Translations under genes and position numbers: made by a program | Part shown: positions 1 to 64,000 of the stretch, piece by piece | Layout: each line of letters opens with the position of its first letter | Position numbering within the stretch: position 1 is the stretch's first letter | Notes under the pieces: generated by a model | The model's database searches: none | What the model saw: the letters and a program-made list of their open reading frames with translations, nothing else | Told to the model about the DNA's origin: nothing | NCBI RefSeq assembly: GCF_003626645.1 | Contig: NZ_RBAM01000008.1 | Span: 248,001 to 312,000, forward strand | Length of the DNA: 64,000 bases | Direction: 5' to 3' | DNA from: Streptomyces klenkii | GTDB taxonomy: Bacteria > Actinomycetota > Actinomycetes > Streptomycetales > Streptomycetaceae

Positions 1-48
1 GGCGAAAGGATCGCGCTGCGGCGAGGGCCGTGGCATGGAGAGGGCGAC

Positions 49-330
49 ATGTCTCACCGGGACATCTACGAGGTGCTGTACACCGAACCGGCGGCGCGTG
101 ACCGCGATCGGCTGGACCCCGTGCTCCGGGCCTCGTTCGAGAAGGCGGTCGAGATCCTCGCGCGCGACCCCTACACCGAGCTTTCCCGGCCTGTCGGTGC
201 GGGTGAGCAGGACAGGGAAATCCGTCTCACGTCGCAGATCGTCGCCGAGTACATGGTGTCGCGAGGGCGCCTGCTGCTCGTTGTCCTGAGGATCTTCGAC
301 GACGCGGACATCCTTCTGGTCGAGGACTGA
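49..330 (+). CDS. RelE/ParE-like small protein (possible toxin)
   Basis: This 93-aa protein is rich in charged residues. A helical first half (two Arg/Asp-rich helices, then ARDPYTEL) leads into a strand-rich C-terminus ending RLLLVVLRIFDDADILLVED. That order, helices and then beta-strands with a basic patch, resembles RelE/ParE-fold toxins, but I see no diagnostic catalytic residues. The chosen ATG follows a GGAGAGGG-like ribosome site. The frame stays open to the window edge, so a longer form, or an upstream antitoxin partner outside the window, cannot be excluded. The fold is inferred from pattern only and the function is unproven. Confidence 0.55.
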   Translation: MSHRDIYEVLYTEPAARDRDRLDPVLRASFEKAVEILARDPYTELSRPVGAGEQDREIRLTSQIVAEYMVSRGRLLLVVLRIFDDADILLVED

Positions 331-331
331 C

Positions 332-472
332 TCAGGCCTTGCGCGTGTCCGCGTACTGGCCGAGGACGACGACGCTGACGGCCGCGCCGGCGAAGGCCTT
401 GATCGCGCGGAGGGCGTGGGCGAGAGGGGATCCGGCGGGGGCGGAGCCCGGGTTCACGGTTGCTGAGGTCAT
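332..472 (-). CDS. 46-aa conserved-looking mini-protein
   Basis: This short ORF encodes a polar, Pro/Ala/Ser-rich N-terminus, then an amphipathic Leu/Arg/Lys segment (HALRAIKAFAGAA) and a hydrophobic stretch (VSVVVLGQYA). It ends in a basic tail. It starts at ATG behind GGAGAC and ends 2 nt from the stop of the convergent RelE-like gene. Codon use is GC-rich at third positions as in neighbouring genes, which supports real coding. I do not recognise a family and propose no function. A membrane-associated micro-peptide is one possibility. Confidence 0.5.
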   Translation of the reverse strand: MTSATVNPGSAPAGSPLAHALRAIKAFAGAAVSVVVLGQYADTRKA

Positions 473-755
473 GTCTCCATGATGGTTTCCTGGACCGCCC
501 CGGACATCGGCCTGCCGGTGTAAAAGCGCAGGCCCGCGCGTACGACCCGAGGATCATGGCGTCCCCTACGGGAGGTGGACGCCGACCCTGAGAACCTCCC
601 CGGGCGCGCGGGAAAATCATTCGCGCGCCCCCGGTCGGCTCACTACACTTCCCCCTTCCCGCCGCCTCCCGGACCCACTTCGGGGAGGGCCGCCGACCGG
701 ACGGAAACCGGCGGCTTTCCGATCGTCCGCCGTATGTACGCCTGGAGGCTCCGCC

Positions 756-2816
756 GTGCCCGCGCCACACGTATCGAACGCGAACGACCCCCTGGAGCGG
801 GAGCGCGCCCACCTCTCCTCCTCCCGTGCCGCCCTGCGGGCGATGCGCGCCGATGTCGAGGCCCTCGACATCAAGGACGTGACGGCGAACTGGGTCAACG
901 CCGCCGTCCTGGAACGGCAGATCGAGGACCGCATCACGGCGCTGGCCGACCTCGCGCACACGCCCCTCTTCTTCGGACGCCTGGACTACGCGCATGCGCC
1001 CGGCGCCGAGCAAGCCGAGGGCGCGGAGGGCGAGCGCTTCTACATCGGGCGCCGGCACGTCCATGACGCCGACGGCGACCCGATGGTGATCGACTGGCGC
1101 GCGCCGGTCTCGCAGCCGTTCTACCGCGCGTCCAAGAAGGAGCCGTTGGACGTGCGGATGCGCCGCCGCTTCGGCTACACGGGCGGCGACCTCACCGCGT
1201 ACGAGGACGAGGACCTGACGGACACGGCCGCCGCCGATCAGGCCAGCAAGCTGCTCCAGGCGGAGATCGAGCGCCCGCGCGTGGGCCCCATGCGGGACAT
1301 CGTGGCCACGATCCAGCCCGAGCAGGACGAGATCGTGCGCGCCGGGATCGGCGGCACGGTGTGCGTCCAGGGGGCGCCGGGCACGGGGAAGACGGCCGTC
1401 GGCCTGCACCGCGTGGCCTACCTCCTCTACGCGCACCGCGAGCGGCTCGCCCGTACGGGCACGCTCGTCATCGGCCCGAACCGGTCGTTCCTGCACTACA
1501 TCGAGCAAGTGCTGCCGGCGCTGGGCGAGTTGAACGTGGCGCAGGCGACGGTCGACGACCTGGTCGCGCACGTGGAGGTGCGCGGGACGGACTCCTCCGC
1601 GGCCGCCCGCATCAAGGGCGACGCCCGCATGGCGGAGGTGCTGCGGCGCGCCGTGCGGTCGGGGGTGGCGATGCCCCGGGAGTCCGTGGTCGTGGTGCGC
1701 GGCTCGCGGCGCTGGCGGGTTCCGGCGTACGAGATCGAGGAGATCGTCCGCGAGCTCCTGGACCGCGACATCCGGTACGGCGCCGCGCGCGAGGCCCTGC
1801 CGCAGCGGATCGCGCACGCCGTGCTGGTGCTCATGGAGCGGGCCGGTGAGGCGCCGGACGACCGCGTGCAGGACGCGGTGGCGCGCAACGCCGCCGTGAA
1901 GGCGGCCGTCAAGGAGGTCTGGCCCGCGGTCGATCCGGCGAAGCTGGTGCTGCGGCTGCTGTCCGACGCGGAGTTCCTGGCGGAGCACGCGGAGGGGGTG
2001 CTGTCGGCTGAGGAGCAGGCGGAGATCCTGTGGGCGAAGCCGGCGCGCGGCGTGAAGTCGGCGAAGTGGTCGGCGGCCGACGCGGTGCTGATCGACGAGG
2101 CGGCGGATCTGGTGGCGCGCACGCCGTCGCTCGGCCACGTCGTCCTGGACGAGGCGCAGGACCTGTCCCCCATGCAGTACCGCGCGGTGGGCCGCCGCTG
2201 CACGACCGGTTCGGCGACGATCCTCGGCGACCTCGCGCAGGGCACGACGCCGTGGGCGACGTCCAGCTGGGAGGAGGCGCTCACGCACCTCGGGAAGCCG
2301 GAGGCGGCCGTCGAGGAGCTCACGCAGGGCTTCCGCGTGCCGCGCGAGGTGATCGCCTACGCGTCCCGCCTGCTGCCCGCCATCGCGCCGGGCCTGGCCG
2401 AGGCCACGTCGGTCCGCGAGGCGGCCGGCGACTTCTCGGTGCGCCCGGTGGCCGCCGGGGAGCTGGACGCGGCGGTCGTGGCGGCGTGCCGGGAGTCGCT
2501 GGAGCGCGAGGGGTCGACCGGCCTGATCGCGGCGGACGCGCGGATCGCCGCGCTGGGCGCGCTGCTGGCGGAGGCGGGCCTGCCGCACCTGGCGCCGGGC
2601 GAGGAGACGACGGCGGAGGCCCGCCTGACGCTGGTGCCGGCGTCCCTGGCGAAGGGCCTGGAGTACGACTACGTGGTGCTGGACGAGCCGGCGGCGGTCG
2701 TCGCCGGGGAGCCGGACGAGCGGACGGGGCTGCGGCGGCTGTACGTGGCGCTGACGCGAGCGGTGTCCGGGCTGACGGTGCTTCACGCGGAGGCGCTGCC
2801 GGGGCAGTTGGGGTAG
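756..2816 (+). CDS. HelD/HelR-family UvrD-like helicase
   Basis: This 686-aa superfamily-1 ATPase belongs to the HelD family, which binds RNA polymerase and helps recycle stalled complexes; some Streptomyces members (HelR) protect against rifampicin. An N-terminal coiled/arm region (about 10-70) precedes the Walker A motif GAPGTGKT at 206-213. A Walker B-type LDEAQDLSP lies near 465, and C-terminal UvrD-like motifs (YVVLDEP, LYVALTRAV) follow. The GTG start has GGAGG about 8 nt upstream. I see no rifampicin-associated element in the 280-bp leader, so a role in antibiotic response is not supported by sequence. The 3' end runs into short repeats and a weak hairpin before the convergent arsR-type gene. 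Confidence 0.9.
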   Translation: MPAPHVSNANDPLERERAHLSSSRAALRAMRADVEALDIKDVTANWVNAAVLERQIEDRITALADLAHTPLFFGRLDYAHAPGAEQAEGAEGERFYIGRRHVHDADGDPMVIDWRAPVSQPFYRASKKEPLDVRMRRRFGYTGGDLTAYEDEDLTDTAAADQASKLLQAEIERPRVGPMRDIVATIQPEQDEIVRAGIGGTVCVQGAPGTGKTAVGLHRVAYLLYAHRERLARTGTLVIGPNRSFLHYIEQVLPALGELNVAQATVDDLVAHVEVRGTDSSAAARIKGDARMAEVLRRAVRSGVAMPRESVVVVRGSRRWRVPAYEIEEIVRELLDRDIRYGAAREALPQRIAHAVLVLMERAGEAPDDRVQDAVARNAAVKAAVKEVWPAVDPAKLVLRLLSDAEFLAEHAEGVLSAEEQAEILWAKPARGVKSAKWSAADAVLIDEAADLVARTPSLGHVVLDEAQDLSPMQYRAVGRRCTTGSATILGDLAQGTTPWATSSWEEALTHLGKPEAAVEELTQGFRVPREVIAYASRLLPAIAPGLAEATSVREAAGDFSVRPVAAGELDAAVVAACRESLEREGSTGLIAADARIAALGALLAEAGLPHLAPGEETTAEARLTLVPASLAKGLEYDYVVLDEPAAVVAGEPDERTGLRRLYVALTRAVSGLTVLHAEALPGQLG

Positions 2817-2862
2817 CGGGGATAGCCGGTATAGCTGGTACAGCGGGGATAGCCGGGACAGC
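2817..2862. repeat. short repeats following the helicase stop codon
   Basis: The 13-mer CGGGGATAGCCGG occurs at 2817-2829 and again at 2844-2856. Degenerate copies such as GGTATAGC lie between them. The unit resembles the GGGGTAGC that contains the helicase stop codon. Confidence 0.6.
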
Positions 2863-2866
2863 CCCG

Positions 2867-2882
2867 GCCCCCGCTCGGGGGC
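2867..2882. terminator. short GC hairpin between convergent genes
   Basis: GCCCCCG pairs with CGGGGGC across a 2-nt centre. It lies between the convergent helicase and ArsR-type genes and has no clear U-tract, so it is a weak call. Confidence 0.4.
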
Positions 2883-2883
2883 G

Positions 2884-3228
2884 TTACTGCGCCTCCAGCC
2901 CCTTGAGCAGGGCGTCCAGCAGCCCGGGGAAGCGCCCGTCGAGGTCCTGCCGCCGCAGCCGTACGAAGCGGTTGCGGCCGGCCACGCGCGTCGCGGTCAC
3001 GCCCGCCGCGCGCAGGACCTTCATGTGGTGCGACAGCGTGGACTTGTGCAGGTGGTCGAGGCCGACCCCCTCCAGGGTGCAGCTGACCTCCCCGCCCTCC
3101 AGGTAGAGCGACAGGAGCCGCAGGCGCACCGGGTCGCCGAGCGCGTGCAGCACCTTCACGAGCTCAATGTCCTCGGTGGCGGGCTGCGGGAGCCACTCGT
3201 CCTGACCCCTCATGCGTTCGTCCGTCAT
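2884..3228 (-). CDS. ArsR-family HTH regulator
   Basis: This 114-aa winged-helix regulator is a typical single ArsR domain. The segment IELVKVLHALGDPVRLRLLSL marks the start of the domain, and HKSTLSHHMKVLRAAGV is the recognition helix. The only two Cys-like metal positions of classical ArsR are not obvious, so the ligand is unknown and could be a drug or other small molecule. The ATG used here follows GGAGGGAAG at good spacing; an upstream in-frame ATG would add 16 residues without a ribosome site. The gene is divergent from an MFS exporter. An 8-bp perfect inverted repeat lies between them, as expected for an autoregulated repressor-exporter pair. Confidence 0.9.
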   Translation of the reverse strand: MTDERMRGQDEWLPQPATEDIELVKVLHALGDPVRLRLLSLYLEGGEVSCTLEGVGLDHLHKSTLSHHMKVLRAAGVTATRVAGRNRFVRLRRQDLDGRFPGLLDALLKGLEAQ

Positions 3229-3264
3229 GCGCTCTTCCCTCCTCGGCCCCCCGACAACTGTTTG

Positions 3265-3290
3265 ACAATCATCCACCCATCAATGATTGT
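3265..3290. promoter_or_regulatory. candidate ArsR operator
   Basis: ACAATCAT (3265-3272) and ATGATTGT (3283-3290) form a perfect 8-bp inverted repeat with a 10-nt spacer. A TTGACA -35-like box (3262-3267) and a GATTGT -10-like box 17 nt later overlap it, reading toward the MFS gene. TGTTTGAC also occurs twice, at 3259-3266 and 3289-3296. Confidence 0.65.
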
Positions 3291-3356
3291 TTGACGAGTA
3301 TCCAACGATCCGGGACCGCCAGTCCACCTGCCGGCCCCTCCGATGGGAAGGCCCCC

Positions 3357-4556
3357 GTGCGCCTGCGACTCCTCCTGCTAGCCCTCGGCGCGTTCGCCAT
3401 GGGCACCGACACCATGGTCATGGCCGGCATCCTGGGCCGGATCTCCGGCGACCTCGGCGTCTCCGTACCGGCGGCCGGGCAGCTGGTGACGGTCTTCGCG
3501 CTCTCGTACGCCCTGCTCGCGCCCGTCCTGGCCGCCGTGACCGCGCGCTGGCCGCGCCGCCGCCTGCTGCTCGTCGCGCTCACCGTGTTCACGGTCGCGA
3601 ACGCCCTGAGCGCCCTCGCCCCCGACTACCCCACCCTGCTCGCGACCCGCGTCCTCGCCGCCGCCGGAGCCGCGCTCTACACCCCGGGCGCCAGCGCCGC
3701 GGCCACCGCCCTCGCCCCGCCGGAGCGGCGCGGCCGGGCCATCGCGACCGTCCTCGGCGGGATGACCGTGGCCACGGCCCTCGGCGTGCCGCTCGGCACC
3801 TACGTGGGCCGGGCGGACTGGCGGCTGACGATGTGGCTCGTCACCGTCCTCGGCGCGGTGGCCCTGCTGGGCCTGGCCGCCTTCCTCCGCGAACTGCCCG
3901 CACCCGCCCCGTCGGTGGGCCTGCGGGAACGGATGGCACCGCTGCGCGACCGGCGGGTACTGGGCGCCGTCGCGACGACCTTCACGTTCTTCGTGGCCTT
4001 CCAGTCCGTCTACATCTACCTGGGCACGGCCGTCCGCCCGGCGACGGGCGGGGACGCGGACCGGCTCAGCGCCGTCCTGCTGGCGACCGGCGTCGCCTCG
4101 GTCGCGGGCAGCTGGCTGGGCGGCCGCGCCGTGGACCGCTGGGGCGTGCGGAAGGTCCTGCTGGTGGGCAGCACGATCGCGATCGCGTGCTTCGCGGCCC
4201 TGCCGTGGCTGGGCCGGACGATGCCGGGTACGTTCGGCTACGCCCTGCTGGTCCCGCTCGCCGGCTGGTCCATCTCGGTCGCCCAGCCCCACCGCCTGGC
4301 CTCCCTGAACCCCGGCAACGCCCCCTTGCTGCTCTCCCTCAACAGCAGCGCCCTCTACCTGGGCATGGCCGCGGGCGGCACCGTGGGCAGCCTGGCGATC
4401 GCCCTCCTGGGCGAGCGGTGGTTCCCGCTGGCGGCGTCGGCGCTGGGGGTGGCGGCGCTGGTCCTGGCGGCGGGGACGACGCGTCCTGCGGCGGCGACCG
4501 GCAAGGCCCGCACCGGAACCCCGGCCCCGGACCCCGTCAAGAGCGCGGCCGGGTGA
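3357..4556 (+). CDS. MFS transporter, AraJ/drug-efflux type
   Basis: This major-facilitator protein of about 399 aa has 12 predicted membrane helices. It opens with a helix containing FAMGTDTMVMAGILG and carries the cytoplasmic loop-2/3 motif RWPRRRLLL. AraJ-like members export sugars or drugs. I use the GTG at 3357 because GGGAAGG precedes it by 5 nt. The upstream TTG at 3291 would add 22 residues but has no ribosome site and lies beside the operator. The 3' end is Ala/Pro-rich. It is probably derepressed when the divergent ArsR protein binds its ligand; the substrate is unknown. Confidence 0.88.
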   Translation: MRLRLLLLALGAFAMGTDTMVMAGILGRISGDLGVSVPAAGQLVTVFALSYALLAPVLAAVTARWPRRRLLLVALTVFTVANALSALAPDYPTLLATRVLAAAGAALYTPGASAAATALAPPERRGRAIATVLGGMTVATALGVPLGTYVGRADWRLTMWLVTVLGAVALLGLAAFLRELPAPAPSVGLRERMAPLRDRRVLGAVATTFTFFVAFQSVYIYLGTAVRPATGGDADRLSAVLLATGVASVAGSWLGGRAVDRWGVRKVLLVGSTIAIACFAALPWLGRTMPGTFGYALLVPLAGWSISVAQPHRLASLNPGNAPLLLSLNSSALYLGMAAGGTVGSLAIALLGERWFPLAASALGVAALVLAAGTTRPAAATGKARTGTPAPDPVKSAAG

Positions 4557-4616
4557 ACCGGTCCGCCGCTTCCTTCTGGGGCCGTGCGGTGCCGCTGCGC
4601 CGCTGACGCTACGGCG

Positions 4617-5315
4617 CTACGCGTCCAGCGCCGACCGCCACGTCCGGACCGCGCCCGCGTCCACCGGGCCGGTCCAGCCGTCCGGGCGGGCCGCGCCGCC
4701 GATGTGGAAGGCGGAGATGCCGGCTCCGCGGAGCACCGGGAGGTGCTTGAGCTGGAGGCCGCCGCCGACCATGATCCGCGGCTCGTAGCCGGGCTCGTCG
4801 GAGCGGGCCGCCTCGGCGAGGAGCGTCGCCAGGCCGTCGTCGACGCCGGCCGCCGAGCCGGCCGTCAGGTAGGTGTCCAGGCCGGGCAGGTCCGCGAGCT
4901 GCTTGCGGAGGGCGTCCCGGTCCGCCGCGCGGTCGATCGCGCGGTGGAAGGTCCAGCGCGCCCGCGGGCCGATCGCCTCGGCGAGGGCGGAGACGGCCGT
5001 GAGGTCGGCCCGGCCGTCGTCGGTGAGGAAGCCGAGGACGAACTCCGAGGCGCCTTCCGCGACCAGGGCCCGGGCGGTGTCGCACAGCGCGGACAGGGCG
5101 ACCGCGTCGCCCGCGGAGAAGCCGTCGGCGGCACGCAGCATGACCCGTACGGGGATCTCGACGGCGTCCCGTACGGCGGTGAAGGTCTCCAGCGGCGGGG
5201 TGAGGCCGTCCGCGGCCATGTCGGTGACCAGTTCGAGGCGGTCCGCGCCGCCGTCCTGCGCCGCCCTCGCGTCCCGCGGGTCGAGCGCGATCACCTCAAG
5301 AATTGGTCTAGACAT
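4617..5315 (-). CDS. cutC: CutC family protein
   Basis: This 232-aa TIM-barrel protein is of the CutC family, historically linked to copper homeostasis although its enzymatic role is unsettled. Family signatures are visible: LEVIALDPRDARAAQDGGADRLELV at the N-terminus (shown in pieces), WTFHRAID in the middle and IMVGGGL near the end. The length is normal. The ATG at 5315 is chosen because homology-like sequence begins there; 17 further upstream codons are unlike the family. A DasR-type palindrome overlaps the start codon, which hints at control by aminosugar metabolism. It is divergent from the HD hydrolase gene 58 bp away. Confidence 0.9.
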   Translation of the reverse strand: MSRPILEVIALDPRDARAAQDGGADRLELVTDMAADGLTPPLETFTAVRDAVEIPVRVMLRAADGFSAGDAVALSALCDTARALVAEGASEFVLGFLTDDGRADLTAVSALAEAIGPRARWTFHRAIDRAADRDALRKQLADLPGLDTYLTAGSAAGVDDGLATLLAEAARSDEPGYEPRIMVGGGLQLKHLPVLRGAGISAFHIGGAARPDGWTGPVDAGAVRTWRSALDA

Positions 5316-5317
5316 AT
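5302..5317. promoter_or_regulatory. dre-like (DasR) site overlapping the cutC start
   Basis: ATTGGTCTAGACATAT matches 12 of 16 positions of the DasR consensus ACTGGTCTAGACCACT as I recall it, with the core GGTCTAGAC intact. It covers the cutC start codon, where a bound repressor would block expression. It also lies in the divergent promoter region of the HD gene. Confidence 0.55.
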
Positions 5318-5373
5318 TGCACAGCCTGCCACACCCGCGCCCCGCGCCAAAAGCGGTGTTCCACAATTGGCCT

Positions 5374-6045
5374 ATGACAGTCCCGAGCGAGCACCCGTCC
5401 GGCCCCGCCCTGCGCGCCCGCTGGCAGGAGACCGTCGAGCGCGCCCGCGGCGCCGCCGCCCCGAAGGACGCCCCGGACCCGGGCCCGTACGCCGACGACC
5501 TGCTGCGCCGCTGGGCGGAGCCGCAGCGCCGCTACCACACGACCGACCACCTCGCGGCGGTCCTCGACCGGGTCGACGAGCTCGCCGCGCACGCCGCCGA
5601 CATCGACGCCGTACGCCTCGCCGCCTGGTTCCACGACGCCGTCTACCGCCCGGACCGCTCCGAGAACGAGGAGCGCAGCGCGCACCTCGCCGAGCGCGCC
5701 CTGCCCGAGCTGGGCATCGGCGCCGCCCGCACGGCCGAGGTCGCCCGGCTCGTACGGCTCACGGTCGGCCACAACCCGGCGGCCGGCGACCGCGACGGCG
5801 AGGTGCTGTCCGACGCGGACCTGGCCGTGCTGGCGGGCACCCCCGAGGAGTACGCCACCTACGCCGCCGCCGTCCGCGAGGAGTACGGCTTCGTGCCGGA
5901 CGCGGCCTTCCGCGAGGGGCGCGCGGCGGTCCTGCGGCAGCTCCTGGACCTGCCGCGGCTCTTCCGCACCCCTCTGGGCTACGACCGCTGGGAGGCGGTC
6001 GCGCGCCGCAACGTCACGACGGAGCTGGGCCTGCTCACGGGCTGA
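5374..6045 (+). CDS. HD-domain metal-dependent phosphohydrolase-like protein
   Basis: This 223-aa HD-superfamily protein is of the predicted-metalloenzyme type found beside diverse genes. It shows YHTTDHL near residue 50 and LAAWFHDAVYRP near 80 (the HD pair), then a downstream VGHNP and a DADLAVLAG acidic motif. These are the expected metal-ligand positions. Substrates of this subfamily are unknown. The ATG follows an AT-rich leader without a strong ribosome site. It is divergent from cutC across a dre-like site. Its 3' end continues into a 17-bp tandem repeat that contains the stop codon. Confidence 0.85.
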   Translation: MTVPSEHPSGPALRARWQETVERARGAAAPKDAPDPGPYADDLLRRWAEPQRRYHTTDHLAAVLDRVDELAAHAADIDAVRLAAWFHDAVYRPDRSENEERSAHLAERALPELGIGAARTAEVARLVRLTVGHNPAAGDRDGEVLSDADLAVLAGTPEEYATYAAAVREEYGFVPDAAFREGRAAVLRQLLDLPRLFRTPLGYDRWEAVARRNVTTELGLLTG

Positions 6046-6110
6046 GCGGCCTTACGGGCTGAGCGGCCTTACGAGCTGAGCGGGCACGCGAGGCGAGCGG
6101 GCACGCGAGC
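6038..6110. repeat. 17-bp tandem repeat spanning the HD gene stop
   Basis: CGGGCTGAGCGGCCTTA occurs at 6038-6054 and 6055-6071, and a partial copy follows. A second unit around GAGCGGGCACGCGAG is then doubled. The stop codon of the HD gene sits inside the first unit. Confidence 0.7.
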
Positions 6111-6126
6111 CCGTCAGCCTTACGGC

Positions 6127-6393
6127 TTACGGCCGCTCGTGCTTCGGCCGCCGCAGCCCCGCGACCACCAGCAGCCGCACCAGCTCCTTGCTGCTCGCCT
6201 CCACCGCGCCGAGCCGCACGGCCTCCCCGTAGGACGTCGACGGCACGTCGTAGTGATCGCGGTCGAACGCGCGGGCGGGCGCGCCGAGCCGCGCCGCGAA
6301 GGCGTGCAGTTCGTCGAAGGACACGTCGCTGATCAGGTGGGACCACATGCGGCCGTGCCCGGGCCAGACGGGCGGGTCGATGTACAACGTCAT
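6127..6393 (-). CDS. DUF4031 domain protein
   Basis: This 88-aa protein contains the DUF4031 pattern: it begins TLYIDPPVWPGHGRMWSHLISD and carries RDHYDVP in the middle. The function of the family is not established. It starts 10 nt after the stop of the upstream minus-strand gene, with GGTGAGG as ribosome site, so the two form a small operon. Longer upstream reading in the same frame is a shadow of that upstream gene. Confidence 0.82.
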   Translation of the reverse strand: MTLYIDPPVWPGHGRMWSHLISDVSFDELHAFAARLGAPARAFDRDHYDVPSTSYGEAVRLGAVEASSKELVRLLVVAGLRRPKHERP

Positions 6394-6403
6394 CGGCGGC
6401 GCC

Positions 6404-6772
6404 TCACCGCAGCGCGTCGGACAGCGAGCCGACCGGGGCGACCAGGACCGTCTGCTTAGTGCACGCCCAGTGCGGGTCGGGGCCCAGCTCCGGCTCGACC
6501 TCCAGGGCGTGCAGGTCACCGTCCTGGCTGCACACCGGGCACAGCGGCCAGCGCCCGTGCCGCTCCAGCAGGGCGTCCTGGACGTCCTGGGCTATGAGCC
6601 CGACCACGAAGCCGGCGCCCTCCGGCCACTGCTCGACCCACCACCGCCGCTGCGCCACCGCGTCCTCGACGAGCGAGACGACGTCGGCCTCCGCCACGTC
6701 ACCCGCGACGAGGTCGGCGAGGATCAGGGCACGCGCCGTGTGCAGCGCTTGTTCGAGCTCCATACGGTCCAT
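6404..6772 (-). CDS. hypothetical protein with Cys pair
   Basis: This 122-aa acidic protein has a helical N-terminus, a VVGLIAQDVQDALLE segment and a CPVC motif followed about 25 residues later by WAC. A small metal site is possible. I do not recognise the family. Two close ATGs exist, at 6772 and 6763; the first is chosen because a GGGA precedes it. It is the first gene of a two-gene operon with the DUF4031 gene, and divergent from murR over a very short intergenic region of about 54 bp. Confidence 0.7.
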   Translation of the reverse strand: MDRMELEQALHTARALILADLVAGDVAEADVVSLVEDAVAQRRWWVEQWPEGAGFVVGLIAQDVQDALLERHGRWPLCPVCSQDGDLHALEVEPELGPDPHWACTKQTVLVAPVGSLSDALR

Positions 6773-6790
6773 TGTCCCGGACGTGGGCGG

Positions 6791-6828
6791 TTGACGGTTC
6801 ACCACCCTGAAAATACCTTTCAAAAGGT
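6791..6828 (+). promoter_or_regulatory. murR promoter and overlapping palindromes (leaderless)
   Basis: TTGACG (6791-6796) and TACCTT (6814-6819) are separated by 17 nt and predict transcription starting at the GTG start codon. ACCTTTCAAAAGGT (6815-6828) is a perfect 6-bp palindrome around CA. TGAAA/TTTCA (6808-6812/6818-6822) is a second inverted repeat. Both would let a regulator occlude the promoter. Confidence 0.55.
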
Positions 6829-7846
6829 GAGCAGCAAATTGAAAGAAACTACCGAAGCTACTCCAGAAGCCGTCGGGACCGCCGGAGCTGCCCGAGCCGC
6901 CGGAGCTGCCGGCGGCGAGCGGCCGGTCCCCGCACCGGCCGAGGCCCCCGCCGCCGCCCGCACCGTGCCCGCCCCCGGCGCCCTCGCCGCCAAGGTCCGC
7001 ACCCTCGCGCCCTCCATGACCCGCTCGATGCAGCGCGTCGCCGAAGCCGTCGCCGGGGACCCCGCGGGCTCCGCCGCGCTCACCGTCACCGGCCTGGCGG
7101 AGCGCACGGGCACCAGCGAGGCCACCGTCGTGCGCACCGCCCGCCTCCTCGGCTATCCCGGCTACCGCGACCTGCGGCTCGCCCTCGCCGCACTCGCCGC
7201 CGAACAGGCGGCCGGCCACGCCCCCGCCGTCACCGCCGACATCGCGGTCGACGACCCCCTGCCCGCCGTCGTCGCCAAGCTCGCCCAGGAAGAGGCCCAG
7301 TGCCTGGCGGACACGGCCGCCGCCCTCGACACCGCCCAGCTGGAGGCCGCCGTCGCCGCGCTCGCCGGCGCCCGGCGCATCGACGTCTACGGCATCGGCG
7401 CCTCCCACCTGGTCGGCCAGGACCTCGTCCAGAAGCTGCTCCGCATCGGCCTGATCGCCCACGCGCCCGCCGACCCCCACCTCGCCGTCACCAACGCCGT
7501 CCAGCTGCGCGCGGGCGACGTCGCGGTCGCCATCACCCACTCGGGCCGGACCACCGACGTCATCGAGCCGCTGCGGGTCGCCTTCGAGCACGGCGCGACG
7601 ACGCTCGCGATCACCGGCCGCCCGGACGGCGAGATCACCCAGTACGCGGACCACGTCCTCACCACGTCCTCCGCACGCGAGAGCGAGCTGCGCCCCGCGG
7701 CCATGTCGAGCCGCACCAGCCAGCTCCTCGTGGTGGACTGCCTGTTCATCGGCGTCGCCCAGCAGACGTACGAGACCGCCGCGCCGGCCCTGTCCGCGTC
7801 GTACGAAGCACTCGCCCACCGCCACGCCCCGCGCCCCCCGCGCTGA
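6827..7846 (+). CDS. murR: MurR/RpiR-family regulator of MurNAc operon
   Basis: This 339-aa regulator has a disordered Ala/Pro-rich N-terminus of about 50 residues. An RpiR-type helix-turn-helix (LAERTGTSEATVVRTARLLGYPGYRDLRL, given in two overlapping parts) follows near 95-125. A C-terminal SIS sugar-phosphate domain carries YGIGASHLVG and ITHSGRTTDV. MurR proteins respond to MurNAc-6-phosphate and control the etherase and PTS genes, which lie just downstream here. The GTG start coincides with the predicted transcription start, so the mRNA is probably leaderless. The palindrome over the -10 box and start codon suggests autoregulation. Confidence 0.88.
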   Translation: MSSKLKETTEATPEAVGTAGAARAAGAAGGERPVPAPAEAPAAARTVPAPGALAAKVRTLAPSMTRSMQRVAEAVAGDPAGSAALTVTGLAERTGTSEATVVRTARLLGYPGYRDLRLALAALAAEQAAGHAPAVTADIAVDDPLPAVVAKLAQEEAQCLADTAAALDTAQLEAAVAALAGARRIDVYGIGASHLVGQDLVQKLLRIGLIAHAPADPHLAVTNAVQLRAGDVAVAITHSGRTTDVIEPLRVAFEHGATTLAITGRPDGEITQYADHVLTTSSARESELRPAAMSSRTSQLLVVDCLFIGVAQQTYETAAPALSASYEALAHRHAPRPPR

Positions 7847-7906
7847 CCCGCCGGTCCGCCGGTCCGCCCGGCCTGCCCGGCCACGCCTGGAAAGAGCCGT
7901 CCGCCC

Positions 7907-9004
7907 ATGGTTTTTTCTGCTTCGTCGCCTGTGCCGCCCGACTCGCCGGTGCCGCCCGGCACTTCGCCGCCCGGCCCGCCCTCCGCATCCGGCTCATCCA
8001 GCTCATCCGCCTCCGACTCATCCGCACACGCGAGCCCGTCCACGCAAGCGGGCCCGTCCACACACGTAGGCGCGCCCGCGCACGAGCCGTCCGAGCTCCG
8101 CGCCGAGCTCGCCGCGCTCACCACCGAGGCATTCCGCCCCGACCTCGCGGAGATCGACCGGCTGCCCACCCTCGACATCGCCCGGATCATGAACGGCGAG
8201 GACGCGCACGTCCCCGCCGCCGTCGCCGCCCGGCTGCCCGAGATCGCCGCGGCCGTCGACGCGACCGCCGCCCGGATGGCCCGCGGCGGGCGCCTCGTCT
8301 ACGCGGGCGCGGGCACCGCCGGCCGCCTCGGAGTGCTCGACGCGAGCGAGTGCCCGCCGACCTTCAACACCGACCCTTCGCAGGTCACGGGCGTGATCGC
8401 GGGCGGCGCCGCGGCGCTCGTCACGGCCGTCGAAGGGGCCGAGGACAGCAAGGAGCTGGCCGCGGGCGACCTCGCCGCGCTCGGCGTCGGCCCGGCCGAC
8501 ACGGTCGTCGGCATCTCCGCCTCCGGCCGCACCCCGTACGCGATCGGGGCCGTCGAACACGCCCGCGCGGCCGGGGCGCTGACGATCGGGCTGGCCTGCA
8601 ACGCCGGTTCGGAGCTCGGCCGGGCCGCCGAGCACCCCATCGAGGTCGTCGTCGGTCCCGAACTCCTCACGGGCTCCACCCGGCTGAAGGCGGGCACCGC
8701 CCAGAAGCTCGTCCTCAACATGCTCTCGACGATCACCATGATCCGGCTCGGCAAGACGTACGGGAACCTGATGGTCGACGTGCGGGCCTCCAACGAGAAG
8801 CTGCGCGCCCGCTCCCGGCACATCGTCGCCCTGGCCACGGGAGCCTCCGAGCGGGAGATCGAAGAGGCCCTGACGGAGACCGGCGGCGAGGTGAAGAACG
8901 CGATCCTCGTGATCCTGGGCGGCGTCGGCGGACCCGCGGCCGCCCGTCTCCTGGACGAGGCGGGCGGTCACTTGCGGACGGCGCTCCGCACGGCGCGGGG
9001 ATAG
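7907..9004 (+). CDS. murQ: N-acetylmuramic acid 6-phosphate etherase
   Basis: MurQ cleaves the lactyl ether of MurNAc-6-phosphate to give GlcNAc-6-phosphate and D-lactate, feeding cell-wall sugar into the NagA route. The SIS domain shows GAGTAGRLGVLDASECPPTF (the family signature) and SASGRTPYA. It then has TRLKAGTAQKLVLNM and a C-terminal helical segment. The protein has 365 aa against the usual 300 or so. The excess is an N-terminal low-complexity Pro/Ser-rich stretch of about 60 residues, which may mean that the true start is internal. GGAAAG precedes the ATG used. The gene lies between murR and murP. Confidence 0.93.
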   Translation: MVFSASSPVPPDSPVPPGTSPPGPPSASGSSSSSASDSSAHASPSTQAGPSTHVGAPAHEPSELRAELAALTTEAFRPDLAEIDRLPTLDIARIMNGEDAHVPAAVAARLPEIAAAVDATAARMARGGRLVYAGAGTAGRLGVLDASECPPTFNTDPSQVTGVIAGGAAALVTAVEGAEDSKELAAGDLAALGVGPADTVVGISASGRTPYAIGAVEHARAAGALTIGLACNAGSELGRAAEHPIEVVVGPELLTGSTRLKAGTAQKLVLNMLSTITMIRLGKTYGNLMVDVRASNEKLRARSRHIVALATGASEREIEEALTETGGEVKNAILVILGGVGGPAAARLLDEAGGHLRTALRTARG

Positions 9005-9011
9005 CCGCGCC

Positions 9012-10610
9012 GTGCCCCCGGCCTCCCTCGCCGCGCTCCTCCTCCCCCTCCTCGGCGGCCCGGCGAACCTCACGTCCGTCACGAACTGCATGACGCGCCT
9101 GCGGGTCACCGTCCGGGACGCGTCGGCCGTCCGGCGCGAGGAGTTGCGGGCGCTGCCGGGGGTCCTGGGCGTGGTCGAGGACGGCACGGCCCTCCAGGTC
9201 GTGCTCGGTCCGGGCAGGGTGGCCAAGGTCGCGCCGGAACTCGCGCGGTACGCGGAGGGCGGGGAATCCGCGGAAGCACTGGAATCCCTGGAGCCCTTGG
9301 AACCCACGAGACCCCTGGAGCCCTTGGAGTCCCTGGAAGCGGGATCCGTAGAACCCGCAGAACCCGCAGAACCCGCAGAACCCGTCACCGCCGCGGCCCT
9401 CGCCTCGCGCGGCGCGGCGATCCGGGCGGAGCGCAAGGCCCGCAACGCGACCCCGGTGAAGCTGTTCCTGCGCCGCATCGCGCAGGTCTTCGTCCCGCTG
9501 ATCCCGGCCCTGATCGGCTGCGGCATCGTGGCGGGCCTGGCCGGCCTGCTCACCAACCTGCACCGGCTGCCCGCGCTCGCCACGGCCCTGGCCGCGTGCG
9601 CGTCGGGCTTCATGTCCCTGATCGCGGTCTTCGTCGGCTACAACACAGCCAAGGAGTTCGGCGGCACGCCCGTCCTCGGCGGCGCCGTCGCGGCGGTCAT
9701 CGTCTTCCCCGGCGTGGACCGGGTGACCGCGTTCGGCGAGCGGCTCGTCCCCGGCCAGGGCGGGGTCCTCGGCGCGCTGGCCGCGGCGCTGCTCGCCGCG
9801 CACGTCGAACGCCGGTGCCGGCGCCGGGTGCCGGAGGCCCTCGACGTCCTGGTCACCCCCACGGTGACGGTCCTGGTGGCCGGGCTGGTGACGCTGTACG
9901 GGCTGATGTATGCGGCCGGGGTGGTCGCCGCGGCCATCGGGCACTTCGCCGACCGGCTGCTGACCGGCGGCGGCGCGGCGGCGGGCTTCGTCCTGGGCGG
10001 GCTGTTCCTGCCCCTGGTGATGCTGGGCCTGCACCAGGCCCTCATCCCCATCCACACCACCCTCATCCAGCAGCAGGGCCACACGGTCCTCCTGCCGATC
10101 CTCGCGATGGCGGGCGCGGGCCAGGTGGGCGCGGCCCTCGCGGTCTACGCGCGGCTGCCGCGCAACGGCTCGGTGCGCAGGACGATCCGCTCCGCCCTGC
10201 CGGCCGGTCTCCTGGGCATCGGCGAGCCCCTGATCTACGGGGTCTCGCTCCCCCTGGGCCGCCCGTTCGTCACGGCGTGCGTGGGCGGGGCGTTCGGCGG
10301 GGGCTTCGTGGGGCTGCTGGCACAGCTGGGCGACAGGGTCGGCTCGACCGCGATCGGCCCGTCGGGCTGGGCCCTCTTCCCCCTGCTCCAGGGCAGCCAC
10401 GGCCTGGGCCGGGCGGCGGCCGTCTACGGGGCGGGGCTGCTGGTGGGCTACGCGGCGGGGTTCGTACTGACGTACGCGTTCGGCCTGAGCCGCGAGTCAC
10501 TGCGGGAGCTCAACGCGGCAACAGGCGCAGAGCCCACGCATACGCCCGAGGGCGGCACCCCCCTCGCAGGGGGCACCGCCCTCGGGTGCGTACAGCGTCA
10601 GGACAAGTGA
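9012..10610 (+). CDS. murP: PTS EIIBC component, MurNAc type
   Basis: This 532-aa phosphotransferase permease has an N-terminal IIB domain with the phospho-cysteine in TNCMTRLRV (about residue 27). A Glu/Pro/Leu repetitive linker (about 85-125) follows, then a IIC glucose-superfamily membrane domain with LHQALIPIHTTLIQQ and GIGEPLIYGVSLPLG. There is no IIA domain, as in E. coli MurP, so a separate Crr-type IIA must supply phosphate. The GTG start is 7 nt after murQ. Together with murR and murQ this is a complete MurNAc uptake and degradation operon. The 3' coding end forms a long hairpin shared with convergent groEL. Confidence 0.9.
   Translation: MPPASLAALLLPLLGGPANLTSVTNCMTRLRVTVRDASAVRREELRALPGVLGVVEDGTALQVVLGPGRVAKVAPELARYAEGGESAEALESLEPLEPTRPLEPLESLEAGSVEPAEPAEPAEPVTAAALASRGAAIRAERKARNATPVKLFLRRIAQVFVPLIPALIGCGIVAGLAGLLTNLHRLPALATALAACASGFMSLIAVFVGYNTAKEFGGTPVLGGAVAAVIVFPGVDRVTAFGERLVPGQGGVLGALAAALLAAHVERRCRRRVPEALDVLVTPTVTVLVAGLVTLYGLMYAAGVVAAAIGHFADRLLTGGGAAAGFVLGGLFLPLVMLGLHQALIPIHTTLIQQQGHTVLLPILAMAGAGQVGAALAVYARLPRNGSVRRTIRSALPAGLLGIGEPLIYGVSLPLGRPFVTACVGGAFGGGFVGLLAQLGDRVGSTAIGPSGWALFPLLQGSHGLGRAAAVYGAGLLVGYAAGFVLTYAFGLSRESLRELNAATGAEPTHTPEGGTPLAGGTALGCVQRQDK
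10545..10586. terminator. hairpin inside the murP 3' end, groEL terminator
   Basis: CCCGAGGGCGG (10545-10555) pairs with CCGCCCTCGGG (10576-10586), with an inner C5/G5 stem. It is coding for murP and lies about 35 nt downstream of the groEL stop on the other strand. Confidence 0.6.
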
Positions 10611-10621
10611 TCCGTGGCGGA

Positions 10622-12395
<1,774 letters not shown>

Positions 12396-12404
12396 GCCCA
12401 ATGA

Positions 12405-12431
12405 TTAGCACTCGACCACCCCGAGTGCAAG
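12405..12431 (-). promoter_or_regulatory. CIRCE operator 1 (HrcA), distal
   Basis: Read on the groEL strand: CTTGCACTC (7/9), a 9-nt spacer, then GAGTGCTAA (9/9). The strong arms of the two CIRCE copies face each other, so together they also form a perfect 9-bp inverted repeat. Confidence 0.8.
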
Positions 12432-12511
12432 CGGTTCACCCTGGAGGGGACACGAGGGACCCGGAAGAGCAAAAGAGAGCCGTACCCACACAGAGGTACC
12501 CGCACACGCGC

Positions 12512-12546
12512 GAGGGGTCCGCACCTCAATGAGGTGCGGACCCCTC
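12512..12546 (-). terminator. strong hairpin downstream of the cold-shock gene
   Basis: GAGGGGTCCGCACCTCA pairs perfectly with TGAGGTGCGGACCCCTC around a single central base, 35 bp before the csp stop. It separates csp transcription from the groEL promoter. Confidence 0.8.
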
Positions 12547-12581
12547 CGCAAACCGAGCGAGCCGGTGGTCGATGCGCCGCG

Positions 12582-12788
12582 TCAGACCTGCGACAGCTTC
12601 ACCATGTCCGCCTGCGGCCCCTTCTGGCCCTGCGAGATCTCGAACTCGACCCGCTGACCCTCCTCGAGGGTGCGGTAACCGTCCATCTGAATCGCGCTGT
12701 AGTGGACGAATACATCCGCACCACCGTCGACCGCGATGAAGCCGTAGCCCTTCTCCGCGTTGAACCACTTGACGGTGCCCTGAGCCAT
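12582..12788 (-). CDS. CspA-family cold-shock protein
   Basis: This 68-aa single OB-fold nucleic-acid chaperone carries KGYGFIAV (RNP1) and VFVHYSAI (RNP2) with the usual aromatic RNA-binding surface. Length and sequence are typical of the 7-kDa Streptomyces cold-shock proteins. GGGGAG lies 6 nt before ATG. A long leader of up to 340 nt precedes it and may carry cold-responsive structure. A very strong terminator follows. Confidence 0.97.
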
Positions 12789-13130
12789 GCCTAACTCCCC
12801 TATTACTGGCCCTTGCGCAGGACCGCACTTCGCGGACCCGGGTCAGACCTCACCCCTGGCAGCCCAGTGGGTGTGCGCCGGAACGCGTCGACCGCGGCTG
12901 AATGTATCTGCACGGATGCCGTCTGCAACAGGTCACTCGGACGAGAATTCCGGGCATGGCCGATCGAGAGAAACGGCTGAACTCCGGGTATTTCAGGGCA
13001 AGTCGGGCCGGGAAAAACACAACCAACCCGGCATTTCGTGCACACACTTCGCGCACAACTTGACGGGTTCTCATATGCGTTCGGCACTGACGCCGGGCGG
13101 GGATCGCCTCAACTGTATCGCGCTCAACAG
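12789..13130 (-). other. long intergenic leader of the cold-shock gene
   Basis: About 340 bases hold no credible gene. Reading frames present lack ribosome sites and biased codons. The stretch probably carries the csp promoter and 5' leader. I could not define the boxes. Confidence 0.5.
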
Positions 13131-13171
13131 CCGGAATCGCCCCGTCCGTTTTACGGACGGGGCGATTCCGG
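13131..13171 (-). terminator. 19-bp hairpin after the MoaD/ThiS gene
   Basis: A perfect 19-bp stem (13131-13149 with 13153-13171) and TTT loop lies 40 bp beyond the carrier-protein stop. The stem reads CCGGAATCGCCCCGTCCGT on one arm. It is probably the terminator of the thrC-moaD unit. Confidence 0.8.
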
Positions 13172-13210
13172 GGGCGTCATGCGGCAATAACGGAAGAACC
13201 CTGTGAAACC

Positions 13211-13486
13211 TCAGCCGCCGGCGACGGCAGGGATGACGGAGACGGCGGAGCCGGCGGGGGTGGGGGTCTGGAGGCCCTGCTCGAAGCGGACGTCGTCGTC
13301 GTTGACGTACACGTTCACGAACCGGCGCAGCTTGCCGCTGTCGTCGAGCACGCGGGCGGCGACGCCGGTGTGGTCGGCCTCGAGGGACTGGATCACCTCG
13401 GAGAGGGTCGCGCCCTCGGCGGAGACCTCGGCCTTCCCGCCGGTGTAGGTGCGCAGGATGGTGGGGATGCGGACGGTGACGCTCAT
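13211..13486 (-). CDS. MoaD/ThiS-family sulfur-carrier protein
   Basis: This 91-aa ubiquitin-like protein ends in VAGG, the Gly-Gly terminus that is adenylated and thiocarboxylated in sulfur carriers. IPTILRTYTGG opens the beta-grasp fold and FVNVYVNDDDVR is the conserved central strand. It lies 97 bp downstream of threonine synthase on the same strand and shares its terminator. The related actinobacterial carrier CysO serves cysteine synthesis, which would fit the SAM-responsive leader upstream, but the partner enzyme is not in this window. Confidence 0.88.
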   Translation of the reverse strand: MSVTVRIPTILRTYTGGKAEVSAEGATLSEVIQSLEADHTGVAARVLDDSGKLRRFVNVYVNDDDVRFEQGLQTPTPAGSAVSVIPAVAGG

Positions 13487-13583
13487 GGGGAAGCTCCTTC
13501 GAAACAATGCGAAACAAGTTGTGGGCAGGCGGCAGGCGTTACCCGCGCGGCCGGAGGAGGGTGGGCGCAAGGGCCCGCAGGCG

Positions 13584-14867
13584 TCAGCCGGCGGCAAGGC
13601 CCGCGGCGCGGAACGCCTCCAGCGACGGCCGGATCGTCGCCGTCGGACCCGCCGCGACGGCGTCGAGCGTCTTCAGCCCGTCCCCGGTGTTCAGCACGAC
13701 CGTGGTCAGGGACGGATCGAGCACCCCGTCCTCGATGAGCTTCTTGGTGACTCCCACGGTCACCCCGCCCGCCGTCTCGGCGAAGATCCCCTCGGTCCGG
13801 GCGAGCAGCCGGATCGCGTCCACGATCTGCTCGTCGGTGACGTCCTCCACCGCCCCGCCCGTCCGCCGCGCGATGTCCAGCACGTACGGCCCGTCCGCCG
13901 GGTTGCCGATGGCCAGTGACTTGGCGATCGTGTCCGGCTTCACGGGCCGTACGACGTCGTGCCCGTCCTTGAAGGCGCGCGAGACCGGCGAGCACCCTTC
14001 CGCCTGCGCGCCGAAGATCCGGTACGGCCGGTCCTCGACCAGCCCGAGCGCGACGAGCTCCTTCAGCCCCTTGTCGATCTTCGTGAGCTGGGAGCCGGAG
14101 GCGATCGGCACCACGATCTGGTCCGGCAGCCGCCACCCGAGCTGCTCGCAGATCTCGTAGGCGAGGGTCTTGGAGCCCTCGCCGTAGTACGGCCGGAGGT
14201 TGACGTTGACGAAGCCCCAGCCCTCCCCCAGCGGATCGCCGATGAGCTCGCTGCAGAAGCGGTTGACGTCGTCGTACGTGCCTTCGATGCCGACGAGGTC
14301 GCCGCCGTAGACCGCGGCCATGACGACCTTCCCGGCCTCCAGGTCGTGCGGGATGAACACGCAGGACCGGAATCCGGCGCGGGCGGCCGCGGCCCCGACC
14401 GCTCCGGCGAGGTTGCCGGTGGAGGAGCACGACAGGGTCGTGAAGCCGAAGGCGCGGGCGGCCTCGACCGCGATCGCGACCACCCGGTCCTTGAAAGAGT
14501 GCGTCGGGTTGCCGGAGTCGTCCTTGACGTACAGGCCGCCGGTCACGCCCAGCTCGCGGGCGAGGTTGTCCGCCTTGACGAGCTTGGTGAAGCCGGGGTT
14601 GAGGCCGGGCTTGTCCGCCACGTCGGCGGGGACGGGCAGCAGCGGGGCGTAGCGCCAGATGTTTGCGGGGCCGGCCTCGATCCGCCGCCGCAGTGCCTCG
14701 GGGTCGCCGGCGGGCAGCTCGTAGGCGATTTCGAGGGGGCCGAAGCACAGGGCGCAGGCGAAAATGGGGCTGAGGGGGAAGCGCTCTCCGCACTCGCGGC
14801 AGGAGAGCGCCGCGGCGGGTCCGAGGTCCACAGAAGTGGTAGAGGGTTCAACAGACTGCACAGCCAT
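13584..14867 (-). CDS. thrC: threonine synthase
   Basis: This PLP enzyme converts O-phosphohomoserine to threonine. The 427-aa protein begins with a zinc-ribbon-like CRECG...CALC segment, then shows SGNPTHSFKDR, which holds the PLP lysine. LSCSSTGNLAGAVGA is the phosphate-binding loop and VVPIASGSQLTKIDKG comes later. This is the archaeal/actinobacterial thrC class. The ATG at 14867 is chosen because GAGGAGAAAGGG precedes it and a SAM-I riboswitch ends just upstream. High SAM would be expected to lower expression, balancing the methionine and threonine branches. Confidence 0.95.
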   Translation of the reverse strand: MAVQSVEPSTTSVDLGPAAALSCRECGERFPLSPIFACALCFGPLEIAYELPAGDPEALRRRIEAGPANIWRYAPLLPVPADVADKPGLNPGFTKLVKADNLARELGVTGGLYVKDDSGNPTHSFKDRVVAIAVEAARAFGFTTLSCSSTGNLAGAVGAAAARAGFRSCVFIPHDLEAGKVVMAAVYGGDLVGIEGTYDDVNRFCSELIGDPLGEGWGFVNVNLRPYYGEGSKTLAYEICEQLGWRLPDQIVVPIASGSQLTKIDKGLKELVALGLVEDRPYRIFGAQAEGCSPVSRAFKDGHDVVRPVKPDTIAKSLAIGNPADGPYVLDIARRTGGAVEDVTDEQIVDAIRLLARTEGIFAETAGGVTVGVTKKLIEDGVLDPSLTTVVLNTGDGLKTLDAVAAGPTATIRPSLEAFRAAGLAAG

Positions 14868-14886
14868 GGAGGCGAGGCCCTTTCTC

Positions 14887-15031
14887 CTCATCTTCCTCGC
14901 GGCGTACGTCGCCACGAGACGGAATTGGCACCTTCCCCGCCGGGAGCCTCGCATCGAACGATGTCGACGGAGACCGGCTGGAGGGTTGCCGGGGCTTCAA
15001 CGGGCCGTGTCCCTCTGCCCCTCTGGATGAG
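14887..15031 (-). promoter_or_regulatory. SAM-I (S-box) riboswitch upstream of thrC
   Basis: On the minus strand the leader shows the S-box landmarks in order: P1 5' arm CTCATC followed by CAGAGGGGCAGAGGGAC, the core CCCGTTGAAGCCCCGGCAACC, a variable arm, AAGGTGCCAATTCC, and a 3' arm GATGAG. P1 pairs over 14887-14892 and 15026-15031. The closing arm abuts the thrC ribosome site (GGAG), so control is probably translational. No terminator stem is evident. Confidence 0.88.
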
Positions 15032-15207
15032 CGGTATGGCGCTGGGCGGGGCCCAGGCGTTTGTGGCACGCGGTGACCCCGACATAGGACGGCGGTCCGC
15101 GTTGTTCAAGACTGTAACGGAAGCGATGGCCCGTTGAGAGGGCCGTCCGTAAGGCGAGATGCGTCACAGCGCATCGCGGCAGCGCATCACAACGAGGAGT
15201 CGTACAC

Positions 15208-16182
15208 GTGCTGGAAGAGGTGGAGCGCTGGCTGGCCGAGCGGTCCTGGTCGGCTGCTGATCGTCCGCTCGACGTGCTTCTGGCCACCAAACGGGAGTCC
15301 GGCACGACGGTGAGCGTCGTCCTGCCCGCGCTGAACGAAGAGCCGACGGTGGGCGAGATCGTGGCGGTGATCCGCCGCGAGCTGATGACGGACGCGGTGC
15401 CGCTGGTGGACGAGCTGGTGGTCGTCGACTCGGGCTCCACGGACCGTACGGCCGAGGTGGCCGCGGCGGCCGGGGCGCGCGTGGTGCACCGCGACGAGCT
15501 GCTGCCCGGCCTGCCCGCCGTGCCCGGCAAGGGCGAGGTCCTCTGGCGCTCGCTGCTCGCGACGACGGGCGACGTCGTGGCCTTCGTCGACGCCGACCTG
15601 CGCGAGTTCTCGGCGGATTTCGTGTCCGGGATCGTCGGCCCGCTGCTGACCGACCCGGGCGTGCAGTTCGTCAAGGCGATGTACGACCGCCCGCTGGGCC
15701 CGGAGTTCGGCGTCCCCGGTGCCGCACGGGCCGCGGGCCAGGGCGGCCGGGTCACCGAGCTCGTCGCCCGCCCCCTGCTGAACCTGCACTGGCCGCAGCT
15801 GGCCGGCTTCGTCCAGCCGCTGGGCGGCGAGTACGCGGCCCGCCGGTCGCTCCTCGAACGGCTGCCGTTCCCCGTCGGCTACGGCGTGGAACTGGGCCTT
15901 CTGGTGGACGCGCTGCACACGGTGGGGCTGGACGCGCTGGCCCAGGTGGACGTGGGCGTGCGCAAGCACCGCCACCAGGACGGGCAGGCGCTCGGCCGGA
16001 TGGCCGCCGCGATCTACCGCACCGCGCAGCTCCGGCTGGCCCGCGGGCACCTGGTGCGACCTGCGCTCACGCAGTTCGAGCGGACCGCGGAGGGCTTCGT
16101 TCCGCGGACGTACGCGGTGGACACCGAGGAGCGTCCGCCGATGGCCGGAATACCCGAGTACGCGAAGCGGCACGCCGCGTAA
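15208..16182 (+). CDS. gpgS: glucosyl-3-phosphoglycerate synthase (GT81-type)
   Basis: This 324-aa family-2/81 glycosyltransferase transfers glucose from NDP-glucose to 3-phosphoglycerate, the first step to glucosylglycerate. VSVVLPALNEEPTVGEIV is the nucleotide-binding start, VVDSGSTDRT and VAFVDADLRE (the DXD metal motif) follow, and GYGVELGLLVD lies in the acceptor domain. GTG follows GAGGAG. No phosphatase (gpgP) is adjacent; the next gene is a trehalose-phosphate synthase, 41 bp away. The neighbourhood is therefore compatible-solute synthesis. Confidence 0.9.
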   Translation: MLEEVERWLAERSWSAADRPLDVLLATKRESGTTVSVVLPALNEEPTVGEIVAVIRRELMTDAVPLVDELVVVDSGSTDRTAEVAAAAGARVVHRDELLPGLPAVPGKGEVLWRSLLATTGDVVAFVDADLREFSADFVSGIVGPLLTDPGVQFVKAMYDRPLGPEFGVPGAARAAGQGGRVTELVARPLLNLHWPQLAGFVQPLGGEYAARRSLLERLPFPVGYGVELGLLVDALHTVGLDALAQVDVGVRKHRHQDGQALGRMAAAIYRTAQLRLARGHLVRPALTQFERTAEGFVPRTYAVDTEERPPMAGIPEYAKRHAA

Positions 16183-16223
16183 GCGTACGTTTGAGCGGTT
16201 CACCCGAGGGCAAGGCTGGCCAC

Positions 16224-17714
16224 ATGGTCGCTGAGCACGTGCCCACCGCATCGATCGACGACGACAACGGCGCCGCCGCACCGATCGTGGTCGCCTCCAA
16301 CCGCGGCCCGGTCTCGTACCGGCGCGGCGCGGACGGCGGCCTCGTGGCCGGGCGGGGCGGCGGAGGCCTCGTCTCCGGGCTCAGCTCGATAGAGCGCGAG
16401 GCCAAAGCGGTGTGGGTGTGCGCGGCGCTCGGCGAGGGCGACCGCGAGGCGGCCCGCGCGGCCGGCCGGAGACTCGACCCGGAAGACACCGGCGGGCACC
16501 GCGTGCGGATGCTGGACATCCCGCCCGGCACGTTCGCCGCCGCGTACAACGGCATCGCCAATTCCGTGCTGTGGTTCGTGCACCACATGCTCTACCAGAC
16601 GCCTCTGGAGCCCGTCTTCGACAAGGCGTTCCGGGAGCAGTGGGCGGCCTACGAGGCGTACAACGCGGCCTTCGCCGACGCCGTCGCCGAGGAGGCCGCG
16701 CAGGGCGCCGCGGTGCTCGTGCAGGACTACCACCTGGCGCTCGTCCCGGGCCTGCTCCGGGCGCGCCGCCCCGACCTGCGCATCGGCCACTTCTCGCACA
16801 CCCCGTGGGCCCCGCCGGACTACTTCCGGATGCTGCCGGACGACGTGGCCGGGCAGCTGCTGCGCGGCGTGCTCGGCGGCGACCGGGCCGCGTTCCTGAC
16901 CTCGCGCTGGGCCGAGGCGTTCGCCGCGTGCTGCGCGGACGTCCTGGGCGCGGAGGTCGTCCGCGACGGCGAGGGGCGGGCGGCCGAGGTGCGGTGCGAG
17001 GGGCGGGTGACGCGGCTGGGCGTGCACGGTCTCGGCGCCGACGGGGACTTCCTGCGCGAGCGGGCGCACCGGGCGGACGTCGAGGAGCGCATGGCGGCGC
17101 TGAGGTCGCAGATCGGCGGGCCGGACCGCAGGACGATCGTGCGCGTGGACCGCACGGAGCTGTCGAAGAACATCGTGCGGGGGCTGCACGCGTACCGGCG
17201 GCTGCTGGAGGAGCACCCGCAGTGGCGGGGCAGGGTCGTGCACATCGCGTTCGCCTACCCGTCGCGGCAGGACCTCGCCGTCTACCGCGACTACACGGCC
17301 GAGGTGGAGCGGGTCGCCCGCGAGATCAACTCCGCGTTCGGCACGGAGGGCTGGGAGCCGGTCGCCCTGCACGTCAAGGACGACTTCGCGCGTTCCCTGG
17401 CCGCGTACCGGCTCGCGGACGTGGCCCTCGTGAACCCGATCCGCGACGGGATGAACCTGGTGGCCAAGGAGGTCCCGGTGGTCTCCGACCACGGGTGCGC
17501 GCTGGTGCTGTCGCGGGAGGCGGGCGCGGCGGCCGAGCTGGGCGACGAGGCGATCCTGGTGAATCCGTACGACGTGGAGGCCACGGCCCGCGCGCTGCAC
17601 TTCGCGCTGCTGATGGACCCCGGGGAGCGGGCGGAGCGCACGAAGCGGCTGGCCGCGGCGGCGACGGCGCTGCCGCCGGCGCGGTGGTTCACGGACCAGC
17701 TGCGGGCTCTGTAG
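16224..17714 (+). CDS. otsA: trehalose-6-phosphate synthase (GT20)
   Basis: This 496-aa family-20 glycosyltransferase makes trehalose-6-phosphate from an NDP-glucose and glucose-6-phosphate. ASNRGPVSYRR, VWVCAALGEGD, VLVQDYHLALVPGLLR, HTPWAPPDYFRMLP and NPIRDGMNLVAKE match the OtsA core. I chose ATG at 16224, preceded by GAGGGCAAGG, over an upstream TTG that adds 11 residues. It follows gpgS in the same orientation and is convergent with otsB, so the two trehalose steps sit end to end without sharing a transcript. Confidence 0.92.
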   Translation: MVAEHVPTASIDDDNGAAAPIVVASNRGPVSYRRGADGGLVAGRGGGGLVSGLSSIEREAKAVWVCAALGEGDREAARAAGRRLDPEDTGGHRVRMLDIPPGTFAAAYNGIANSVLWFVHHMLYQTPLEPVFDKAFREQWAAYEAYNAAFADAVAEEAAQGAAVLVQDYHLALVPGLLRARRPDLRIGHFSHTPWAPPDYFRMLPDDVAGQLLRGVLGGDRAAFLTSRWAEAFAACCADVLGAEVVRDGEGRAAEVRCEGRVTRLGVHGLGADGDFLRERAHRADVEERMAALRSQIGGPDRRTIVRVDRTELSKNIVRGLHAYRRLLEEHPQWRGRVVHIAFAYPSRQDLAVYRDYTAEVERVAREINSAFGTEGWEPVALHVKDDFARSLAAYRLADVALVNPIRDGMNLVAKEVPVVSDHGCALVLSREAGAAAELGDEAILVNPYDVEATARALHFALLMDPGERAERTKRLAAAATALPPARWFTDQLRAL

Positions 17715-17759
17715 CTTCGCGGCTCCCGCGCCGGGAAGCCGCGGATTACGGATTACGGA

Positions 17760-18605
17760 TCAGGAGCCGTCGAGGCGCTCGGCGAGGGCGCTCAGGAGTT
17801 CCACGACGCCTGCCGGGCCGTCGACCACGATGTCGGCCCGGTCGGCGAGTTCGGCGACCTCGGCGCTTCCGCTGCACACCAGCAGCCCCGGCAGCCCCTC
17901 GGAGCGCAGTTTCTCCACGGCGGCGAAGGCGGCGAGGTCGCCGAGGTCGTCACCCGCGTAGAGGATCGAGCGCGCGCCGCTCTCGCGTACGTACGAGGTG
18001 AGGGCGGCGCCCTTGTCGACGCCCGGCGGGCGCAGCTCCAGCACCAGCCGGCCGGGCTCGACGATCAGGCCGTGCCGGTCGGCGAGGGCGCGCAGCGGCT
18101 CGCGCAGGGCCTCGAAGGCGTCCTGCGGGTGGGGGGCCCGCCGGGTGTGCACGGCGAAGGCGCGGCCCTTGTCCTCGATCCAGGTGCCGCGGCCGGCGCC
18201 CGAGCCGGCCAGGATCCCCGGCAGCTCCGCGCGGGCGGCTTCGACGCCGGGGGGCGGGGTGTCGGCGGCCACGGTGCCGCTCGCGGCGTCCCAGCGCTCG
18301 GCGCCGTACTGGCCGAGGACCACGAGGTGCTCCAGGCCCACGGCCCCGGCGAAGCCGCCGTGGTGGACGGCGACGGCGGCCGGGCGGCCGGTGATCACGG
18401 CGACGGACCCGAGCCGCGGCGCGAGCCGGGCCAGCGCGGGCACGGCTCCGGGGTGCGCGCGGGCCTGCTCGGGGTCGGGGACGATCTCGGCGAGCGTCCC
18501 GTCGAAGTCGAGGGCGACGACGGCGCGTTGCGGCCCGGCCAGCAGGGCGGCGAGCCCGTCGCGGCCGGCGGGGGTGACGGGAACGGGGAGGGGGTGGCTG
18601 CCCAT
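17760..18605 (-). CDS. otsB: trehalose-6-phosphate phosphatase (HAD)
   Basis: This 281-aa HAD phosphatase removes phosphate from trehalose-6-phosphate. VALDFDGTLAEI holds nucleophile Asp33 and general acid Asp35, and VAVITGR is motif II. The lysine is in EDKGRAFAVHTRR, and ILYAGDDLGDLAAF gives the metal aspartates. The length is normal. Downstream of the stop, TCCGTAA is repeated. Convergent otsA supplies the substrate. Confidence 0.93.
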   Translation of the reverse strand: MGSHPLPVPVTPAGRDGLAALLAGPQRAVVALDFDGTLAEIVPDPEQARAHPGAVPALARLAPRLGSVAVITGRPAAVAVHHGGFAGAVGLEHLVVLGQYGAERWDAASGTVAADTPPPGVEAARAELPGILAGSGAGRGTWIEDKGRAFAVHTRRAPHPQDAFEALREPLRALADRHGLIVEPGRLVLELRPPGVDKGAALTSYVRESGARSILYAGDDLGDLAAFAAVEKLRSEGLPGLLVCSGSAEVAELADRADIVVDGPAGVVELLSALAERLDGS

Positions 18606-18636
18606 GGGTCCGACCCTACTGGGCGGGGCCCGTCCG

Positions 18637-18945
18637 CTACCGGCGTTCGCGCCGGGCGTCGCGGATGCGTCGCAGCCGGTTGACGGTGACGGGGTCGTGG
18701 GCGAGGGCCCGCGGGTCGTCCAGGAGGGCGTTGAGCAGCTGGTAGTAGCGCGTCGGGGTCATCCCGAGCCGCTCCCGCACGGCCCGCTCCTTGGCACCGG
18801 GCCCGGAGAAGGCCCGGCGCTCCAGGGCGAGCACGGCCAGGTCGAGCTCGGAAAGATCCTGCTCGGAGGGGCCCTGCTCGGAGCGAACCCGCCCGGAGGG
18901 GTCCCGCTCGGAGAGCTCCCGCTCGCCGTGCTGTTCGTCGCTCAC
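18637..18945 (-). CDS. DUF3263 domain protein
   Basis: This 102-aa protein has an N-terminal 30-residue stretch built of short SEQDPS/SERDPS-like repeats, then a DUF3263 helical domain. That domain covers LAVLALERRAFSGPGAKER and TPTRYYQLLNALLDDPRAL, and resembles a helix-turn-helix. Actinobacterial members are small and of unknown function; DNA binding is an inference. It lies 31 bp upstream of otsB and 10 bp downstream of the solute-binding protein gene, so the three may be cotranscribed. Confidence 0.8.
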   Translation of the reverse strand: MSDEQHGERELSERDPSGRVRSEQGPSEQDLSELDLAVLALERRAFSGPGAKERAVRERLGMTPTRYYQLLNALLDDPRALAHDPVTVNRLRRIRDARRERR

Positions 18946-18955
18946 GCCGGCCAGC

Positions 18956-20239
18956 CTACTTGCCGGCGCCGGCCAGCTCCGTGGCGTCGGCCTCGCGCTG
19001 GATCTCGCCGAGGACGCTCGCGGGGTCGCCGCTCTTGGCGACGACCGAGCCGATCTTCTCCTTGAGGGCCTTGCTGACCTTCGCCCACGACGTCTTGTCG
19101 ACGGGGTAGTAGACGGCGTTGTCGAGCTGCTCCAGGAACGGCTTCAGGTGCGCCTTGTTGCTGTCGGCCTGCATCTTCTCGGAGGCGCTGCTGGTCACGG
19201 GCAGCAGGTCGTACTGGCCGGTGAGGTTCAGGACGTTCTTCGTGCTGTAGACGAAGTCGAGGAAGAGGCCGGCCTCCTCGCGGTGGCCGCCCGCCTTGAA
19301 CGCCATGATCCAGTCGGCGACGCCCATGGTGGACTTAGCCTTGCCGGCCTTGCCCGGCAGCGGGGCCAGCCCGTACTTGATGCCCTTGGCCTCGGCCTGC
19401 TTCATCAGCGTCGGATGGCCGTTGAGCATGCCGACCTGGCCGTTGCAGAAGGCGTCGAAGACGTCCTGGCGGTTGGTGCGGGCGGGGTCTCCGGAGCCGG
19501 TGAGGCCCTTGCCGACGAGCTCGTCGCGCAGCCAGTTGAAGGTCGCGACGTTGTCCTCGGAGTTGATCGTGTACGTGCCGTCGTGGTCGGTGTAACCGCC
19601 GCCGCCGCTGAGCATCCACAGCAGGGTCTCGGCGGGCGCCTCCTCGGGGCCGAGCGGCAGCCCGTACGGGATCTTGACCCCGGCGGCCTGGAGCTTCTTG
19701 GCGGCGGCCTGGAGCTCGTCCCAGCTCTCCGGGGCCTTGGTTATGCCGGCCTTGGCGAAGTGGGTCTTGTTGTAGAAGAGCATGCGGGTGCTGGAGACGA
19801 ACGGCAGGCCGTACTGCACGCGGGCCACCTCGCCCGCGCGGGCGATCGAGGCGATGATGTCGGCCTGGGTGGGGATGGTCAGCAGCTGGTCGGCGCTGTA
19901 GAGCTTGCCGGAGGCGGCGAAGTCGGCGTACGCGCCGATCTGCGCGATGTCCGGGGCCTTGCCGGACGCGACCATCTCGGCGACCTTCTTGTCGACCTCG
20001 GTCCAGCTGAGGACCGTGGCCTCGACCTTGACGCCCTTGTTCTTGGCCTCGAAGGCGCGGGCGAGGGAGTCCCAGTACTTCTGGGAGCTGTTCGCCGCCT
20101 TGTCACCGTAGTCGGCCGCAACGACGCGCAGCGTCTTGCTGCCCGAACCGCCGTCGCTGCCGCACGCCGTCAGTGCGGGCGCCAACGCCGCCGTGGCGGC
20201 ACCTGCCGCCGTCAGACCCAAGAACCGCCGCCGCTGCAC
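18956..20239 (-). CDS. sugar ABC solute-binding lipoprotein (Tat signal)
   Basis: This 427-aa extracellular binding protein of family 1 starts with a twin-arginine signal (QRRRFLGLTAAGAA) ending in the lipobox LTAC. It is therefore likely Tat-exported and lipid-anchored. The mature part shows SLARAFEAKNKGVKVE, FVSSTRMLFYNKTHF and a C-terminal LGEIQREAD typical of oligosaccharide or aminosugar binders. The GTG start follows GGGAAG; the longer upstream frame is spurious. No permease genes lie nearby, so membrane partners must be encoded elsewhere; MsiK at 46.8 kb is a candidate ATPase. Confidence 0.9.
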   Translation of the reverse strand: MQRRRFLGLTAAGAATAALAPALTACGSDGGSGSKTLRVVAADYGDKAANSSQKYWDSLARAFEAKNKGVKVEATVLSWTEVDKKVAEMVASGKAPDIAQIGAYADFAASGKLYSADQLLTIPTQADIIASIARAGEVARVQYGLPFVSSTRMLFYNKTHFAKAGITKAPESWDELQAAAKKLQAAGVKIPYGLPLGPEEAPAETLLWMLSGGGGYTDHDGTYTINSEDNVATFNWLRDELVGKGLTGSGDPARTNRQDVFDAFCNGQVGMLNGHPTLMKQAEAKGIKYGLAPLPGKAGKAKSTMGVADWIMAFKAGGHREEAGLFLDFVYSTKNVLNLTGQYDLLPVTSSASEKMQADSNKAHLKPFLEQLDNAVYYPVDKTSWAKVSKALKEKIGSVVAKSGDPASVLGEIQREADATELAGAGK

Positions 20240-20410
20240 TACTGCTTCCCACCTTCGGGGTTTGTGTTGGAGACCGTGAGTTTCCCCCGCGGGCCACCAT
20301 ACGTTCCAGCCGCTTCCGGTTTCGCTTCGGTATCGCTCTTCCCGCGGCCGACGGGGGCTGCTATGCACGGGAATCACATAGAGATCGCCGGTGTAAGGAG
20401 ACGAAAGCGC

Positions 20411-21346
20411 ATGTCCGAGCCCTCTCTCACCTCGCCCTCGCTCACCTCCCTGGAGATCACCGCGCAGCCGGACTGCTGGCGGCGGGCGGCGCGGGCCGCG
20501 GCGGGCGCGGCCGGCATGCCGAGGCCCGGGGAGCGGGTGGCCGTGACCGGGTGCGGCACGTCGTGGTTCATGGCGCAGGCGTACGCGGCGCTGCGGGAGG
20601 GGTCGGGGCAGGGGGAGACGGACGCCTTCCCGGCGTCGGAGTTCCCGCTGTCGCGGACGTACGACCGGCTGGTGGTGATCACGCGGTCGGGGACGACGAC
20701 GGAGGTGCTCGGCCTGATAGCGGAGGTCCGCGAGCGGTGGGAGGTCCTCGCGCTGACCGGGGACGCGGCGTCGCCGGTGGTGGGGGCGGCCGATGAGGCG
20801 GCGGTGCTGGACTGGGCGGACGAGGAGTCGGTCGTCCAGACGCGGTTCGCGACGACGGCGCTGGCGTTCCTGCGGGCGGGCCTGGAGCTCACGGGCGGGC
20901 TGCCGGAGGGCGTGAAGGGGGTCGCGGAGGCGGCGGCGGACGCGGAGACGGCGCTGATCGAGCCGCTGCCGCGGGCGGTGCTGTCCGCGGAGCAGTGGAC
21001 GTTCCTGGGCGGGGGCTGGGCGTACGGGCTCGCGCAGGAGGCGGCGCTGAAGATGCGCGAGGCGGCGGGGGCGTGGACGGAGGCGTACCCGGCCATGGAG
21101 TACCGCCACGGCCCGGTGGCGATCACGGGCCCGGGCCGGGTGGCGTGGATCCTGGGCGCGGCGCCGGCGGACTTGGAGGCGGACGTCTCCCGCACGGGCG
21201 GGGTGCTGGTGTCGGACGGCGGCCGCCTGGACCCGCTGGCGGACCTGATCCGCGCGCAGCGCCTGGCGGTGGCGGTGGCGGAGGGCCGCGGCCTGAACCC
21301 GGACACCCCGAGGGGCCTGACGCGGAGCGTGATCTTGAAGGGGTGA
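20411..21346 (+). CDS. SIS-domain sugar-phosphate isomerase/deaminase (AgaS/GlmS-C-like)
   Basis: This 311-aa protein carries two SIS domains and no glutaminase domain. AVTGCGTSWFMAQAYAALRE and LVVITRSGTTTEVLGLI form the first sugar-phosphate site. WAYGLAQEAALKMREAAGAW with YPAMEYRHGP resembles the catalytic half of GlmS and AgaS. Such proteins isomerise or deaminate hexosamine-6-phosphates. AAGGAG precedes ATG at good spacing. It sits between the binding protein (divergent) and nagKA, and a PfkB kinase and aldolase follow further on. Alternatives are an AgaS galactosamine-6-P deaminase or a NagS-like activity. Confidence 0.85.
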   Translation: MSEPSLTSPSLTSLEITAQPDCWRRAARAAAGAAGMPRPGERVAVTGCGTSWFMAQAYAALREGSGQGETDAFPASEFPLSRTYDRLVVITRSGTTTEVLGLIAEVRERWEVLALTGDAASPVVGAADEAAVLDWADEESVVQTRFATTALAFLRAGLELTGGLPEGVKGVAEAAADAETALIEPLPRAVLSAEQWTFLGGGWAYGLAQEAALKMREAAGAWTEAYPAMEYRHGPVAITGPGRVAWILGAAPADLEADVSRTGGVLVSDGGRLDPLADLIRAQRLAVAVAEGRGLNPDTPRGLTRSVILKG

Positions 21347-21420
21347 CCCGCGACATCTGAAGGGGTGACCCGCGGCATCGTGAAGGGATGGCCCGCGACA
21401 TCTTGAGAGGACGGCCCGCG
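21336..21420. repeat. 22-bp tandem repeat covering the SIS gene stop
   Basis: TGAAGGGGTGACCCGCGACA and near copies occur at 21336-21357, 21358-21379, 21381-21402 and 21404 onward. The gene's own stop codon is in the first copy. Confidence 0.85.
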
Positions 21421-21445
21421 GCGGGGAAACACCCACCCACGGGTG

Positions 21446-21461
21446 AGTGGACTAGACCTTT
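21446..21461 (+). promoter_or_regulatory. dre (DasR) site upstream of nagKA
   Basis: AGTGGACTAGACCTTT matches 13 of 16 consensus positions (A C/G TGGTCTAGACCA C/G T). It lies 28 bp before the nagK start. nagKA is a known DasR target in S. coelicolor. Confidence 0.85.
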
Positions 21462-21488
21462 CGACCGCGGACGCGCGACACTGTCCCC

Positions 21489-22436
21489 GTGAGACACGTC
21501 ATCGCGCTCGACGTCGGCGGTACCGCCATCAAGGCCGCCCTGATCGGCCCGGACCACGAGCTGTTGCACGAAGCACGCCGGCCCACAGGGCGGGAGCAGG
21601 GGCCGGAGGCCGTGGTCGCCGGGATCCTGGACTTCGCCGCCGAGCTCGCGGCCACCGGCGAGGCCGCCTACGGCGAGCCCGCGGCGGCCGCGGGCCTCGC
21701 CGTGCCCGGCATCGTGGACGCCGCGGCCGGCACCGCCGTCTACGCCGCCAACCTCGGCTGGCGCGACGTCCCCCTGCGCGATCTGCTGAGCCGCCGCCTG
21801 GGAGGCACGCCCGTGGCCCTCGGCCACGACGTCCGCACGGGCGGCCTCGCCGAGGGCCGCCTCGGCGCCGGCGAGGGCGCGGACCGCTTCCTGTTCGTCG
21901 CCCTCGGCACCGGCATCGCCGGAGCCATCGGCATCGACGGCCGCATCGAGGCCGGCGCCCACGGCTGCGCGGGCGAGATCGGCCACATCGCCGTCCGCCC
22001 CGGCCCCGCCGGCCGGCCGTGCGGCTGCGGCGGCCGCGGCTGCCTGGAGACGGTCGCCTCCGCCGCCGCGGTCAGCCGCGCCTGGGCGGAGGCCTCCGGC
22101 TCCCCGGACGCCGACGCCGCGGACTGCGCCCGCGCCGTGGAGGCGGGCGACCCCCGCGCCCGCGCCGTCTGGCAGGAGGCCGTCGACGCCCTCGCCGACG
22201 GCCTCGTCATCGCCCACACCCTGCTCGACCCCCGCACGCTGATCATCGGCGGGGGCCTCGCCGAGGCCGGCGACACCCTCTTCGTACCGCTGCGCGCGGC
22301 CGTCGCGGACCGCATGACGTTCCAGCGGCTCCCCCGCATCATCCCGGCCGCCCTCGGGGACGCCGCCGGCTGCCTGGGCGCGGGCCTGCTCGCCTGGGAC
22401 CTGCTCACCACCCACCTCACGGAGGTTTCCGCCTGA
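21489..22436 (+). CDS. nagK: ROK-family N-acetylglucosamine kinase
   Basis: This 315-aa ROK kinase phosphorylates GlcNAc released inside the cell. IALDVGGTAIKAALI is the ATP phosphate loop. GAHGCAGEIGHIAVRPG and RPCGCGGRGCLETVAS carry the His/Cys zinc site of the family. The GTG start has no strong ribosome site. The gene overlaps nagA by one base (TGATG), so the two are translationally coupled. A dre box controls the pair. GlcNAc specificity is taken from the gene pairing, not from sequence alone. Confidence 0.9.
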   Translation: MRHVIALDVGGTAIKAALIGPDHELLHEARRPTGREQGPEAVVAGILDFAAELAATGEAAYGEPAAAAGLAVPGIVDAAAGTAVYAANLGWRDVPLRDLLSRRLGGTPVALGHDVRTGGLAEGRLGAGEGADRFLFVALGTGIAGAIGIDGRIEAGAHGCAGEIGHIAVRPGPAGRPCGCGGRGCLETVASAAAVSRAWAEASGSPDADAADCARAVEAGDPRARAVWQEAVDALADGLVIAHTLLDPRTLIIGGGLAEAGDTLFVPLRAAVADRMTFQRLPRIIPAALGDAAGCLGAGLLAWDLLTTHLTEVSA

Positions 22437-23617
22437 TGGTCGAACGAACGGTTCTCGCCGGCGCCCGCGTGGTGCTGCCGACCGGCGTGGTCGAGGACGG
22501 GCGGGTGACGGTCGAGGGCCGGCGGATCGCCGCGATCGAGAGCGGCGCCGCGAACGAGTCCGCCGAGCAGGCGACGCTCGACCTCTCCGGCAAGGGCGGC
22601 CACTGGATCGTCCCCGGGTTCGTGGACATGCACGTCCACGGCGGCGGCGGCGCGTCCTTCTCCGCGGGCGACCCCGAGGAGGCCCTCACGGCCATCCGTA
22701 CGCACCGCGCGCACGGCACCACGACCATGGTCGCCTCCACCGTCACCGGCGACTTGGACGACCTCGCCCGGCAGGCGGCCGTGCTGTCCGAGCTGACCGA
22801 GCAGGGCGACCTGGCGGGCATCCACTTCGAGGGCCCGTTCATCTCCCCGCACCGCTGCGGCGCCCACCAGCCGGAGCTGCTGCGCGACCCGCACCCGGCG
22901 GACGTCCGCAAGCTCGTCGACGCGGCGCGCGGCGCGGCCCGCATGATGACGCTGGCCCCGGAGCTGGCGGGCGGCCTGGACTCGGTCCGCCTCCTCGCCG
23001 ACCTCGGCGTGATCGCCGCCGTGGGCCACACGGACTCCTCGTACGAGGCGACCCTGGACGCCATCGAGGCGGGCGCGACGGTCGCCACCCACCTCTTCAA
23101 CGCGATGCCGTCGCTGCTGCACCGCGCGCCCGGCCCGATCGCGGCCCTGCTGGAGGACGAGCGGGTCACCGTAGAGCTGATCAACGACGGCACGCACCTG
23201 CACCCCGCCGTCCTGGAGCTGGCCTTCGCCCGGGCCGGCGCGGACCGCGTCGCGTTCATCACCGACGCCATGGGCGCGGCGGGCATGAGCGACGGCATGT
23301 ACCCGCTCGGCCCGATGAGCGTCGAGGTCAAGGACGGCGTGGCCCGCATCGCCGACGGCCCGACGGCGGGTTCGATCGCCGGCTCGACGCTGACGCTGGA
23401 CACGGCGTTCAAGCGCGCGGTGACGGTCGACGGCCTGCCGGTGGGCGACGCCGTACGCGCCCTGTCCGCGACCCCCGCGCGCCTGCTGGGCGTGGCCGAC
23501 CGGGCCGGCTCCCTGGAGCCCGGCAAGGATGCGGATCTGGTCATTCTCGACGCCTCGTACGACCTGGTGGGCGTCATGCGCAAGGGCGAATGGGTGGTCA
23601 GTCCCCACGTGCACTGA
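22436..23617 (+). CDS. nagA: N-acetylglucosamine-6-phosphate deacetylase
   Basis: This 393-aa amidohydrolase deacetylates GlcNAc-6-phosphate. FVDMHVHGGGG supplies the metal HxH, GIHFEGPFIS the metal glutamate, VGHTDSSYEA and VATHLFNAM the remaining histidines, and FITDAMGAAG the catalytic aspartate. The ATG follows GGAGG inside nagK. A clear rho-independent-type hairpin follows the gene. Its product, GlcN-6-phosphate, links both GlcNAc and MurNAc (via murQ) to glycolysis. Confidence 0.95.
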   Translation: MVERTVLAGARVVLPTGVVEDGRVTVEGRRIAAIESGAANESAEQATLDLSGKGGHWIVPGFVDMHVHGGGGASFSAGDPEEALTAIRTHRAHGTTTMVASTVTGDLDDLARQAAVLSELTEQGDLAGIHFEGPFISPHRCGAHQPELLRDPHPADVRKLVDAARGAARMMTLAPELAGGLDSVRLLADLGVIAAVGHTDSSYEATLDAIEAGATVATHLFNAMPSLLHRAPGPIAALLEDERVTVELINDGTHLHPAVLELAFARAGADRVAFITDAMGAAGMSDGMYPLGPMSVEVKDGVARIADGPTAGSIAGSTLTLDTAFKRAVTVDGLPVGDAVRALSATPARLLGVADRAGSLEPGKDADLVILDASYDLVGVMRKGEWVVSPHVH

Positions 23618-23655
23618 TTCCTCCCGCTCTTGACGCGCGGTCGCACGCCGGCCGG

Positions 23656-23700
23656 AACAGCGGCGGCAGTCCCGAGGTCTGGGCCTGCCGCCGCTGTTTT
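23656..23700 (+). terminator. nagKA terminator
   Basis: AACAGCGGCGGCAG (23656-23669) pairs perfectly with CTGCCGCCGCTGTT (23685-23698), and T residues follow. Confidence 0.85.
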
Positions 23701-23766
23701 GGCATGATCGCTCGCGGTCGACGGTCACGGTTCTTCGATTTCTTCGGTCAAGGGAGGGAAACGCCG

Positions 23767-24699
23767 GTGATCCTCACGGTGACGCTCAACGCAGCGCTCG
23801 ATCTGACCTATCGCGTTCCGCGGCTGAAGCCGCACGCGTCGCACCACGTCGCGACCGCCGCCGAACGGGCCGGCGGCAAGGGCGTCAACGTCGCCCGCGT
23901 CCTGGCCGCCCTCGGCCACACCACCGTGGTCACGGGCTTCGCCGGCGGCACGACGGGCGAGACCCTGCGCCGGCTCCTCGCGGAGACCGCCCCCGGCGCC
24001 GGCGGGCGCATCACCGACCACCTCGTCCCCATCATCGGCACCACCCGCCGCACGGTCGCCGTCGTGGACGCCTCCACCGGCGACACCACCCAGCTCAACG
24101 AGGCCGGCCCCGACGTCACCGCGGAGGAGTGGGGCGCCTTCACGGACACCTACGCGCGCCTCCTGCGCGAGGCCCGCGCCGTCGCTCTGTGCGGCAGCCT
24201 TCCGCCGGGCGTGCCGGTGGGGGCGTACGCCCATCTCGTACGGCAGGCGCACGCCGCCGGCGTCCCCGTCCTGCTGGACACCAGCGGCGAACCGCTGCGG
24301 CGCGGCATCGCCGCCCGCCCCGACCTGGTCACCCCCAACACCACCGAACTCGCCGCCCTCACCGGCTCCACGGAGCCCCTCCGGGCGGCCCTCGACGCCC
24401 GCCGCCGCGGCGCCCACGCCATCGCGGCGACCCTCGGCCCGGAGGGCGTCCTCGCCGTCACCCCCGACGGCACCTGGCGCGCGGCCCCGCCGCGCCGCCT
24501 CACCGGCAACCCCACGGGCGCGGGGGACTCGGCCGCGGCCGGCCTCCTGTCGGCCTGGCTGGACGGCCTGCCCTGGCCGGACCGCCTGACCCGGGCGGTG
24601 GCCCTGGCCGCCGCCACGGTAAAGGCCCCTACGGCGGGCGAGTTCGACGCCGAGACGTATGAGGACGTGCTGCCGCGGGTGAAGGTCACGGCGGCCTGA
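23767..24699 (+). CDS. PfkB-family hexose-1/6-phosphate kinase (1-PFK/tagatose-6-P kinase type)
   Basis: This 310-aa ribokinase-superfamily enzyme is of the FruK/LacC group. ILTVTLNAALDLTYRV and AGGKGVNVARVLAALG form the sugar site. The anion hole and base are GNPTGAGDSAAAGLL, where LacC/FruK-type enzymes have the catalytic aspartate. GGGAGGG precedes the GTG. It is followed by a class II aldolase, a pairing found for tagatose-6-phosphate kinase plus tagatose-bisphosphate aldolase. It could also act as 1-phosphofructokinase. Confidence 0.88.
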   Translation: MILTVTLNAALDLTYRVPRLKPHASHHVATAAERAGGKGVNVARVLAALGHTTVVTGFAGGTTGETLRRLLAETAPGAGGRITDHLVPIIGTTRRTVAVVDASTGDTTQLNEAGPDVTAEEWGAFTDTYARLLREARAVALCGSLPPGVPVGAYAHLVRQAHAAGVPVLLDTSGEPLRRGIAARPDLVTPNTTELAALTGSTEPLRAALDARRRGAHAIAATLGPEGVLAVTPDGTWRAAPPRRLTGNPTGAGDSAAAGLLSAWLDGLPWPDRLTRAVALAAATVKAPTAGEFDAETYEDVLPRVKVTAA

Positions 24700-24777
24700 C
24701 GCCGCTTCAGGGCTCTCGGGGTTATCAGGAACGTCAGGGATATCAGGGAGTTTTCAGCGAGCGGAAAGGCAAGGCAC

Positions 24778-25623
24778 ATGCCCCTCGTACGCACCGCCGA
24801 CCTCGTCACGGAAGCCCGGGCCGCGAACACGGCCGTTTGCGCCTTCAACGTCATCACCGTGGAACACGCGGAAGCCATCGCCGCGGGCGCGGAATCCGCG
24901 GACCGCCCCGCGATCCTCCAGGTCTCCGAGAACGCGGTGAAATTCCACGGCGGCCGCGTGGGCCCGATCGCCGCCGCGGCGTCCGCGGTGGCGGCGGTGT
25001 CGTCCGCCCGGCTCTCCCTCCACCTGGACCACGTGGAAAGCGAAGACCTCCTGCGGCAGGCCCACGCCCACGGCTTCACGTCGGTCATGTTCGACGCCTC
25101 GAAACTCCCTTACGGAGACAACGTCAAAGCGACGGCGGAGGCGGTCCGTTGGGGCAGCGAACGCGACATCTGGGTGGAGGCGGAACTGGGCCGCGTGGGC
25201 GGAAAGGCGGGCGACGCGCACACGCCGGGCGTACGGACGGACCCCGCGGAAGCCGCCGCCTACGTGGCGGACACGGGCGTCGACGCCCTGGCGGTGGCCG
25301 TGGGCAGCACCCACGCGATGACGGACCGCACGGCGGCCCTGGACCACGCGCTGATCACGTCACTGCGCGACGCGGTCCCCGTCCCCCTGGTCCTCCACGG
25401 CTCGTCAGGCGTCCCGGACGCGGAACTCCGCTGCGCGGTCGCGGCGGGAATGACGAAGATCAACGTGGGCACGGCCCTGAACAAGGCCTTCACAGGAGCG
25501 GTAAGAGCCTTCCTGGAGGCCCACCCCTCCACCACGGACCCGCGCAAGTACCTGACCCCTGCGCGGGCCGCCATGACGGAAACGGTGGCGGGTTTCCTCC
25601 GGACCGTCAGCCGCCGTTGGTGA
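24778..25623 (+). CDS. class II ketose-bisphosphate aldolase (GatY/KbaY-like)
   Basis: This 281-aa zinc aldolase shows CAFNVITVEHAEAI, SLHLDHVES (metal His), FDASKLPYGDNV, VAVGSTHAM and LVLHGSSGVPD (metal His). MTKINVGTALN completes the phosphate site. The length fits tagatose/fructose-bisphosphate aldolases that split the product of PfkB kinases into triose phosphates. It lies 78 bp after the PfkB gene with GGAAAGGCAAGG as leader. Its last 17 bp overlap the end of the convergent CBM35-like gene. Confidence 0.9.
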   Translation: MPLVRTADLVTEARAANTAVCAFNVITVEHAEAIAAGAESADRPAILQVSENAVKFHGGRVGPIAAAASAVAAVSSARLSLHLDHVESEDLLRQAHAHGFTSVMFDASKLPYGDNVKATAEAVRWGSERDIWVEAELGRVGGKAGDAHTPGVRTDPAEAAAYVADTGVDALAVAVGSTHAMTDRTAALDHALITSLRDAVPVPLVLHGSSGVPDAELRCAVAAGMTKINVGTALNKAFTGAVRAFLEAHPSTTDPRKYLTPARAAMTETVAGFLRTVSRRW

Positions 25624-26539
25624 GCCACAGCTGGTCGAGGTGCGAATCGCAGCCGCTGCCGCTGCCGCAGTACATCTTGATGGTGTTCTTGCCCTGGTTC
25701 AGGTCGACGCGGGTCCAGCTCTGCTGCCAGTTGGGGGGCCAGTCGCCCGGCTTCGTGTCGCCCCAGATCTTCATGCGCATCGGCAGGCTGTTGGTCTTGC
25801 CGTTGACGTCGACCGCGAGGTTGGCGTCCTGGCCGGGCACGCCGTAGTGGACGTACAGCCGGTAGGAGCCGGTCGACGGAACCTCGACCTCCCACTCGAC
25901 GCCGGAGCCCGTCTGGTTGGTGACGACCGCGTAGGCCCCGTTTTCGGACTTGGTGCCCTTGACCACCGTGTCCGTGGTCGCGCCGCCCACCAGCTTCAGA
26001 GTGGACGCGTCCCGCTTCAGGTTGCCGGCCGCCGACGGATTGCTCGGCTGGTTCTTCTTCTCCGGCTCCTTGGACGGCTTCTTGTCCTCGTCCTTGTCCT
26101 TGGGGTCCTTCTGCTCACCGCCGGTCGCCGCCTGGCTGCTCCCGTCGTCGTCCGACGTGCCGCCGTTCGTCAGCATCGCCGCGGTGATGCCGCCCGCCAC
26201 CACCGCGACCACGGCTATCGCCGCGACCAGCAGGCCGGTCCGCTTGGGGCGGGAGGCGCCGCCGTGGCCCGTGGGGGCCGGCTGGCGGGGGGCGCCGCCC
26301 GGGAGGGTCTCCGGGGCCGCGTAGTGCGGAGCGGGCTGCGACGCGTGCGGCGGCTGCGGCTGGCGCGGGCCGTACTGGCGTGAGCCGACCGTCCGTACCT
26401 GGTTGTACGAAGTGCGGGGAACTCCCGGCTGCGGCGCGGTCGGAGCACTCTCGTTGGACCCGCCGCCCTCCGAGCGGTACAGGTGCGCGAACGGGTCTTC
26501 GCTCTCCGGCGTACCCGTGCCGTTATTACCGGCCGTCAT
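25607..26539 (-). CDS. single-pass membrane protein with CBM35-like domain
   Basis: This 310-aa protein has a cytoplasmic Pro/Gln-rich N-terminus (1-100) and one membrane helix (LLVAAIAVVAVVAGGITAAM, about 104-123). A charged KDPKDKDEDKK linker follows. The outer C-terminal domain (about 170-310) resembles a CBM35/CBM6 galactose-binding fold, with WEVEVPSTGSYRLYVHYG and a Cys pair in YCGSGSGCDSH. It probably binds a sugar polymer outside the membrane. Nearness to aminosugar genes is suggestive, but transcription is opposite. Confidence 0.78.
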   Translation of the reverse strand: MTAGNNGTGTPESEDPFAHLYRSEGGGSNESAPTAPQPGVPRTSYNQVRTVGSRQYGPRQPQPPHASQPAPHYAAPETLPGGAPRQPAPTGHGGASRPKRTGLLVAAIAVVAVVAGGITAAMLTNGGTSDDDGSSQAATGGEQKDPKDKDEDKKPSKEPEKKNQPSNPSAAGNLKRDASTLKLVGGATTDTVVKGTKSENGAYAVVTNQTGSGVEWEVEVPSTGSYRLYVHYGVPGQDANLAVDVNGKTNSLPMRMKIWGDTKPGDWPPNWQQSWTRVDLNQGKNTIKMYCGSGSGCDSHLDQLWLTNGG

Positions 26540-26668
26540 CCCCTGTCACTCCCAACCCATGGGCCCATCGCCCACTGGCCAAATCTTTGCGTTCGATTTC
26601 ACGGTAGGCGGCGGTGCCGCGTTCGGCGAAGACTACCGCGACGCGGCGACACCTCGCCGTGGGCGGCC

Positions 26669-28429
26669 TCAGCCCGCCCGCCTACCTGCCTTGGCGCGCG
26701 ACCGCTTTTCGACGTACATCCGCTGGTCGGCGGAGTGCAGCACCTCGTCGGCGGACATTCCGCAGCCCGCCCAGCCAATGCCGAAACTCGCGCCTACCCG
26801 GACCGCACGCCCGTCAACCCTGATCGGCGGGAGGATCGCGCTGCGCAGCCGGACGGCGAGGTCCTCGGCGTCGGCCTGGGTGAGGCCGTCGGCGAGGACG
26901 ACGAATTCGTCACCGCCGAGGCGGGCGACCGTGTCGCCCTCGCGGACGCCGTTGCTGAGGCGGCGGGCGACCTCTATGAGGACGGCGTCACCGGTGTGGT
27001 GGCCGAAGCGGTCGTTGATCGCCTTGAAGCCGTCGAGGTCGCAGAAGAGGACGGCCAGGCCCTTGGTCCCGTCGTCGGGGCCGTCCTCCGGCGGGGCTAT
27101 GGCGTGGACATGACCCGGATAGGCGTGGTCGTGCGTGCCGCAGCCGAACTCGTCCGGGGCGTAGTCGGGCCCGCAGTCCGGCGCGTGGTCCGGGCCGCCC
27201 TCGGAGCCGAAGCCGTGGGCGTAGGAGCCCTCCTGCCCGTACGGGACGGGGCCCGCCGGTCCCTCGACGCCCTCCACCTCCGCGAAGCCGTCGAGACAGC
27301 CGTACGGGGCCGCCACGGCCGCCGCGTGCGGCTCGCTGCCCGGGGCCCGGCCGCACAGCCGGCTGCTGAGCCGGGCGCGCAGCTCGGCGCTGTTGGGCAG
27401 GCCGGTGAGCGAGTCGTGGCTGGCGCGGTGGGCCAGCTGGAGCTCGTGCCGCTTGCGCTCCTCGATGTCCTCGACGTGGGTGAGCAGGAAGCGCGGCCCG
27501 TCGGCGGCGTCGGCCACCACCGAATTGCGCAGCGACACCCACACGTAGGTGCCGTCGCGGCGCGCGAGCCGCAGCTCGGCCCGGCCGCCCTCGGCGGAGG
27601 TGCGCAGGAGGGTGCCGATGTCCTCGGGGTGGACGAGGTCGGAGAACGAATAGCGGCGCATCTGGGACGCGGAGCGGCCGAGGAGGCGGCACAGGGCGTC
27701 GTTCGTGCGGTGCAGGCGGCCGTGCTGGTCGCCGCCCATCTCGGCGATGGCCATGCCGCTGGGCGCGTACTCGAAGGCCTGGCGGAAGCTTTCCTCACTG
27801 GCCCGCAGGGCCTGCTGCTCGCGCTCCAGGCGGACGAGGGCGCGCTGCATGTTGGCCCGCAGGCGGGCGTTGCTGATCGCGATGGCGGCCTGGAAGGCGT
27901 ACATCTGGAGCGCCTCGCGGCCCCAGGCGCCGGGCCGGCGGCCGTTGCGCGGCTTGTCGACGGAGATCACTCCGAGGAGCTCGCCGCCCGCCGTCCCCGC
28001 CGTGTACATGGGCGCGAAGAGGCGGTCCATGGGGTGCCACTCGTCCGGGAAGCGGGGCGCCGGGCCGGCGGTGTGCCACTGGGGCACGTCGTCGTTGTCG
28101 AGGACCCAGCCCTCCGTGTACGGGATGAAGCGCAGCGAGCCCCACTGGTCGGCCATGGCGAGCCGCCGCTCCCACGAGACGCGCGAGCCGACCCGCCCGG
28201 CCATCAGCGCTTCGGCGCCGGCGCTGCCGGCGACGGCGGCCACGACGAGGTCACCGTCGGGCCGTACGAGATTGACGGCGGAGAGCTCGTACCCCAGCCC
28301 GGTGACGATGCCGTCCGCGACGGTCTGCAAGGTGTCCGCGAGACTTCGCGCCGTGTTCAGATCGGCCACCACCTGATGCAGCCCGCGCAAGGTGGCCAGG
28401 CGGACATACGGCTCCGACTCGGTCTCCAT
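26669..28429 (-). CDS. cdgB: GAF-PAS-GGDEF diguanylate cyclase CdgB
   Basis: This 586-aa protein makes c-di-GMP. A GAF domain (about 20-200) is followed by PAS/PAC (about 212-330, ending FLLTHVEDIEERKRHEL) and a GGDEF domain (335-575). The active site is intact (GGDEF, 505-509). An RxxD inhibitory site (REGD, 496-499) precedes it by five residues. An unusual insertion of about 90 residues, rich in Gly, Pro, His, Asp and Cys, interrupts the GGDEF domain (about 362-455). The ATG at 28429 follows GGGGGAGA; an upstream in-frame start adds 10 residues. In S. coelicolor, cdgB is a BldD target that affects development. Confidence 0.92.
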   Translation of the reverse strand: METESEPYVRLATLRGLHQVVADLNTARSLADTLQTVADGIVTGLGYELSAVNLVRPDGDLVVAAVAGSAGAEALMAGRVGSRVSWERRLAMADQWGSLRFIPYTEGWVLDNDDVPQWHTAGPAPRFPDEWHPMDRLFAPMYTAGTAGGELLGVISVDKPRNGRRPGAWGREALQMYAFQAAIAISNARLRANMQRALVRLEREQQALRASEESFRQAFEYAPSGMAIAEMGGDQHGRLHRTNDALCRLLGRSASQMRRYSFSDLVHPEDIGTLLRTSAEGGRAELRLARRDGTYVWVSLRNSVVADAADGPRFLLTHVEDIEERKRHELQLAHRASHDSLTGLPNSAELRARLSSRLCGRAPGSEPHAAAVAAPYGCLDGFAEVEGVEGPAGPVPYGQEGSYAHGFGSEGGPDHAPDCGPDYAPDEFGCGTHDHAYPGHVHAIAPPEDGPDDGTKGLAVLFCDLDGFKAINDRFGHHTGDAVLIEVARRLSNGVREGDTVARLGGDEFVVLADGLTQADAEDLAVRLRSAILPPIRVDGRAVRVGASFGIGWAGCGMSADEVLHSADQRMYVEKRSRAKAGRRAG

Positions 28430-28769
28430 CTTCGCTCTCCCCCGAGACCTCGACAGCAACTCCAGGCTTCTTGTCGTCCGTTTACCACGGCCACTGAATC
28501 ACAGCGAGCTGACCACTCGGTACACAGGGTCAACAATTACGGCCCTCTGTGACTCATGTCACAATGCGTGATGAGGTCCCGCTACTGGCGGGGCAAGAAG
28601 TCCTTATGCTTCGTGAACGCAAATCCGGAACCGTACGGAGACTGATCCGGACGCCATCTTGAACGCATACGAACAACTTCCGGAACGGTTCCGGCACCCT
28701 TTCGACCTAGGACCCGACTGGTCCTGCAGCCCGATGCGAGGGTGCCGCGGCCGGGCTAGCGTGCACAGC
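28430..28769. other. divergent promoter region of cdgB and flavin reductase gene
   Basis: These 340 bases hold no credible gene. They contain a BldD-like box near 28519. Toward the reductase there is a leader ending GGGCTAGCGTG, where TAGCGT could serve as a -10 element. Confidence 0.5.
28519..28533 (-). promoter_or_regulatory. BldD-like box in the cdgB promoter
   Basis: GGTACACAGGGTCAA fits the BldD pattern nTnACnCnGnGTnAn as I recall it, except for the outer T. Every other fixed base agrees. It lies 90 bp upstream of the cdgB start. Confidence 0.6.
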
Positions 28770-29321
28770 GTGTTGCAGACGACTCAGCCCTACGAGACCG
28801 CCATACCCCATCCTGAAGGGGTGAGCGCCGACGAGTTCCGTGCCGCCCTCGCCCGCCTCGCCGCGGGCGTGGTGCTGGTGACCGCGCACGACCCGGAGCA
28901 CGGTCCGCGCGGCGAGGACGTCGGAATGACGGCGACCGCTTTCCTCTCCGTATCGCTCGACCCGCCGCTCGTCATGGTGAGCGTTCGCAACGATTCCCGT
29001 ATGGACGACCTTCTGGAGCGGCAGCCGCTGTGGGCGGTGTCCGTTCTCTCCGAAAGCCAGCGGCACGTCGCCGGGCGCTTCGCGATGAAGGGAAGGATCA
29101 GCGACCGGCTCCTCTTCGAGGACATCCCCCACGCGCCCGGGACGGCCACCGGGGCGCCCGTCGTGCGGGGCGCGCTGTCGGCGCTGGAGTGCCGGACGGA
29201 GCAGCGGGTGACCGCCGGGGACCACACGCTGGTGATCGGCAGGGTGCTGACGGCGACGGCGCCGAGCACGGAGAGCGGGCCGCTGATGTACTTCAAGGGG
29301 AAGTACCGGCAGCTGGGGTGA
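28770..29321 (+). CDS. flavin reductase-like FMN-binding protein
   Basis: This flavin-reductase-domain protein of about 183 aa supplies reduced flavin or binds FMN. EFRAALARLAAGVVLVTA, MTATAFLSVSLDPPLVMVSV and HVAGRFAMKGRISDRL match the split-barrel family. ALECRTEQRVTAGDHTLVIGRV completes the fold. The GTG at 28770 is the likely start because similarity begins just after it. GTG at 28761 is equally possible, and the upstream frame is not protein-like. No oxygenase partner is adjacent. Confidence 0.85.
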   Translation: MLQTTQPYETAIPHPEGVSADEFRAALARLAAGVVLVTAHDPEHGPRGEDVGMTATAFLSVSLDPPLVMVSVRNDSRMDDLLERQPLWAVSVLSESQRHVAGRFAMKGRISDRLLFEDIPHAPGTATGAPVVRGALSALECRTEQRVTAGDHTLVIGRVLTATAPSTESGPLMYFKGKYRQLG

Positions 29322-29348
29322 CCCCGGGGCCCCGCAGCCGGGAGGGTT

Positions 29349-29777
29349 CTACCCCCAATCCCTGCCGGTGCGCCCGCGCTTGGTCTCGGCGCGCTGCTTC
29401 TTCTGCCGCAGCCGGCGCTCGTTGATGCCGCGCGGGATCTTCGTGGCGCGGCGCGGCTTCGGCGGCGGCGCCGTCGCCTCGGCGAGCAGCGACGCGAGGC
29501 GTACGGCGGCGGTCTCGCGGTTGCGCCACTGCGAGCGGTGCTCGGAGGCCCGTACGGTCACGACGCCGCCGACGAGCCGGCCCGCGAGCCGTGCCAGGGC
29601 GCGCTCCTTCCACACCTCCGGCAGCGCTTCGGTGCGCGCGAGGTCGAACCGCAGCTCGACCTGGCTGTCGCTGGTGTTGACGTGCTGGCCGCCGGGGCCG
29701 GAGGAACGCGAGAAACGCCACTGGAGCTCGGCCTCCGGCAGGGAGACCGAGCCGCGGATGACGTAGGGGCCGGACAT
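29349..29777 (-). CDS. arfB: alternative ribosome-rescue factor ArfB (GGQ protein)
   Basis: This 142-aa peptidyl-tRNA hydrolase releases nascent chains from stalled ribosomes. RSSGPGGQHVN carries the catalytic GGQ at 29-31. A basic C-terminal tail (PKPRRATKIPRGINERRLRQ) probably enters the mRNA channel. The ATG at 29777 follows GGGGG; an upstream in-frame ATG adds 10 residues without support. It is convergent with the flavin reductase gene, 27 bp apart. Confidence 0.92.
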   Translation of the reverse strand: MSGPYVIRGSVSLPEAELQWRFSRSSGPGGQHVNTSDSQVELRFDLARTEALPEVWKERALARLAGRLVGGVVTVRASEHRSQWRNRETAAVRLASLLAEATAPPPKPRRATKIPRGINERRLRQKKQRAETKRGRTGRDWG

Positions 29778-30013
29778 GCCCCCATGATCCCGCGTCGGCG
29801 GGGACACGTCACGCCGTTTTGCGCCATGGACGGGGCGGGTGCCGGGGGCGGGCGCCGGGGCGGGTATCGGGGGCGCGCGTCAGGAACGTGCAAAGAAGGT
29901 AAAGCCGGATGGAACCCCGGGCCCCTCGGTCGGCGTTAACAAGGGTGACGGTGACCCGCGTGCCGCGGTGCGCTGCAATCCGACGCAGACCTGACCAGAA
30001 AGGGACAATTCCC

Positions 30014-30589
30014 ATGGCTGTAAGCCTGTCCAAGGGCGGCAACGTCTCCCTCACCAAGGAGGCCCCGGGCCTGACGGCCGTCACGGTCGGCCTCGGCTGG
30101 GACGTCCGCACCACCACCGGCACGGACTTCGACCTCGACGCGAGCGCGATCGCCGTGAACCCCACGGGCAAGGTCTACTCCGACGCCCACTTCGTCTTCT
30201 TCAACAACAAGTCGACGCCGGACCAGACCATCGTCCACACCGGTGACAACGTCACGGGCGCCGGCGAGGGCGACGACGAGCAGATCAACGTCAACCTGGC
30301 CGGCCTCCCGGCCGACGTCGACAAGATCGTCTTCCCGGTCTCCATCTACGACGCGGTGGCCCGCAGCCAGAACTTCGGCCAGGTCCGCAACGCGTACATC
30401 CGCATCGTCAACCAGGCCGGCGGCGCGGAGCTCGCCCGCTACGACCTGAGCGAGGACGCCGCCACCGAGACCGCCATGGTCTTCGGCGAGCTGTACCGCA
30501 ACGGCGCGGACTGGAAGTTCCGCGCGGTCGGCCAGGGCTACGCCTCGGGCCTCCAGGGCATCGCCCAGGACTTCGGCGTCAACGTCTGA
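30014..30589 (+). CDS. terD: TerD-family tellurium-resistance/stress protein
   Basis: This 191-aa calcium-binding TerD protein has [18 protein letters not shown] and [10 protein letters not shown] (the metal-binding acidic cluster). [29 protein letters not shown] and [13 protein letters not shown] complete the family pattern. AAAGGG precedes ATG. It stands alone, with no terABCEZ neighbours visible. Multiple terD paralogues are usual in Streptomyces and have been linked to development and stress. Confidence 0.96.
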
Positions 30590-30608
30590 CGGTCGTCCCG
30601 TCACGGCG

Positions 30609-30641
30609 AGGGGCCGTCCCGCGGTGTGCGGGGCGGCCCCT
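30609..30641 (+). terminator. terD terminator hairpin
   Basis: AGGGGCCG-T-CCCGC pairs with GCGGG-G-CGGCCCCT around GGTGT, with one mismatch. It lies 20 bp beyond the terD stop. Confidence 0.75.
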
Positions 30642-30700
30642 GCCTGCATGTCTGAGTGACCCGGTACGGGTGCGGGCGCTGGTGCGGGCGCAGGTGCGCG

Positions 30701-31627
30701 TCAGCCGAAGCGGCCGGTTCCGGCGAGCTTCCAGTCGCGGTTGCAGTCGGGGCCGCACCGCCACGACAGCGGCGGATTCGCGGTCACGTTGAACCGGCCG
30801 TCCAGCAGCCACGTACCGACCTCACCAGTGGTGGTGTTGTGCCACAGGAGGTCGGTCTTGCCATCGGCGTTGAAGTCCCCGGTCCCGGAAAGCTTCCAGT
30901 CGCGGTTGCAGTCGGGGCCGCACCGCCACGACAGCGGCGGATTCGCGGTCACGTTGAACCGGCCGTCGAGGAGCCACGTACCGACCTCACCGGTCGTCGT
31001 GTTGTGCCACAGCAGATCCGTCTTACCGTCACCGTTGAAATCCCCGGTCCCGGAAAGCTTCCAATCCCGGTTGCACTCCGGACCGCACCGCCAGGACAGC
31101 GCCGGATTCCCGGTCACGTTGAACCGGCCGTCCAGCAGCCACGTACCGACCTCACCGGTCGTCGTGTTGTGCCACAGCAGATCCGTCTTACCGTCACCGT
31201 TGAAATCCCCGGTCCCGGAAAGCTTCCAGTCCCGGTTGCACTCCGGGCCACATCGCCACGACAGCGCCGGATTCCCGGTCACATTGCGGTTGCCGTCGAG
31301 CAACCACGTACCCACCTCACCCGTGGTCTTGTTGTGCCACAGGAGGTCGGTCTTGCCGTCGCCGTTGAAATCCCCGGTCCCGGAAAGCTTCCAGTCGCGG
31401 TTGCAGTCCGGGCCGCACCGCCACGACAGCGGCGGATTCGCGAGGACGTTGCCCTTGCTGTCGAGGAGCCAGGTTCCCACTTCACCGCTGGTCGTGTTGT
31501 GCCACAGCACATCGGTGGTGTTCCCTACCGCGCCGGCAGGCGTGCTCGTAGTGGCAACGGCGAGGGCCAGCGCCGTCAGCCCCGCCGCCACCAGAGCGCC
31601 GAGTCTTCGGAACGGACTCGTTTCCAT
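30701..31627 (-). CDS. secreted FG-GAP/VCBS-type repeat protein
   Basis: This 308-aa exported protein has a signal peptide (hydrophobic LGALVAAGLTALALAVA, cleavage near TPAGAVG). Five 55-residue repeats fill the rest. Each carries GDFNGDGKTDLLWHN, a DxDxD-type calcium loop of FG-GAP/VCBS beta-propellers, then TTGEVGTWLLD. A distinctive SWRCGPxCNRDWKL follows, with two cysteines three residues apart. The repeats are nearly identical in DNA as well as protein. AGGAGG precedes ATG at 31627. Function is unknown; surface adhesion or ligand binding is an inference. Five blades would make an unusually small propeller. Confidence 0.85.
   Translation of the reverse strand: METSPFRRLGALVAAGLTALALAVATTSTPAGAVGNTTDVLWHNTTSGEVGTWLLDSKGNVLANPPLSWRCGPDCNRDWKLSGTGDFNGDGKTDLLWHNKTTGEVGTWLLDGNRNVTGNPALSWRCGPECNRDWKLSGTGDFNGDGKTDLLWHNTTTGEVGTWLLDGRFNVTGNPALSWRCGPECNRDWKLSGTGDFNGDGKTDLLWHNTTTGEVGTWLLDGRFNVTANPPLSWRCGPDCNRDWKLSGTGDFNADGKTDLLWHNTTTGEVGTWLLDGRFNVTANPPLSWRCGPDCNRDWKLAGTGRFG
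30716..31540. repeat. five 165-bp tandem repeats
   Basis: The word GGTCCCGGAA recurs at 30881, 31046, 31211 and 31376, with a variant at 30716, giving an exact 165-bp period. Units 30881 and 31376 resemble each other most closely in the WRCG part, as do 31046 and 31211. The last unit, which joins the signal peptide, is more diverged. Confidence 0.9.
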
Positions 31628-31989
31628 GGACGAACCTCCTGGTCGGAGAAGCACGAAGAACCACGAAGAACGACGGTGCCTGCCGAGGATGGCGCGTACG
31701 GGATCGGATGGCTAGGGGCGGAGCGGAGCGGCATTCGCGTACGGTCCGCCGCCCGGGGCCGCGGGGGACGTCCCGGTTCTCCCCCGGCCCCTCCGCCGCG
31801 CCACGCCCCGAACGCCAGGCGGGGAGCCCGGTGAAGCTGGGTAGAACCAAGGGGAGCATTGCTCGCCATACCACACGACCGACCGGTTGCGCACACTCCG
31901 TAACCACCTGCTGAGCAGCGGAGTTGGGCTTCTTCGGGGCGGGTAGGTGTACCCAAGGAGGGGACCCGTGGAGACAGGACTCACGCACC
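31628..31989. other. intergenic region without gene
   Basis: About 360 bases lie between the divergent repeat-protein and zinc-ribbon genes. Frames here are short and not codon-biased. A CACGAAGAAC doublet occurs just upstream of the repeat-protein gene. I see nothing else definable. Confidence 0.4.
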
Positions 31990-32190
31990 ATGGACGACGG
32001 CGACTCACTCGAACGCATTCTTGCGGCGGCGATCAGGGACCGGGACCGCGAGCCCGAGCTCTGCCCGGGGTGCCTGCGGCCCCTGCGGGTCGTCGTCGTG
32101 GCGGAGAATCCCGGCGACGCGACGTCCCCGGTGATCGTGCGCGGCGTCTGCCCCGCGTGTCCCGGGGGGCTGGGCGCCGCGGCCCCCTGA
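31990..32190 (+). CDS. small zinc-ribbon-like protein
   Basis: This 66-aa protein has two CxxC knuckles, LCPGCLRP near residue 25 and GVCPACPGG near 53, separated by a Val-rich strand. That suggests a rubredoxin-like zinc ribbon. The ATG at 31990 is in frame with good codon use, but the GGAGG lies farther upstream than usual. A GTG in another frame sits closer to that ribosome site. It ends with a CCCCCTGA run that overlaps the next small ORF. Function is unknown. Confidence 0.6.
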   Translation: MDDGDSLERILAAAIRDRDREPELCPGCLRPLRVVVVAENPGDATSPVIVRGVCPACPGGLGAAAP

Positions 32191-32291
32191 AACACCTGGC
32201 CCTGGCCTGCCCGAACTGCCAGAACATGATGCAGCAGATGGGCAATGGTGTGTACAAGTGCTGGAGCTGCGGATACACCAGCACGGGGTGA
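32187..32291 (+). CDS. candidate second zinc-ribbon mini-ORF (CTG or frameshift entry)
   Basis: This 34-codon frame contains ACPNCQNMM and YKCWSCGYTS, a complete four-cysteine zinc knuckle with GC-biased codons. It has no ATG/GTG/TTG before the first CxxC. CTG overlaps the stop of the preceding zinc-ribbon gene (CTGA), so translation would need a CTG start, reinitiation, or -1 slippage on the C-run. A shared two-ribbon protein is possible. It could also be chance. Confidence 0.4.
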   Translation: MKHLALACPNCQNMMQQMGNGVYKCWSCGYTSTG

Positions 32292-32397
32292 AGTCCGGGT
32301 GCTGGCCCAGGGTGAAGCCCAGGGCTACGGCCGCGGATGCGGGCCGCGCCGAATGCGGAGATGCTGGTTGCGTCAGCGTTCCGTGAGGAGGACGGCC

Positions 32398-32592
32398 ATG
32401 TCCATGCTCGACAAGCTCAAGGGCCTGCTCAAGGGCCATGAGGACCAAGCTCGGCAGGGTGTCGAAAAGGCGGGCGACGCGTTCGACGCCAAGACGCAGA
32501 ACAAGTACCAGAGCCAGGTCGACACCGCCCAGCAGAAGATCAACGAGCAGTTGGGCAAGCAGCAGCCGCCCGAGGACCGGCCGCCGAGCTGA
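32398..32592 (+). CDS. MT0933/Rv0909-like small antitoxin-family protein
   Basis: This 64-aa highly charged helical protein (MLDKLKGLLKGHEDQARQGV, then AKTQNKYQSQVDTAQQKI) resembles the MT0933-type antitoxin family of actinobacteria. GAGGAGG precedes the ATG at 32398. No toxin gene is next to it, so a true toxin-antitoxin role is doubtful. Many Streptomyces copies are orphans. The 3' flank carries 13-14-bp GCTCATCGCC-like repeats. Confidence 0.75.
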   Translation: MSMLDKLKGLLKGHEDQARQGVEKAGDAFDAKTQNKYQSQVDTAQQKINEQLGKQQPPEDRPPS

Positions 32593-32646
32593 TCGCCAAA
32601 GGCTCGTTCAAAGGCTCATTGCCGGACGCTCATCGCCGGAGGCGCA

Positions 32647-33210
32647 TCACCACAAGCGGTCCGTCTCGCCCGGGTAGAGCCCGATGCGGCTCTGCTCGAA
32701 GGCGCCCGCGTCCGCATCCGCGCGCGCCCGCGCCGTGAAGAAGGCGCCCATGGTGACCTTGTCGAAGCCCGGCTGGTCGCTGGGGAACGGGTTCCGGGGC
32801 GTGCCGCCGATCAGCGCGGTGCCGGGCAGGAGCCGCCAGCCCGCGCTCTCGTAGAAGGGCTGGAGCGGGCGGTCGCAGGTGAACAGCCCCACGTCCGTGC
32901 CGCTCGCGGCGATCACCTCACGGGCGGCGGCCACCAGCCGCCGCCCGTATCCCTTGCCGCGGTGTGCCGTGTCCGTGACGACCGCGCTGAGGCCGGACGC
33001 CCGGTACGTCCGGCCACCGTGAACGATCTCCTTGGACAGGATGTCCAGCGCCGCCCGTACGCCGCCGTCCGGCGCCACGAGCAGCATCGCGACGGGCCGC
33101 AGGGCCGGGTCGTGAGGGCCGCCGCCGGGCCACGCCTGCTCGCGCAGGGCCTCGGCGGCCGCCCGCAGCTCCGGCGGAGTCTCCGCCTCCGGCACCGTGA
33201 CGATCCGCAT
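32647..33210 (-). CDS. GNAT-family N-acetyltransferase
   Basis: This 187-aa acetyltransferase has SAVVTDTAHRGKGYGRRLVAAAREV (acetyl-CoA motif A with the R/Q-x-x-G-x-G/A loop, HRGKGYG). It also has GLFTCDRPLQPFYESAGW, the C-terminal beta-bulge region. The substrate is unknown. It is monocistronic and 40 bp downstream of hbpS on the same strand. Confidence 0.87.
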   Translation of the reverse strand: MRIVTVPEAETPPELRAAAEALREQAWPGGGPHDPALRPVAMLLVAPDGGVRAALDILSKEIVHGGRTYRASGLSAVVTDTAHRGKGYGRRLVAAAREVIAASGTDVGLFTCDRPLQPFYESAGWRLLPGTALIGGTPRNPFPSDQPGFDKVTMGAFFTARARADADAGAFEQSRIGLYPGETDRLW

Positions 33211-33250
33211 GTGCGCCCCTCCCCGTCCCTGCCCTGTCCGTTGCCGCAGG

Positions 33251-33835
33251 CTAGCCCAGGGCCGCCGCGCCCGCCTGCGCGAACTTCTCGTCCAGGTCGC
33301 CGCTCGGGGCCCCGGCCACGCCGATGCCGGCCACCGGCGCGCCCTTGACCTGGACCGGCGTGCCGCCCGGCAGGAACAGGGTGCCGGGGATGTCCTTGAG
33401 GTTCGGGACGCTCTGGAGGCGCTTGACGAGCTCCGAGGTGGGAGCGTTCCAGGAGACGGCCGTGAAGCCCTTCCGTACGGCCGACTCGTACGACTGCGGG
33501 CCCGCGCCGTCGCCGCGCAGGGTCACCAGCGTGTTGCCGTTGCGGTCGACCACCGCGACGGACACCTTCTGGCCCTCCTTCTTCGCGGCGGCCAGCGCGG
33601 CCTGGGCGGCGCGCGTCGCCGCGTCCACCGACAGGTGCGCGGACTCGGTCACCCCGGTGCCGGCCACGGTCACCGGAGCCTGGCGCTGCGCCGCGGGCGA
33701 GGCCGTCGCGGAGACCGCCCCGAACGTGCCGGCCGCGACGACGGCGGCCCCGGCCGCGCCCACGAGCACGCGGCTCCGGACGGAGAGCTTCCGCAGCGCG
33801 GACTTCGCAGGCATCGCGGGCGTCGCAGACTTCAT
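33251..33835 (-). CDS. hbpS: HbpS-type secreted haem/iron-binding sensor protein
   Basis: This 194-aa exported protein has a long basic signal region with hydrophobic VLVGAAGAAVVAAGTFGAV. A GlcG/HbpS domain follows: LSVDAATRAAQAALAAAKK, VSVAVVDRNGNTLVTLRGDGA, ESAVRKGFTAVSW and LFLPGGTPVQV. In S. reticuli, HbpS binds haem and iron outside the cell and modulates the SenS kinase under oxidative stress. Here it lies divergent from senS-senR, 147 bp away, which supports the assignment. Confidence 0.9.
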   Translation of the reverse strand: MKSATPAMPAKSALRKLSVRSRVLVGAAGAAVVAAGTFGAVSATASPAAQRQAPVTVAGTGVTESAHLSVDAATRAAQAALAAAKKEGQKVSVAVVDRNGNTLVTLRGDGAGPQSYESAVRKGFTAVSWNAPTSELVKRLQSVPNLKDIPGTLFLPGGTPVQVKGAPVAGIGVAGAPSGDLDEKFAQAGAAALG

Positions 33836-33891
33836 TTCGGCTCCTCATGCAGGTACAGGCCAGTGATTGCTTGTGCCTCCATCGTTCGCGG

Positions 33892-33907
33892 CCGCGGGCG
33901 CCCGCGG
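33892..33907. promoter_or_regulatory. perfect palindrome between hbpS and senS
   Basis: CCGCGGGCGCCCGCGG is a 16-bp perfect palindrome in the divergent promoter region. It is a candidate SenR site, but its GC-rich nature makes chance occurrence possible. Confidence 0.35.
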
Positions 33908-33982
33908 ATCGGCGTCCCGGCTGTCCCCCGGGTCAACCGATCGGCTGATGCGGAGGCCCCCTGCGCGGGTTAGGAACAGGAG

Positions 33983-35203
33983 GTGACCATTCCCGACGAT
34001 GACGACCCCGGCGCCCGCCGCCTCGCCCTCGTCATGCACGCCGCCTTCTTCCTGCTCCTCTCCGCCTCCTTCGCCCGCTTCCTCATCCGGCACCCGGGCG
34101 AGCCCCGCACCCCGTGGATCACCGTCCTCACCGTGCTGCTCGCCCTGCTCTACGTCCTGAGCCCGGCCCTCGCCCGCCTGAGCCCGGCCTTCGTCCGCCT
34201 GAGCCCGGTCCTCGCCCGCCCCCGGCCGCAGCTCCTGTGGCTGACCGCCGTCGTCGCGACGTGGGTCGTCCTCGTCGTGCTCGCGCCGAGCTTCGCGTGG
34301 TGCTCGGTGCCGCTGCTCTACACGGGGCTGCGCACGCTCCCCACCCGCGCCGCCGTCCTCCTGGTCGCGTTCCTCACGGTCCTGGTCGTGGTGGCCCAGC
34401 TCCGGCTGTCGCACGGCTTCGACCCCACCCTCGTGCTCGCCCCGCCGGCCGTGGCCGCGGTCGCCACCGCCGTCTTCCTCCACACGCAGCGGCAGACGGA
34501 GCGGCAGCGCGCCCTGATCGACGACCTGGTCCGTACGCGCCGCGAACTGGCCGCGACCGAGCGCCGCGAGGGGGCGCTGGCGGAGCGGCAGCGGCTGTCG
34601 ATGGAGATCCACGACACGCTGGCCCAGGGGCTGTCCAGCCAGCGCATGCTGTTGCAGGCCGCGGACCGGACGTGGGACGCGGACCCGGAGGCCGCCCGGC
34701 GCCACACCCGTACCGCCGCCGACATCGCCGCCCGCGGCCTGGCCGAGACCCGCCGGTTCGTCAACGACCTGGCCGCCCCGCAGTTCGACGGCGGTGCGCG
34801 GCTGGAGGACGCGCTGCGGGCGCTGGCCGCCTCGGAGACGGCCGAGGGGACGGGAGCCCCGGTGCTCTTCCACCTCGACGGGAGCCCGGTCGCGCTGCCG
34901 GACGGGGTGCGGGCCGCGCTGCTGCGGATCGCCCAGGGCGCCCTGGCGAACGTCCGCGAGCACGCCGGCGCGGCGACGGCCGCCCTCACCCTGAGCTACC
35001 TCGGCGACCAGGTCGTCCTCGACGTCGCCGACGACGGGCGCGGCTTCGCGCCGGGCGCGCCGCCCTCCGCCGCCCGCGGGCGCGGCCACGGCCTGCCCGC
35101 GATGCGGGCGCGCGTGCGGCAGCTCGGCGGCACCCTGACCATCGAGTCGGCGCCCGGCGAGGGCACCGTCGTCTCCGTCTGCATTCCCCTGGAGCCCCAG
35201 TGA
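33983..35203 (+). CDS. senS: SenS histidine kinase (NarL-class)
   Basis: This 406-aa membrane kinase has about five hydrophobic segments in residues 11-165. A HisKA_3 dimerisation region carries the phospho-acceptor His210 in LSMEIHDTLAQGLSSQ. The ATPase shows REHAGAATAALTLSYLGD, DVADDGRGFAPG and GHGLPAMRARV. SenS pairs with SenR and is tuned by HbpS in redox/haem sensing. The GTG start directly abuts an AGGAG, so spacing is unusual and a slightly later start is possible. It overlaps senR by 4 bp (GTGA). Confidence 0.9.
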   Translation: MTIPDDDDPGARRLALVMHAAFFLLLSASFARFLIRHPGEPRTPWITVLTVLLALLYVLSPALARLSPAFVRLSPVLARPRPQLLWLTAVVATWVVLVVLAPSFAWCSVPLLYTGLRTLPTRAAVLLVAFLTVLVVVAQLRLSHGFDPTLVLAPPAVAAVATAVFLHTQRQTERQRALIDDLVRTRRELAATERREGALAERQRLSMEIHDTLAQGLSSQRMLLQAADRTWDADPEAARRHTRTAADIAARGLAETRRFVNDLAAPQFDGGARLEDALRALAASETAEGTGAPVLFHLDGSPVALPDGVRAALLRIAQGALANVREHAGAATAALTLSYLGDQVVLDVADDGRGFAPGAPPSAARGRGHGLPAMRARVRQLGGTLTIESAPGEGTVVSVCIPLEPQ

Positions 35204-36027
35204 CCGGTCCTGACCCCCGCCGTCCCGAACCCCGCCGTCCCATCCGCATCCTCCTGTGCGACGACCACGCCGTCGTCCGGGCCGGGTTGCTGGCGCTGCT
35301 GGCCAGCGCGCCCGGCATCGAGGTCGTGGGCGAGGCGGGCGGCGGCGAGGAGGCGGTCGTGCTGGCGGCCCGGCTGCGGCCCGACGTCGTCCTGATGGAC
35401 CTTCAACTGGGGCCGGGAATGGACGGGGTCGAGGCGACGCGCCGCATCGTCGCGGAGGCGGCGAACCGGCCGGCCGAATCCGGAGCGACCGCATCCCGTA
35501 CGACCGCAGCCGGAACGACCTCATCCCGTACGACCGCACCCGGAACAGCCGCATCCCGTTCGACCGCACCCGGAACGTCCACATCCGGAACTGCCGCATC
35601 CAGCAAGGCCGTAGGAGCGGAACGCGGCGGTCCGTACGTCCTCGTCCTCACCACGTACGACACGGACGCCGACGTCACCCGCGCCATCGACGCCGGCGCG
35701 ACGGGGTATTTGCTGAAGGCCGAGCGTCCGGAGGAGCTGTTCTCGGCCATCCGCGCGGCCGCCGAGGGGCGTACGACGCTCTCTCCGCCCGTCGCGAGCC
35801 GCGTCATGGCGCGGGTGCGCGGCGCCGGGCGGCCCGCGCTGACGGACCGCGAGCGGGACATCCTCGGTCAACTCGCCCGCGGGCTGGGCAACCGGGAGAT
35901 TGCTCGCGCTCTGTTCATCAGCGAGGCGACGGTGAAGACCCATCTGGGGCGGATCTACGACAAGTTGGGCGTCGACACGCGGGCGGGCGCCGTCGCCGTA
36001 GCGAAGGAGCAGCGCCTGCTGCCCTGA
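35200..36027 (+). CDS. senR: SenR response regulator (NarL/LuxR type) with receiver insert
   Basis: This 275-aa regulator has a receiver domain (ILLCDDHAVVRAGL, phospho-Asp67 in VVLMDLQLG) and a LuxR-type HTH (LTDRERDILGQLARGLGN to ISEATVKTHLGRIYDKLGV). A Thr/Ser/Ala/Pro low-complexity insert of about 50 residues (90-142) splits the receiver between its third helix and VLVLTTYDTDADV. Standard SenR-like regulators are about 220 aa. The GTG overlaps the senS stop, giving translational coupling. The insert is encoded by a 30-bp minisatellite. Confidence 0.9.
   Translation: MTGPDPRRPEPRRPIRILLCDDHAVVRAGLLALLASAPGIEVVGEAGGGEEAVVLAARLRPDVVLMDLQLGPGMDGVEATRRIVAEAANRPAESGATASRTTAAGTTSSRTTAPGTAASRSTAPGTSTSGTAASSKAVGAERGGPYVLVLTTYDTDADVTRAIDAGATGYLLKAERPEELFSAIRAAAEGRTTLSPPVASRVMARVRGAGRPALTDRERDILGQLARGLGNREIARALFISEATVKTHLGRIYDKLGVDTRAGAVAVAKEQRLLP
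35491..35595. repeat. 30-bp minisatellite inside senR
   Basis: Copies at 35491-35520, 35521-35550 and 35551-35580 share CATCCCGTACGACCGCACC-like sequence, and a partial copy follows. The period is a multiple of three, so frame is kept. Confidence 0.85.
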
Positions 36028-36459
36028 TGACCCGGGCCGTCCGGGCCCGTTGGCCTGGCATTCCAAGCCTTCCGGGCCGGTTGGCCTGACTTCACGCGTC
36101 TTGATGCCGTCTTGATGTCGCCGGCCCTAGCCTGTCGGCGGCCCGTAGCGGTCCACTCCGCTCCGCTTGTATGCAATCTCATCGAATCGCATACAACTGC
36201 TGTCCTCGAACTGAGATGCGACGGATTTCAAGTCCGGACCAGCCCCGGTCAGTTCACCGCATAGCGGAATCAATCAACCGCGTTTCGGAGAACGGCAGAT
36301 CAAATCCTTGTTGCGCCCCTGTCAATGTCGGTCAGGGGATGGCACTCTCTCCTCAATCCACTCCTGCACCACTCCTGCACCACCGGGCAGCCGTAACCCG
36401 TGCTGCCCTAACCCCCCTCAAAGGGACGTGAGTTCACGGCCCGCACATAGGAGACAGAG
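36028..36459. other. long upstream region of the M4 protease gene
   Basis: About 430 bases contain no credible gene. TCCGGGCC(C/G)GTTGGCCTG is doubled just after senR. TTGTATGC (36167-36174) and GCATACAA (36189-36196) form a perfect 8-bp inverted repeat that may be an operator. CCACTCCTGCA is doubled near 36358. Confidence 0.5.
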
Positions 36460-38079
36460 TTGAGAAGCGTCACCTCCACCTCCCGCAAGAACACCCTGCG
36501 CGCCGCCGCGCTCGTCGCCTCCGCCGCCATGGTCGTCGTGGCCGTGCAGACCGGCTCCGCGAGCGCCACCCCCGACAAGGCGAGCGAGGCTTCGCCCCTC
36601 GCCGTCTCCGCAGGGCAGCGGGTCGCCGCAATCAAGGACGCGCAGTCCGCGGCCCCCTCCACCGCCGCGAAGCTCGGTCTCGGCGGCAAGGAGAAGCTCG
36701 TCGTCCGTGACGTGATCAAGGACGCGAACGGCACGGTCCACACCCGCTACGAGCGCACCTTCGACGGTCTGCCGGTGCTCGGCGGCGACCTCGTCGTGCA
36801 CGAGGCGAAGAGCGGCTCGAAGAGCGTCGACAAGGCGACCGACGCCGAGATATCCGTGCCCAGCACCACCCCCGCCCAGGCCCCCGCCGCCGCGAAGAAG
36901 AGCGCGCTCAGCGCCGCCGCGGACGAGAAGACCGCCAAGGCCGGCGCCGAGCGCGCGCCGCGCAAGGTCGTCTGGGCGGCCGAGGGCAAGCCCGTCCTCG
37001 CCTACGAGACCGTGGTCACGGGCGTCCAGAAGGACGGCACGCCCAGCAAGCTGCACGTGATCACCGACGCCAACACCGGCAAGAAGCTGTTCCAGCGCGA
37101 GGCCATCGAGACCGGCCAGGGCACCAGCACCTACAGCGGCACCGTCCCGCTCTCCACCACCAAGGGCGGCAGCGGCTACGAGCTGACGGACGGCGAGCGC
37201 GGCGGCCACAAGACGTACAACCTCTCCCAGGGCACGGACGGCACCGGCACCCTCTTCACCAACCCCACCGACACCTGGGGCGAGGGCGACCAGAAGGCCG
37301 CCGTCGACGCCCACTACGGCGCGGCCGTGACCTGGGACTTCTACAAGAACGTGCTCGGCCGCACCGGCATCAAGAACGACGGCGTCGCCGCGTACTCCCG
37401 CGTCCACTACGGCGACAGCTACGTCAACGCCTTCTGGGACGACGAGTGCTTCTGCATGACCTACGGCGACGGTGAGGGCAACAAGAACCCGCTCACCGCC
37501 CTCGACGTGGCCGCCCACGAGATGAGCCACGGCGTCACCTCCGCCACGGCCGGCCTGAACTACAGCGGCGAGTCCGGCGGCCTCAACGAGGCCACCTCGG
37601 ACATCTTCGGCACCGCCGCCGAGTTCTACGCCAACAACTCCACCGACAAGGGCGACTACCTCATCGGTGAGCAGATCAACATCAACGGCGACGGCACCCC
37701 GCTGCGCTACATGGACAAGCCCAGCAAGGACGGCAAGTCCAAGGACTCCTGGTCCTCCTCGCTCGGCCGCCTGGACGTCCACTACTCCTCGGGCCCGGCC
37801 AACCACTTCTTCTACCTGCTGTCCGAGGGCAGCGGCGCGAAGACGATCAACGGCGTGTCGTACGACAGCCCGACCGCCAACAACGTCAAGGTCGCCGGGA
37901 TCGGCCGGGACAAGGCCACCAAGATCTGGTACAAGGCCCTGACCACGTACTTCACCTCCACCACCAACTACAAGGCGGCCCGCACCGGCACCCTGAAGGC
38001 CACCGCGGACCTCTACGGCTCCACCAGCGCGGAGTACAAGGCGGTCGCCAACGCCTGGACCGCGATCAACGTGAAGTAA
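36460..38079 (+). CDS. secreted thermolysin-like metalloprotease (M4)
   Basis: This 539-aa preproenzyme has a signal peptide (about 1-37, ending GSASA), an FTP/PepSY-type propeptide (about 50-215) and the M4 catalytic domain. Zinc ligands are H353 and H357 in VAAHEMSHGV (E354 catalytic) and the Glu of GGLNEATSD. The C-terminal helical domain ends at the protein terminus, with no extra binding domain. It starts at TTG behind GGAGA. It is likely an extracellular nutrient-scavenging protease. A long AT-richer upstream region with inverted repeats suggests complex control. Confidence 0.95.
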   Translation: MRSVTSTSRKNTLRAAALVASAAMVVVAVQTGSASATPDKASEASPLAVSAGQRVAAIKDAQSAAPSTAAKLGLGGKEKLVVRDVIKDANGTVHTRYERTFDGLPVLGGDLVVHEAKSGSKSVDKATDAEISVPSTTPAQAPAAAKKSALSAAADEKTAKAGAERAPRKVVWAAEGKPVLAYETVVTGVQKDGTPSKLHVITDANTGKKLFQREAIETGQGTSTYSGTVPLSTTKGGSGYELTDGERGGHKTYNLSQGTDGTGTLFTNPTDTWGEGDQKAAVDAHYGAAVTWDFYKNVLGRTGIKNDGVAAYSRVHYGDSYVNAFWDDECFCMTYGDGEGNKNPLTALDVAAHEMSHGVTSATAGLNYSGESGGLNEATSDIFGTAAEFYANNSTDKGDYLIGEQININGDGTPLRYMDKPSKDGKSKDSWSSSLGRLDVHYSSGPANHFFYLLSEGSGAKTINGVSYDSPTANNVKVAGIGRDKATKIWYKALTTYFTSTTNYKAARTGTLKATADLYGSTSAEYKAVANAWTAINVK

Positions 38080-38109
38080 CGATCAAAACGATCAAGCAGT
38101 AACGATCAA
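38075..38109. repeat. AACGATCAA triplet repeat at the protease stop
   Basis: AGTAACGATCAA occurs at 38075-38086 and 38098-38109, with AACGATCAA between them at 38087. The protease stop codon is in the first copy. Confidence 0.75.
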
Positions 38110-38117
38110 TCGCACAT

Positions 38118-38160
38118 GAGTCCGGGATGCCCCGCCGCCGACGCGGGGCGCCCCGGACTC
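38118..38160 (+). terminator. M4 protease terminator
   Basis: GAGTCCGGG pairs with CCCGGACTC, and an inner GCCCCGC/GCGGGGC stem continues the hairpin. It lies 38 bp after the stop. Confidence 0.8.
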
Positions 38161-38261
38161 GTCCGCGTTCCCCCGCCCCGCTCGTACGGGGGCGTACGGG
38201 GTCACCCGCCCCGCTCGTACACGTTTACGCGTACGGCCCGCCGCCGTGACACCATCGAGGC

Positions 38262-38759
38262 GTGATCGACCTCGGCTACTCGCTCTCGCGCCGCTTCCCC
38301 GACCCTCCGCAGACGGACTACCGCACCGCTGACGTGCGGGCCCTGCGGCACGACCTGTTCTGCGGGGACGTCTACATCGCCGACGTGAAGAGCGACCGCG
38401 AGCTGTCCACAGCCTGGGGATGGGTGCCGGTGCTCGACTTCGCGTGGGCGCTGTGCGACGTCATGGAGCAGATCGACCGCGACCCGCGGGGCAACCGCTC
38501 GGCGAACCGGCAGTTCGCCGAGCTCGACTTCACCGAGTCCACGGACTGCATGCTCTTCGAGCGGCGTTTCGGCTGGGTGGAGGTCTCCGCGGACTGGATG
38601 CCGGCCGACGAGCCCGCGCTCACCTTCGACCACCGCGCGCTGCGCCGCGAGGCCCGCGACTTCCTGCACGACCTGATCGCCGACCTGTGCGACATGCACG
38701 AGGGCCTCGCCGACAACCCCGCCGTCTGGGACCTCCAGGCCCGCTTCCCGCGCGTGTGA
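38262..38759 (+). CDS. hypothetical protein, acidic, about 165 aa
   Basis: This 165-aa soluble protein is rich in Asp and Trp: LGYSLSRRFPDPPQTDYRT, WGWVPVLDFAWALCDVMEQI, FTESTDCMLFERRFGWVEV and REARDFLHDLIADLCDMH. It has the look of an actinobacterial DUF with conserved tryptophans, but I cannot name the family. The GTG start lacks a clear ribosome site and may be leaderless. It ends 13 bp from the convergent pentapeptide gene. Confidence 0.72.
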   Translation: MIDLGYSLSRRFPDPPQTDYRTADVRALRHDLFCGDVYIADVKSDRELSTAWGWVPVLDFAWALCDVMEQIDRDPRGNRSANRQFAELDFTESTDCMLFERRFGWVEVSADWMPADEPALTFDHRALRREARDFLHDLIADLCDMHEGLADNPAVWDLQARFPRV

Positions 38760-38771
38760 CCGGCGGCGGGA

Positions 38772-39464
38772 TCACTCCGCCACCGGCTCCACCCGTACGC
38801 CTATCTGCGCCGCGAACGCCGGGGCCAGGTCCAGGAGTTGGAACGGGCTGATCACCGCGCCCGACAGGCGCTCGATGCCCCGTGCGACGTCGAGCTCCGT
38901 CGCCTCCCGCAGATCCACGTCCGCCATCCGGGCCCCCGAGAAATCGGCGCGGCGCAGCGCGCAGTCGCGGAAGACGACGCGCTCCAGCCGGGCGCCGCCG
39001 AAGTCGGCCTCGGAGAGGACGACGCTCTCGAAGGTGACGTCCTTCAGCTCCGCCCCGCGCAGATTCAGATAGTCGATCTTGCCGCCGCGGACGAGGACCC
39101 GCTCCAGCACCGCGTCGTACAGCTGGACCCCGCCGAGCCGGGCGTCCCGGATCTCCACGTCCCGCAGGGCCGCCCGCGACAGGTCGGTGCCCACGCCGCG
39201 GACCCCGTCCAGCACGCAGTCCGTGAACCGGGCCGAGACCAGCCTCGTCTCGTCCAGCCCGCAGCCGTAGAGCCCGCAGTCCAGGAAGTGGGCGCCCCCG
39301 CCGGACTGCCCCGCGAAGTCGGCGTCCGTGAACGCGAGGCCGTCGTAGTCGCCCTCGGGCTCCAGCTCCCCGCCGTCGTGCGGCCGCAGCTCGGGCAGCC
39401 GCACCCCCGGGAGCTTCGGCTGCGGGCGCGCCGCGCCCTTCCGCTTCCTGCCGTGCGTCGTCAT
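38772..39464 (-). CDS. pentapeptide-repeat protein
   Basis: This 230-aa protein contains A(D/N)LxX-type pentapeptides from about residue 45 to 195 (for example ADFGGARLERVVFRDCALRR and ADFSGARMADVDLREATELD). They predict a right-handed quadrilateral beta-helix. The N-terminus is basic and Pro-rich; the C-terminus (SPFQLLDLAPAFAAQIGVRV) is a normal tail. Some such proteins mimic DNA and guard gyrase, but most are of unknown role. The ATG at 39464 is chosen because sequence before it is unlike the family. Confidence 0.9.
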   Translation of the reverse strand: MTTHGRKRKGAARPQPKLPGVRLPELRPHDGGELEPEGDYDGLAFTDADFAGQSGGGAHFLDCGLYGCGLDETRLVSARFTDCVLDGVRGVGTDLSRAALRDVEIRDARLGGVQLYDAVLERVLVRGGKIDYLNLRGAELKDVTFESVVLSEADFGGARLERVVFRDCALRRADFSGARMADVDLREATELDVARGIERLSGAVISPFQLLDLAPAFAAQIGVRVEPVAE

Positions 39465-39500
39465 GCCGTCCACGGTGGCACAGGGCACTGACAACGGCGC

Positions 39501-39531
39501 TTGACCTCAACCATGGCTGAGGTTGAAGACT
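39501..39531 (+). promoter_or_regulatory. SoxR box and 19-bp-spacer promoter
   Basis: CCTCAACCATGGCTGAGG (39505-39522) is an 18-bp dyad with 8 of 9 pairs and matches the SoxR-box layout. TTGACC (39501-39506) and AAGACT (39526-39531) flank it with the 19-bp spacing typical of MerR-family activation. Confidence 0.8.
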
Positions 39532-39575
39532 CAAAGGCACACCGGCACGACACGCGAAACGCCCTGGAGACCGCC

Positions 39576-40583
39576 ATGCACGCCGTACGACTGCACGCCT
39601 TCGGCCCCGCCGAGAACCTCGTCCACGAGCGGGTCGAGGACCCCGAGCCCGGCCCCGGCCAGGTCCGCATCGCCGTCGCCGCCGCCGGTGTGCACCTCCT
39701 CGACACCGCCCTGCGCTCCGGCTACAACAGCGCCGCCCACACCGCCCCCGAGCTGCCGACCATCCCCGGCCGCGAGGTCGCCGGCACGGTCGACGCCCTC
39801 GGCGACGGCGTCGACGCGAGCCGGCTCGGCCGGCGCGTCGTCGCCCACCTCGGCATGGTCCCCGGCGGCTACGCCGAGCTCGCCGTGACCTCCGCCGAGA
39901 AGGTGCACGAGCTGCCCGCCGGGCTCGGCGAAGCCGAGGCCATCGCCATGATCGGCACCGGCCGCACCACGCTCGGGATCCTCGCCTTCACCGAGCTGAG
40001 CAGCGAGGACGTCGTCGTGGTGACCTCCGCCGCGGGAGGCATCGGCGCCCTCCTCGTGCAGTACGCCAAGCACGCGGGCGCCACCGTCGTCGGCCTCGCC
40101 GGCGGACCCGCCAAGGCGGAGCGCGTGCGCGCCCTGGGCGCCGACATCGCGCTCGACTACAACGACCCCGCCTGGCCGGACGCCGCCCGCGCGGCCCTCG
40201 GCGGACGGGCCGCCACCGTCGTCTTCGACGGGGTCGGCGGCGAGGCCGCCCGCGCCGCGGTCGGCCTGCTCGGCCCCGGCGGCAGCCACCTGGTCTTCGG
40301 CTGGTCCGCCGACGGCCTGAACAGCAACGGACCGTCGTTCGCCCTCAGCGAGGCGGAGCTCGCCGAGCGGGGCATCACCTCCCGCAACGTCCTCGGCCCC
40401 GCCATGCTGGAGCGCATCGGCGGCCCCGAGGGGCTGCGCCGCCTGGAGGCCACGGCCCTCGCCGACGCCGCCGCGGGCCGCGTCACCCCGCTCGTCACCC
40501 GCTTCCCGCTCGCCGAGGCCGCCGCCGCGCACCGGGCCCTCGAGACCCGCCGGACGGTGGGCAAGGTGGTGCTCGTCCCGTAA
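39576..40583 (+). CDS. zinc-type MDR/quinone oxidoreductase (SoxR target)
   Basis: This 335-aa medium-chain dehydrogenase/reductase lacks the classical zinc cysteines, as quinone oxidoreductases do. PTIPGREVAGTVDALGDGV, MIGTGRTTLGIL and VVVTSAAGGIGALLVQYAKHAG (the NADPH loop, AAGGIG) are visible. VVFDGVGGEAA follows. A SoxR box upstream and the position agree with the S. coelicolor SoxR-regulon oxidoreductase SCO4266, so it probably reduces redox-cycling compounds. The ATG at 39576 fits family length. It is divergent from the pentapeptide gene. Confidence 0.88.
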   Translation: MHAVRLHAFGPAENLVHERVEDPEPGPGQVRIAVAAAGVHLLDTALRSGYNSAAHTAPELPTIPGREVAGTVDALGDGVDASRLGRRVVAHLGMVPGGYAELAVTSAEKVHELPAGLGEAEAIAMIGTGRTTLGILAFTELSSEDVVVVTSAAGGIGALLVQYAKHAGATVVGLAGGPAKAERVRALGADIALDYNDPAWPDAARAALGGRAATVVFDGVGGEAARAAVGLLGPGGSHLVFGWSADGLNSNGPSFALSEAELAERGITSRNVLGPAMLERIGGPEGLRRLEATALADAAAGRVTPLVTRFPLAEAAAAHRALETRRTVGKVVLVP

Positions 40584-40660
40584 GGGAAGCCCTGCCAACG
40601 AAGTCCTGAAGGAAGCCCGTAATGGAAACCCTGCCAATCAGGCCCGTAACGGAAGCCCCG
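40577..40660. repeat. imperfect repeats after the MDR gene
   Basis: CCCGTAA-GGAA-CCCTGCCAA occurs at 40577-40599 and 40617-40639, and shorter forms follow at 40643 and 40657. The MDR stop TAA is in the first copy. Confidence 0.8.
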
Positions 40661-40762
40661 TAAAACCTGCAAAAGGAGCCCCGCGTTCAGCAGGCGCCCC
40701 TCACCCGACCGGCCTACGCTGGACTGCGGATCTCCGCACGTACGGCCGTGAGAGCAGGTCCC

Positions 40763-42343
40763 ATGGATTCAACGGGTTCCACGAGTTCCTCCGACACAGG
40801 CCCGATACCCCCCTCCATACCCGGCACCGCGCCCGACCCCCGCCGCTGGTGGGCGCTGGTGGTCATCGCGGTCGCCCAGCTGATGGTCGTCCTGGACGCC
40901 ACCATCGTGAACATCGCCCTGCCGTCCGCACAGCGCGCCCTCCACATGTCGGACGGCAACCGGCAGTGGGTCATCACCGCCTACACCCTGGCCTTCGGCG
41001 GCCTGCTGCTCCTCGGCGGCAGGATCGCCGACCTGGCCGGCCGCAAGCGCACCTTCATGACCGGCCTCGTCGGCTTCGCCGCGGCCTCCGCCCTCGGCGG
41101 CGCCGCGCACACCTCCGGCCTGCTGTTCATGGCCCGCGCCCTGCAAGGAGCCTTCGCCGCGCTCCTGGCCCCCTCCGCGCTGTCCCTGCTGACCACCACC
41201 TTCACGGTCGGCAAGGAACGCGCGAAGGCCTTCGGCATCTACGGCGCCATCGCGGGCGGCGGCGCCGCGATCGGGCTGATTGCGGGCGGCCTGCTCACCG
41301 AGTACCTCGACTGGCGCTGGTGCCTCTACGTCAACGTGCCCATCGCCCTGGCCACCCTGCTCGGCGCCGGGGCCTTCCTCCACGACGACCGGCGGCGCGG
41401 CGAACGCCCCCGCCTGGACATCCGTGGCGTCGTCCTGGGCTGCGGCGGCCTCGTCTCCATCGTCTACGCGTGCAGCGAGGCCGAACCGCGCGGCTGGAGC
41501 GACCCCCTCGTCCTCGGCCTGCTGTGCGGCGGCGTGGCGCTGCTGGGCGTCTTCGCGTGGTGGCAGGGCCGCGCGCCGAGCCCGCTGCTGCCCTTGCAGA
41601 TCGTCCGCGACCGCAACCGCGGCGGGGCGTTCCTGATGATGGGCCTGGCCGTCATCGCCATGTTCGGCATGTTCCTGTTCATGACCTACTACCTCCAGGT
41701 CATCCTCGGCTACTCCCCCGTGAAAACCGGCCTCGCGTTCCTCCCCGTGACCGCGGCCATCGTCGCCGGCTCCACCCAGATCTCCGCCCGCCTGCTGAAC
41801 CGCGTGCCCCCGCGGGCGCTGATGGTGCCCGGGGCCCTCCTCGCCGCCGGCGGGCTGTTCCTGCTCACGTTCCTGCCCGTCGAGCCCGCCTACGTGAGCC
41901 ACGTCCTGCCCGCCGAGCTCCTCGTCGGCCTCGGCCTGGGCCTGATCTTCATGCCCGTCATGGCCACCGCCACCTCCGGCGTCGCCCCGCACGACGCCGG
42001 CGTCACTTCCGCCACGGTCAACACCGCGCAGCAGGTGGGCGGCTCCATCGGCACCGCCCTCCTCAACACCATCGCCACGTCCACCAGCGCCGGCTACATC
42101 GCCGCACACCTCAAGACCGCCGCCGCGGACGCCGCGGCGGCCGGCGGCGCCCTGACGCCCGCCGTCCGCGACACCGTCGTCAAGACCGGCGTCGTCCACG
42201 GCTTCCACGTCGCGATCGGCTGGGGCGCGGGCATCATGCTCCTCGCCGGCCTCGCCGGCGGCCTCCTGGTCACGACCCGCCCGCCCAAGCAGCCGAGCCC
42301 GCTCGGGGACGCCGCCCCTGCGGGAGCGGAACACACCACGTGA
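40763..42343 (+). CDS. DHA2-family 14-TM drug exporter (EmrB/QacA type)
   Basis: This 526-aa proton-driven MFS exporter has about 14 membrane helices. Motifs: LDATIVNIALPSAQRAL (motif D1 region), GGRIADLAGRKRTFM (motif A), ALQGAFAALLAPSALSLL and GGAAIGLIAGGLLTEYLDWRW (motif C). The ATG at 40763 is used rather than GTG at 40748. It lies downstream of the SoxR-linked oxidoreductase in the same direction, 180 bp away. Coregulation in a redox-drug response is possible but unproven. Confidence 0.92.
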   Translation: MDSTGSTSSSDTGPIPPSIPGTAPDPRRWWALVVIAVAQLMVVLDATIVNIALPSAQRALHMSDGNRQWVITAYTLAFGGLLLLGGRIADLAGRKRTFMTGLVGFAAASALGGAAHTSGLLFMARALQGAFAALLAPSALSLLTTTFTVGKERAKAFGIYGAIAGGGAAIGLIAGGLLTEYLDWRWCLYVNVPIALATLLGAGAFLHDDRRRGERPRLDIRGVVLGCGGLVSIVYACSEAEPRGWSDPLVLGLLCGGVALLGVFAWWQGRAPSPLLPLQIVRDRNRGGAFLMMGLAVIAMFGMFLFMTYYLQVILGYSPVKTGLAFLPVTAAIVAGSTQISARLLNRVPPRALMVPGALLAAGGLFLLTFLPVEPAYVSHVLPAELLVGLGLGLIFMPVMATATSGVAPHDAGVTSATVNTAQQVGGSIGTALLNTIATSTSAGYIAAHLKTAAADAAAAGGALTPAVRDTVVKTGVVHGFHVAIGWGAGIMLLAGLAGGLLVTTRPPKQPSPLGDAAPAGAEHTT

Positions 42344-42386
42344 AAATCGCTGGCCGCGCCCCGCCCCCGCCCCCATCCTGAGCCCC

Positions 42387-42881
42387 ATGAAGATCGAGAT
42401 CAGGGACGCCCGGGACACCGACTGGCCCGCCGTCTGGCCCCTCGTCCGCGACACCGCCGCCGCGGGCCTCACCTACACCTTCCCGCGCGACCTCGACGAG
42501 GACACCGGCCGCGCGATGTGGATGCTCGACGCCCCCGGCCGTACGGTCGTCGCCGTCGACGACGAGGGCACCGTCCTCGCCACCGCCAAGATGAACCCCA
42601 ACCACATGGGCCCGGCCTCCCACATCGCCAGCGCGAGCTTCATGGTCTCCCCCGACGCCGCCGGACGCGGCATCGGCCGGGCCCTCGGCGAGCACGTCAT
42701 CGCCTGGGCCCGGGAGCAGGGCTACCGCGCCATCCAGTTCAACGCCGTCGTCGAGACCAACACCCGCGCCGTCGCCCTCTGGAAATCCCTCGGATTCCGC
42801 ATCGTCGGCACCCTGCCCGAGGCATACCGGCTCCCCGACGGCAGCTACACCGGCCTGCACATCATGTATCTACAGCTGTAA
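42387..42881 (+). CDS. GNAT-family N-acetyltransferase
   Basis: This 164-aa acetyltransferase has ASASFMVSPDAAGRGIGRALGEHVI, with the acetyl-CoA loop in AGRGIGRALG. AIQFNAVVETNTRAVALWKSLGF is the canonical N-x-A-x-x-L/Y motif of RimI-like enzymes, and it ends in HIMYLQL. It lies 43 bp after the exporter, probably in one transcript, so modification and export of a toxic compound could be linked. The substrate is unknown. Confidence 0.9.
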   Translation: MKIEIRDARDTDWPAVWPLVRDTAAAGLTYTFPRDLDEDTGRAMWMLDAPGRTVVAVDDEGTVLATAKMNPNHMGPASHIASASFMVSPDAAGRGIGRALGEHVIAWAREQGYRAIQFNAVVETNTRAVALWKSLGFRIVGTLPEAYRLPDGSYTGLHIMYLQL

Positions 42882-42927
42882 GCGCGCACCTACGGCCGTA
42901 AGCACATGCCTGCGGCCGTAAGCCGCC
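42871..42927. repeat. 20-bp repeat over the GNAT stop codon
   Basis: TACAGCTGTAAGCGCGCACC, TACGGCCGTAAGCACATGCC and TGCGGCCGTAAGCCGCC follow each other directly. Each carries TAAGC, and the first contains the stop. Confidence 0.85.
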
Positions 42928-42946
42928 GGGGCGGAATCGGTGGCCG

Positions 42947-44092
42947 CTAGGCCACCACCCGCATCCCGTGGGCCGTATTGTTCAAGCGCCGCCCGCCCGA
43001 CTCCGTGCAGACGACAATGTCCTCGATCCGTACACCGAAACGTCCCGGAAGATAAATCCCCGGTTCGATGGAGAAACACATCCCCTGCACCAGCGGGAGA
43101 TGCTCGCCCTCCACCAGATACGGCGGCTCGTGCGTCGTCACCCCGATGCCGTGCCCCGTACGGTGAATGAAGTACTCACCGAAGCCCGCCGAACGGATGA
43201 CCTGTCGCGCCACCCGGTCGACCTCCTGGCACGCCACACCCGGCCGCACCGCCTCGAACGCCGCCTGCTGCGCCTCGCGCACCACGTCGTGCACCTTGCG
43301 CTCCTCGGCCGTCGGCTGCCCCACGTGCACCGTGCGCGTCGTGTCCGAGCCGTAGCCGTCCTTCAGGCCGCCGAAGTCCATGACGACCATGTCGCCCAGC
43401 TCGATGACCCGCTCCCCCGCGTCGTGGTGCGGATTGGCGGCGTTCGGGCCCGAGCCGACGATCGTGAAGTCGACCTGGCTGTGCCCGTGTTCGAGCAGCA
43501 GCCGGGCCAGGTCGGCCGCCACCTCCCGCTCCTGCCGCCCCTCGAACCGCAGCCCCGTCACCTCCTCGTACGCGGCGTCCGCCGCCGCGCCCGCCGCCGC
43601 GAGCCGCTCCACCTCGTAGGCGTCCTTCACCGCCCGCAGCATCGGCATGACCTCGGTGAACGCCCCGTACGACACGCCCGGGCAGGCGCGTTGCAGGCCC
43701 AGCAGGTGCTGCGCCCAGGCGTTGTCCGAGACGCCGTAGCGGTCCTTCGGCCCGAGCAGCGGGGCCAGCGCCGCGTACGGGTCCTGGCCGTCGGTCCAGC
43801 CGGTGACCGACAACGACGAGGCCGACGGGGCGCGTTCGGCGTCGGGGCGCTCCAGGGCGGGGACGAGCAGCCGCGGCCGCTCGCCCGGTGTGATCAGCAG
43901 GGCGGTCAACCGCTCGGTGGGCGGCGGTCGGTAGCCCGTGAGCCAGTCCAAGTCGGGGCCCGGTGTGACGATCAGACCGGCCAGTCCGGAGTCGGCGGCC
44001 TCGACGGCGGCGCGCCTCAGGCGGTCGGCGTAGGCCGGCCCGCCCGCGGATCCACCGGGCGGGGTCGGGGCGGGGGCGGCGGCATCGCTCAT
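42947..44092 (-). CDS. M24 aminopeptidase P-like Xaa-Pro peptidase
   Basis: This 381-aa enzyme has a creatinase N-domain (GLIVTPGPDLDWLTGYRPPP) and a pita-bread metallopeptidase domain. Metal ligands are visible in VVMDFGGLKDGYGSDTTRT (two Asp), RTGHGIGV (His), SIEPGIY (Glu) and VRIEDIVV (Glu). It is expected to remove residues before proline. Its start region is Pro/Ala-rich. It is convergent with the GNAT gene across the 20-bp repeat. Confidence 0.93.
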   Translation of the reverse strand: MSDAAAPAPTPPGGSAGGPAYADRLRRAAVEAADSGLAGLIVTPGPDLDWLTGYRPPPTERLTALLITPGERPRLLVPALERPDAERAPSASSLSVTGWTDGQDPYAALAPLLGPKDRYGVSDNAWAQHLLGLQRACPGVSYGAFTEVMPMLRAVKDAYEVERLAAAGAAADAAYEEVTGLRFEGRQEREVAADLARLLLEHGHSQVDFTIVGSGPNAANPHHDAGERVIELGDMVVMDFGGLKDGYGSDTTRTVHVGQPTAEERKVHDVVREAQQAAFEAVRPGVACQEVDRVARQVIRSAGFGEYFIHRTGHGIGVTTHEPPYLVEGEHLPLVQGMCFSIEPGIYLPGRFGVRIEDIVVCTESGGRRLNNTAHGMRVVA

Positions 44093-44310
44093 GGGGGCAG
44101 CGTAATCCGCACGAAGGCGCCCGGCGCCGCGTTTCTCTACCTCACGGGTGATACTCCCTCATCCGGCCGGATGAGAGCGACCCCGACCCAGGGCCGATTT
44201 CCCGGCGATTCCGTTGTGGAGCCAATTCCGGGGTGTCTAGCGTGTTCATGCCTGCCTGCCGTCCGCCCACCGGAAGCGACGCGGGAATCACCTAGCTAGG
44301 AGCACCAAGC

Positions 44311-46485
44311 ATGTTCCGACGAGTCGGGCGGTTCGCCGTCCACCGACCATGGCTCACCATTGCCGGCTGGATCCTCGCCGCAGTGGCCCTCAGCCTGCTC
44401 GCCCCGGGGCTGAAGTCCACGACCGATGAAACGGAATTCCTTCCTTCACATTACGAATCCGTGCAGGCGGGCAAACTCCAGGAAAAGGCCTTCCCCAAGA
44501 CCGAACAGCCCTCCGCCATCGTCGTCTTCCAGCGCTCCGACGGCGGCAAGCTCACCGACGCCGACCGCGCCGACGTCGTCAAGGTCACCCGCGGGCTGGA
44601 CGACAAGCACCACAAGGGCGTCGCGCACGTCGTGACGAGCCCGCAGGCCGTCTCCCCCAACGGCGAGATCGCCCTCGCCAACGTCGTCGCGACCGACCGG
44701 AACTCCCAGGACGGCACCCTGCCCGACGCCGTCAAGGACCTCCGTCAGGACGCCAAGGGCCTCCTGGACGGCACGCACCTGAAGGCCGGCTTCACCGGCC
44801 AGGCCGCCACCAACCTGGACGCCCAGGAGTCCTCCGGCGACACCGACTCGATGATCATGTCGGCCACCCTGCTCCTGATCGTCATCCTGCTGCTGGTCAT
44901 CTTCCGCAGCCCGCTGATAGCGCTGATGCCCGTCCTCATCATCGCCCTCGTCTTCGCCGTCGCCCTCGGCCTCATCGGCACCGCCGCCCACCTCGGCGGG
45001 CTCAAGGCCGACACCTCCATCTCCGCCATCCTCATCGTCGTCCTCTTCGGCGTCGGCACCGACTACATCCTCTTCCTCCTCTTCCGCTACCGCGAGGAGC
45101 TGCGCGCCGGGCAGGAGCCCAAGGAGGCCCTCACCAACGCCGTCGCCCGCGTCGGCGAGACCATCGCCTCCGCCGCCGGCGCCGTCATCGTCGCCTTCCT
45201 CGCCCTCCTGCTCTCCACCATGGGCATGATGCGCGCGATGGGCCCCTCGCTCGCCATCGCCGTCGGCGTCACCCTCGTGGCCGCCCTCACCCTCGTGCCG
45301 GCCGTCTTCTCCCTCCTCGGCACCAAGGCCTTCTGGCCCTCCAAGGCCTGGAAGAAGCGCCCCCGCAACCGCGTCGCGGACGGCCTCGGCTCGCTCGTCG
45401 CCCGCCGCCCCGCCGCCATCGCCGCGCTCTCCGCCGCCGTCCTGGCCGCCCTCGCCGTCGGCGCCCTCAGCTTCAAGGCCGAGTTCGACACCGACAGCCA
45501 GCTGCCCCAGAAGCTGGAGTCCGTCCAGGCCATGAAGGACCTCCAGCGCGGCTTCTCCGCCGGGCAGTCCGACCCCGCCATGGTCTACGTCGAGTCCCGC
45601 GGCGGCACCGCCCTCGACAAGGGCGCCCTCGGCACGTACAAGAAGGAGCTCGCCGGGACCGACGGCGTCGGCGCCGTGACCGACCCGGTCATCAGCCCCG
45701 ACGGCACCGTCGCCCAGTACAGCGTCGTCCTCAAGTACCGCCCCACCGAGGACAAGGCCATCGACCTCGCGGGCGGCGCGCTCCGCGACAGCGCCCACAA
45801 GGCCGCGCCCGACGGCACCAAGGCCTACGTCGGCGGCACCTCCGCCGTCCTCGCCGACGTCGAGAAGGCCGTCAACCACGACTACAAGCTCGTCTTCCCC
45901 ATCGCCGGCCTCGCCATCATGGTCATCCTGGGCCTGCTGCTCCGCAGCCTCGTCGCCCCGCTCTACCTGATGGTCGCCGTCGCCCTCGGCTTCAGCGCCA
46001 CGCTCGGCTCGACCGTCTGGCTCTTCCAGGACCTCCAGCACAAGAACGGCCTGCTGTTCATGCTGCCGGTCATCGTCTACCTCTTCGTCGTCGCCATCGG
46101 CACCGACTACAACATCCTCATGGTCGCCCGTCTGCGCGAGGAGGTCCGGCGCGGCGTGCCGGCCCGCGAGGCCGTCCGCACCGCCGTCGCCCGCTCGGCC
46201 CCCACGATCGCCTCCGCCGCGGTCATCCTCGCCGGCACCTTCGGCGTCCTCCTGCTGGCGGACAACTCGATGCTCCAGCAGATGGGCTTCGCCGTCGCCT
46301 TCGGCATACTGCTGACGGCCTTCGTGATGGCCATGCTCCTCGTCCCGACGGTCACGTCCCTCCTGGGCCACAAGGCCTGGTGGCCCGGCCACCAGGACGC
46401 CCCGCGCCCCGACCCCGCGGCGACCGCCTTCCCCGCCCAGTCCCCGGGCCGCCACCGCGCGGCGGACGAGGAGGTCCACAGCTGA
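44311..46485 (+). CDS. MMPL-family RND transporter
   Basis: This 724-aa protein has two RND halves, each with a first membrane helix, a periplasmic-type loop and a five-helix bundle. FGVGTDYILFLLFRYREEL and VVAIGTDYNILMVARLREEV are the paired GTDY motifs with the proton-relay Asp/Tyr. MMPL proteins export lipids or small molecules. The ATG follows CTAGGAG. It is monocistronic, with a strong terminator 32 bp after the stop. Confidence 0.95.
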   Translation: MFRRVGRFAVHRPWLTIAGWILAAVALSLLAPGLKSTTDETEFLPSHYESVQAGKLQEKAFPKTEQPSAIVVFQRSDGGKLTDADRADVVKVTRGLDDKHHKGVAHVVTSPQAVSPNGEIALANVVATDRNSQDGTLPDAVKDLRQDAKGLLDGTHLKAGFTGQAATNLDAQESSGDTDSMIMSATLLLIVILLLVIFRSPLIALMPVLIIALVFAVALGLIGTAAHLGGLKADTSISAILIVVLFGVGTDYILFLLFRYREELRAGQEPKEALTNAVARVGETIASAAGAVIVAFLALLLSTMGMMRAMGPSLAIAVGVTLVAALTLVPAVFSLLGTKAFWPSKAWKKRPRNRVADGLGSLVARRPAAIAALSAAVLAALAVGALSFKAEFDTDSQLPQKLESVQAMKDLQRGFSAGQSDPAMVYVESRGGTALDKGALGTYKKELAGTDGVGAVTDPVISPDGTVAQYSVVLKYRPTEDKAIDLAGGALRDSAHKAAPDGTKAYVGGTSAVLADVEKAVNHDYKLVFPIAGLAIMVILGLLLRSLVAPLYLMVAVALGFSATLGSTVWLFQDLQHKNGLLFMLPVIVYLFVVAIGTDYNILMVARLREEVRRGVPAREAVRTAVARSAPTIASAAVILAGTFGVLLLADNSMLQQMGFAVAFGILLTAFVMAMLLVPTVTSLLGHKAWWPGHQDAPRPDPAATAFPAQSPGRHRAADEEVHS

Positions 46486-46516
46486 GGCGGCCGGGCCGCA
46501 CCGGCCCCTGACACGA

Positions 46517-46552
46517 CGAAACCGCAGGTCCCGGGAGGGACCTGCGGTTTCG
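46517..46552. terminator. 16-bp hairpin between the MMPL gene and tRNA-Thr
   Basis: CGAAACCGCAGGTCCC pairs with GGGACCTGCGGTTTCG around GGGA. It can serve both the MMPL gene and the convergent tRNA. Confidence 0.88.
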
Positions 46553-46559
46553 TTCTACG

Positions 46560-46632
46560 AGCCGACTGTCGGGTTCGAACCGACGACCTTCGCTTTACAA
46601 GAGCGGTGCTCTACCAGCTGAGCTAAGTCGGC
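46560..46632 (-). tRNA. tRNA-Thr (anticodon TGT)
   Basis: On the minus strand, acceptor GCCGACT pairs with AGTCGGC. The D-arm is GCTCAGCTGGTAGAGC and the anticodon loop CTTGTAA gives TGT. The T-arm contains GGTTCGAACC (TTCGAA loop). CCA is not encoded. It lies between the MMPL gene and msiK. Confidence 0.97.
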
Positions 46633-46745
46633 CTGTCCGTTGCAGTCTAACCAAACTCGGGCCATGCCCAGGCCATGAATTTTCACAGCCTCCGGCTGCT
46701 GACAACCGACCGCCCCGCAGGTAGCGTCACCAGCAACCCGGTCCA

Positions 46746-46761
46746 ATTGGACTGGACCACT
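46746..46761 (+). promoter_or_regulatory. dre (DasR) site upstream of msiK
   Basis: ATTGGACTGGACCACT matches 13 of 16 dre positions. It overlaps a perfect 12-bp palindrome, GTCCAATTGGAC (46741-46752), and lies 52 bp before the msiK start. Confidence 0.75.
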
Positions 46762-46813
46762 CCCTCTACTCGGATCGTCCGGCACGTTCCTGCCGGTGAA
46801 GGGACTCATCACC

Positions 46814-47947
<1,134 letters not shown>

Positions 47948-47989
47948 CGCCCTGCCCGACCCGCCGCCGGGCCCGCCGCCCGCGCGAAA

Positions 47990-48034
47990 CCTCCGCCCCC
48001 GTGCCGCCAAAAGGCCGGGGGCGGGGTGTTTTTC
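47990..48034 (+). terminator. msiK terminator
   Basis: CCGCCCCCG (47993-48001) pairs with CGGGGGCGG (48016-48024), followed by TGTTTTT. Confidence 0.85.
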
Positions 48035-48186
48035 GGGTCGAAGCAGCACCGGTCGCCGTTTTCCCCGGCAGACCGCCCTTTTCGAGTCCCGTGCGTCAAC
48101 TCGGCGACGCGCCGCACCCCCTGACGCATCCCTCGACCGGGTGACTAGATGTCGCGGCGTCATTACCCCTCGCTACCATCTGCGGC

Positions 48187-48594
48187 ATGAACCAGGCCGC
48201 CCGCCACATCGGCAGAACCCTTGCCTTCGTACTCCCCGTCGTTCTCGTCCTTTCGGGAACCCTCGCGGTGACCCGCGTCCCGTGGGCCGCGCCTGCCGAT
48301 TCGCAGGTGCTCACCGCCTCCTCCAACACCGCCTCCACCCAGGCCCGCGGCCTCGCCCCGCACGAGGTGCTGCGCGACAAGCTGCTGACCGAGATGCAGG
48401 AGAAGAACCCGGGCGTCGCCCTCACCCACCTCCAGCAGGCCACCAACGGCCGCCCCTCGCTGGCCCGGCACTGCGTCGAGATCGCCCGCAGCCTCGGCCG
48501 CGCGGCGGTCGCCAAGTACGGCCCCAAGCAGGCCCAGAGCTTCGCCCGGCCCGTCTGCGACACCTCGTACGCCTCCGGCGTCCAGGCCCGCTGA
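48187..48594 (+). CDS. hypothetical exported or membrane-anchored protein
   Basis: This 135-aa protein has an N-terminal hydrophobic segment (TLAFVLPVVLVLSGTLAVT) serving as signal or anchor. A Ser/Thr-rich linker follows, then a helical domain with two cysteines (ARHCVEIARSLGRAAVAKYG and FARPVCDTSYASG) that could form a disulfide. I do not recognise the family. Codon bias supports coding. It stands alone between msiK and the nucleotidyltransferase. Confidence 0.75.
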   Translation: MNQAARHIGRTLAFVLPVVLVLSGTLAVTRVPWAAPADSQVLTASSNTASTQARGLAPHEVLRDKLLTEMQEKNPGVALTHLQQATNGRPSLARHCVEIARSLGRAAVAKYGPKQAQSFARPVCDTSYASGVQAR

Positions 48595-48666
48595 CCGCCG
48601 CCGGGGGGCACGGCTGCCGCGACACCGCCGGTCCGCCCGCGGACAGCACCGCATATCGTGCGGGGC

Positions 48667-49392
48667 ATGACCGGCACGCACGCGCACCCGTACCCCACCC
48701 AAGCCGTGATCCTGGCCGGCGGCCAGGGGTCGCGGCTGCGCCCGTACACCGACGACCGACCCAAGCCGATGGTCGAGATCCCCGGCACCGGGACCCCGAT
48801 CATCGGCCATCAGCTGGCCTGGCTGGCCGCCGAGGGCGTCACCGACGCCGTGGTCTCGTGCGGCCATCTGGCGGAGGTCCTCCAGGACTGGCTCGTGTCG
48901 GCCGATCTCCCGCTGCGGGTGACGACCGTCGTCGAGAAGGAGCCGCTCGGCCGCGGCGGCGGCCTGAAGTTCGCGGCGGCCTCCCTGCCCCACCCCGACC
49001 GGCCCTGGTACGCCACCAACGGCGACATCTGGACCCGCTTCTCGCTGCGCGAGATGGCCGCCTTCCACCACGAGCGTGACGCGGCGGCCACCCTGGCCCT
49101 GGCCCGGCCCCGGATCCCCTGGGGGGCCGTCGAGACCGACGAGTTCGGGCACGTGCTGGACTTCATCGAGTCCCCGCCCTCCCCGTATCTGATCAACGCG
49201 GGCGTCTACGTCTTCTCCGCCGCCTTCACGGACCTGCTGCCGGAGCGCGGGGACCACGAGCGCACCACGTTCCCCCGGCTGGCGCGCGAGCGGCGCCTCG
49301 CGGGCTATCCGCTGCCGCACGGCGCGTACTGGCGGGCCATCGACACCGCCAAGGATCTGACCGAGGCGGCCAAGGAGCTCGCCGGCGCGTAG
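48667..49392 (+). CDS. NDP-sugar nucleotidyltransferase (ManC/RfbA-like)
   Basis: This 241-aa sugar-1-phosphate nucleotidyltransferase has AVILAGGQGSRLRPYTDDRPKPM (pyrophosphorylase signature with the KP pair), TTVVEKEPLGRGGGLK, ATNGDIWT and LINAGVYVFS. It lacks a C-terminal acyltransferase domain. The substrate sugar cannot be assigned; mannose- or glucose-1-phosphate is likely. The ATG follows a short leader without a ribosome site. A strong shared terminator lies downstream. Confidence 0.88.
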   Translation: MTGTHAHPYPTQAVILAGGQGSRLRPYTDDRPKPMVEIPGTGTPIIGHQLAWLAAEGVTDAVVSCGHLAEVLQDWLVSADLPLRVTTVVEKEPLGRGGGLKFAAASLPHPDRPWYATNGDIWTRFSLREMAAFHHERDAAATLALARPRIPWGAVETDEFGHVLDFIESPPSPYLINAGVYVFSAAFTDLLPERGDHERTTFPRLARERRLAGYPLPHGAYWRAIDTAKDLTEAAKELAGA

Positions 49393-49438
49393 TCCGGCGG
49401 GCTCTGACGGACGCCTTCTTCCGCCGCAGCGGCGACAG

Positions 49439-49473
49439 AACGGCCCCGCACCCGGAAAGGGTGCGGGGCCGTT
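49439..49473. terminator. bidirectional terminator
   Basis: AACGGCCCCGCACCC pairs with GGGTGCGGGGCCGTT around GGAAA, between convergent genes. Confidence 0.88.
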
Positions 49474-49489
49474 CCTTGCGGGAGCCTGC

Positions 49490-51151
49490 TCAGCCCAGGA
49501 GGCCTCCGAGCGCTCCCGTGCCGCCGCTGGACGAGCCGCCGCCGGAGGACGTGCCTCCCGTGCTGCCCGACGTGCTGCCCGCGCCGCTGGAGGCCGACGA
49601 GCCGCCCGAGGGGCTGCGCGGTGCGGCCGGCGGGGCGGGGTGCCGCGGGGTCTGCGGGGCGGGGCGGACGCCCTGGCTGGCGCCGGGCCGGCCGGTGCCG
49701 CCCGCTGCGGCGCCGGTGGGGGTGCGGGCGGCGCCGGGCGCGGCCGGGGCGGTCGCGGACGGGGTCGCCGAGTGGGTGCCGGGGGCCGTGGGCGTGGGGG
49801 TGCCGGCGGCCGACGGGCCGTGGGAGCCGCGCGGGGTGCGGGCGGCGCCGGGGCTCTGCGGGTCCGGCGAGCCCGGGAGGTTGTTGACCGGGGGGTCGCT
49901 GGGGCCGGGGACCCTGACGGTCTGGGAGGAGCGGACGGCGCCGCCGAGGGTGGAGCCGACCAGCAGGGTGAGGCCGATGATGACCGTGGCCATGATCGTG
50001 CCGCGGCGCAGGACGCGCCGCCGCAGGTCCCACAGCTCGGCGCGCGGGCCGAGGCGGCGCCAGGCCTCGCCGGCGAGCCGCCCGTCGATGGAGTAGAAGG
50101 GCGCCCCGGCGATCACCAGGGGGCTCCAGGCGGCCAGGTAGATGATGTCGGGGGCGTCGTAGACGGGGGTGCTGCGCCAGCTGACGGTGACGATCAGGAC
50201 GGCGGACAGCAGCACGCCGAAGCAGGCGGCGAGGCGCTGCCAGAGGCCGACGATGGTCAGCACGCCGACGACGACCTGGAGGAAGGCGACGGTGAGGCCG
50301 GCGCCCACGGGGTGGCTGAGAGCGAGGTCGCGCAGGGGCTCGGCGGCGGGCCAGGGGTGGAGGGCCGTGAGCCAGGCGACCATGGAGCCGCGCTTGCCGC
50401 CGTCGAAGTAGACGGGGTCGCAGAGCTTGCCCATGCCGGCGTAGACGGAGATGAGGCCGAGGAAGATCCGCAGCGGCAGCAGGACGACGCCGAGGTTCAT
50501 CCGGCGGCCGGGGTAGTAGGCGTGCCGGACGGAGTCGCGCTTGGTGGCGCTCTCCTCGCCGTCCGTGCCCTCGGCGCCCTCTTCGTCGTACTCCGCGTCA
50601 TAGCCGCCGGGGTCGTCCGGGCCGCCGAACTGCGGGTAGCGGTAGCGGTCTTCATCGTACGCGCTGCCGGCGGGGCGGACGCCGTGCAGGAGCTGCGCCC
50701 CGGGGGCGGCGGGGCCGGCGGCGTCGACGAGCTCGCCGGGGCCGGTGCGCTCGCCGTGGCTGCGGGGGCCGACGACGGAGGGGGGCTGGTCGTCGACGCG
50801 GATGCGGGGCAGCACCTGGGTGGAGCCCGCGTCGGTGACGGCTGAGTCCCGCACGGCCTGGAGGAGTTCGGTGGGCGCCGCGTCGCCGGGTGCGGCCCGC
50901 CCGCTCCACACCACGGGAGCGCGCCGTTTGGGCGCGCTCTTGACGGTGGGCAGCTGCGCCGTGTCGGCGATGCCTGCGTACTGGCGGGCGACGCGCGGGG
51001 GCCGGGCGAGCTGCACGCGGAAACTCACGTGGTTGACGGCGATCTGCGCCGGGTCGGACGGAACCTTCACCGTACTCAGCGCGGGCTGGTCGTCGTACCC
51101 GGAAGAGCTTCCCCCCGTGGGTGTGCGGGGTGTTCTGGTGTCCACACTCAT
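49490..51151 (-). CDS. DoxX-family membrane protein with long disordered tails
   Basis: This 553-aa protein has a soluble, charged N-terminal region of about 220 residues. A DoxX-type four-helix membrane domain follows (MNLGVVLLPLRIFLGLISVYAGMGKLCDP, given in overlapping parts LPLRIFLGLISVYAGMGKL, then LTVAFLQVVVGVLTIVGLW and APDIIYLAAWSPLVIAGAPF). After one more helix there is an extracellular Pro/Ser/Thr/Gly tail of about 130 residues. DoxX proteins are thiol/redox-linked quinol oxidase subunits; the enzymatic role here is unknown. The Ser/Gly tail is low-complexity. Confidence 0.87.
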   Translation of the reverse strand: MSVDTRTPRTPTGGSSSGYDDQPALSTVKVPSDPAQIAVNHVSFRVQLARPPRVARQYAGIADTAQLPTVKSAPKRRAPVVWSGRAAPGDAAPTELLQAVRDSAVTDAGSTQVLPRIRVDDQPPSVVGPRSHGERTGPGELVDAAGPAAPGAQLLHGVRPAGSAYDEDRYRYPQFGGPDDPGGYDAEYDEEGAEGTDGEESATKRDSVRHAYYPGRRMNLGVVLLPLRIFLGLISVYAGMGKLCDPVYFDGGKRGSMVAWLTALHPWPAAEPLRDLALSHPVGAGLTVAFLQVVVGVLTIVGLWQRLAACFGVLLSAVLIVTVSWRSTPVYDAPDIIYLAAWSPLVIAGAPFYSIDGRLAGEAWRRLGPRAELWDLRRRVLRRGTIMATVIIGLTLLVGSTLGGAVRSSQTVRVPGPSDPPVNNLPGSPDPQSPGAARTPRGSHGPSAAGTPTPTAPGTHSATPSATAPAAPGAARTPTGAAAGGTGRPGASQGVRPAPQTPRHPAPPAAPRSPSGGSSASSGAGSTSGSTGGTSSGGGSSSGGTGALGGLLG

Positions 51152-51276
51152 CTAACCGAGTGACTTCTGATTAGGACACTGCCTTGACCGGTTCGAACTG
51201 CCGGGGACGCGTCAACGCTGCCCGGTACAAGATCCGTTCACGTGCCGGGCGGAGCCGCCGGCACCGGCTCTTGCGC

Positions 51277-51308
51277 GCTGAACGGGCCGGTGGACCGGCC
51301 CGTTCAGC
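51277..51308 (-). terminator. rlmB terminator
   Basis: GCTGAACGGGCCGGT pairs with ACCGGCCCGTTCAGC across 2 nt, 15 bp beyond the rlmB stop. Confidence 0.85.
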
Positions 51309-51323
51309 ACATAAGGAGACTTG

Positions 51324-52277
51324 TCAGGCGCGGCGGCGAGCGGCCTCGTAGAGCACGACGCCCGCGGCGACACCCGCGTTGAGCGACTCCGCGCCGCCCG
51401 GCATCGGGATGCGCACGCGGAAGTCGCAGGTCTCGCCGACGAGGCGGGACAGGCCCTTGCCCTCGCTGCCGACGACGATGACGACCGGGCCTCCGAGGGC
51501 TTCGAGCTCGTGCAGCTCGACGTCGCCGTCGGCGGCGAGGCCGACGACGACCAGGCCCTCCTTCTGGTACGACTCCAGCATCCGCGTCATGTTGGTGGCG
51601 CGGGCGACGGGCGTCCGGGCGGCGGTGCCGGCGGAGGTCTTCCAGGCGCTGGCGGTCATGCCGGCCGCGCGGCGCTCGGGGACGACCACGCCGTGGCCGC
51701 CGAAGGCGGAGACGGAGCGGACGACGGCGCCGAGGTTGCGCGGGTCGGTGATGCCGTCGAGGGCGACGATCAGCGGGTCCTCGCCGTTGTCGTAGGCGGC
51801 GGCGCTGAGGTCCTCGGGGTGGGCGTACTCGTAGGGCGGGACCGACAGGACGAGGCCCTGGTGGTTGAGGCCGTTGGTCATCCGGTCGAGCTCGGGACGC
51901 GGGGCCTCCATGAGGTTGAGGCCCTTGTCGGTGGCGAGCTGGAGGGCCTCGCGCACGCGCTCGTCGTTGTCCAGGTACTGCTGGACGTAGAGGGTCTTGG
52001 CGGGCACGCCCTCGCGCAGCGCCTCGACGACGGAGTTGCGGCCGACGACGAGCTCGTTGGGGCCCTTGGGGCCGCCGCGGCGGGGGGCGGGGCGGCGGGC
52101 CGCCGCCTGCTTGGCCTGGGCGTTGGCGACACGGTTCTTCTTGTGTCCCTTGCGGGCGGAGGCGGGCGGGGTCGGGCCCTTGCCCTCCAGGCCCCGGCGC
52201 CGCTGGCCGCCGCTGCCGACCGTCGCGCCCTTCTTGTTGGACGTGCGGCGGTTCCTGCGCTGGCTGTTGCCGGCCAT
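51324..52277 (-). CDS. rlmB: 23S rRNA (guanosine-2'-O)-methyltransferase RlmB
   Basis: This 317-aa SPOUT methyltransferase is of the TrmH/RlmB group. A basic, disordered N-terminal extension of about 70 residues is followed by the substrate-binding domain ([15 protein letters not shown]). Motif 1 is [16 protein letters not shown], motif 2 [16 protein letters not shown], and motif 3 [23 protein letters not shown]. It methylates G2251-equivalent rRNA. cysS lies upstream on the same strand, separated by 129 bp. Confidence 0.95.
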
Positions 52278-52406
52278 GGGGTCACCTGACTTCTTCTACT
52301 CTGCCGCCCTGGGACCGATCGGCCCCGGCGGGCCCTTGCGGGCTTCGGACGGCGGCGCCGGACTCGGTCCGGCGGTTGCCTACTACGTACGTACGAAAAG
52401 TGTCCC

Positions 52407-53804
52407 TCAGGACAGCGACCAGCGCGGTCCGGACGGGGTGTCCTCGATGGCGAGGCCGGCGTGCTGGAGCTGATCGCGGATGGCGTCGGCGGCGGCCCAG
52501 TCCTTGCGGGCGCGGGCGGCCTGGCGCTGGTCGAGGACGAGGCGGACGAGGGAGTCCACGACGCCGTGGAGGTCGTCGCCGCGGCCGGCGGAGGCGTCGG
52601 CCCACTGCTCGTCGAGCGGGTCGAGGCCGAGGACGCCGAGCATGGCGCGGACCTCCGCGAGGCGGGCGACGGCGGACTCCTTGTCGTCCGCGGTCAGGGC
52701 GGAGTTGCCCTGGCGGACGGTGGTGTGCACGATCGCGAGCGCCTGGGGGACGCCCAGGTCGTCGTCCATGGCCTCGGCGAAGGCGGGCGGCACCTCGGCG
52801 GCGGGCTCGACGGTCTTGCCGGCCATCTCGCAGACGCGCTGCATGAAGCCCTCGATCCGCGCGAACGCGGCCTCGGCCTCGCGCAGGGCCTCCTCGCTGT
52901 ACTCGATCATCGAGCGGTAGTGCGGGGTGCCGAGGTAGTAGCGCAGGACGATGGGGCGCCAGTGCTTGACCATCTCGGAGACGAGGACGGAGTTGCCCAG
53001 CGACTTCGACATCTTCTCGCCGCTCATGGTGACCCAGGCGTTGTGCACCCAGTACTGCGCGAAGTCGTCGCCGAAGGCCTTGGCCTGGGCGATCTCGTTC
53101 TCGTGGTGGGGGAAGATCAGGTCGAGGCCGCCGCCGTGGATGTCGAAGGCGGTGCCCAGGTACTTGTGGGCCATGGCGGAGCACTCCAGGTGCCAGCCGG
53201 GACGGCCGCGGCCCCAGGGGGTCTCCCAGGAGGGCTCGCCGGGCTTGGCGGCCTTCCACATGGCGAAGTCGCGGGGGTCGCGCTTGCCGGTCTCGCCCTC
53301 GCCGGAGGGCTGGAGGAGATTGTCCAGCTCCTGGTTGGAGAGCTGGAGGTAGCCGGGGAAGGAGCGCACGTCGAAGTAGACGTTGCCGTCGGCGTCGTAG
53401 GCGTGGCCGCGCTCGATGAGGCCGCGCATCATCTCGACCATCTCGGTGACGTGGCCGGTGGCGCGGGGCTCGACGGTGGGCGGCAGGCAGCCGAGGACGT
53501 CGTAGCCGCTGTTGAAGGCGCGCTCGTTCTCGTAGCCGATGGACCACCAGGGGCGGCCCTGGTCCGCGGCCTTGTTGATGATCTTGTCGTCGATGTCCGT
53601 GACATTGCGGACGAAGGTGACGTCGTAGCCGCGGTAGGTGAACCAGCGGCGGAGGATGTCGAAGTTCAGGCCGGAGCGGATGTGGCCGATGTGCGGAGCG
53701 GCCTGCACGGTCGCGCCACACAGGTAGATCGAGACGCAGCCCGGAGTGAGCGGGGAGAAGTCGCGGATCTGCCGGGCGCTGGTGTCGTACAGGCGAATGG
53801 TCAC
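52407..53804 (-). CDS. cysS: cysteinyl-tRNA synthetase
   Basis: This 465-aa class I synthetase has the HIGH motif HIGH in PHIGHIRSG (38-41) and Cys29 as first zinc ligand in [18 protein letters not shown] and [10 protein letters not shown] provide the other zinc ligands, and KMSKS is in [13 protein letters not shown] at 53804 gives the family-length start ([10 protein letters not shown]); 36 extra upstream codons are spurious. It is one of the tRNA-charging housekeeping genes, with rlmB downstream. Confidence 0.97.
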
Positions 53805-54003
53805 GCAACCAGAGTAGTGGGCGTTCGGCAGTGCCCCCGGCAATCGGGGGCGTGGAAGGACGGGAACGAGGGGTTCCGCAGGGTTTCGAGAGAAATTACC
53901 CCCACTTGCCACCTATCTTCCTAATACGGCCTAATACGGCAAAAGTACAGATCTGCGTGATAGCTTCCCGGGCACGGCCTCACCTTCACCGCCTGGAGGG
54001 GCG

Positions 54004-55254
54004 TTGCACCCCACCCTGCCCGTACAGCACGAGGGAAGCCGCGGCCCCGTCCGGCTGGCCGCACTGGACGGGCTGCGGCTGTGCGCGGCGCTGATGGTGG
54101 TGGCGTACCACTACGTGGCGTTCGGCAGCGGGGCGTGGGCGGGCCCGCCGGCGGAGGTCTTCCCCGCGGCCCACGTGCCGGCGTCGTACGGGTGGCTCGG
54201 GGTGCAGCTGTTCTTCATGATCAGCGGCTTCGTGATCTGCATGAGCTGCTGGGGCCGGGGGCCCGGCGAGTTCGCCGTGTCGCGCGTCACCCGGCTCTTC
54301 CCCGCGTACTGGTTCTCCGTCCTGGCCGTCGCCCTCGTCGTCTGTCTGTGGCCGATGGCGGACGAAACCCTCCGTTCGCGGGACGTCGCCGTCAACCTGA
54401 CCATGCTCCAGTCGCCCCTCGGGGTGAATGCCGTCGACGGCGTGTACTGGACGCTGTGGGTCGAGCTGCGCTTCTACCTGCTCTTCGCGCTGGTCGTCGC
54501 CGGGAGGGGGCTCACGTACGCACGGGCGGTCGGCTTCTGCGTGATCTGGGGCTTCGCGGCGGCCGTCGCGGCCGCGGTGGACGAGCCGCTGCTCGACCAG
54601 GTGCTGCTGCCGGAGGACTGCTGGTACTTCATCGCGGGCATCGCCTTCTACCTCATGTACCGCCACCGCCCGAACCTCGTGCTGTGGCTGCTGGTCACCG
54701 GGTGCTTCCTCGTCGCGCAGCACTGCCTGGTGGCGGCCCAGGGGCGGGCGGAGGGCCACATGGGCCACCGGGTGCCGCACTGGCCGACGGCGGTGCTGCT
54801 GGCCCTGTTCTTCGCCGCCATGGCGGCGGTCGCGCTCGGCTGGACGCGGCGCCTGGCGCACCGGTGGCTGACCGCGGCCGGCGCGCTCACCTATCCCCTC
54901 TATCTGATCCACGAGCGGGTGGGCTGGCTGGTGATCCGGCGGACGGCCGGCGCCGTGTCCCCCGCCGTCCTGCTGCCCGCGCTGGTGGCGGGGATGCTGG
55001 CGACGGCGTGGCTGGTGCACCGGCTGGTGGAGCGGCCGCTGGCGGGGGCCCTGCGGCGCGGGCTGCGGCGGGCGGCGGCGGAGATCCGGGCCGCCTCGCC
55101 GGGCGCGCCGCGAGCCGCCGCTCCGGACGCCCTGCAAGCCGCCGCTGCGGGGGCACCGCAAGCCGCCTCTCCGGGCTCACCACAAGATCGTCACAAGATC
55201 ACCCCGGAGCCGTTCCAGGCCGGGGGTTGGAATTACGGCAGAGACAGGAGATAA
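54004..55254 (+). CDS. acyltransferase-3 family membrane protein (first of tandem pair)
   Basis: This 416-aa integral membrane protein has about 10 helices. It has DGLRLCAALMVVAYHYVAF with the conserved Arg/His, FFMISGFVICMS, SRVTRLFPAYW and ALTYPLYLIHERVGW. These match OafB/NodX-like O-acyltransferases that acetylate extracellular sugars. The C-terminus is an Ala/Pro-rich tail of simple repeats. TTG behind CTGGAGG is the start. A closely related paralogue follows 90 bp downstream, so the pair arose by duplication. Confidence 0.9.
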   Translation: MHPTLPVQHEGSRGPVRLAALDGLRLCAALMVVAYHYVAFGSGAWAGPPAEVFPAAHVPASYGWLGVQLFFMISGFVICMSCWGRGPGEFAVSRVTRLFPAYWFSVLAVALVVCLWPMADETLRSRDVAVNLTMLQSPLGVNAVDGVYWTLWVELRFYLLFALVVAGRGLTYARAVGFCVIWGFAAAVAAAVDEPLLDQVLLPEDCWYFIAGIAFYLMYRHRPNLVLWLLVTGCFLVAQHCLVAAQGRAEGHMGHRVPHWPTAVLLALFFAAMAAVALGWTRRLAHRWLTAAGALTYPLYLIHERVGWLVIRRTAGAVSPAVLLPALVAGMLATAWLVHRLVERPLAGALRRGLRRAAAEIRAASPGAPRAAAPDALQAAAAGAPQAASPGSPQDRHKITPEPFQAGGWNYGRDRR

Positions 55255-55344
55255 CTGTCACGGCGGGCCGGGGGGTCCTTGTGTCAGCATGCCCGCGGAC
55301 GGCCCTCGTAGGATGAGCCGACCTGAGCCGATGGAGAGGACCAC

Positions 55345-56658
55345 ATGCGTTTCGCCAGCCGAGGAGATCTCGATGGCGGCCTGGCTGCAGCCGGACGGAA
55401 ACCGGCCGCGCCCAGGCTTTACGTCCTGGACGGGCTCCGGATCGTCGCGGCCCTCATGGTCGTCTTCTTCCACTACGTGGCGCTGCGCGGCGGCTGGGGC
55501 CAGGACCCCGAGCACATCTTCCCCAATGCGTGGAAGTTCGCCCAGTACGGCTGGACCGGCGTCGAGATCTTCTTCCTCATCAGCGGCTTCGTCATCTGCA
55601 TGAGCACGTGGGGCCGCTCGCTCGGGGACTTCTTCATCTCCCGGGTGTCGCGGGTCTACCCCGCCTACTGGGTGGCGATCCTCCTGACGGCCGCGGTCGT
55701 CTCGCTGTGGCCGCAGGTGCGGCAGGTCAACGGCGGCTTCGACGGCATCCTCACGAACCTGACCATGCTCCAGTCGGGGCTCGGGGTCTGGGACGTCGAC
55801 GGCGTCTACTGGACGCTCTTCATCGAGCTGAAGTTCTACGTAATGTTCGCGGTCGTCGTGGCTACGGGCGTGACGTACCGCAAGTGCGTGCTCTTCTGCG
55901 TCCTGTGGACGATCGTCGCGCTGGCCTCGGTCCAGGCGGACATCAAGCTCCTCGACCAGTGGGCGATGCCGCTCTTCCAGCCGTACTTCGTGGCGGGCAT
56001 CGCCTTCTACCTGATGTACCGCTACCGCCCGAACGCCCTGCTCTGGGGCATCGTCGCGATGTCGCTGCTGCTCGCCGAGCACCAGATCGGGCGCCGCGTC
56101 CGGGACAACACCACGCACCACATCCCCGACTGGCCCGCCAAGCTGATCGTCTTCGTCGCGTTCGTGCTGATGGCGCTGATCGCGTGCGGCGTGTTCAACC
56201 GGATGCAGTGGCGCTGGCTGTCGACGGCGGGCGCGCTCACCTACCCGCTGTACCTGATCCACCAGTACATCGGCATGACGGTCATCTACGGCCTGCGCGA
56301 CCGCGTGCCCCGGCCCGCTCTGGTCGCCGGCCTGATCGTGGTGATGCTCTGCGCGGCGTGGCTGATGCACAAGCTCGTGGAGCGGCCGCTGAGCACCAAG
56401 CTGCGCAACGTGCTGCGCTCCAGCATGGAGGAGGTGCGGCAGCACACCCCGCGGCGTGCGGCGCCGGCTTCGCCGGGGGCGTCGCAGGCGGCTGCGCAGG
56501 GAGCCCCGCAGGGGGCCTCGCCGGTCCCCGAGCAGCACGGGGGGCGCGAGGAGGTCCGCGAGGGCGCGGTGGCGCAGCGGCTGCGGGCGTACGAGACGGG
56601 CACGTACGAGCAGCCGGCGGGCGACCGGGTGCCGGTGGGCCGGCCGGACGGGGCCTGA
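55345..56658 (+). CDS. acyltransferase-3 family membrane protein (second of tandem pair)
   Basis: This 437-aa paralogue of the preceding protein is near-parallel in sequence: DGLRIVAALMVVFFHYVAL, FFLISGFVICMS, SRVSRVYPAYWVAILL, NLTMLQSGLGVWDVDGVYWT and ALTYPLYLIHQYIGM. It has the same 10-helix plan and a longer disordered C-terminal tail. The ATG lies behind GGAGAGGAC. Acceptor and acyl group are unknown; cell-wall or exopolysaccharide O-acylation is the usual role. Differences concentrate in the loops and tail. Confidence 0.92.
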   Translation: MRFASRGDLDGGLAAAGRKPAAPRLYVLDGLRIVAALMVVFFHYVALRGGWGQDPEHIFPNAWKFAQYGWTGVEIFFLISGFVICMSTWGRSLGDFFISRVSRVYPAYWVAILLTAAVVSLWPQVRQVNGGFDGILTNLTMLQSGLGVWDVDGVYWTLFIELKFYVMFAVVVATGVTYRKCVLFCVLWTIVALASVQADIKLLDQWAMPLFQPYFVAGIAFYLMYRYRPNALLWGIVAMSLLLAEHQIGRRVRDNTTHHIPDWPAKLIVFVAFVLMALIACGVFNRMQWRWLSTAGALTYPLYLIHQYIGMTVIYGLRDRVPRPALVAGLIVVMLCAAWLMHKLVERPLSTKLRNVLRSSMEEVRQHTPRRAAPASPGASQAAAQGAPQGASPVPEQHGGREEVREGAVAQRLRAYETGTYEQPAGDRVPVGRPDGA

Positions 56659-56852
56659 ACCTCAGGGGCGCGGGCCTGAGCCGTACGGGCCGGGCTGTGT
56701 GCACGTACGGGCCGGGGCCCACGCCTGCCGGGCCGGTCTGAGCCGTACGGGCGCGTTCCGGCTTGTCCCGGCTTGTACGCGCCCCTTTCCCGCGCCGGCG
56801 GCATACGGTGAGCCCGATCGCGTACGCGCACGCTCCCCGGGAAGGATCCGCC

Positions 56853-57260
56853 GTGGCCGCCACGCTCTCCGACGACCTGAAGAAGCTCCTCGACGACGCC
56901 CCCGTCTTCGCGACCGTCGCCACGGTCCAGCCGGACGGCAGCCCTCAGCTCACGGTCACCTGGCTCACGCGCGACGGCGACGATCTGCTGATCTCCACGA
57001 CGGTCGGGCGGCGCAAGGAGAAGAACCTGCGCCGCGACCCGCGCGTCACGGTGATGATCAATCCGCACAACGCGCCGTACACCTACGCCGAGGTGCGCGG
57101 CTCGGCCACGCTCACCACCGAGGGCGGCCAGGAGCTGATCGACGAGCTCTCGCGGAAGTACACGGGCAAGGACTACGCGGACTTCAACCCGGCGGCGAAG
57201 GACGACGCGGAGCGGGTGGTCGTACGGGTCACGCCCCGGAAGGTCGTGGGGTCGATCTAG
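56853..57260 (+). CDS. PPOX-class/F420-type split-barrel protein
   Basis: This 135-aa pyridoxamine-5'-phosphate-oxidase-fold protein has APVFATVATVQPDGSPQLTV, LISTTVGRRKEKNLRRDPRV and AEVRGSATLTTEGGQELID. It is typical of the small F420- or FMN-binding actinobacterial family that reduces unknown substrates. GGGAAGGA precedes GTG at 56853, and sequence before it is unlike the family. The cofactor cannot be settled from sequence. Confidence 0.9.
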   Translation: MAATLSDDLKKLLDDAPVFATVATVQPDGSPQLTVTWLTRDGDDLLISTTVGRRKEKNLRRDPRVTVMINPHNAPYTYAEVRGSATLTTEGGQELIDELSRKYTGKDYADFNPAAKDDAERVVVRVTPRKVVGSI

Positions 57261-57394
57261 ACCCGGCGCCCCCGGTACCCCGGCATCACGACGCCGGAGA
57301 AATGCGCCCGCCCGGGCAAGAAGGCCCCGCCGCAGCGGTGCTCGGCCGCCACGGCGAGGGTCCGGCGGAACGCCCGGCCGCAGGCCTCGGCGGC

Positions 57395-57895
57395 CTAGTA
57401 GCCCGCCGCGCGAGCGACGAGCGCCGTCGCCACGGCCGTGAGGCCCTCCTCGCGGCCCGGGAAGCCCAGGCCGTCCGTCGTGGCGCCGGAGACCGTCACC
57501 GGGGCTCCCACGGCCTCCGAGAGGACCTTCTGGGACTCCTCGCGGCGCTTGCCGATCCGCGGGCGGACGCCGACGACCTGGACGGCGACGTTGCCGATGA
57601 CGAAGCCGGCCTCGCGCACGATCCGGGCGGCCTCGGTGAGCAGCGTGACGCCGGAGGCGCCGGCCCACTCGGGGCGGCCGGTGCCGAAGTGGGCGCCGAG
57701 GTCGCCGAGGCCGGCGGCGGAGAAGAGGGCGTTGCAGGCGGCGTGGGCGACGACGTCGGCGTCGGAGTGGCCGGCGAGGCCGGTCTCCCCGGGCCACAGC
57801 AGGCCGCCGCACCACAGCTCGCGGCCTTCCTCGAAGGCGTGCGTGTCGGTGCCGATGCCCACCTGGGGCAGGGCGGGGAGCGGGCTAGAAGCCAT
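57395..57895 (-). CDS. ispF: 2-C-methyl-D-erythritol 2,4-cyclodiphosphate synthase
   Basis: This 166-aa MEP-pathway enzyme shows GIGTDTHAF and [17 protein letters not shown] (metal and substrate sites). [10 protein letters not shown] and [12 protein letters not shown]-like [14 protein letters not shown] complete the signature. It cyclises CDP-ME-2-phosphate. It overlaps the end of ispD by 11 bp, so the two are translationally coupled in the MEP isoprenoid pathway. Confidence 0.97.
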
Positions 57896-58658
57896 CGTTG
57901 GCCCTCCTTCGGGCGAGTACGGCCTCGGCGAGGACGAGGTCGAGCGGCCGGGTGACCTTGAAGGCCTCTTCGTGGCCGGGCACGAGGACGACGGGGGCGC
58001 CGAGGCGCTCGACCATGCCGGCGTCGTCGGTGGCGCCCTCGCCCGCCGAGTCGGCGAACTTCTCGTGGGCGGCGTCCAGCGTGCGCCGGTCGAAGCCCTG
58101 GGGGGTCTGCACGGCCCGCAGGAGCGCCCGCTCGGGGGTGCCGGTGACGAGCTCGGGCTCGCCCTCGGCGGCGCCCGTGCGCGGCTCGACCTGCTTGACG
58201 GTGTCGGCGAGCGGCAGCGCCGGGACGACGGCGGGCGCGCCCTCGCGCACCGCGGTGATCACGGCGTCGACGGTGTCGACGGGCACCAGGGGGCGGGCGG
58301 CGTCGTGCACGAGGACGGTGGTGACGTCGGCCGGGAGGGCCGCGAGGCCGAGGCGGACGGACTCCTGGCGGGTCCCGCCGCCGGGGACGACGAGCACCTC
58401 GGCGCGGTCGTGGCCGCTGAGGGGGTGGTCGTCGAGGAGGGCGCGGACCTCGGCGGCGCCGTCCGGCGGGGCGACCACGACGACGAGGGAGACGGCGCGG
58501 GAGGCGGCCATCGCCCGGACGGCGTGGACGAGCATGGGGGTGCCGCCCAGGGCGCGCAGGGCCTTGGGGGCGCCCGGGCCGAGCCTGACCCCGCGGCCCG
58601 CGGCGGGGATCACGGCGGCAGTGCGCGAAGGAGTGACGGCAGGGGCTCGATCAGACAT
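57885..58658 (-). CDS. ispD: 2-C-methyl-D-erythritol 4-phosphate cytidylyltransferase
   Basis: This 257-aa cytidylyltransferase of the MEP pathway has [20 protein letters not shown] (nucleotide-binding). [20 protein letters not shown] and [11 protein letters not shown] follow, and a central loop carries AVQTPQGFD. It makes CDP-methylerythritol for IspE, with IspF encoded just downstream. ATG at 58658 is the only family-like start, although a ribosome site is not close. A long region separates it from carD. Confidence 0.96.
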
Positions 58659-59034
58659 TGCGTTCGCGTTCAGGTTTGCTTCCTCGGCCGAATTGGGTAT
58701 GGCCTGGGGAGTGCCGGGCAACAAGCCCCGACCAGCCCCTTCCGTGACAGCTGGGCGGGCCGGCTGCCCGGGCCCGGCACTCCAGCAGCACGGTGAGTGC
58801 GCGCACAGCACGGTGGGTGCGCGTGCCCGCATCCAGAGATGCCGCAGCGCCCGGCGGATGACTTGCGTCACCGCGCGGGCACCGCGGCACTTCTTTACGT
58901 CCGGTGCATCCCGTACGTACGGTTTTCACGTCACGCACGAGCTTCACGTCGCGCACGGTCTTCACGTCCGGTACCTGTGCGTCGTCGGGGACGCGAGGGC
59001 ATCGGCATGCCGGCCGTTGACTCAACTCAAGGCC
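58659..59034. other. carD-ispD intergenic region with 18-bp repeats
   Basis: These 376 bases include three 18-bp units (58915-58968) that each end TTCACGTC. A 124-codon frame here is repetitive and has no ribosome site. The region may include the ispD promoter. Confidence 0.5.
58915..58968. repeat. three 18-bp tandem repeats
   Basis: ACGTACGGTTTTCACGTC, ACGCACGAGCTTCACGTC and GCGCACGGTCTTCACGTC lie head to tail. Confidence 0.8.
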
Positions 59035-59517
59035 TCAGGACGCGAGGACCTCGTCGAGCAGGGCCTCGGCCTTGTCCTCGTTGGTGTTCTCCGCGAGGGC
59101 GAGCTCGCTCACCAGGATCTGGCGCGCCTTGGCCAGCATGCGCTTCTCACCGGCGGACAGGCCGCGCTCGCGCTCGCGGCGCCACAGGTCGCGCACGACC
59201 TCGGCAACCTTGATCACGTCGCCCGACGCGAGCTTCTCGAGATTTGCCTTGTAGCGACGGGACCAGTTCGTCGGCTCTTCCGCATACGGTGCGCGCAGCA
59301 CCTCGAAGACCCGGTCCAGCCCATCCTGGCCGACCACATCGCGCACACCGACGAACTCCGCATTGTCCGCCGGCACCCGAACCGTCAGGTCACCCTGGGC
59401 GACCTTCAGCACCAAGTAGGTCTTGTCCACGCCTTTGATCTGGCGAGTTTCGATGGCCTCGATCAGCGCGGCCCCGTGATGGGGATAGACCACGGTGTCG
59501 CCAACCTTGAACGTCAT
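59035..59517 (-). CDS. carD: CarD-family transcriptional regulator
   Basis: This 160-aa RNA-polymerase-interacting factor stabilises open complexes at rRNA and other promoters. [20 protein letters not shown] is the RID domain (binds the beta subunit). The C-terminal helical domain ([21 protein letters not shown]) carries the Trp that wedges the upstream edge of the bubble. Length is typical of actinobacteria. It lies upstream of ispD-ispF on the same strand, a common actinobacterial order. Confidence 0.96.
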
Positions 59518-60070
59518 GTGACAGGTACCCCTTCCGTGGCTATCCAGTCTAACACGGGAACTCCCCGTTCTGAATGGCGTTTTCGCAGGTCAGGGCATAT
59601 CTCGGGGCTTGACAACAGCAACCGGGACGTGCTGCGGAGGGGTTCCGGAAGCGGGTATTCGCAGGTGGGAGCGGTTCTCCGGGCAGGGCGAAACGGGCAC
59701 GTTACACGCGTGGAGAGCCGCTCGCGAGCGGTCGAACGTCCCGTTTTGCCGGGGTCCGCTCGGCTGACTTCCGCTACTCCGTTCGGGGCGCGGGCCGCGT
59801 TCACCGACCGGAATCCGGAATTGATCACCGCGAACTTGATCAATTCAGGAAGGCGTTCCGCGCGCCCGCGCATTCCGTACCGATAATGCGCACCGGCGCC
59901 CGCGGACATCCGCGCGGCGCGCACAGCGTCGATATTCGGCCGTGGGCCGGACCGGGCCGAAGTTGACCATGGGGGCGGGTCGGGTGCAGCCGCCTCCGAG
60001 GGGGTCGGTAACCTAAGCGCGCTGACACAACTCTTACACCTCTCACCTCGTCCAAGGAGATGCCGCCGCC
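59518..60070. other. 550-bp gap, promoters only
   Basis: This is a divergent promoter region between carD and the lipoprotein gene. It contains no credible gene; the 136-codon frame antisense to it has poor codon bias. An AT-richer block near 59810-59885 stands out. Promoter boxes were not defined. Confidence 0.45.
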
Positions 60071-60751
60071 GTGAGCAGCAGCCTTCGACGCGGCACTCTC
60101 GCCGCTACCGCCCTCGTGCTCTCGATCGCCTCGCTCTCCGCCTGCGCGGCGGGTAACAGCGCGCAGACGCTCGAGGTGAAGCCGGACAACGCCGCCACCT
60201 CGGTCGGCGACATCAAGCTCCAGAACGTCAACGTGATCACGCAGCCGGACCTCACCGCGAAGGGCCCCGCCGTGATCACCGGCCAGGTCTTCAACAACGG
60301 GCGCAAGGACCAGACGCTCCGCGCGATCAGCCTGCCCGGCAAGAACGGCGCCAAGGTCAAGCTCACCGCGGCCAAGGGCTCCGGCGACGTCGTCGTGCCG
60401 GCCGGCGGCTCGGTGCTGCTGGGCGGCAAGGGCAACGCCTCGGCGGTCCTGCCGGACGGCCGCGAGGCCATCAAGGACGGCGAGCAGCAGAGCCTGGCGT
60501 TCGACTTCAGCACCACGGGCGAGGTGCGGATCGGGGCGTTCGTCGTCCCGGCCACGAGCTACTTCAAGGACTGGGGGCCCAGCGAGGCCGCACCGACGCC
60601 GGCCGCGGGCAAGCCCGGCGGCGGCAAGCCGTCCGGTGAGCCGTCCGCGCCGGCGGGCACGCCCTCCGCTCCCGCGGGGAAGCCGAGCGGCAACGCGAGC
60701 CCGGGCGCGGGCGAGGCGTCCCAGGGCGCCCAGCAGCACGCCGGTCACTGA
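60071..60751 (+). CDS. DUF461-type lipoprotein
   Basis: This 226-aa lipoprotein has a signal peptide with lipobox LSAC (Cys25). A beta-rich domain follows (IKLQNVNVITQPDLT, VITGQVFNNGRKDQTLRAI, VVVPAGGSVLLGGKG) with PCu(A)C-like topology. The C-terminal tail is Pro/Gly/Ala-rich. Copper-related roles are known for relatives, but the Met/His copper motif is not obvious. AAGGAG lies 11 nt before GTG. A 16-bp terminator follows. Confidence 0.88.
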   Translation: MSSSLRRGTLAATALVLSIASLSACAAGNSAQTLEVKPDNAATSVGDIKLQNVNVITQPDLTAKGPAVITGQVFNNGRKDQTLRAISLPGKNGAKVKLTAAKGSGDVVVPAGGSVLLGGKGNASAVLPDGREAIKDGEQQSLAFDFSTTGEVRIGAFVVPATSYFKDWGPSEAAPTPAAGKPGGGKPSGEPSAPAGTPSAPAGKPSGNASPGAGEASQGAQQHAGH

Positions 60752-60768
60752 TCGAGCAGAGCGTATGA

Positions 60769-60805
60769 CGAAGGGCCCGGAAGCGTGATGCTTCCGGGCC
60801 CTTCG
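60769..60805 (+). terminator. lipoprotein gene terminator
   Basis: CGAAGGGCCCGGAAGC pairs perfectly with GCTTCCGGGCCCTTCG around GTGAT, 18 bp after the stop. Confidence 0.88.
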
Positions 60806-60900
60806 CTCGTACGGGTGAAGCTCGGCACGGCACCGCCCCGGCACGACACCGCCGGCACCGGCGCGTACGCCGCGATCCGCCGCGATCCGCCGGAGTCGGC

Positions 60901-61581
60901 CTACGGCTCGAACTTGTAGCCGAGGCCGCGCACCGTCACCAGGTAGCGGGGCGCGCCCGGGTCCGGTTCGATCTTGGCGCGGAGGCGCTTGACGTGGACG
61001 TCCAGGGTCTTGGTGTCGCCGACGTAGTCCGCGCCCCAGACCCGGTCGATGAGCTGCATGCGCGTGAGCACGCGGCCCGCGTTGCGCAGCAGCATCTCCA
61101 GGAGGTCGAACTCCTTCAGCGGGAGGTCGACCTTGGCGCCGGAGACCGTGACGACGTGCCGGTCGACGTCCATCCGGACCGGGCCGGCCTCCAGCGCGGC
61201 GGGGGTGACCTCCTCCGGCTCGCCGCGGCGGCGCAGCACCGCTCTGATGCGGGCGACGAGCTCCCGCGAGGAGAACGGCTTGGTGACGTAGTCGTCGGCT
61301 CCTATTTCCAGGCCGACGACCTTGTCGATCTCGCTGTCCTTGGCGGTCACCATGATGACCGGGACGTTGGAGCGGCCGCGCAGCTGCCGGCAGACCTCGG
61401 TGCCGGGCAGGCCCGGCAGCATCAGGTCGAGCAGGACCAGGTCGGCGCCGTTGCGCTCGAACTCGTCCAGCCCGTCGGGCCCCGTGGCCGCGACGGCGAC
61501 CTCGAATCCCTCCTTGCGCAGCATGTAGGACAACGCGTCGCTGAAGGACTCTTCGTCCTCGACGACGAGTACTCGGGTCAC
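60901..61581 (-). CDS. phoP: PhoP phosphate-response regulator (OmpR family)
   Basis: This 226-aa regulator has a receiver domain (VLVVEDEESFSDAL, Asp52 in LVLLDLMLPG, VTAKDSEIDK, DYVTKPFSSREL) and an OmpR winged helix (LPLKEFDLLEMLLRNAGRVLT in two parts, TKTLDVHVKRLRAKIE, VRGLGYKFEP). In Streptomyces, PhoP controls phosphate starvation and antibiotic production. The GTG at 61581 overlaps the phoR end by 4 bp (GTGA type). It lies downstream of phoR in one operon and is divergent from phoU. Confidence 0.96.
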   Translation of the reverse strand: MTRVLVVEDEESFSDALSYMLRKEGFEVAVAATGPDGLDEFERNGADLVLLDLMLPGLPGTEVCRQLRGRSNVPVIMVTAKDSEIDKVVGLEIGADDYVTKPFSSRELVARIRAVLRRRGEPEEVTPAALEAGPVRMDVDRHVVTVSGAKVDLPLKEFDLLEMLLRNAGRVLTRMQLIDRVWGADYVGDTKTLDVHVKRLRAKIEPDPGAPRYLVTVRGLGYKFEP

Positions 61582-62798
61582 GGAAGGACCTCCGGGGCGG
61601 GAAGGTGTTCGACAACGGGGTGGTGGGGGCTGCGGTCGCGGTCTCGGACCGCGCCCGCCTCGGGAAGTCGGAGGGTGAACGTCGAGCCTTGGCCCTCGGC
61701 GCTCCAGACCGTGACCTCGCCGCCGTGCGAGGCCGCGACGTGCTTGACGATGGCGAGACCGAGGCCGGTCCCGCCGGTGGCGCGCGAGCGCGCCGGGTCG
61801 ACGCGGTAGAACCGCTCGAAGACCCGCTCGCGGTCCTTCTCCGAGATGCCGATGCCCTGGTCGGTGACGGCGATCTCGATCAGGGCGCCGCCGGGCGCCG
61901 CGATGTGGCGTGCGGCGATGCCGACGCGCGTACGGGCCGGACTGTAGTTGACGGCGTTCTCGACGAGGTTGCCGAGGGCGGCGGCGAGCTGGCCGCGGTT
62001 GCCCCAGACGTGCAGGTCGGCGGTGCCGCCGGCGGCCATGGTGATCTGCTTGGTGGAGGCCTGGTGGCGGCAGCGGTCGATGGCCTCGGCGACGAGTTCG
62101 TCGACGCGGACGGGCTCGGCGTCCTCCAGCGGGTCGTCGTTCTGCACCCGGGAGAGGTCGATGAGCTCCTGGACGAGGTTGGTGAGCCGGGTGGCCTCGA
62201 TCTGCATGCGGCCCGCGAAGCGGTGGACCGCCTCGGGGTCCTCGGCCGCGTCCATGACGGCCTCGGAGAGCAGGGAGAGGGCGCCGACCGGCGTCTTGAG
62301 CTCGTGGCTGACGTTGGCGACGAAGTCGCGGCGGACGGCCTCGATGCGGCGGGCCTCGGTGAGGTCCTCCACCAGCAGCAGGACGAGCCGGGAGCCGAGC
62401 GGGGCGACGCGGGCGGAGACCGCGAGGGCCTCGCCGCGGCCGGTGCCGCGCCGGGGCAGGTCGAGCTCGACCTGGCGTATTTCGCCGTCCCGCCGGGTGT
62501 CGCGGGCCATCTGCAACATGGGCTCGACGGCCAGCTTCCCGCCGCGCACGAGCCCGAGGGCGTACGCGGCGGAGCTGGCCTTGACCACGGCATCGGCCTC
62601 GTCCAGGACCACGGCCGACGAGCGCAGCACCGAGAGCACGGTGTCGACGCCGGGCGGGAGCACGGCGTCGGTGTGCAGGGAGCTGCGGGTCGGGCGGGCC
62701 TGGTCGCGCTCGCTCCAGCGGAACGCGAGCATGGCGATCACGCCGGTGCACAGCCCGGCGAGCGCTGCCGCTGCGGCGAGGGCCGCGTCCACGTTCAT
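61578..62798 (-). CDS. phoR: PhoR phosphate-sensing histidine kinase
   Basis: This 406-aa sensor kinase has one N-terminal membrane helix (about 5-26), a PAS-like region (about 45-145) and the phospho-acceptor His165 in NVSHELKTPVG. ATPase motifs are NLVENAVNYSP (N box), VTDQGIGISEKDRERVFERF (G1/F) and TGGTGLGLAIVKHVA (G2). It has no large sensor domain outside the membrane. It heads the phoR-phoP operon and is divergent from phoU. Confidence 0.95.
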   Translation of the reverse strand: MNVDAALAAAAALAGLCTGVIAMLAFRWSERDQARPTRSSLHTDAVLPPGVDTVLSVLRSSAVVLDEADAVVKASSAAYALGLVRGGKLAVEPMLQMARDTRRDGEIRQVELDLPRRGTGRGEALAVSARVAPLGSRLVLLLVEDLTEARRIEAVRRDFVANVSHELKTPVGALSLLSEAVMDAAEDPEAVHRFAGRMQIEATRLTNLVQELIDLSRVQNDDPLEDAEPVRVDELVAEAIDRCRHQASTKQITMAAGGTADLHVWGNRGQLAAALGNLVENAVNYSPARTRVGIAARHIAAPGGALIEIAVTDQGIGISEKDRERVFERFYRVDPARSRATGGTGLGLAIVKHVAASHGGEVTVWSAEGQGSTFTLRLPEAGAVRDRDRSPHHPVVEHLPAPEVLP

Positions 62799-62871
62799 GA
62801 GTCCAGGTTATGCGGGTCGTACGGACCGTCCACAGCCAAATGGGTACCGTCTCGAACACACGTTGCCGAGA

Positions 62872-62904
62872 GTTCACCTTGGCGTCGGTACTGGTTCACT
62901 CCGG
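62872..62904. promoter_or_regulatory. PHO box (three 11-bp repeats) between phoR and phoU
   Basis: GTTCACCTTGG, CGTCGGTACTG and GTTCACTCCGG form consecutive 11-bp units of the PhoP-binding type. Outer units are near consensus G(G/T)TCAYYYR(G/C)G and the middle one is weak. It lies about 96 bp upstream of phoU and 75 bp from phoR. Confidence 0.85.
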
Positions 62905-62999
62905 AGCGCCGTGGCCGTCGCGTTTCGGCCGGACCGTGGGACCGTGGGCGGTCATACGGCTCGGCCCACTGTTTCACTCGGCAGAGAGAAGGTCAGGCA

Positions 63000-63689
63000 A
63001 TGCGGGACGCGTACCACGAGGAGCTGGATTCGATCGGCGAGGGCCTGGTGGAGATGGCCCGGCTCGTCGGGTCGGCGATCGGGCGCGCCACGACGGCGAT
63101 CCTGGACGCGGACCTCAAGCTCGCGGAGTCGGTGATCGCCGCGGACGCGAAGGTGGACGACCTCCAGCGGGATCTGGAGGAGCGCGCCGTCGCCCTGCTC
63201 GCGCGGCAGCAGCCGGTCGCCACCGATCTGCGGATCGTGGTCACCTCGCTGCGCATGAGCGCCGACCTGGAGCGCTCGGGCGACCTGGCCCAGCACGTCG
63301 CCAAGCTGGCGCGGCTGCGCTTCCCGGACACGGCGGTGCCGCGCGACCTGCACGCGACGATCCTGGAGATGGGGCAGCTGGCGCAGCGGCTGATGGCCAA
63401 GGCCGGCGAGGTGATCATCACCAAGGACGTCGACCTGGCGCTCCAGCTGGAGCAGGACGACGACGCGATGGACCTGCTGCACCGCACGCTCTTCCAGCAC
63501 CTGATGGACGACCGCTGGAAGCACGGCATCGAGACGGCGGTCGACGTGACGCTGCTGGGCCGCTACTACGAGCGGTTCGCGGACCACGCGGTGTCGGTCG
63601 CGAAGCGCGTGGTCTACCTGGTCACGGGCGAGCACGCGGACGAGCTGACGCAGTCGGAGGGCCGGTCGGGCGGGGACGGCGACGCCTGA
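63000..63689 (+). CDS. phoU: PhoU phosphate-signalling protein
   Basis: This 229-aa helical protein has two PhoU repeats: YHEELDSIGEGLVEMARLVGSAI to LQRDLEERAVALLARQQPVATDL (shown in part) and ILEMGQLAQRLMAKAGEVI to RYYERFADHAVSVAKRVVYLVTGE. Metal-cluster residues E/D-x-x-R are seen in MSADLERSGD and YYERFADHA. PhoU represses the Pho response, probably through PhoR. It is divergent from phoRP with a PHO box between. AGAGAAGG precedes ATG at 63000. Confidence 0.96.
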   Translation: MRDAYHEELDSIGEGLVEMARLVGSAIGRATTAILDADLKLAESVIAADAKVDDLQRDLEERAVALLARQQPVATDLRIVVTSLRMSADLERSGDLAQHVAKLARLRFPDTAVPRDLHATILEMGQLAQRLMAKAGEVIITKDVDLALQLEQDDDAMDLLHRTLFQHLMDDRWKHGIETAVDVTLLGRYYERFADHAVSVAKRVVYLVTGEHADELTQSEGRSGGDGDA

Positions 63690-63842
63690 GCCGGGGCGTG
63701 CGAGCGAGGGAGTGCGGCGCCTCGTGAGTGCTTCCACGCGCCCTCCGTGCGCCCGTACATACGTACGCGAAGGGCATTGACGGACGGATCGGACGGTCTT
63801 TGACTTGGGGCAGGCAACCACCCTTCGAGGAGGTACCCGCAC

Positions 63843-63950
63843 ATGACCCAGACTCCTTCCGCACCGGCCAACGGCTGCCAGTGCGGCCCCGGCTGCTCCT
63901 GCGGCTGCCAGAACGGCGGCTCATGCCAGTGCGGCGGCAGCTGTAGCTAG
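63843..63950 (+). CDS. metallothionein-like cysteine-rich peptide
   Basis: This 35-aa peptide contains 8 cysteines in CxC, CxxxC and CxCxC spacing (GCQCGPGCSCGCQNGGSCQC in one part). It has no aromatic residues, and the rest is Gly, Gln, Ser and Asn. That is typical of small metallothioneins that bind Zn/Cu/Cd clusters. GAGGAGG precedes ATG at ideal spacing. Ordinary gene finders skip it because of size. It is 150 bp downstream of phoU and probably has its own promoter. Confidence 0.8.
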   Translation: MTQTPSAPANGCQCGPGCSCGCQNGGSCQCGGSCS

Positions 63951-64000
63951 CTCCTTCTCATCTCGCATGTCACTCACGGGAAGGACCCCCGGCCGGTGCT

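Follow-up and report, generated by a model that had tools for sequence, protein, structure and literature searches.

A SAM-I riboswitch lies on the minus strand of a 64,000-nt stretch of the Streptomyces klenkii genome (the whole stretch analyzed, hereinafter designated the window), and in all likelihood it occupies the leader of a metM-metO operon that makes homocysteine from O-phosphohomoserine, with SAM exerting feedback on translation. This reading is based on the aptamer itself, the gene order, the linkage of riboswitch and gene across the class, a separate threonine synthase (ThrC) in the same genome and the lack of a convincing MetX or MetA there; the chemistry of MetM is taken from the literature. 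A previous sequence-only reading of the same DNA had named threonine synthase as the target of the riboswitch, a label that is very probably wrong for the riboswitch-linked gene.

The aptamer and the genes it precedes

The presence of a SAM-I riboswitch in the window is confirmed. Scanning the whole window with cmscan returned a minus-strand match to RF00162 at 15033-14885 (78.3 bits, E 9.9e-17), well above the gathering score of 44.4 bits, which bears out the search with the Rfam SAM covariance model that had been proposed for this site. The aptamer (14885..15033) spans all 108 model positions, is non-standard only at the two outermost P1 positions, and contains the S-box core, the P1 arms and the GGTGCCAATTCC segment that the sequence-only reading had described. 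The limits given there, 14887-15031, coincide exactly with both ends of the P1 helix, whose six pairs join CTCATC (15031-15026) to GATGAG (14892-14887) on the minus strand; the strand was not named, and both the riboswitch and its target gene are on the minus strand. Compared with the RF00162 model, all core elements are shared and the P3 loop is longer (the alignment as printed omits 39 letters there against 5 model positions). No second RF00162 copy was found when the entire 8.23-Mb genome (246 contigs, completeness estimate 100%) was searched.

Covariation was examined in 41 aptamers, namely that of the window and 40 selected in other class genomes. The alignment contains 46 invariant columns; of the 28 consensus pairs, 13 have one or more compensatory (two-sided) changes, most such cells lying in P4, and 14 pairs never vary, five in P1 and nine in other helices. 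The invariance of five of the six P1 pairs, whereas P4 covaries, is at most a hint that the P1 strand may be under a second constraint, because the nine pairs of other helices never vary either. A pseudoknot between L2 and J3/4 is a feature of SAM-I riboswitches, and GGC and GCC segments compatible with it are invariant or nearly so among the 41 sequences, without covariation. Judged by its sequence, the aptamer of this strain would be expected to bind SAM.

A 17-nt link (14868..14884, minus strand) leads from the aptamer to a gene for a 427-residue PLP enzyme with an N-terminal CxxC...CxxC segment (13584..14867, minus strand; TIGR00260, 264.7 bits, and PF00291), which we assign as a metM homologue. 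After a spacing of 97 nt follows a metO homologue on the same strand, encoding a 91-residue MoaD/ThiS-type sulfur carrier with a Gly-Gly end (13211..13486; PF02597, 59.1 bits). The two genes are probably co-transcribed, and the carrier gene, for which control by the riboswitch had earlier been raised as a possibility, very probably belongs to the controlled unit. Nearest to MetO of the window among solved chains are 4n6e, a ThiS/MoaD family protein, and 3dwg chain C, which is labeled as 9.5 kDa culture filtrate antigen cfp10A and which we take to be CysO.

Farther downstream on the minus strand are a cold-shock protein gene (12582..12788; CSD, PF00313), not known to belong to the metM-metO unit, and then groEL; a divergent glucosyl-3-phosphoglycerate synthase homologue is at 15208 on the plus strand. 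No promoter-like site was detected in a scan of 12400-15250, and the one terminator-like site in that scan, at 12499, is no more than expected by chance. An msiK RNA motif (RF01747; cmscan, 52.7 bits) is present elsewhere in the window, at 46754-46811 on the plus strand; in S. lividans this motif is described, in the available part of the source, as preceding a sugar-uptake gene (PMC8079986).

MetM and ThrC in the genome and across the class

If the riboswitch gene were a genuine second threonine synthase, SAM would regulate threonine flux, and the family models do give the protein that name: the NCBIfam threonine synthase equivalog TIGR00260 accepts it with 264.7 bits against a cut-off of 167.1, which counts against the metM reading, and NF006050, also named threonine synthase, gives 259.1 bits, under its cut-off of 303. 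The corresponding annotation in S. lividans likewise reads 'threonine biosynthesis' (PMC8079986, available text), and threonine synthase activity is described for a MetM homologue of Microcystis (PMC12172450, available text). Set against these points, the genome encodes a second homologue of the PLP enzyme, at 37% identity, which is the canonical ThrC and sits between the homoserine dehydrogenase and homoserine kinase genes in a hom-thrC-thrB cluster (named by sequence recognition), and all 45 genomes sampled from the class contain a match to this ThrC at E ≤ 1e-60. A FastTree phylogeny of 40 MetM and 30 ThrC rows, with the genome's own CysM-like protein as outgroup, gathers MetM (support 0.728) and ThrC (support 0.985) into a single group each; locus L035, where the match covers only 288 residues and the DNA holds a stretch of N, was left out. 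Between the same 40 and 30 rows, 39 positions carry residues that differ between the groups and are fixed to at least 95% in each, and four N-terminal cysteines present in 40/40 aligned MetM rows stand opposite gaps in 30/30 ThrC rows. The gene is also adjoined by a sulfur carrier, for which we know of no use in threonine synthesis, and resides in a genome without convincing MetX or MetA. A second threonine synthase is therefore highly improbable on this evidence, and the pair matches MetM-MetO instead. The earlier proposal that SAM is coupled to flux between methionine and threonine holds insofar as the enzyme stands at that branch point, but its place is on the methionine side.

The assignment of the window gene as canonical ThrC was tried and rejected, as the protein groups apart from the ThrC of the class and lacks its fixed residues despite passing TIGR00260. 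Our literature search on active-site residues of threonine synthase returned nothing usable.

Judged on the MetX and MetA/HTS models, the genome has no acylhomoserine route. The best MetX match reaches 24.6 bits over 44 positions, compared with about 398-449 bits for MetX of the class among the matches listed, and MetA/HTS gave no match in the genome; the curated MetX cut-off of 500 is passed by 0/296 class genomes and is thus of no use here. Two strong matches of the cystathionine gamma-synthase type (498 and 267 bits) count against metM being the sole route, and other routes to homocysteine are possible because of them.

Among 296 class genomes, 193 have a MetM homologue (E ≤ 1e-70) and 202 have RF00162 (E ≤ 0.001), 200 of the latter with a match over the family cut-off. 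RF00162 is found in 191/193 genomes with MetM versus 11/103 without, and MetX (E ≤ 1e-40) in 93/103 genomes without MetM versus 89/193 with it; both sets of counts ignore shared ancestry, and the Fisher P values of these associations are descriptive for the same reason. The two genomes with MetM and no RF00162 are 78% and 76% complete, and 92 of the 296 have neither. Within the genus, MetM and RF00162 are both present in 28/28 genomes and MetX in 7/28. In 119 of 120 genomes the riboswitch immediately precedes metM in the same orientation, the distance to the matched start being 4-91 nt, the sample being those of the 191 genomes with both in which both places are among the matches listed; in the one exception (G074) the listed riboswitch is on a different contig and the genome has a second riboswitch match. 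When named genomes were searched with the PLP enzyme and the best 80 loci taken, all 80 were titled Streptomyces, headed by S. roseoverticillatus at 95% identity, and RF00162 was found upstream in 15/15 of these loci run through cmscan. As a separate observation, 11 class genomes harbor RF00162 and no MetM homologue.

Of 120 loci (the best 80 Streptomyces loci and 40 class loci), 112 have the carrier gene adjoining metM in the same orientation. The single Streptomyces locus lacking it (79/80 have it) is cut by a contig end, and the seven class loci without it (33/40 have it) count against the metM-metO reading. In these seven, with frames read by eye, the next gene is csp in L032 and L034, groEL in L039 and L046, and neither of the two in the other three; metM genomes without an adjacent metO may use CysO or another carrier.

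We take SCO4293 to be a metM orthologue, and Hasebe and colleagues are said to have identified in 2024 the thiocarboxylate of MetO as the sulfur donor. MetM of Streptomyces was identified as a previously unrecognized homocysteine synthase (Hasebe et al. 2024, AEM 90:e01247-24, 10.1128/aem.01247-24, via the available text of PMC12172450), and according to that text (PMC12172450, 2025) the enzyme forms homocysteine from O-phosphohomoserine and protects S. albulus from methionine auxotrophy, with a SAM riboswitch upstream of metM. Likened by description, the window shares with the S. albulus locus the threonine-synthase-like gene, the carrier gene metO and the upstream SAM riboswitch, and no difference was found within what the available text describes. 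In Microcystis, according to the same source, a gene with a sulfur-carrier annotation is similar to metO of S. albulus, and a homologue sharing 51.6% identity with S. albulus MetM has threonine synthase and deaminase activity, with no rise in methionine and no SAM riboswitch (PMC12172450, available text); these results count against a simple one-function reading of the MetM family. For S. lividans, a table whose heading presents its elements as RNA-seq-validated (PMC8079986, 2021) places RF00162 before SLIV_16930-SLIV_16925 under 'threonine biosynthesis', and 21/22 tabled elements are highly transcribed, the available text leaving unstated whether RF00162 is among the 21; by description, RF00162 precedes two genes there as in the window. 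The link between the riboswitch and metM is already known, since earlier papers list RF00162 before the two S. lividans genes and tie the riboswitch to metM, and what we describe is most likely routine feedback regulation in a pathway that came to light only recently.

Other reports bear on the same genes in the parts available. ArgR binds upstream of SCO4293, described as a putative threonine synthase (PMC3293853, 2012); no conserved RNA element was found for methionine operons of Actinobacteria (PMC1262725, 2005), and streptomycetes are described as lacking a SAM riboswitch at metE, metH and metK (PMC4365011, 2015). The mycobacterial CysM-CysO-Mec system also combines a PLP enzyme with a MoaD-like carrier, but makes cysteine from O-phosphoserine (PMC3227635, available text), and the genome studied here has its own, separate mec-cysO-cysM-like cluster (L007, G000:C19:51755-55027; named by recognition).

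Probable control at the ribosome-binding site

In 40/40 parsed leaders, 8-20 nt lie between the end of P1 and the start codon, a geometry that favors the translational control suggested by the sequence-only reading. SAM-I switches of Bacillota mostly terminate transcription, and by that precedent the riboswitch would act through transcription termination or Rho. Compared with Bacillus SAM-I riboswitches and their terminators, however, the window has only 17 nt from aptamer to start, and so no terminator. Premature termination is also discussed by the S. lividans authors as a general riboswitch mode (PMC8079986, available text). The scan of 12400-15250 detected no terminator-like site between aptamer and gene, although such a simple scan may miss Rho-dependent and some other terminators. 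The short spacing and the lack of such a site make a terminator improbable, so that control through termination or Rho appears unlikely and translational feedback is the most likely mode. Our literature search for SAM-I expression platforms in Streptomyces returned nothing usable.

The closing stem had also been thought to touch the ribosome site. This is supported to the extent that the likely Shine-Dalgarno sequence, AGAAAGG (14885-14879, minus strand; chosen by eye), begins 1 nt after P1, whereas P1 hiding it is not seen in the Streptomyces folding test. The best anti-Shine-Dalgarno site shares at least 1 nt with the P1 strand in 38/40 leaders, in a pairing search that put no spacing limit within 28 nt, and in 10/40 the P1 helix extends into positions -14 to -5; L020 was left out of the Shine-Dalgarno and folding counts because its frame was not parsed. 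Across the 30 leaders where the test was computable, positions -14 to -5 were no costlier to open when P1 was forced than otherwise (mean 3.86 versus 3.99 kcal/mol; dearer in 8/30 leaders), which counts against P1 hiding the ribosome site. Given this result, simple base-pair competition does not explain how a SAM-bound P1 would lower translation in Streptomyces; a helix abutting the Shine-Dalgarno sequence would more plausibly hinder the 30S subunit sterically. The duplex search picked AAGATGAGGAGA as the Shine-Dalgarno sequence of the window, a candidate that overlaps P1 and is long-spaced; AGAAAGG was judged likelier by eye and kept because of the search's lack of a spacing limit.

Regulation of the opposite sign can be envisaged, in which the 3' strand of P1, freed when SAM is scarce, pairs with the nucleotides leading up to the start codon and thereby masks the ribosome site, so that SAM switches expression on. 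When the P1 strand is left free, folding is better than in 90% of shuffles for 10 of 30 leaders from outside the genus (about 3 expected), but for only 1 of 10 Streptomyces leaders, the pairing may reflect nothing but a purine-rich Shine-Dalgarno sequence next to a pyrimidine-rich spacer, and the logic of feedback demands an OFF switch. An ON switch is thus very unlikely, and we infer an OFF direction acting at the translational step. Under such OFF control, plentiful SAM would bind the aptamer and stabilize P1 immediately 5' of the ribosome-binding site, lowering the translation of metM and, by way of metM, that of metO. The enzyme so controlled, a threonine synthase paralogue, would draw O-phosphohomoserine off the threonine pathway, and thiocarboxylated MetO would hand its sulfur to MetM, yielding homocysteine and from it methionine and SAM.

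MetO tails and what the locus means

MetO encoded beside MetM ends in Gly-Gly in 53 of 112 loci, in Gly-Gly-Cys in 58 and in Gly-Gly-Ala-Val in one. The 79 Streptomyces loci comprise 47 with the cysteine, 31 with bare Gly-Gly and the Ala-Val case, and the 33 class loci 11 and 22 with Cys and Gly-Gly, respectively; the terminal cysteine codon is TGC in 57 and TGT in one. MetO of the window ends in bare Gly-Gly (13211-13219), and the cysteine tail concerns its relatives. On a MetM FastTree of 112 rows (the 112 MetO loci and the window, with one dropped for a stop in its MetM translation), 111 of them labeled and the Ala-Val row unlabeled, the raw count of switches between Gly-Gly and Gly-Gly-Cys is at least 18.

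CysO-type carriers differ in their ends. Among the best 30 loci of a 45-genome class search, 11 have bare ends and 19 varied tails, and none of these 30 best-scoring carriers has a single-cysteine tail. The CysO of the separate cysteine cluster in the S. klenkii genome is encoded with two residues (Met-Ser) past Gly-Gly and so would need trimming.

Mec hydrolyses the CysO-cysteine adduct (PMC3227635, available text). A Gly-Gly-Cys end encoded in the gene is chemically the same group as that adduct and is thus a possible Mec substrate, and we tentatively suggest, as a conjecture we hold doubtful, that Gly-Gly-Cys MetO may be a pro-form that needs trimming by Mec before thiocarboxylation. Were this so, methionine synthesis would be tied to the peptidase of the cysteine pathway. 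None of the paper titles listed by a literature search concerns MetO tails, and the 2024 MetM paper could mention them; the Gly-Gly-Cys ends may be newer than the rest of our findings.

For the locus as a whole, a misleading label is corrected: the riboswitch gene very probably encodes the homocysteine-forming enzyme of a sulfur-carrier pathway and not a threonine synthase. SAM feedback would then act on methionine synthesis at the point where methionine and threonine part. The linkage across the class (191/193) suggests that RF00162 may serve as an annotation marker separating MetM from ThrC, and the class set offers a large natural collection for a SAM-I switch with almost no expression platform.
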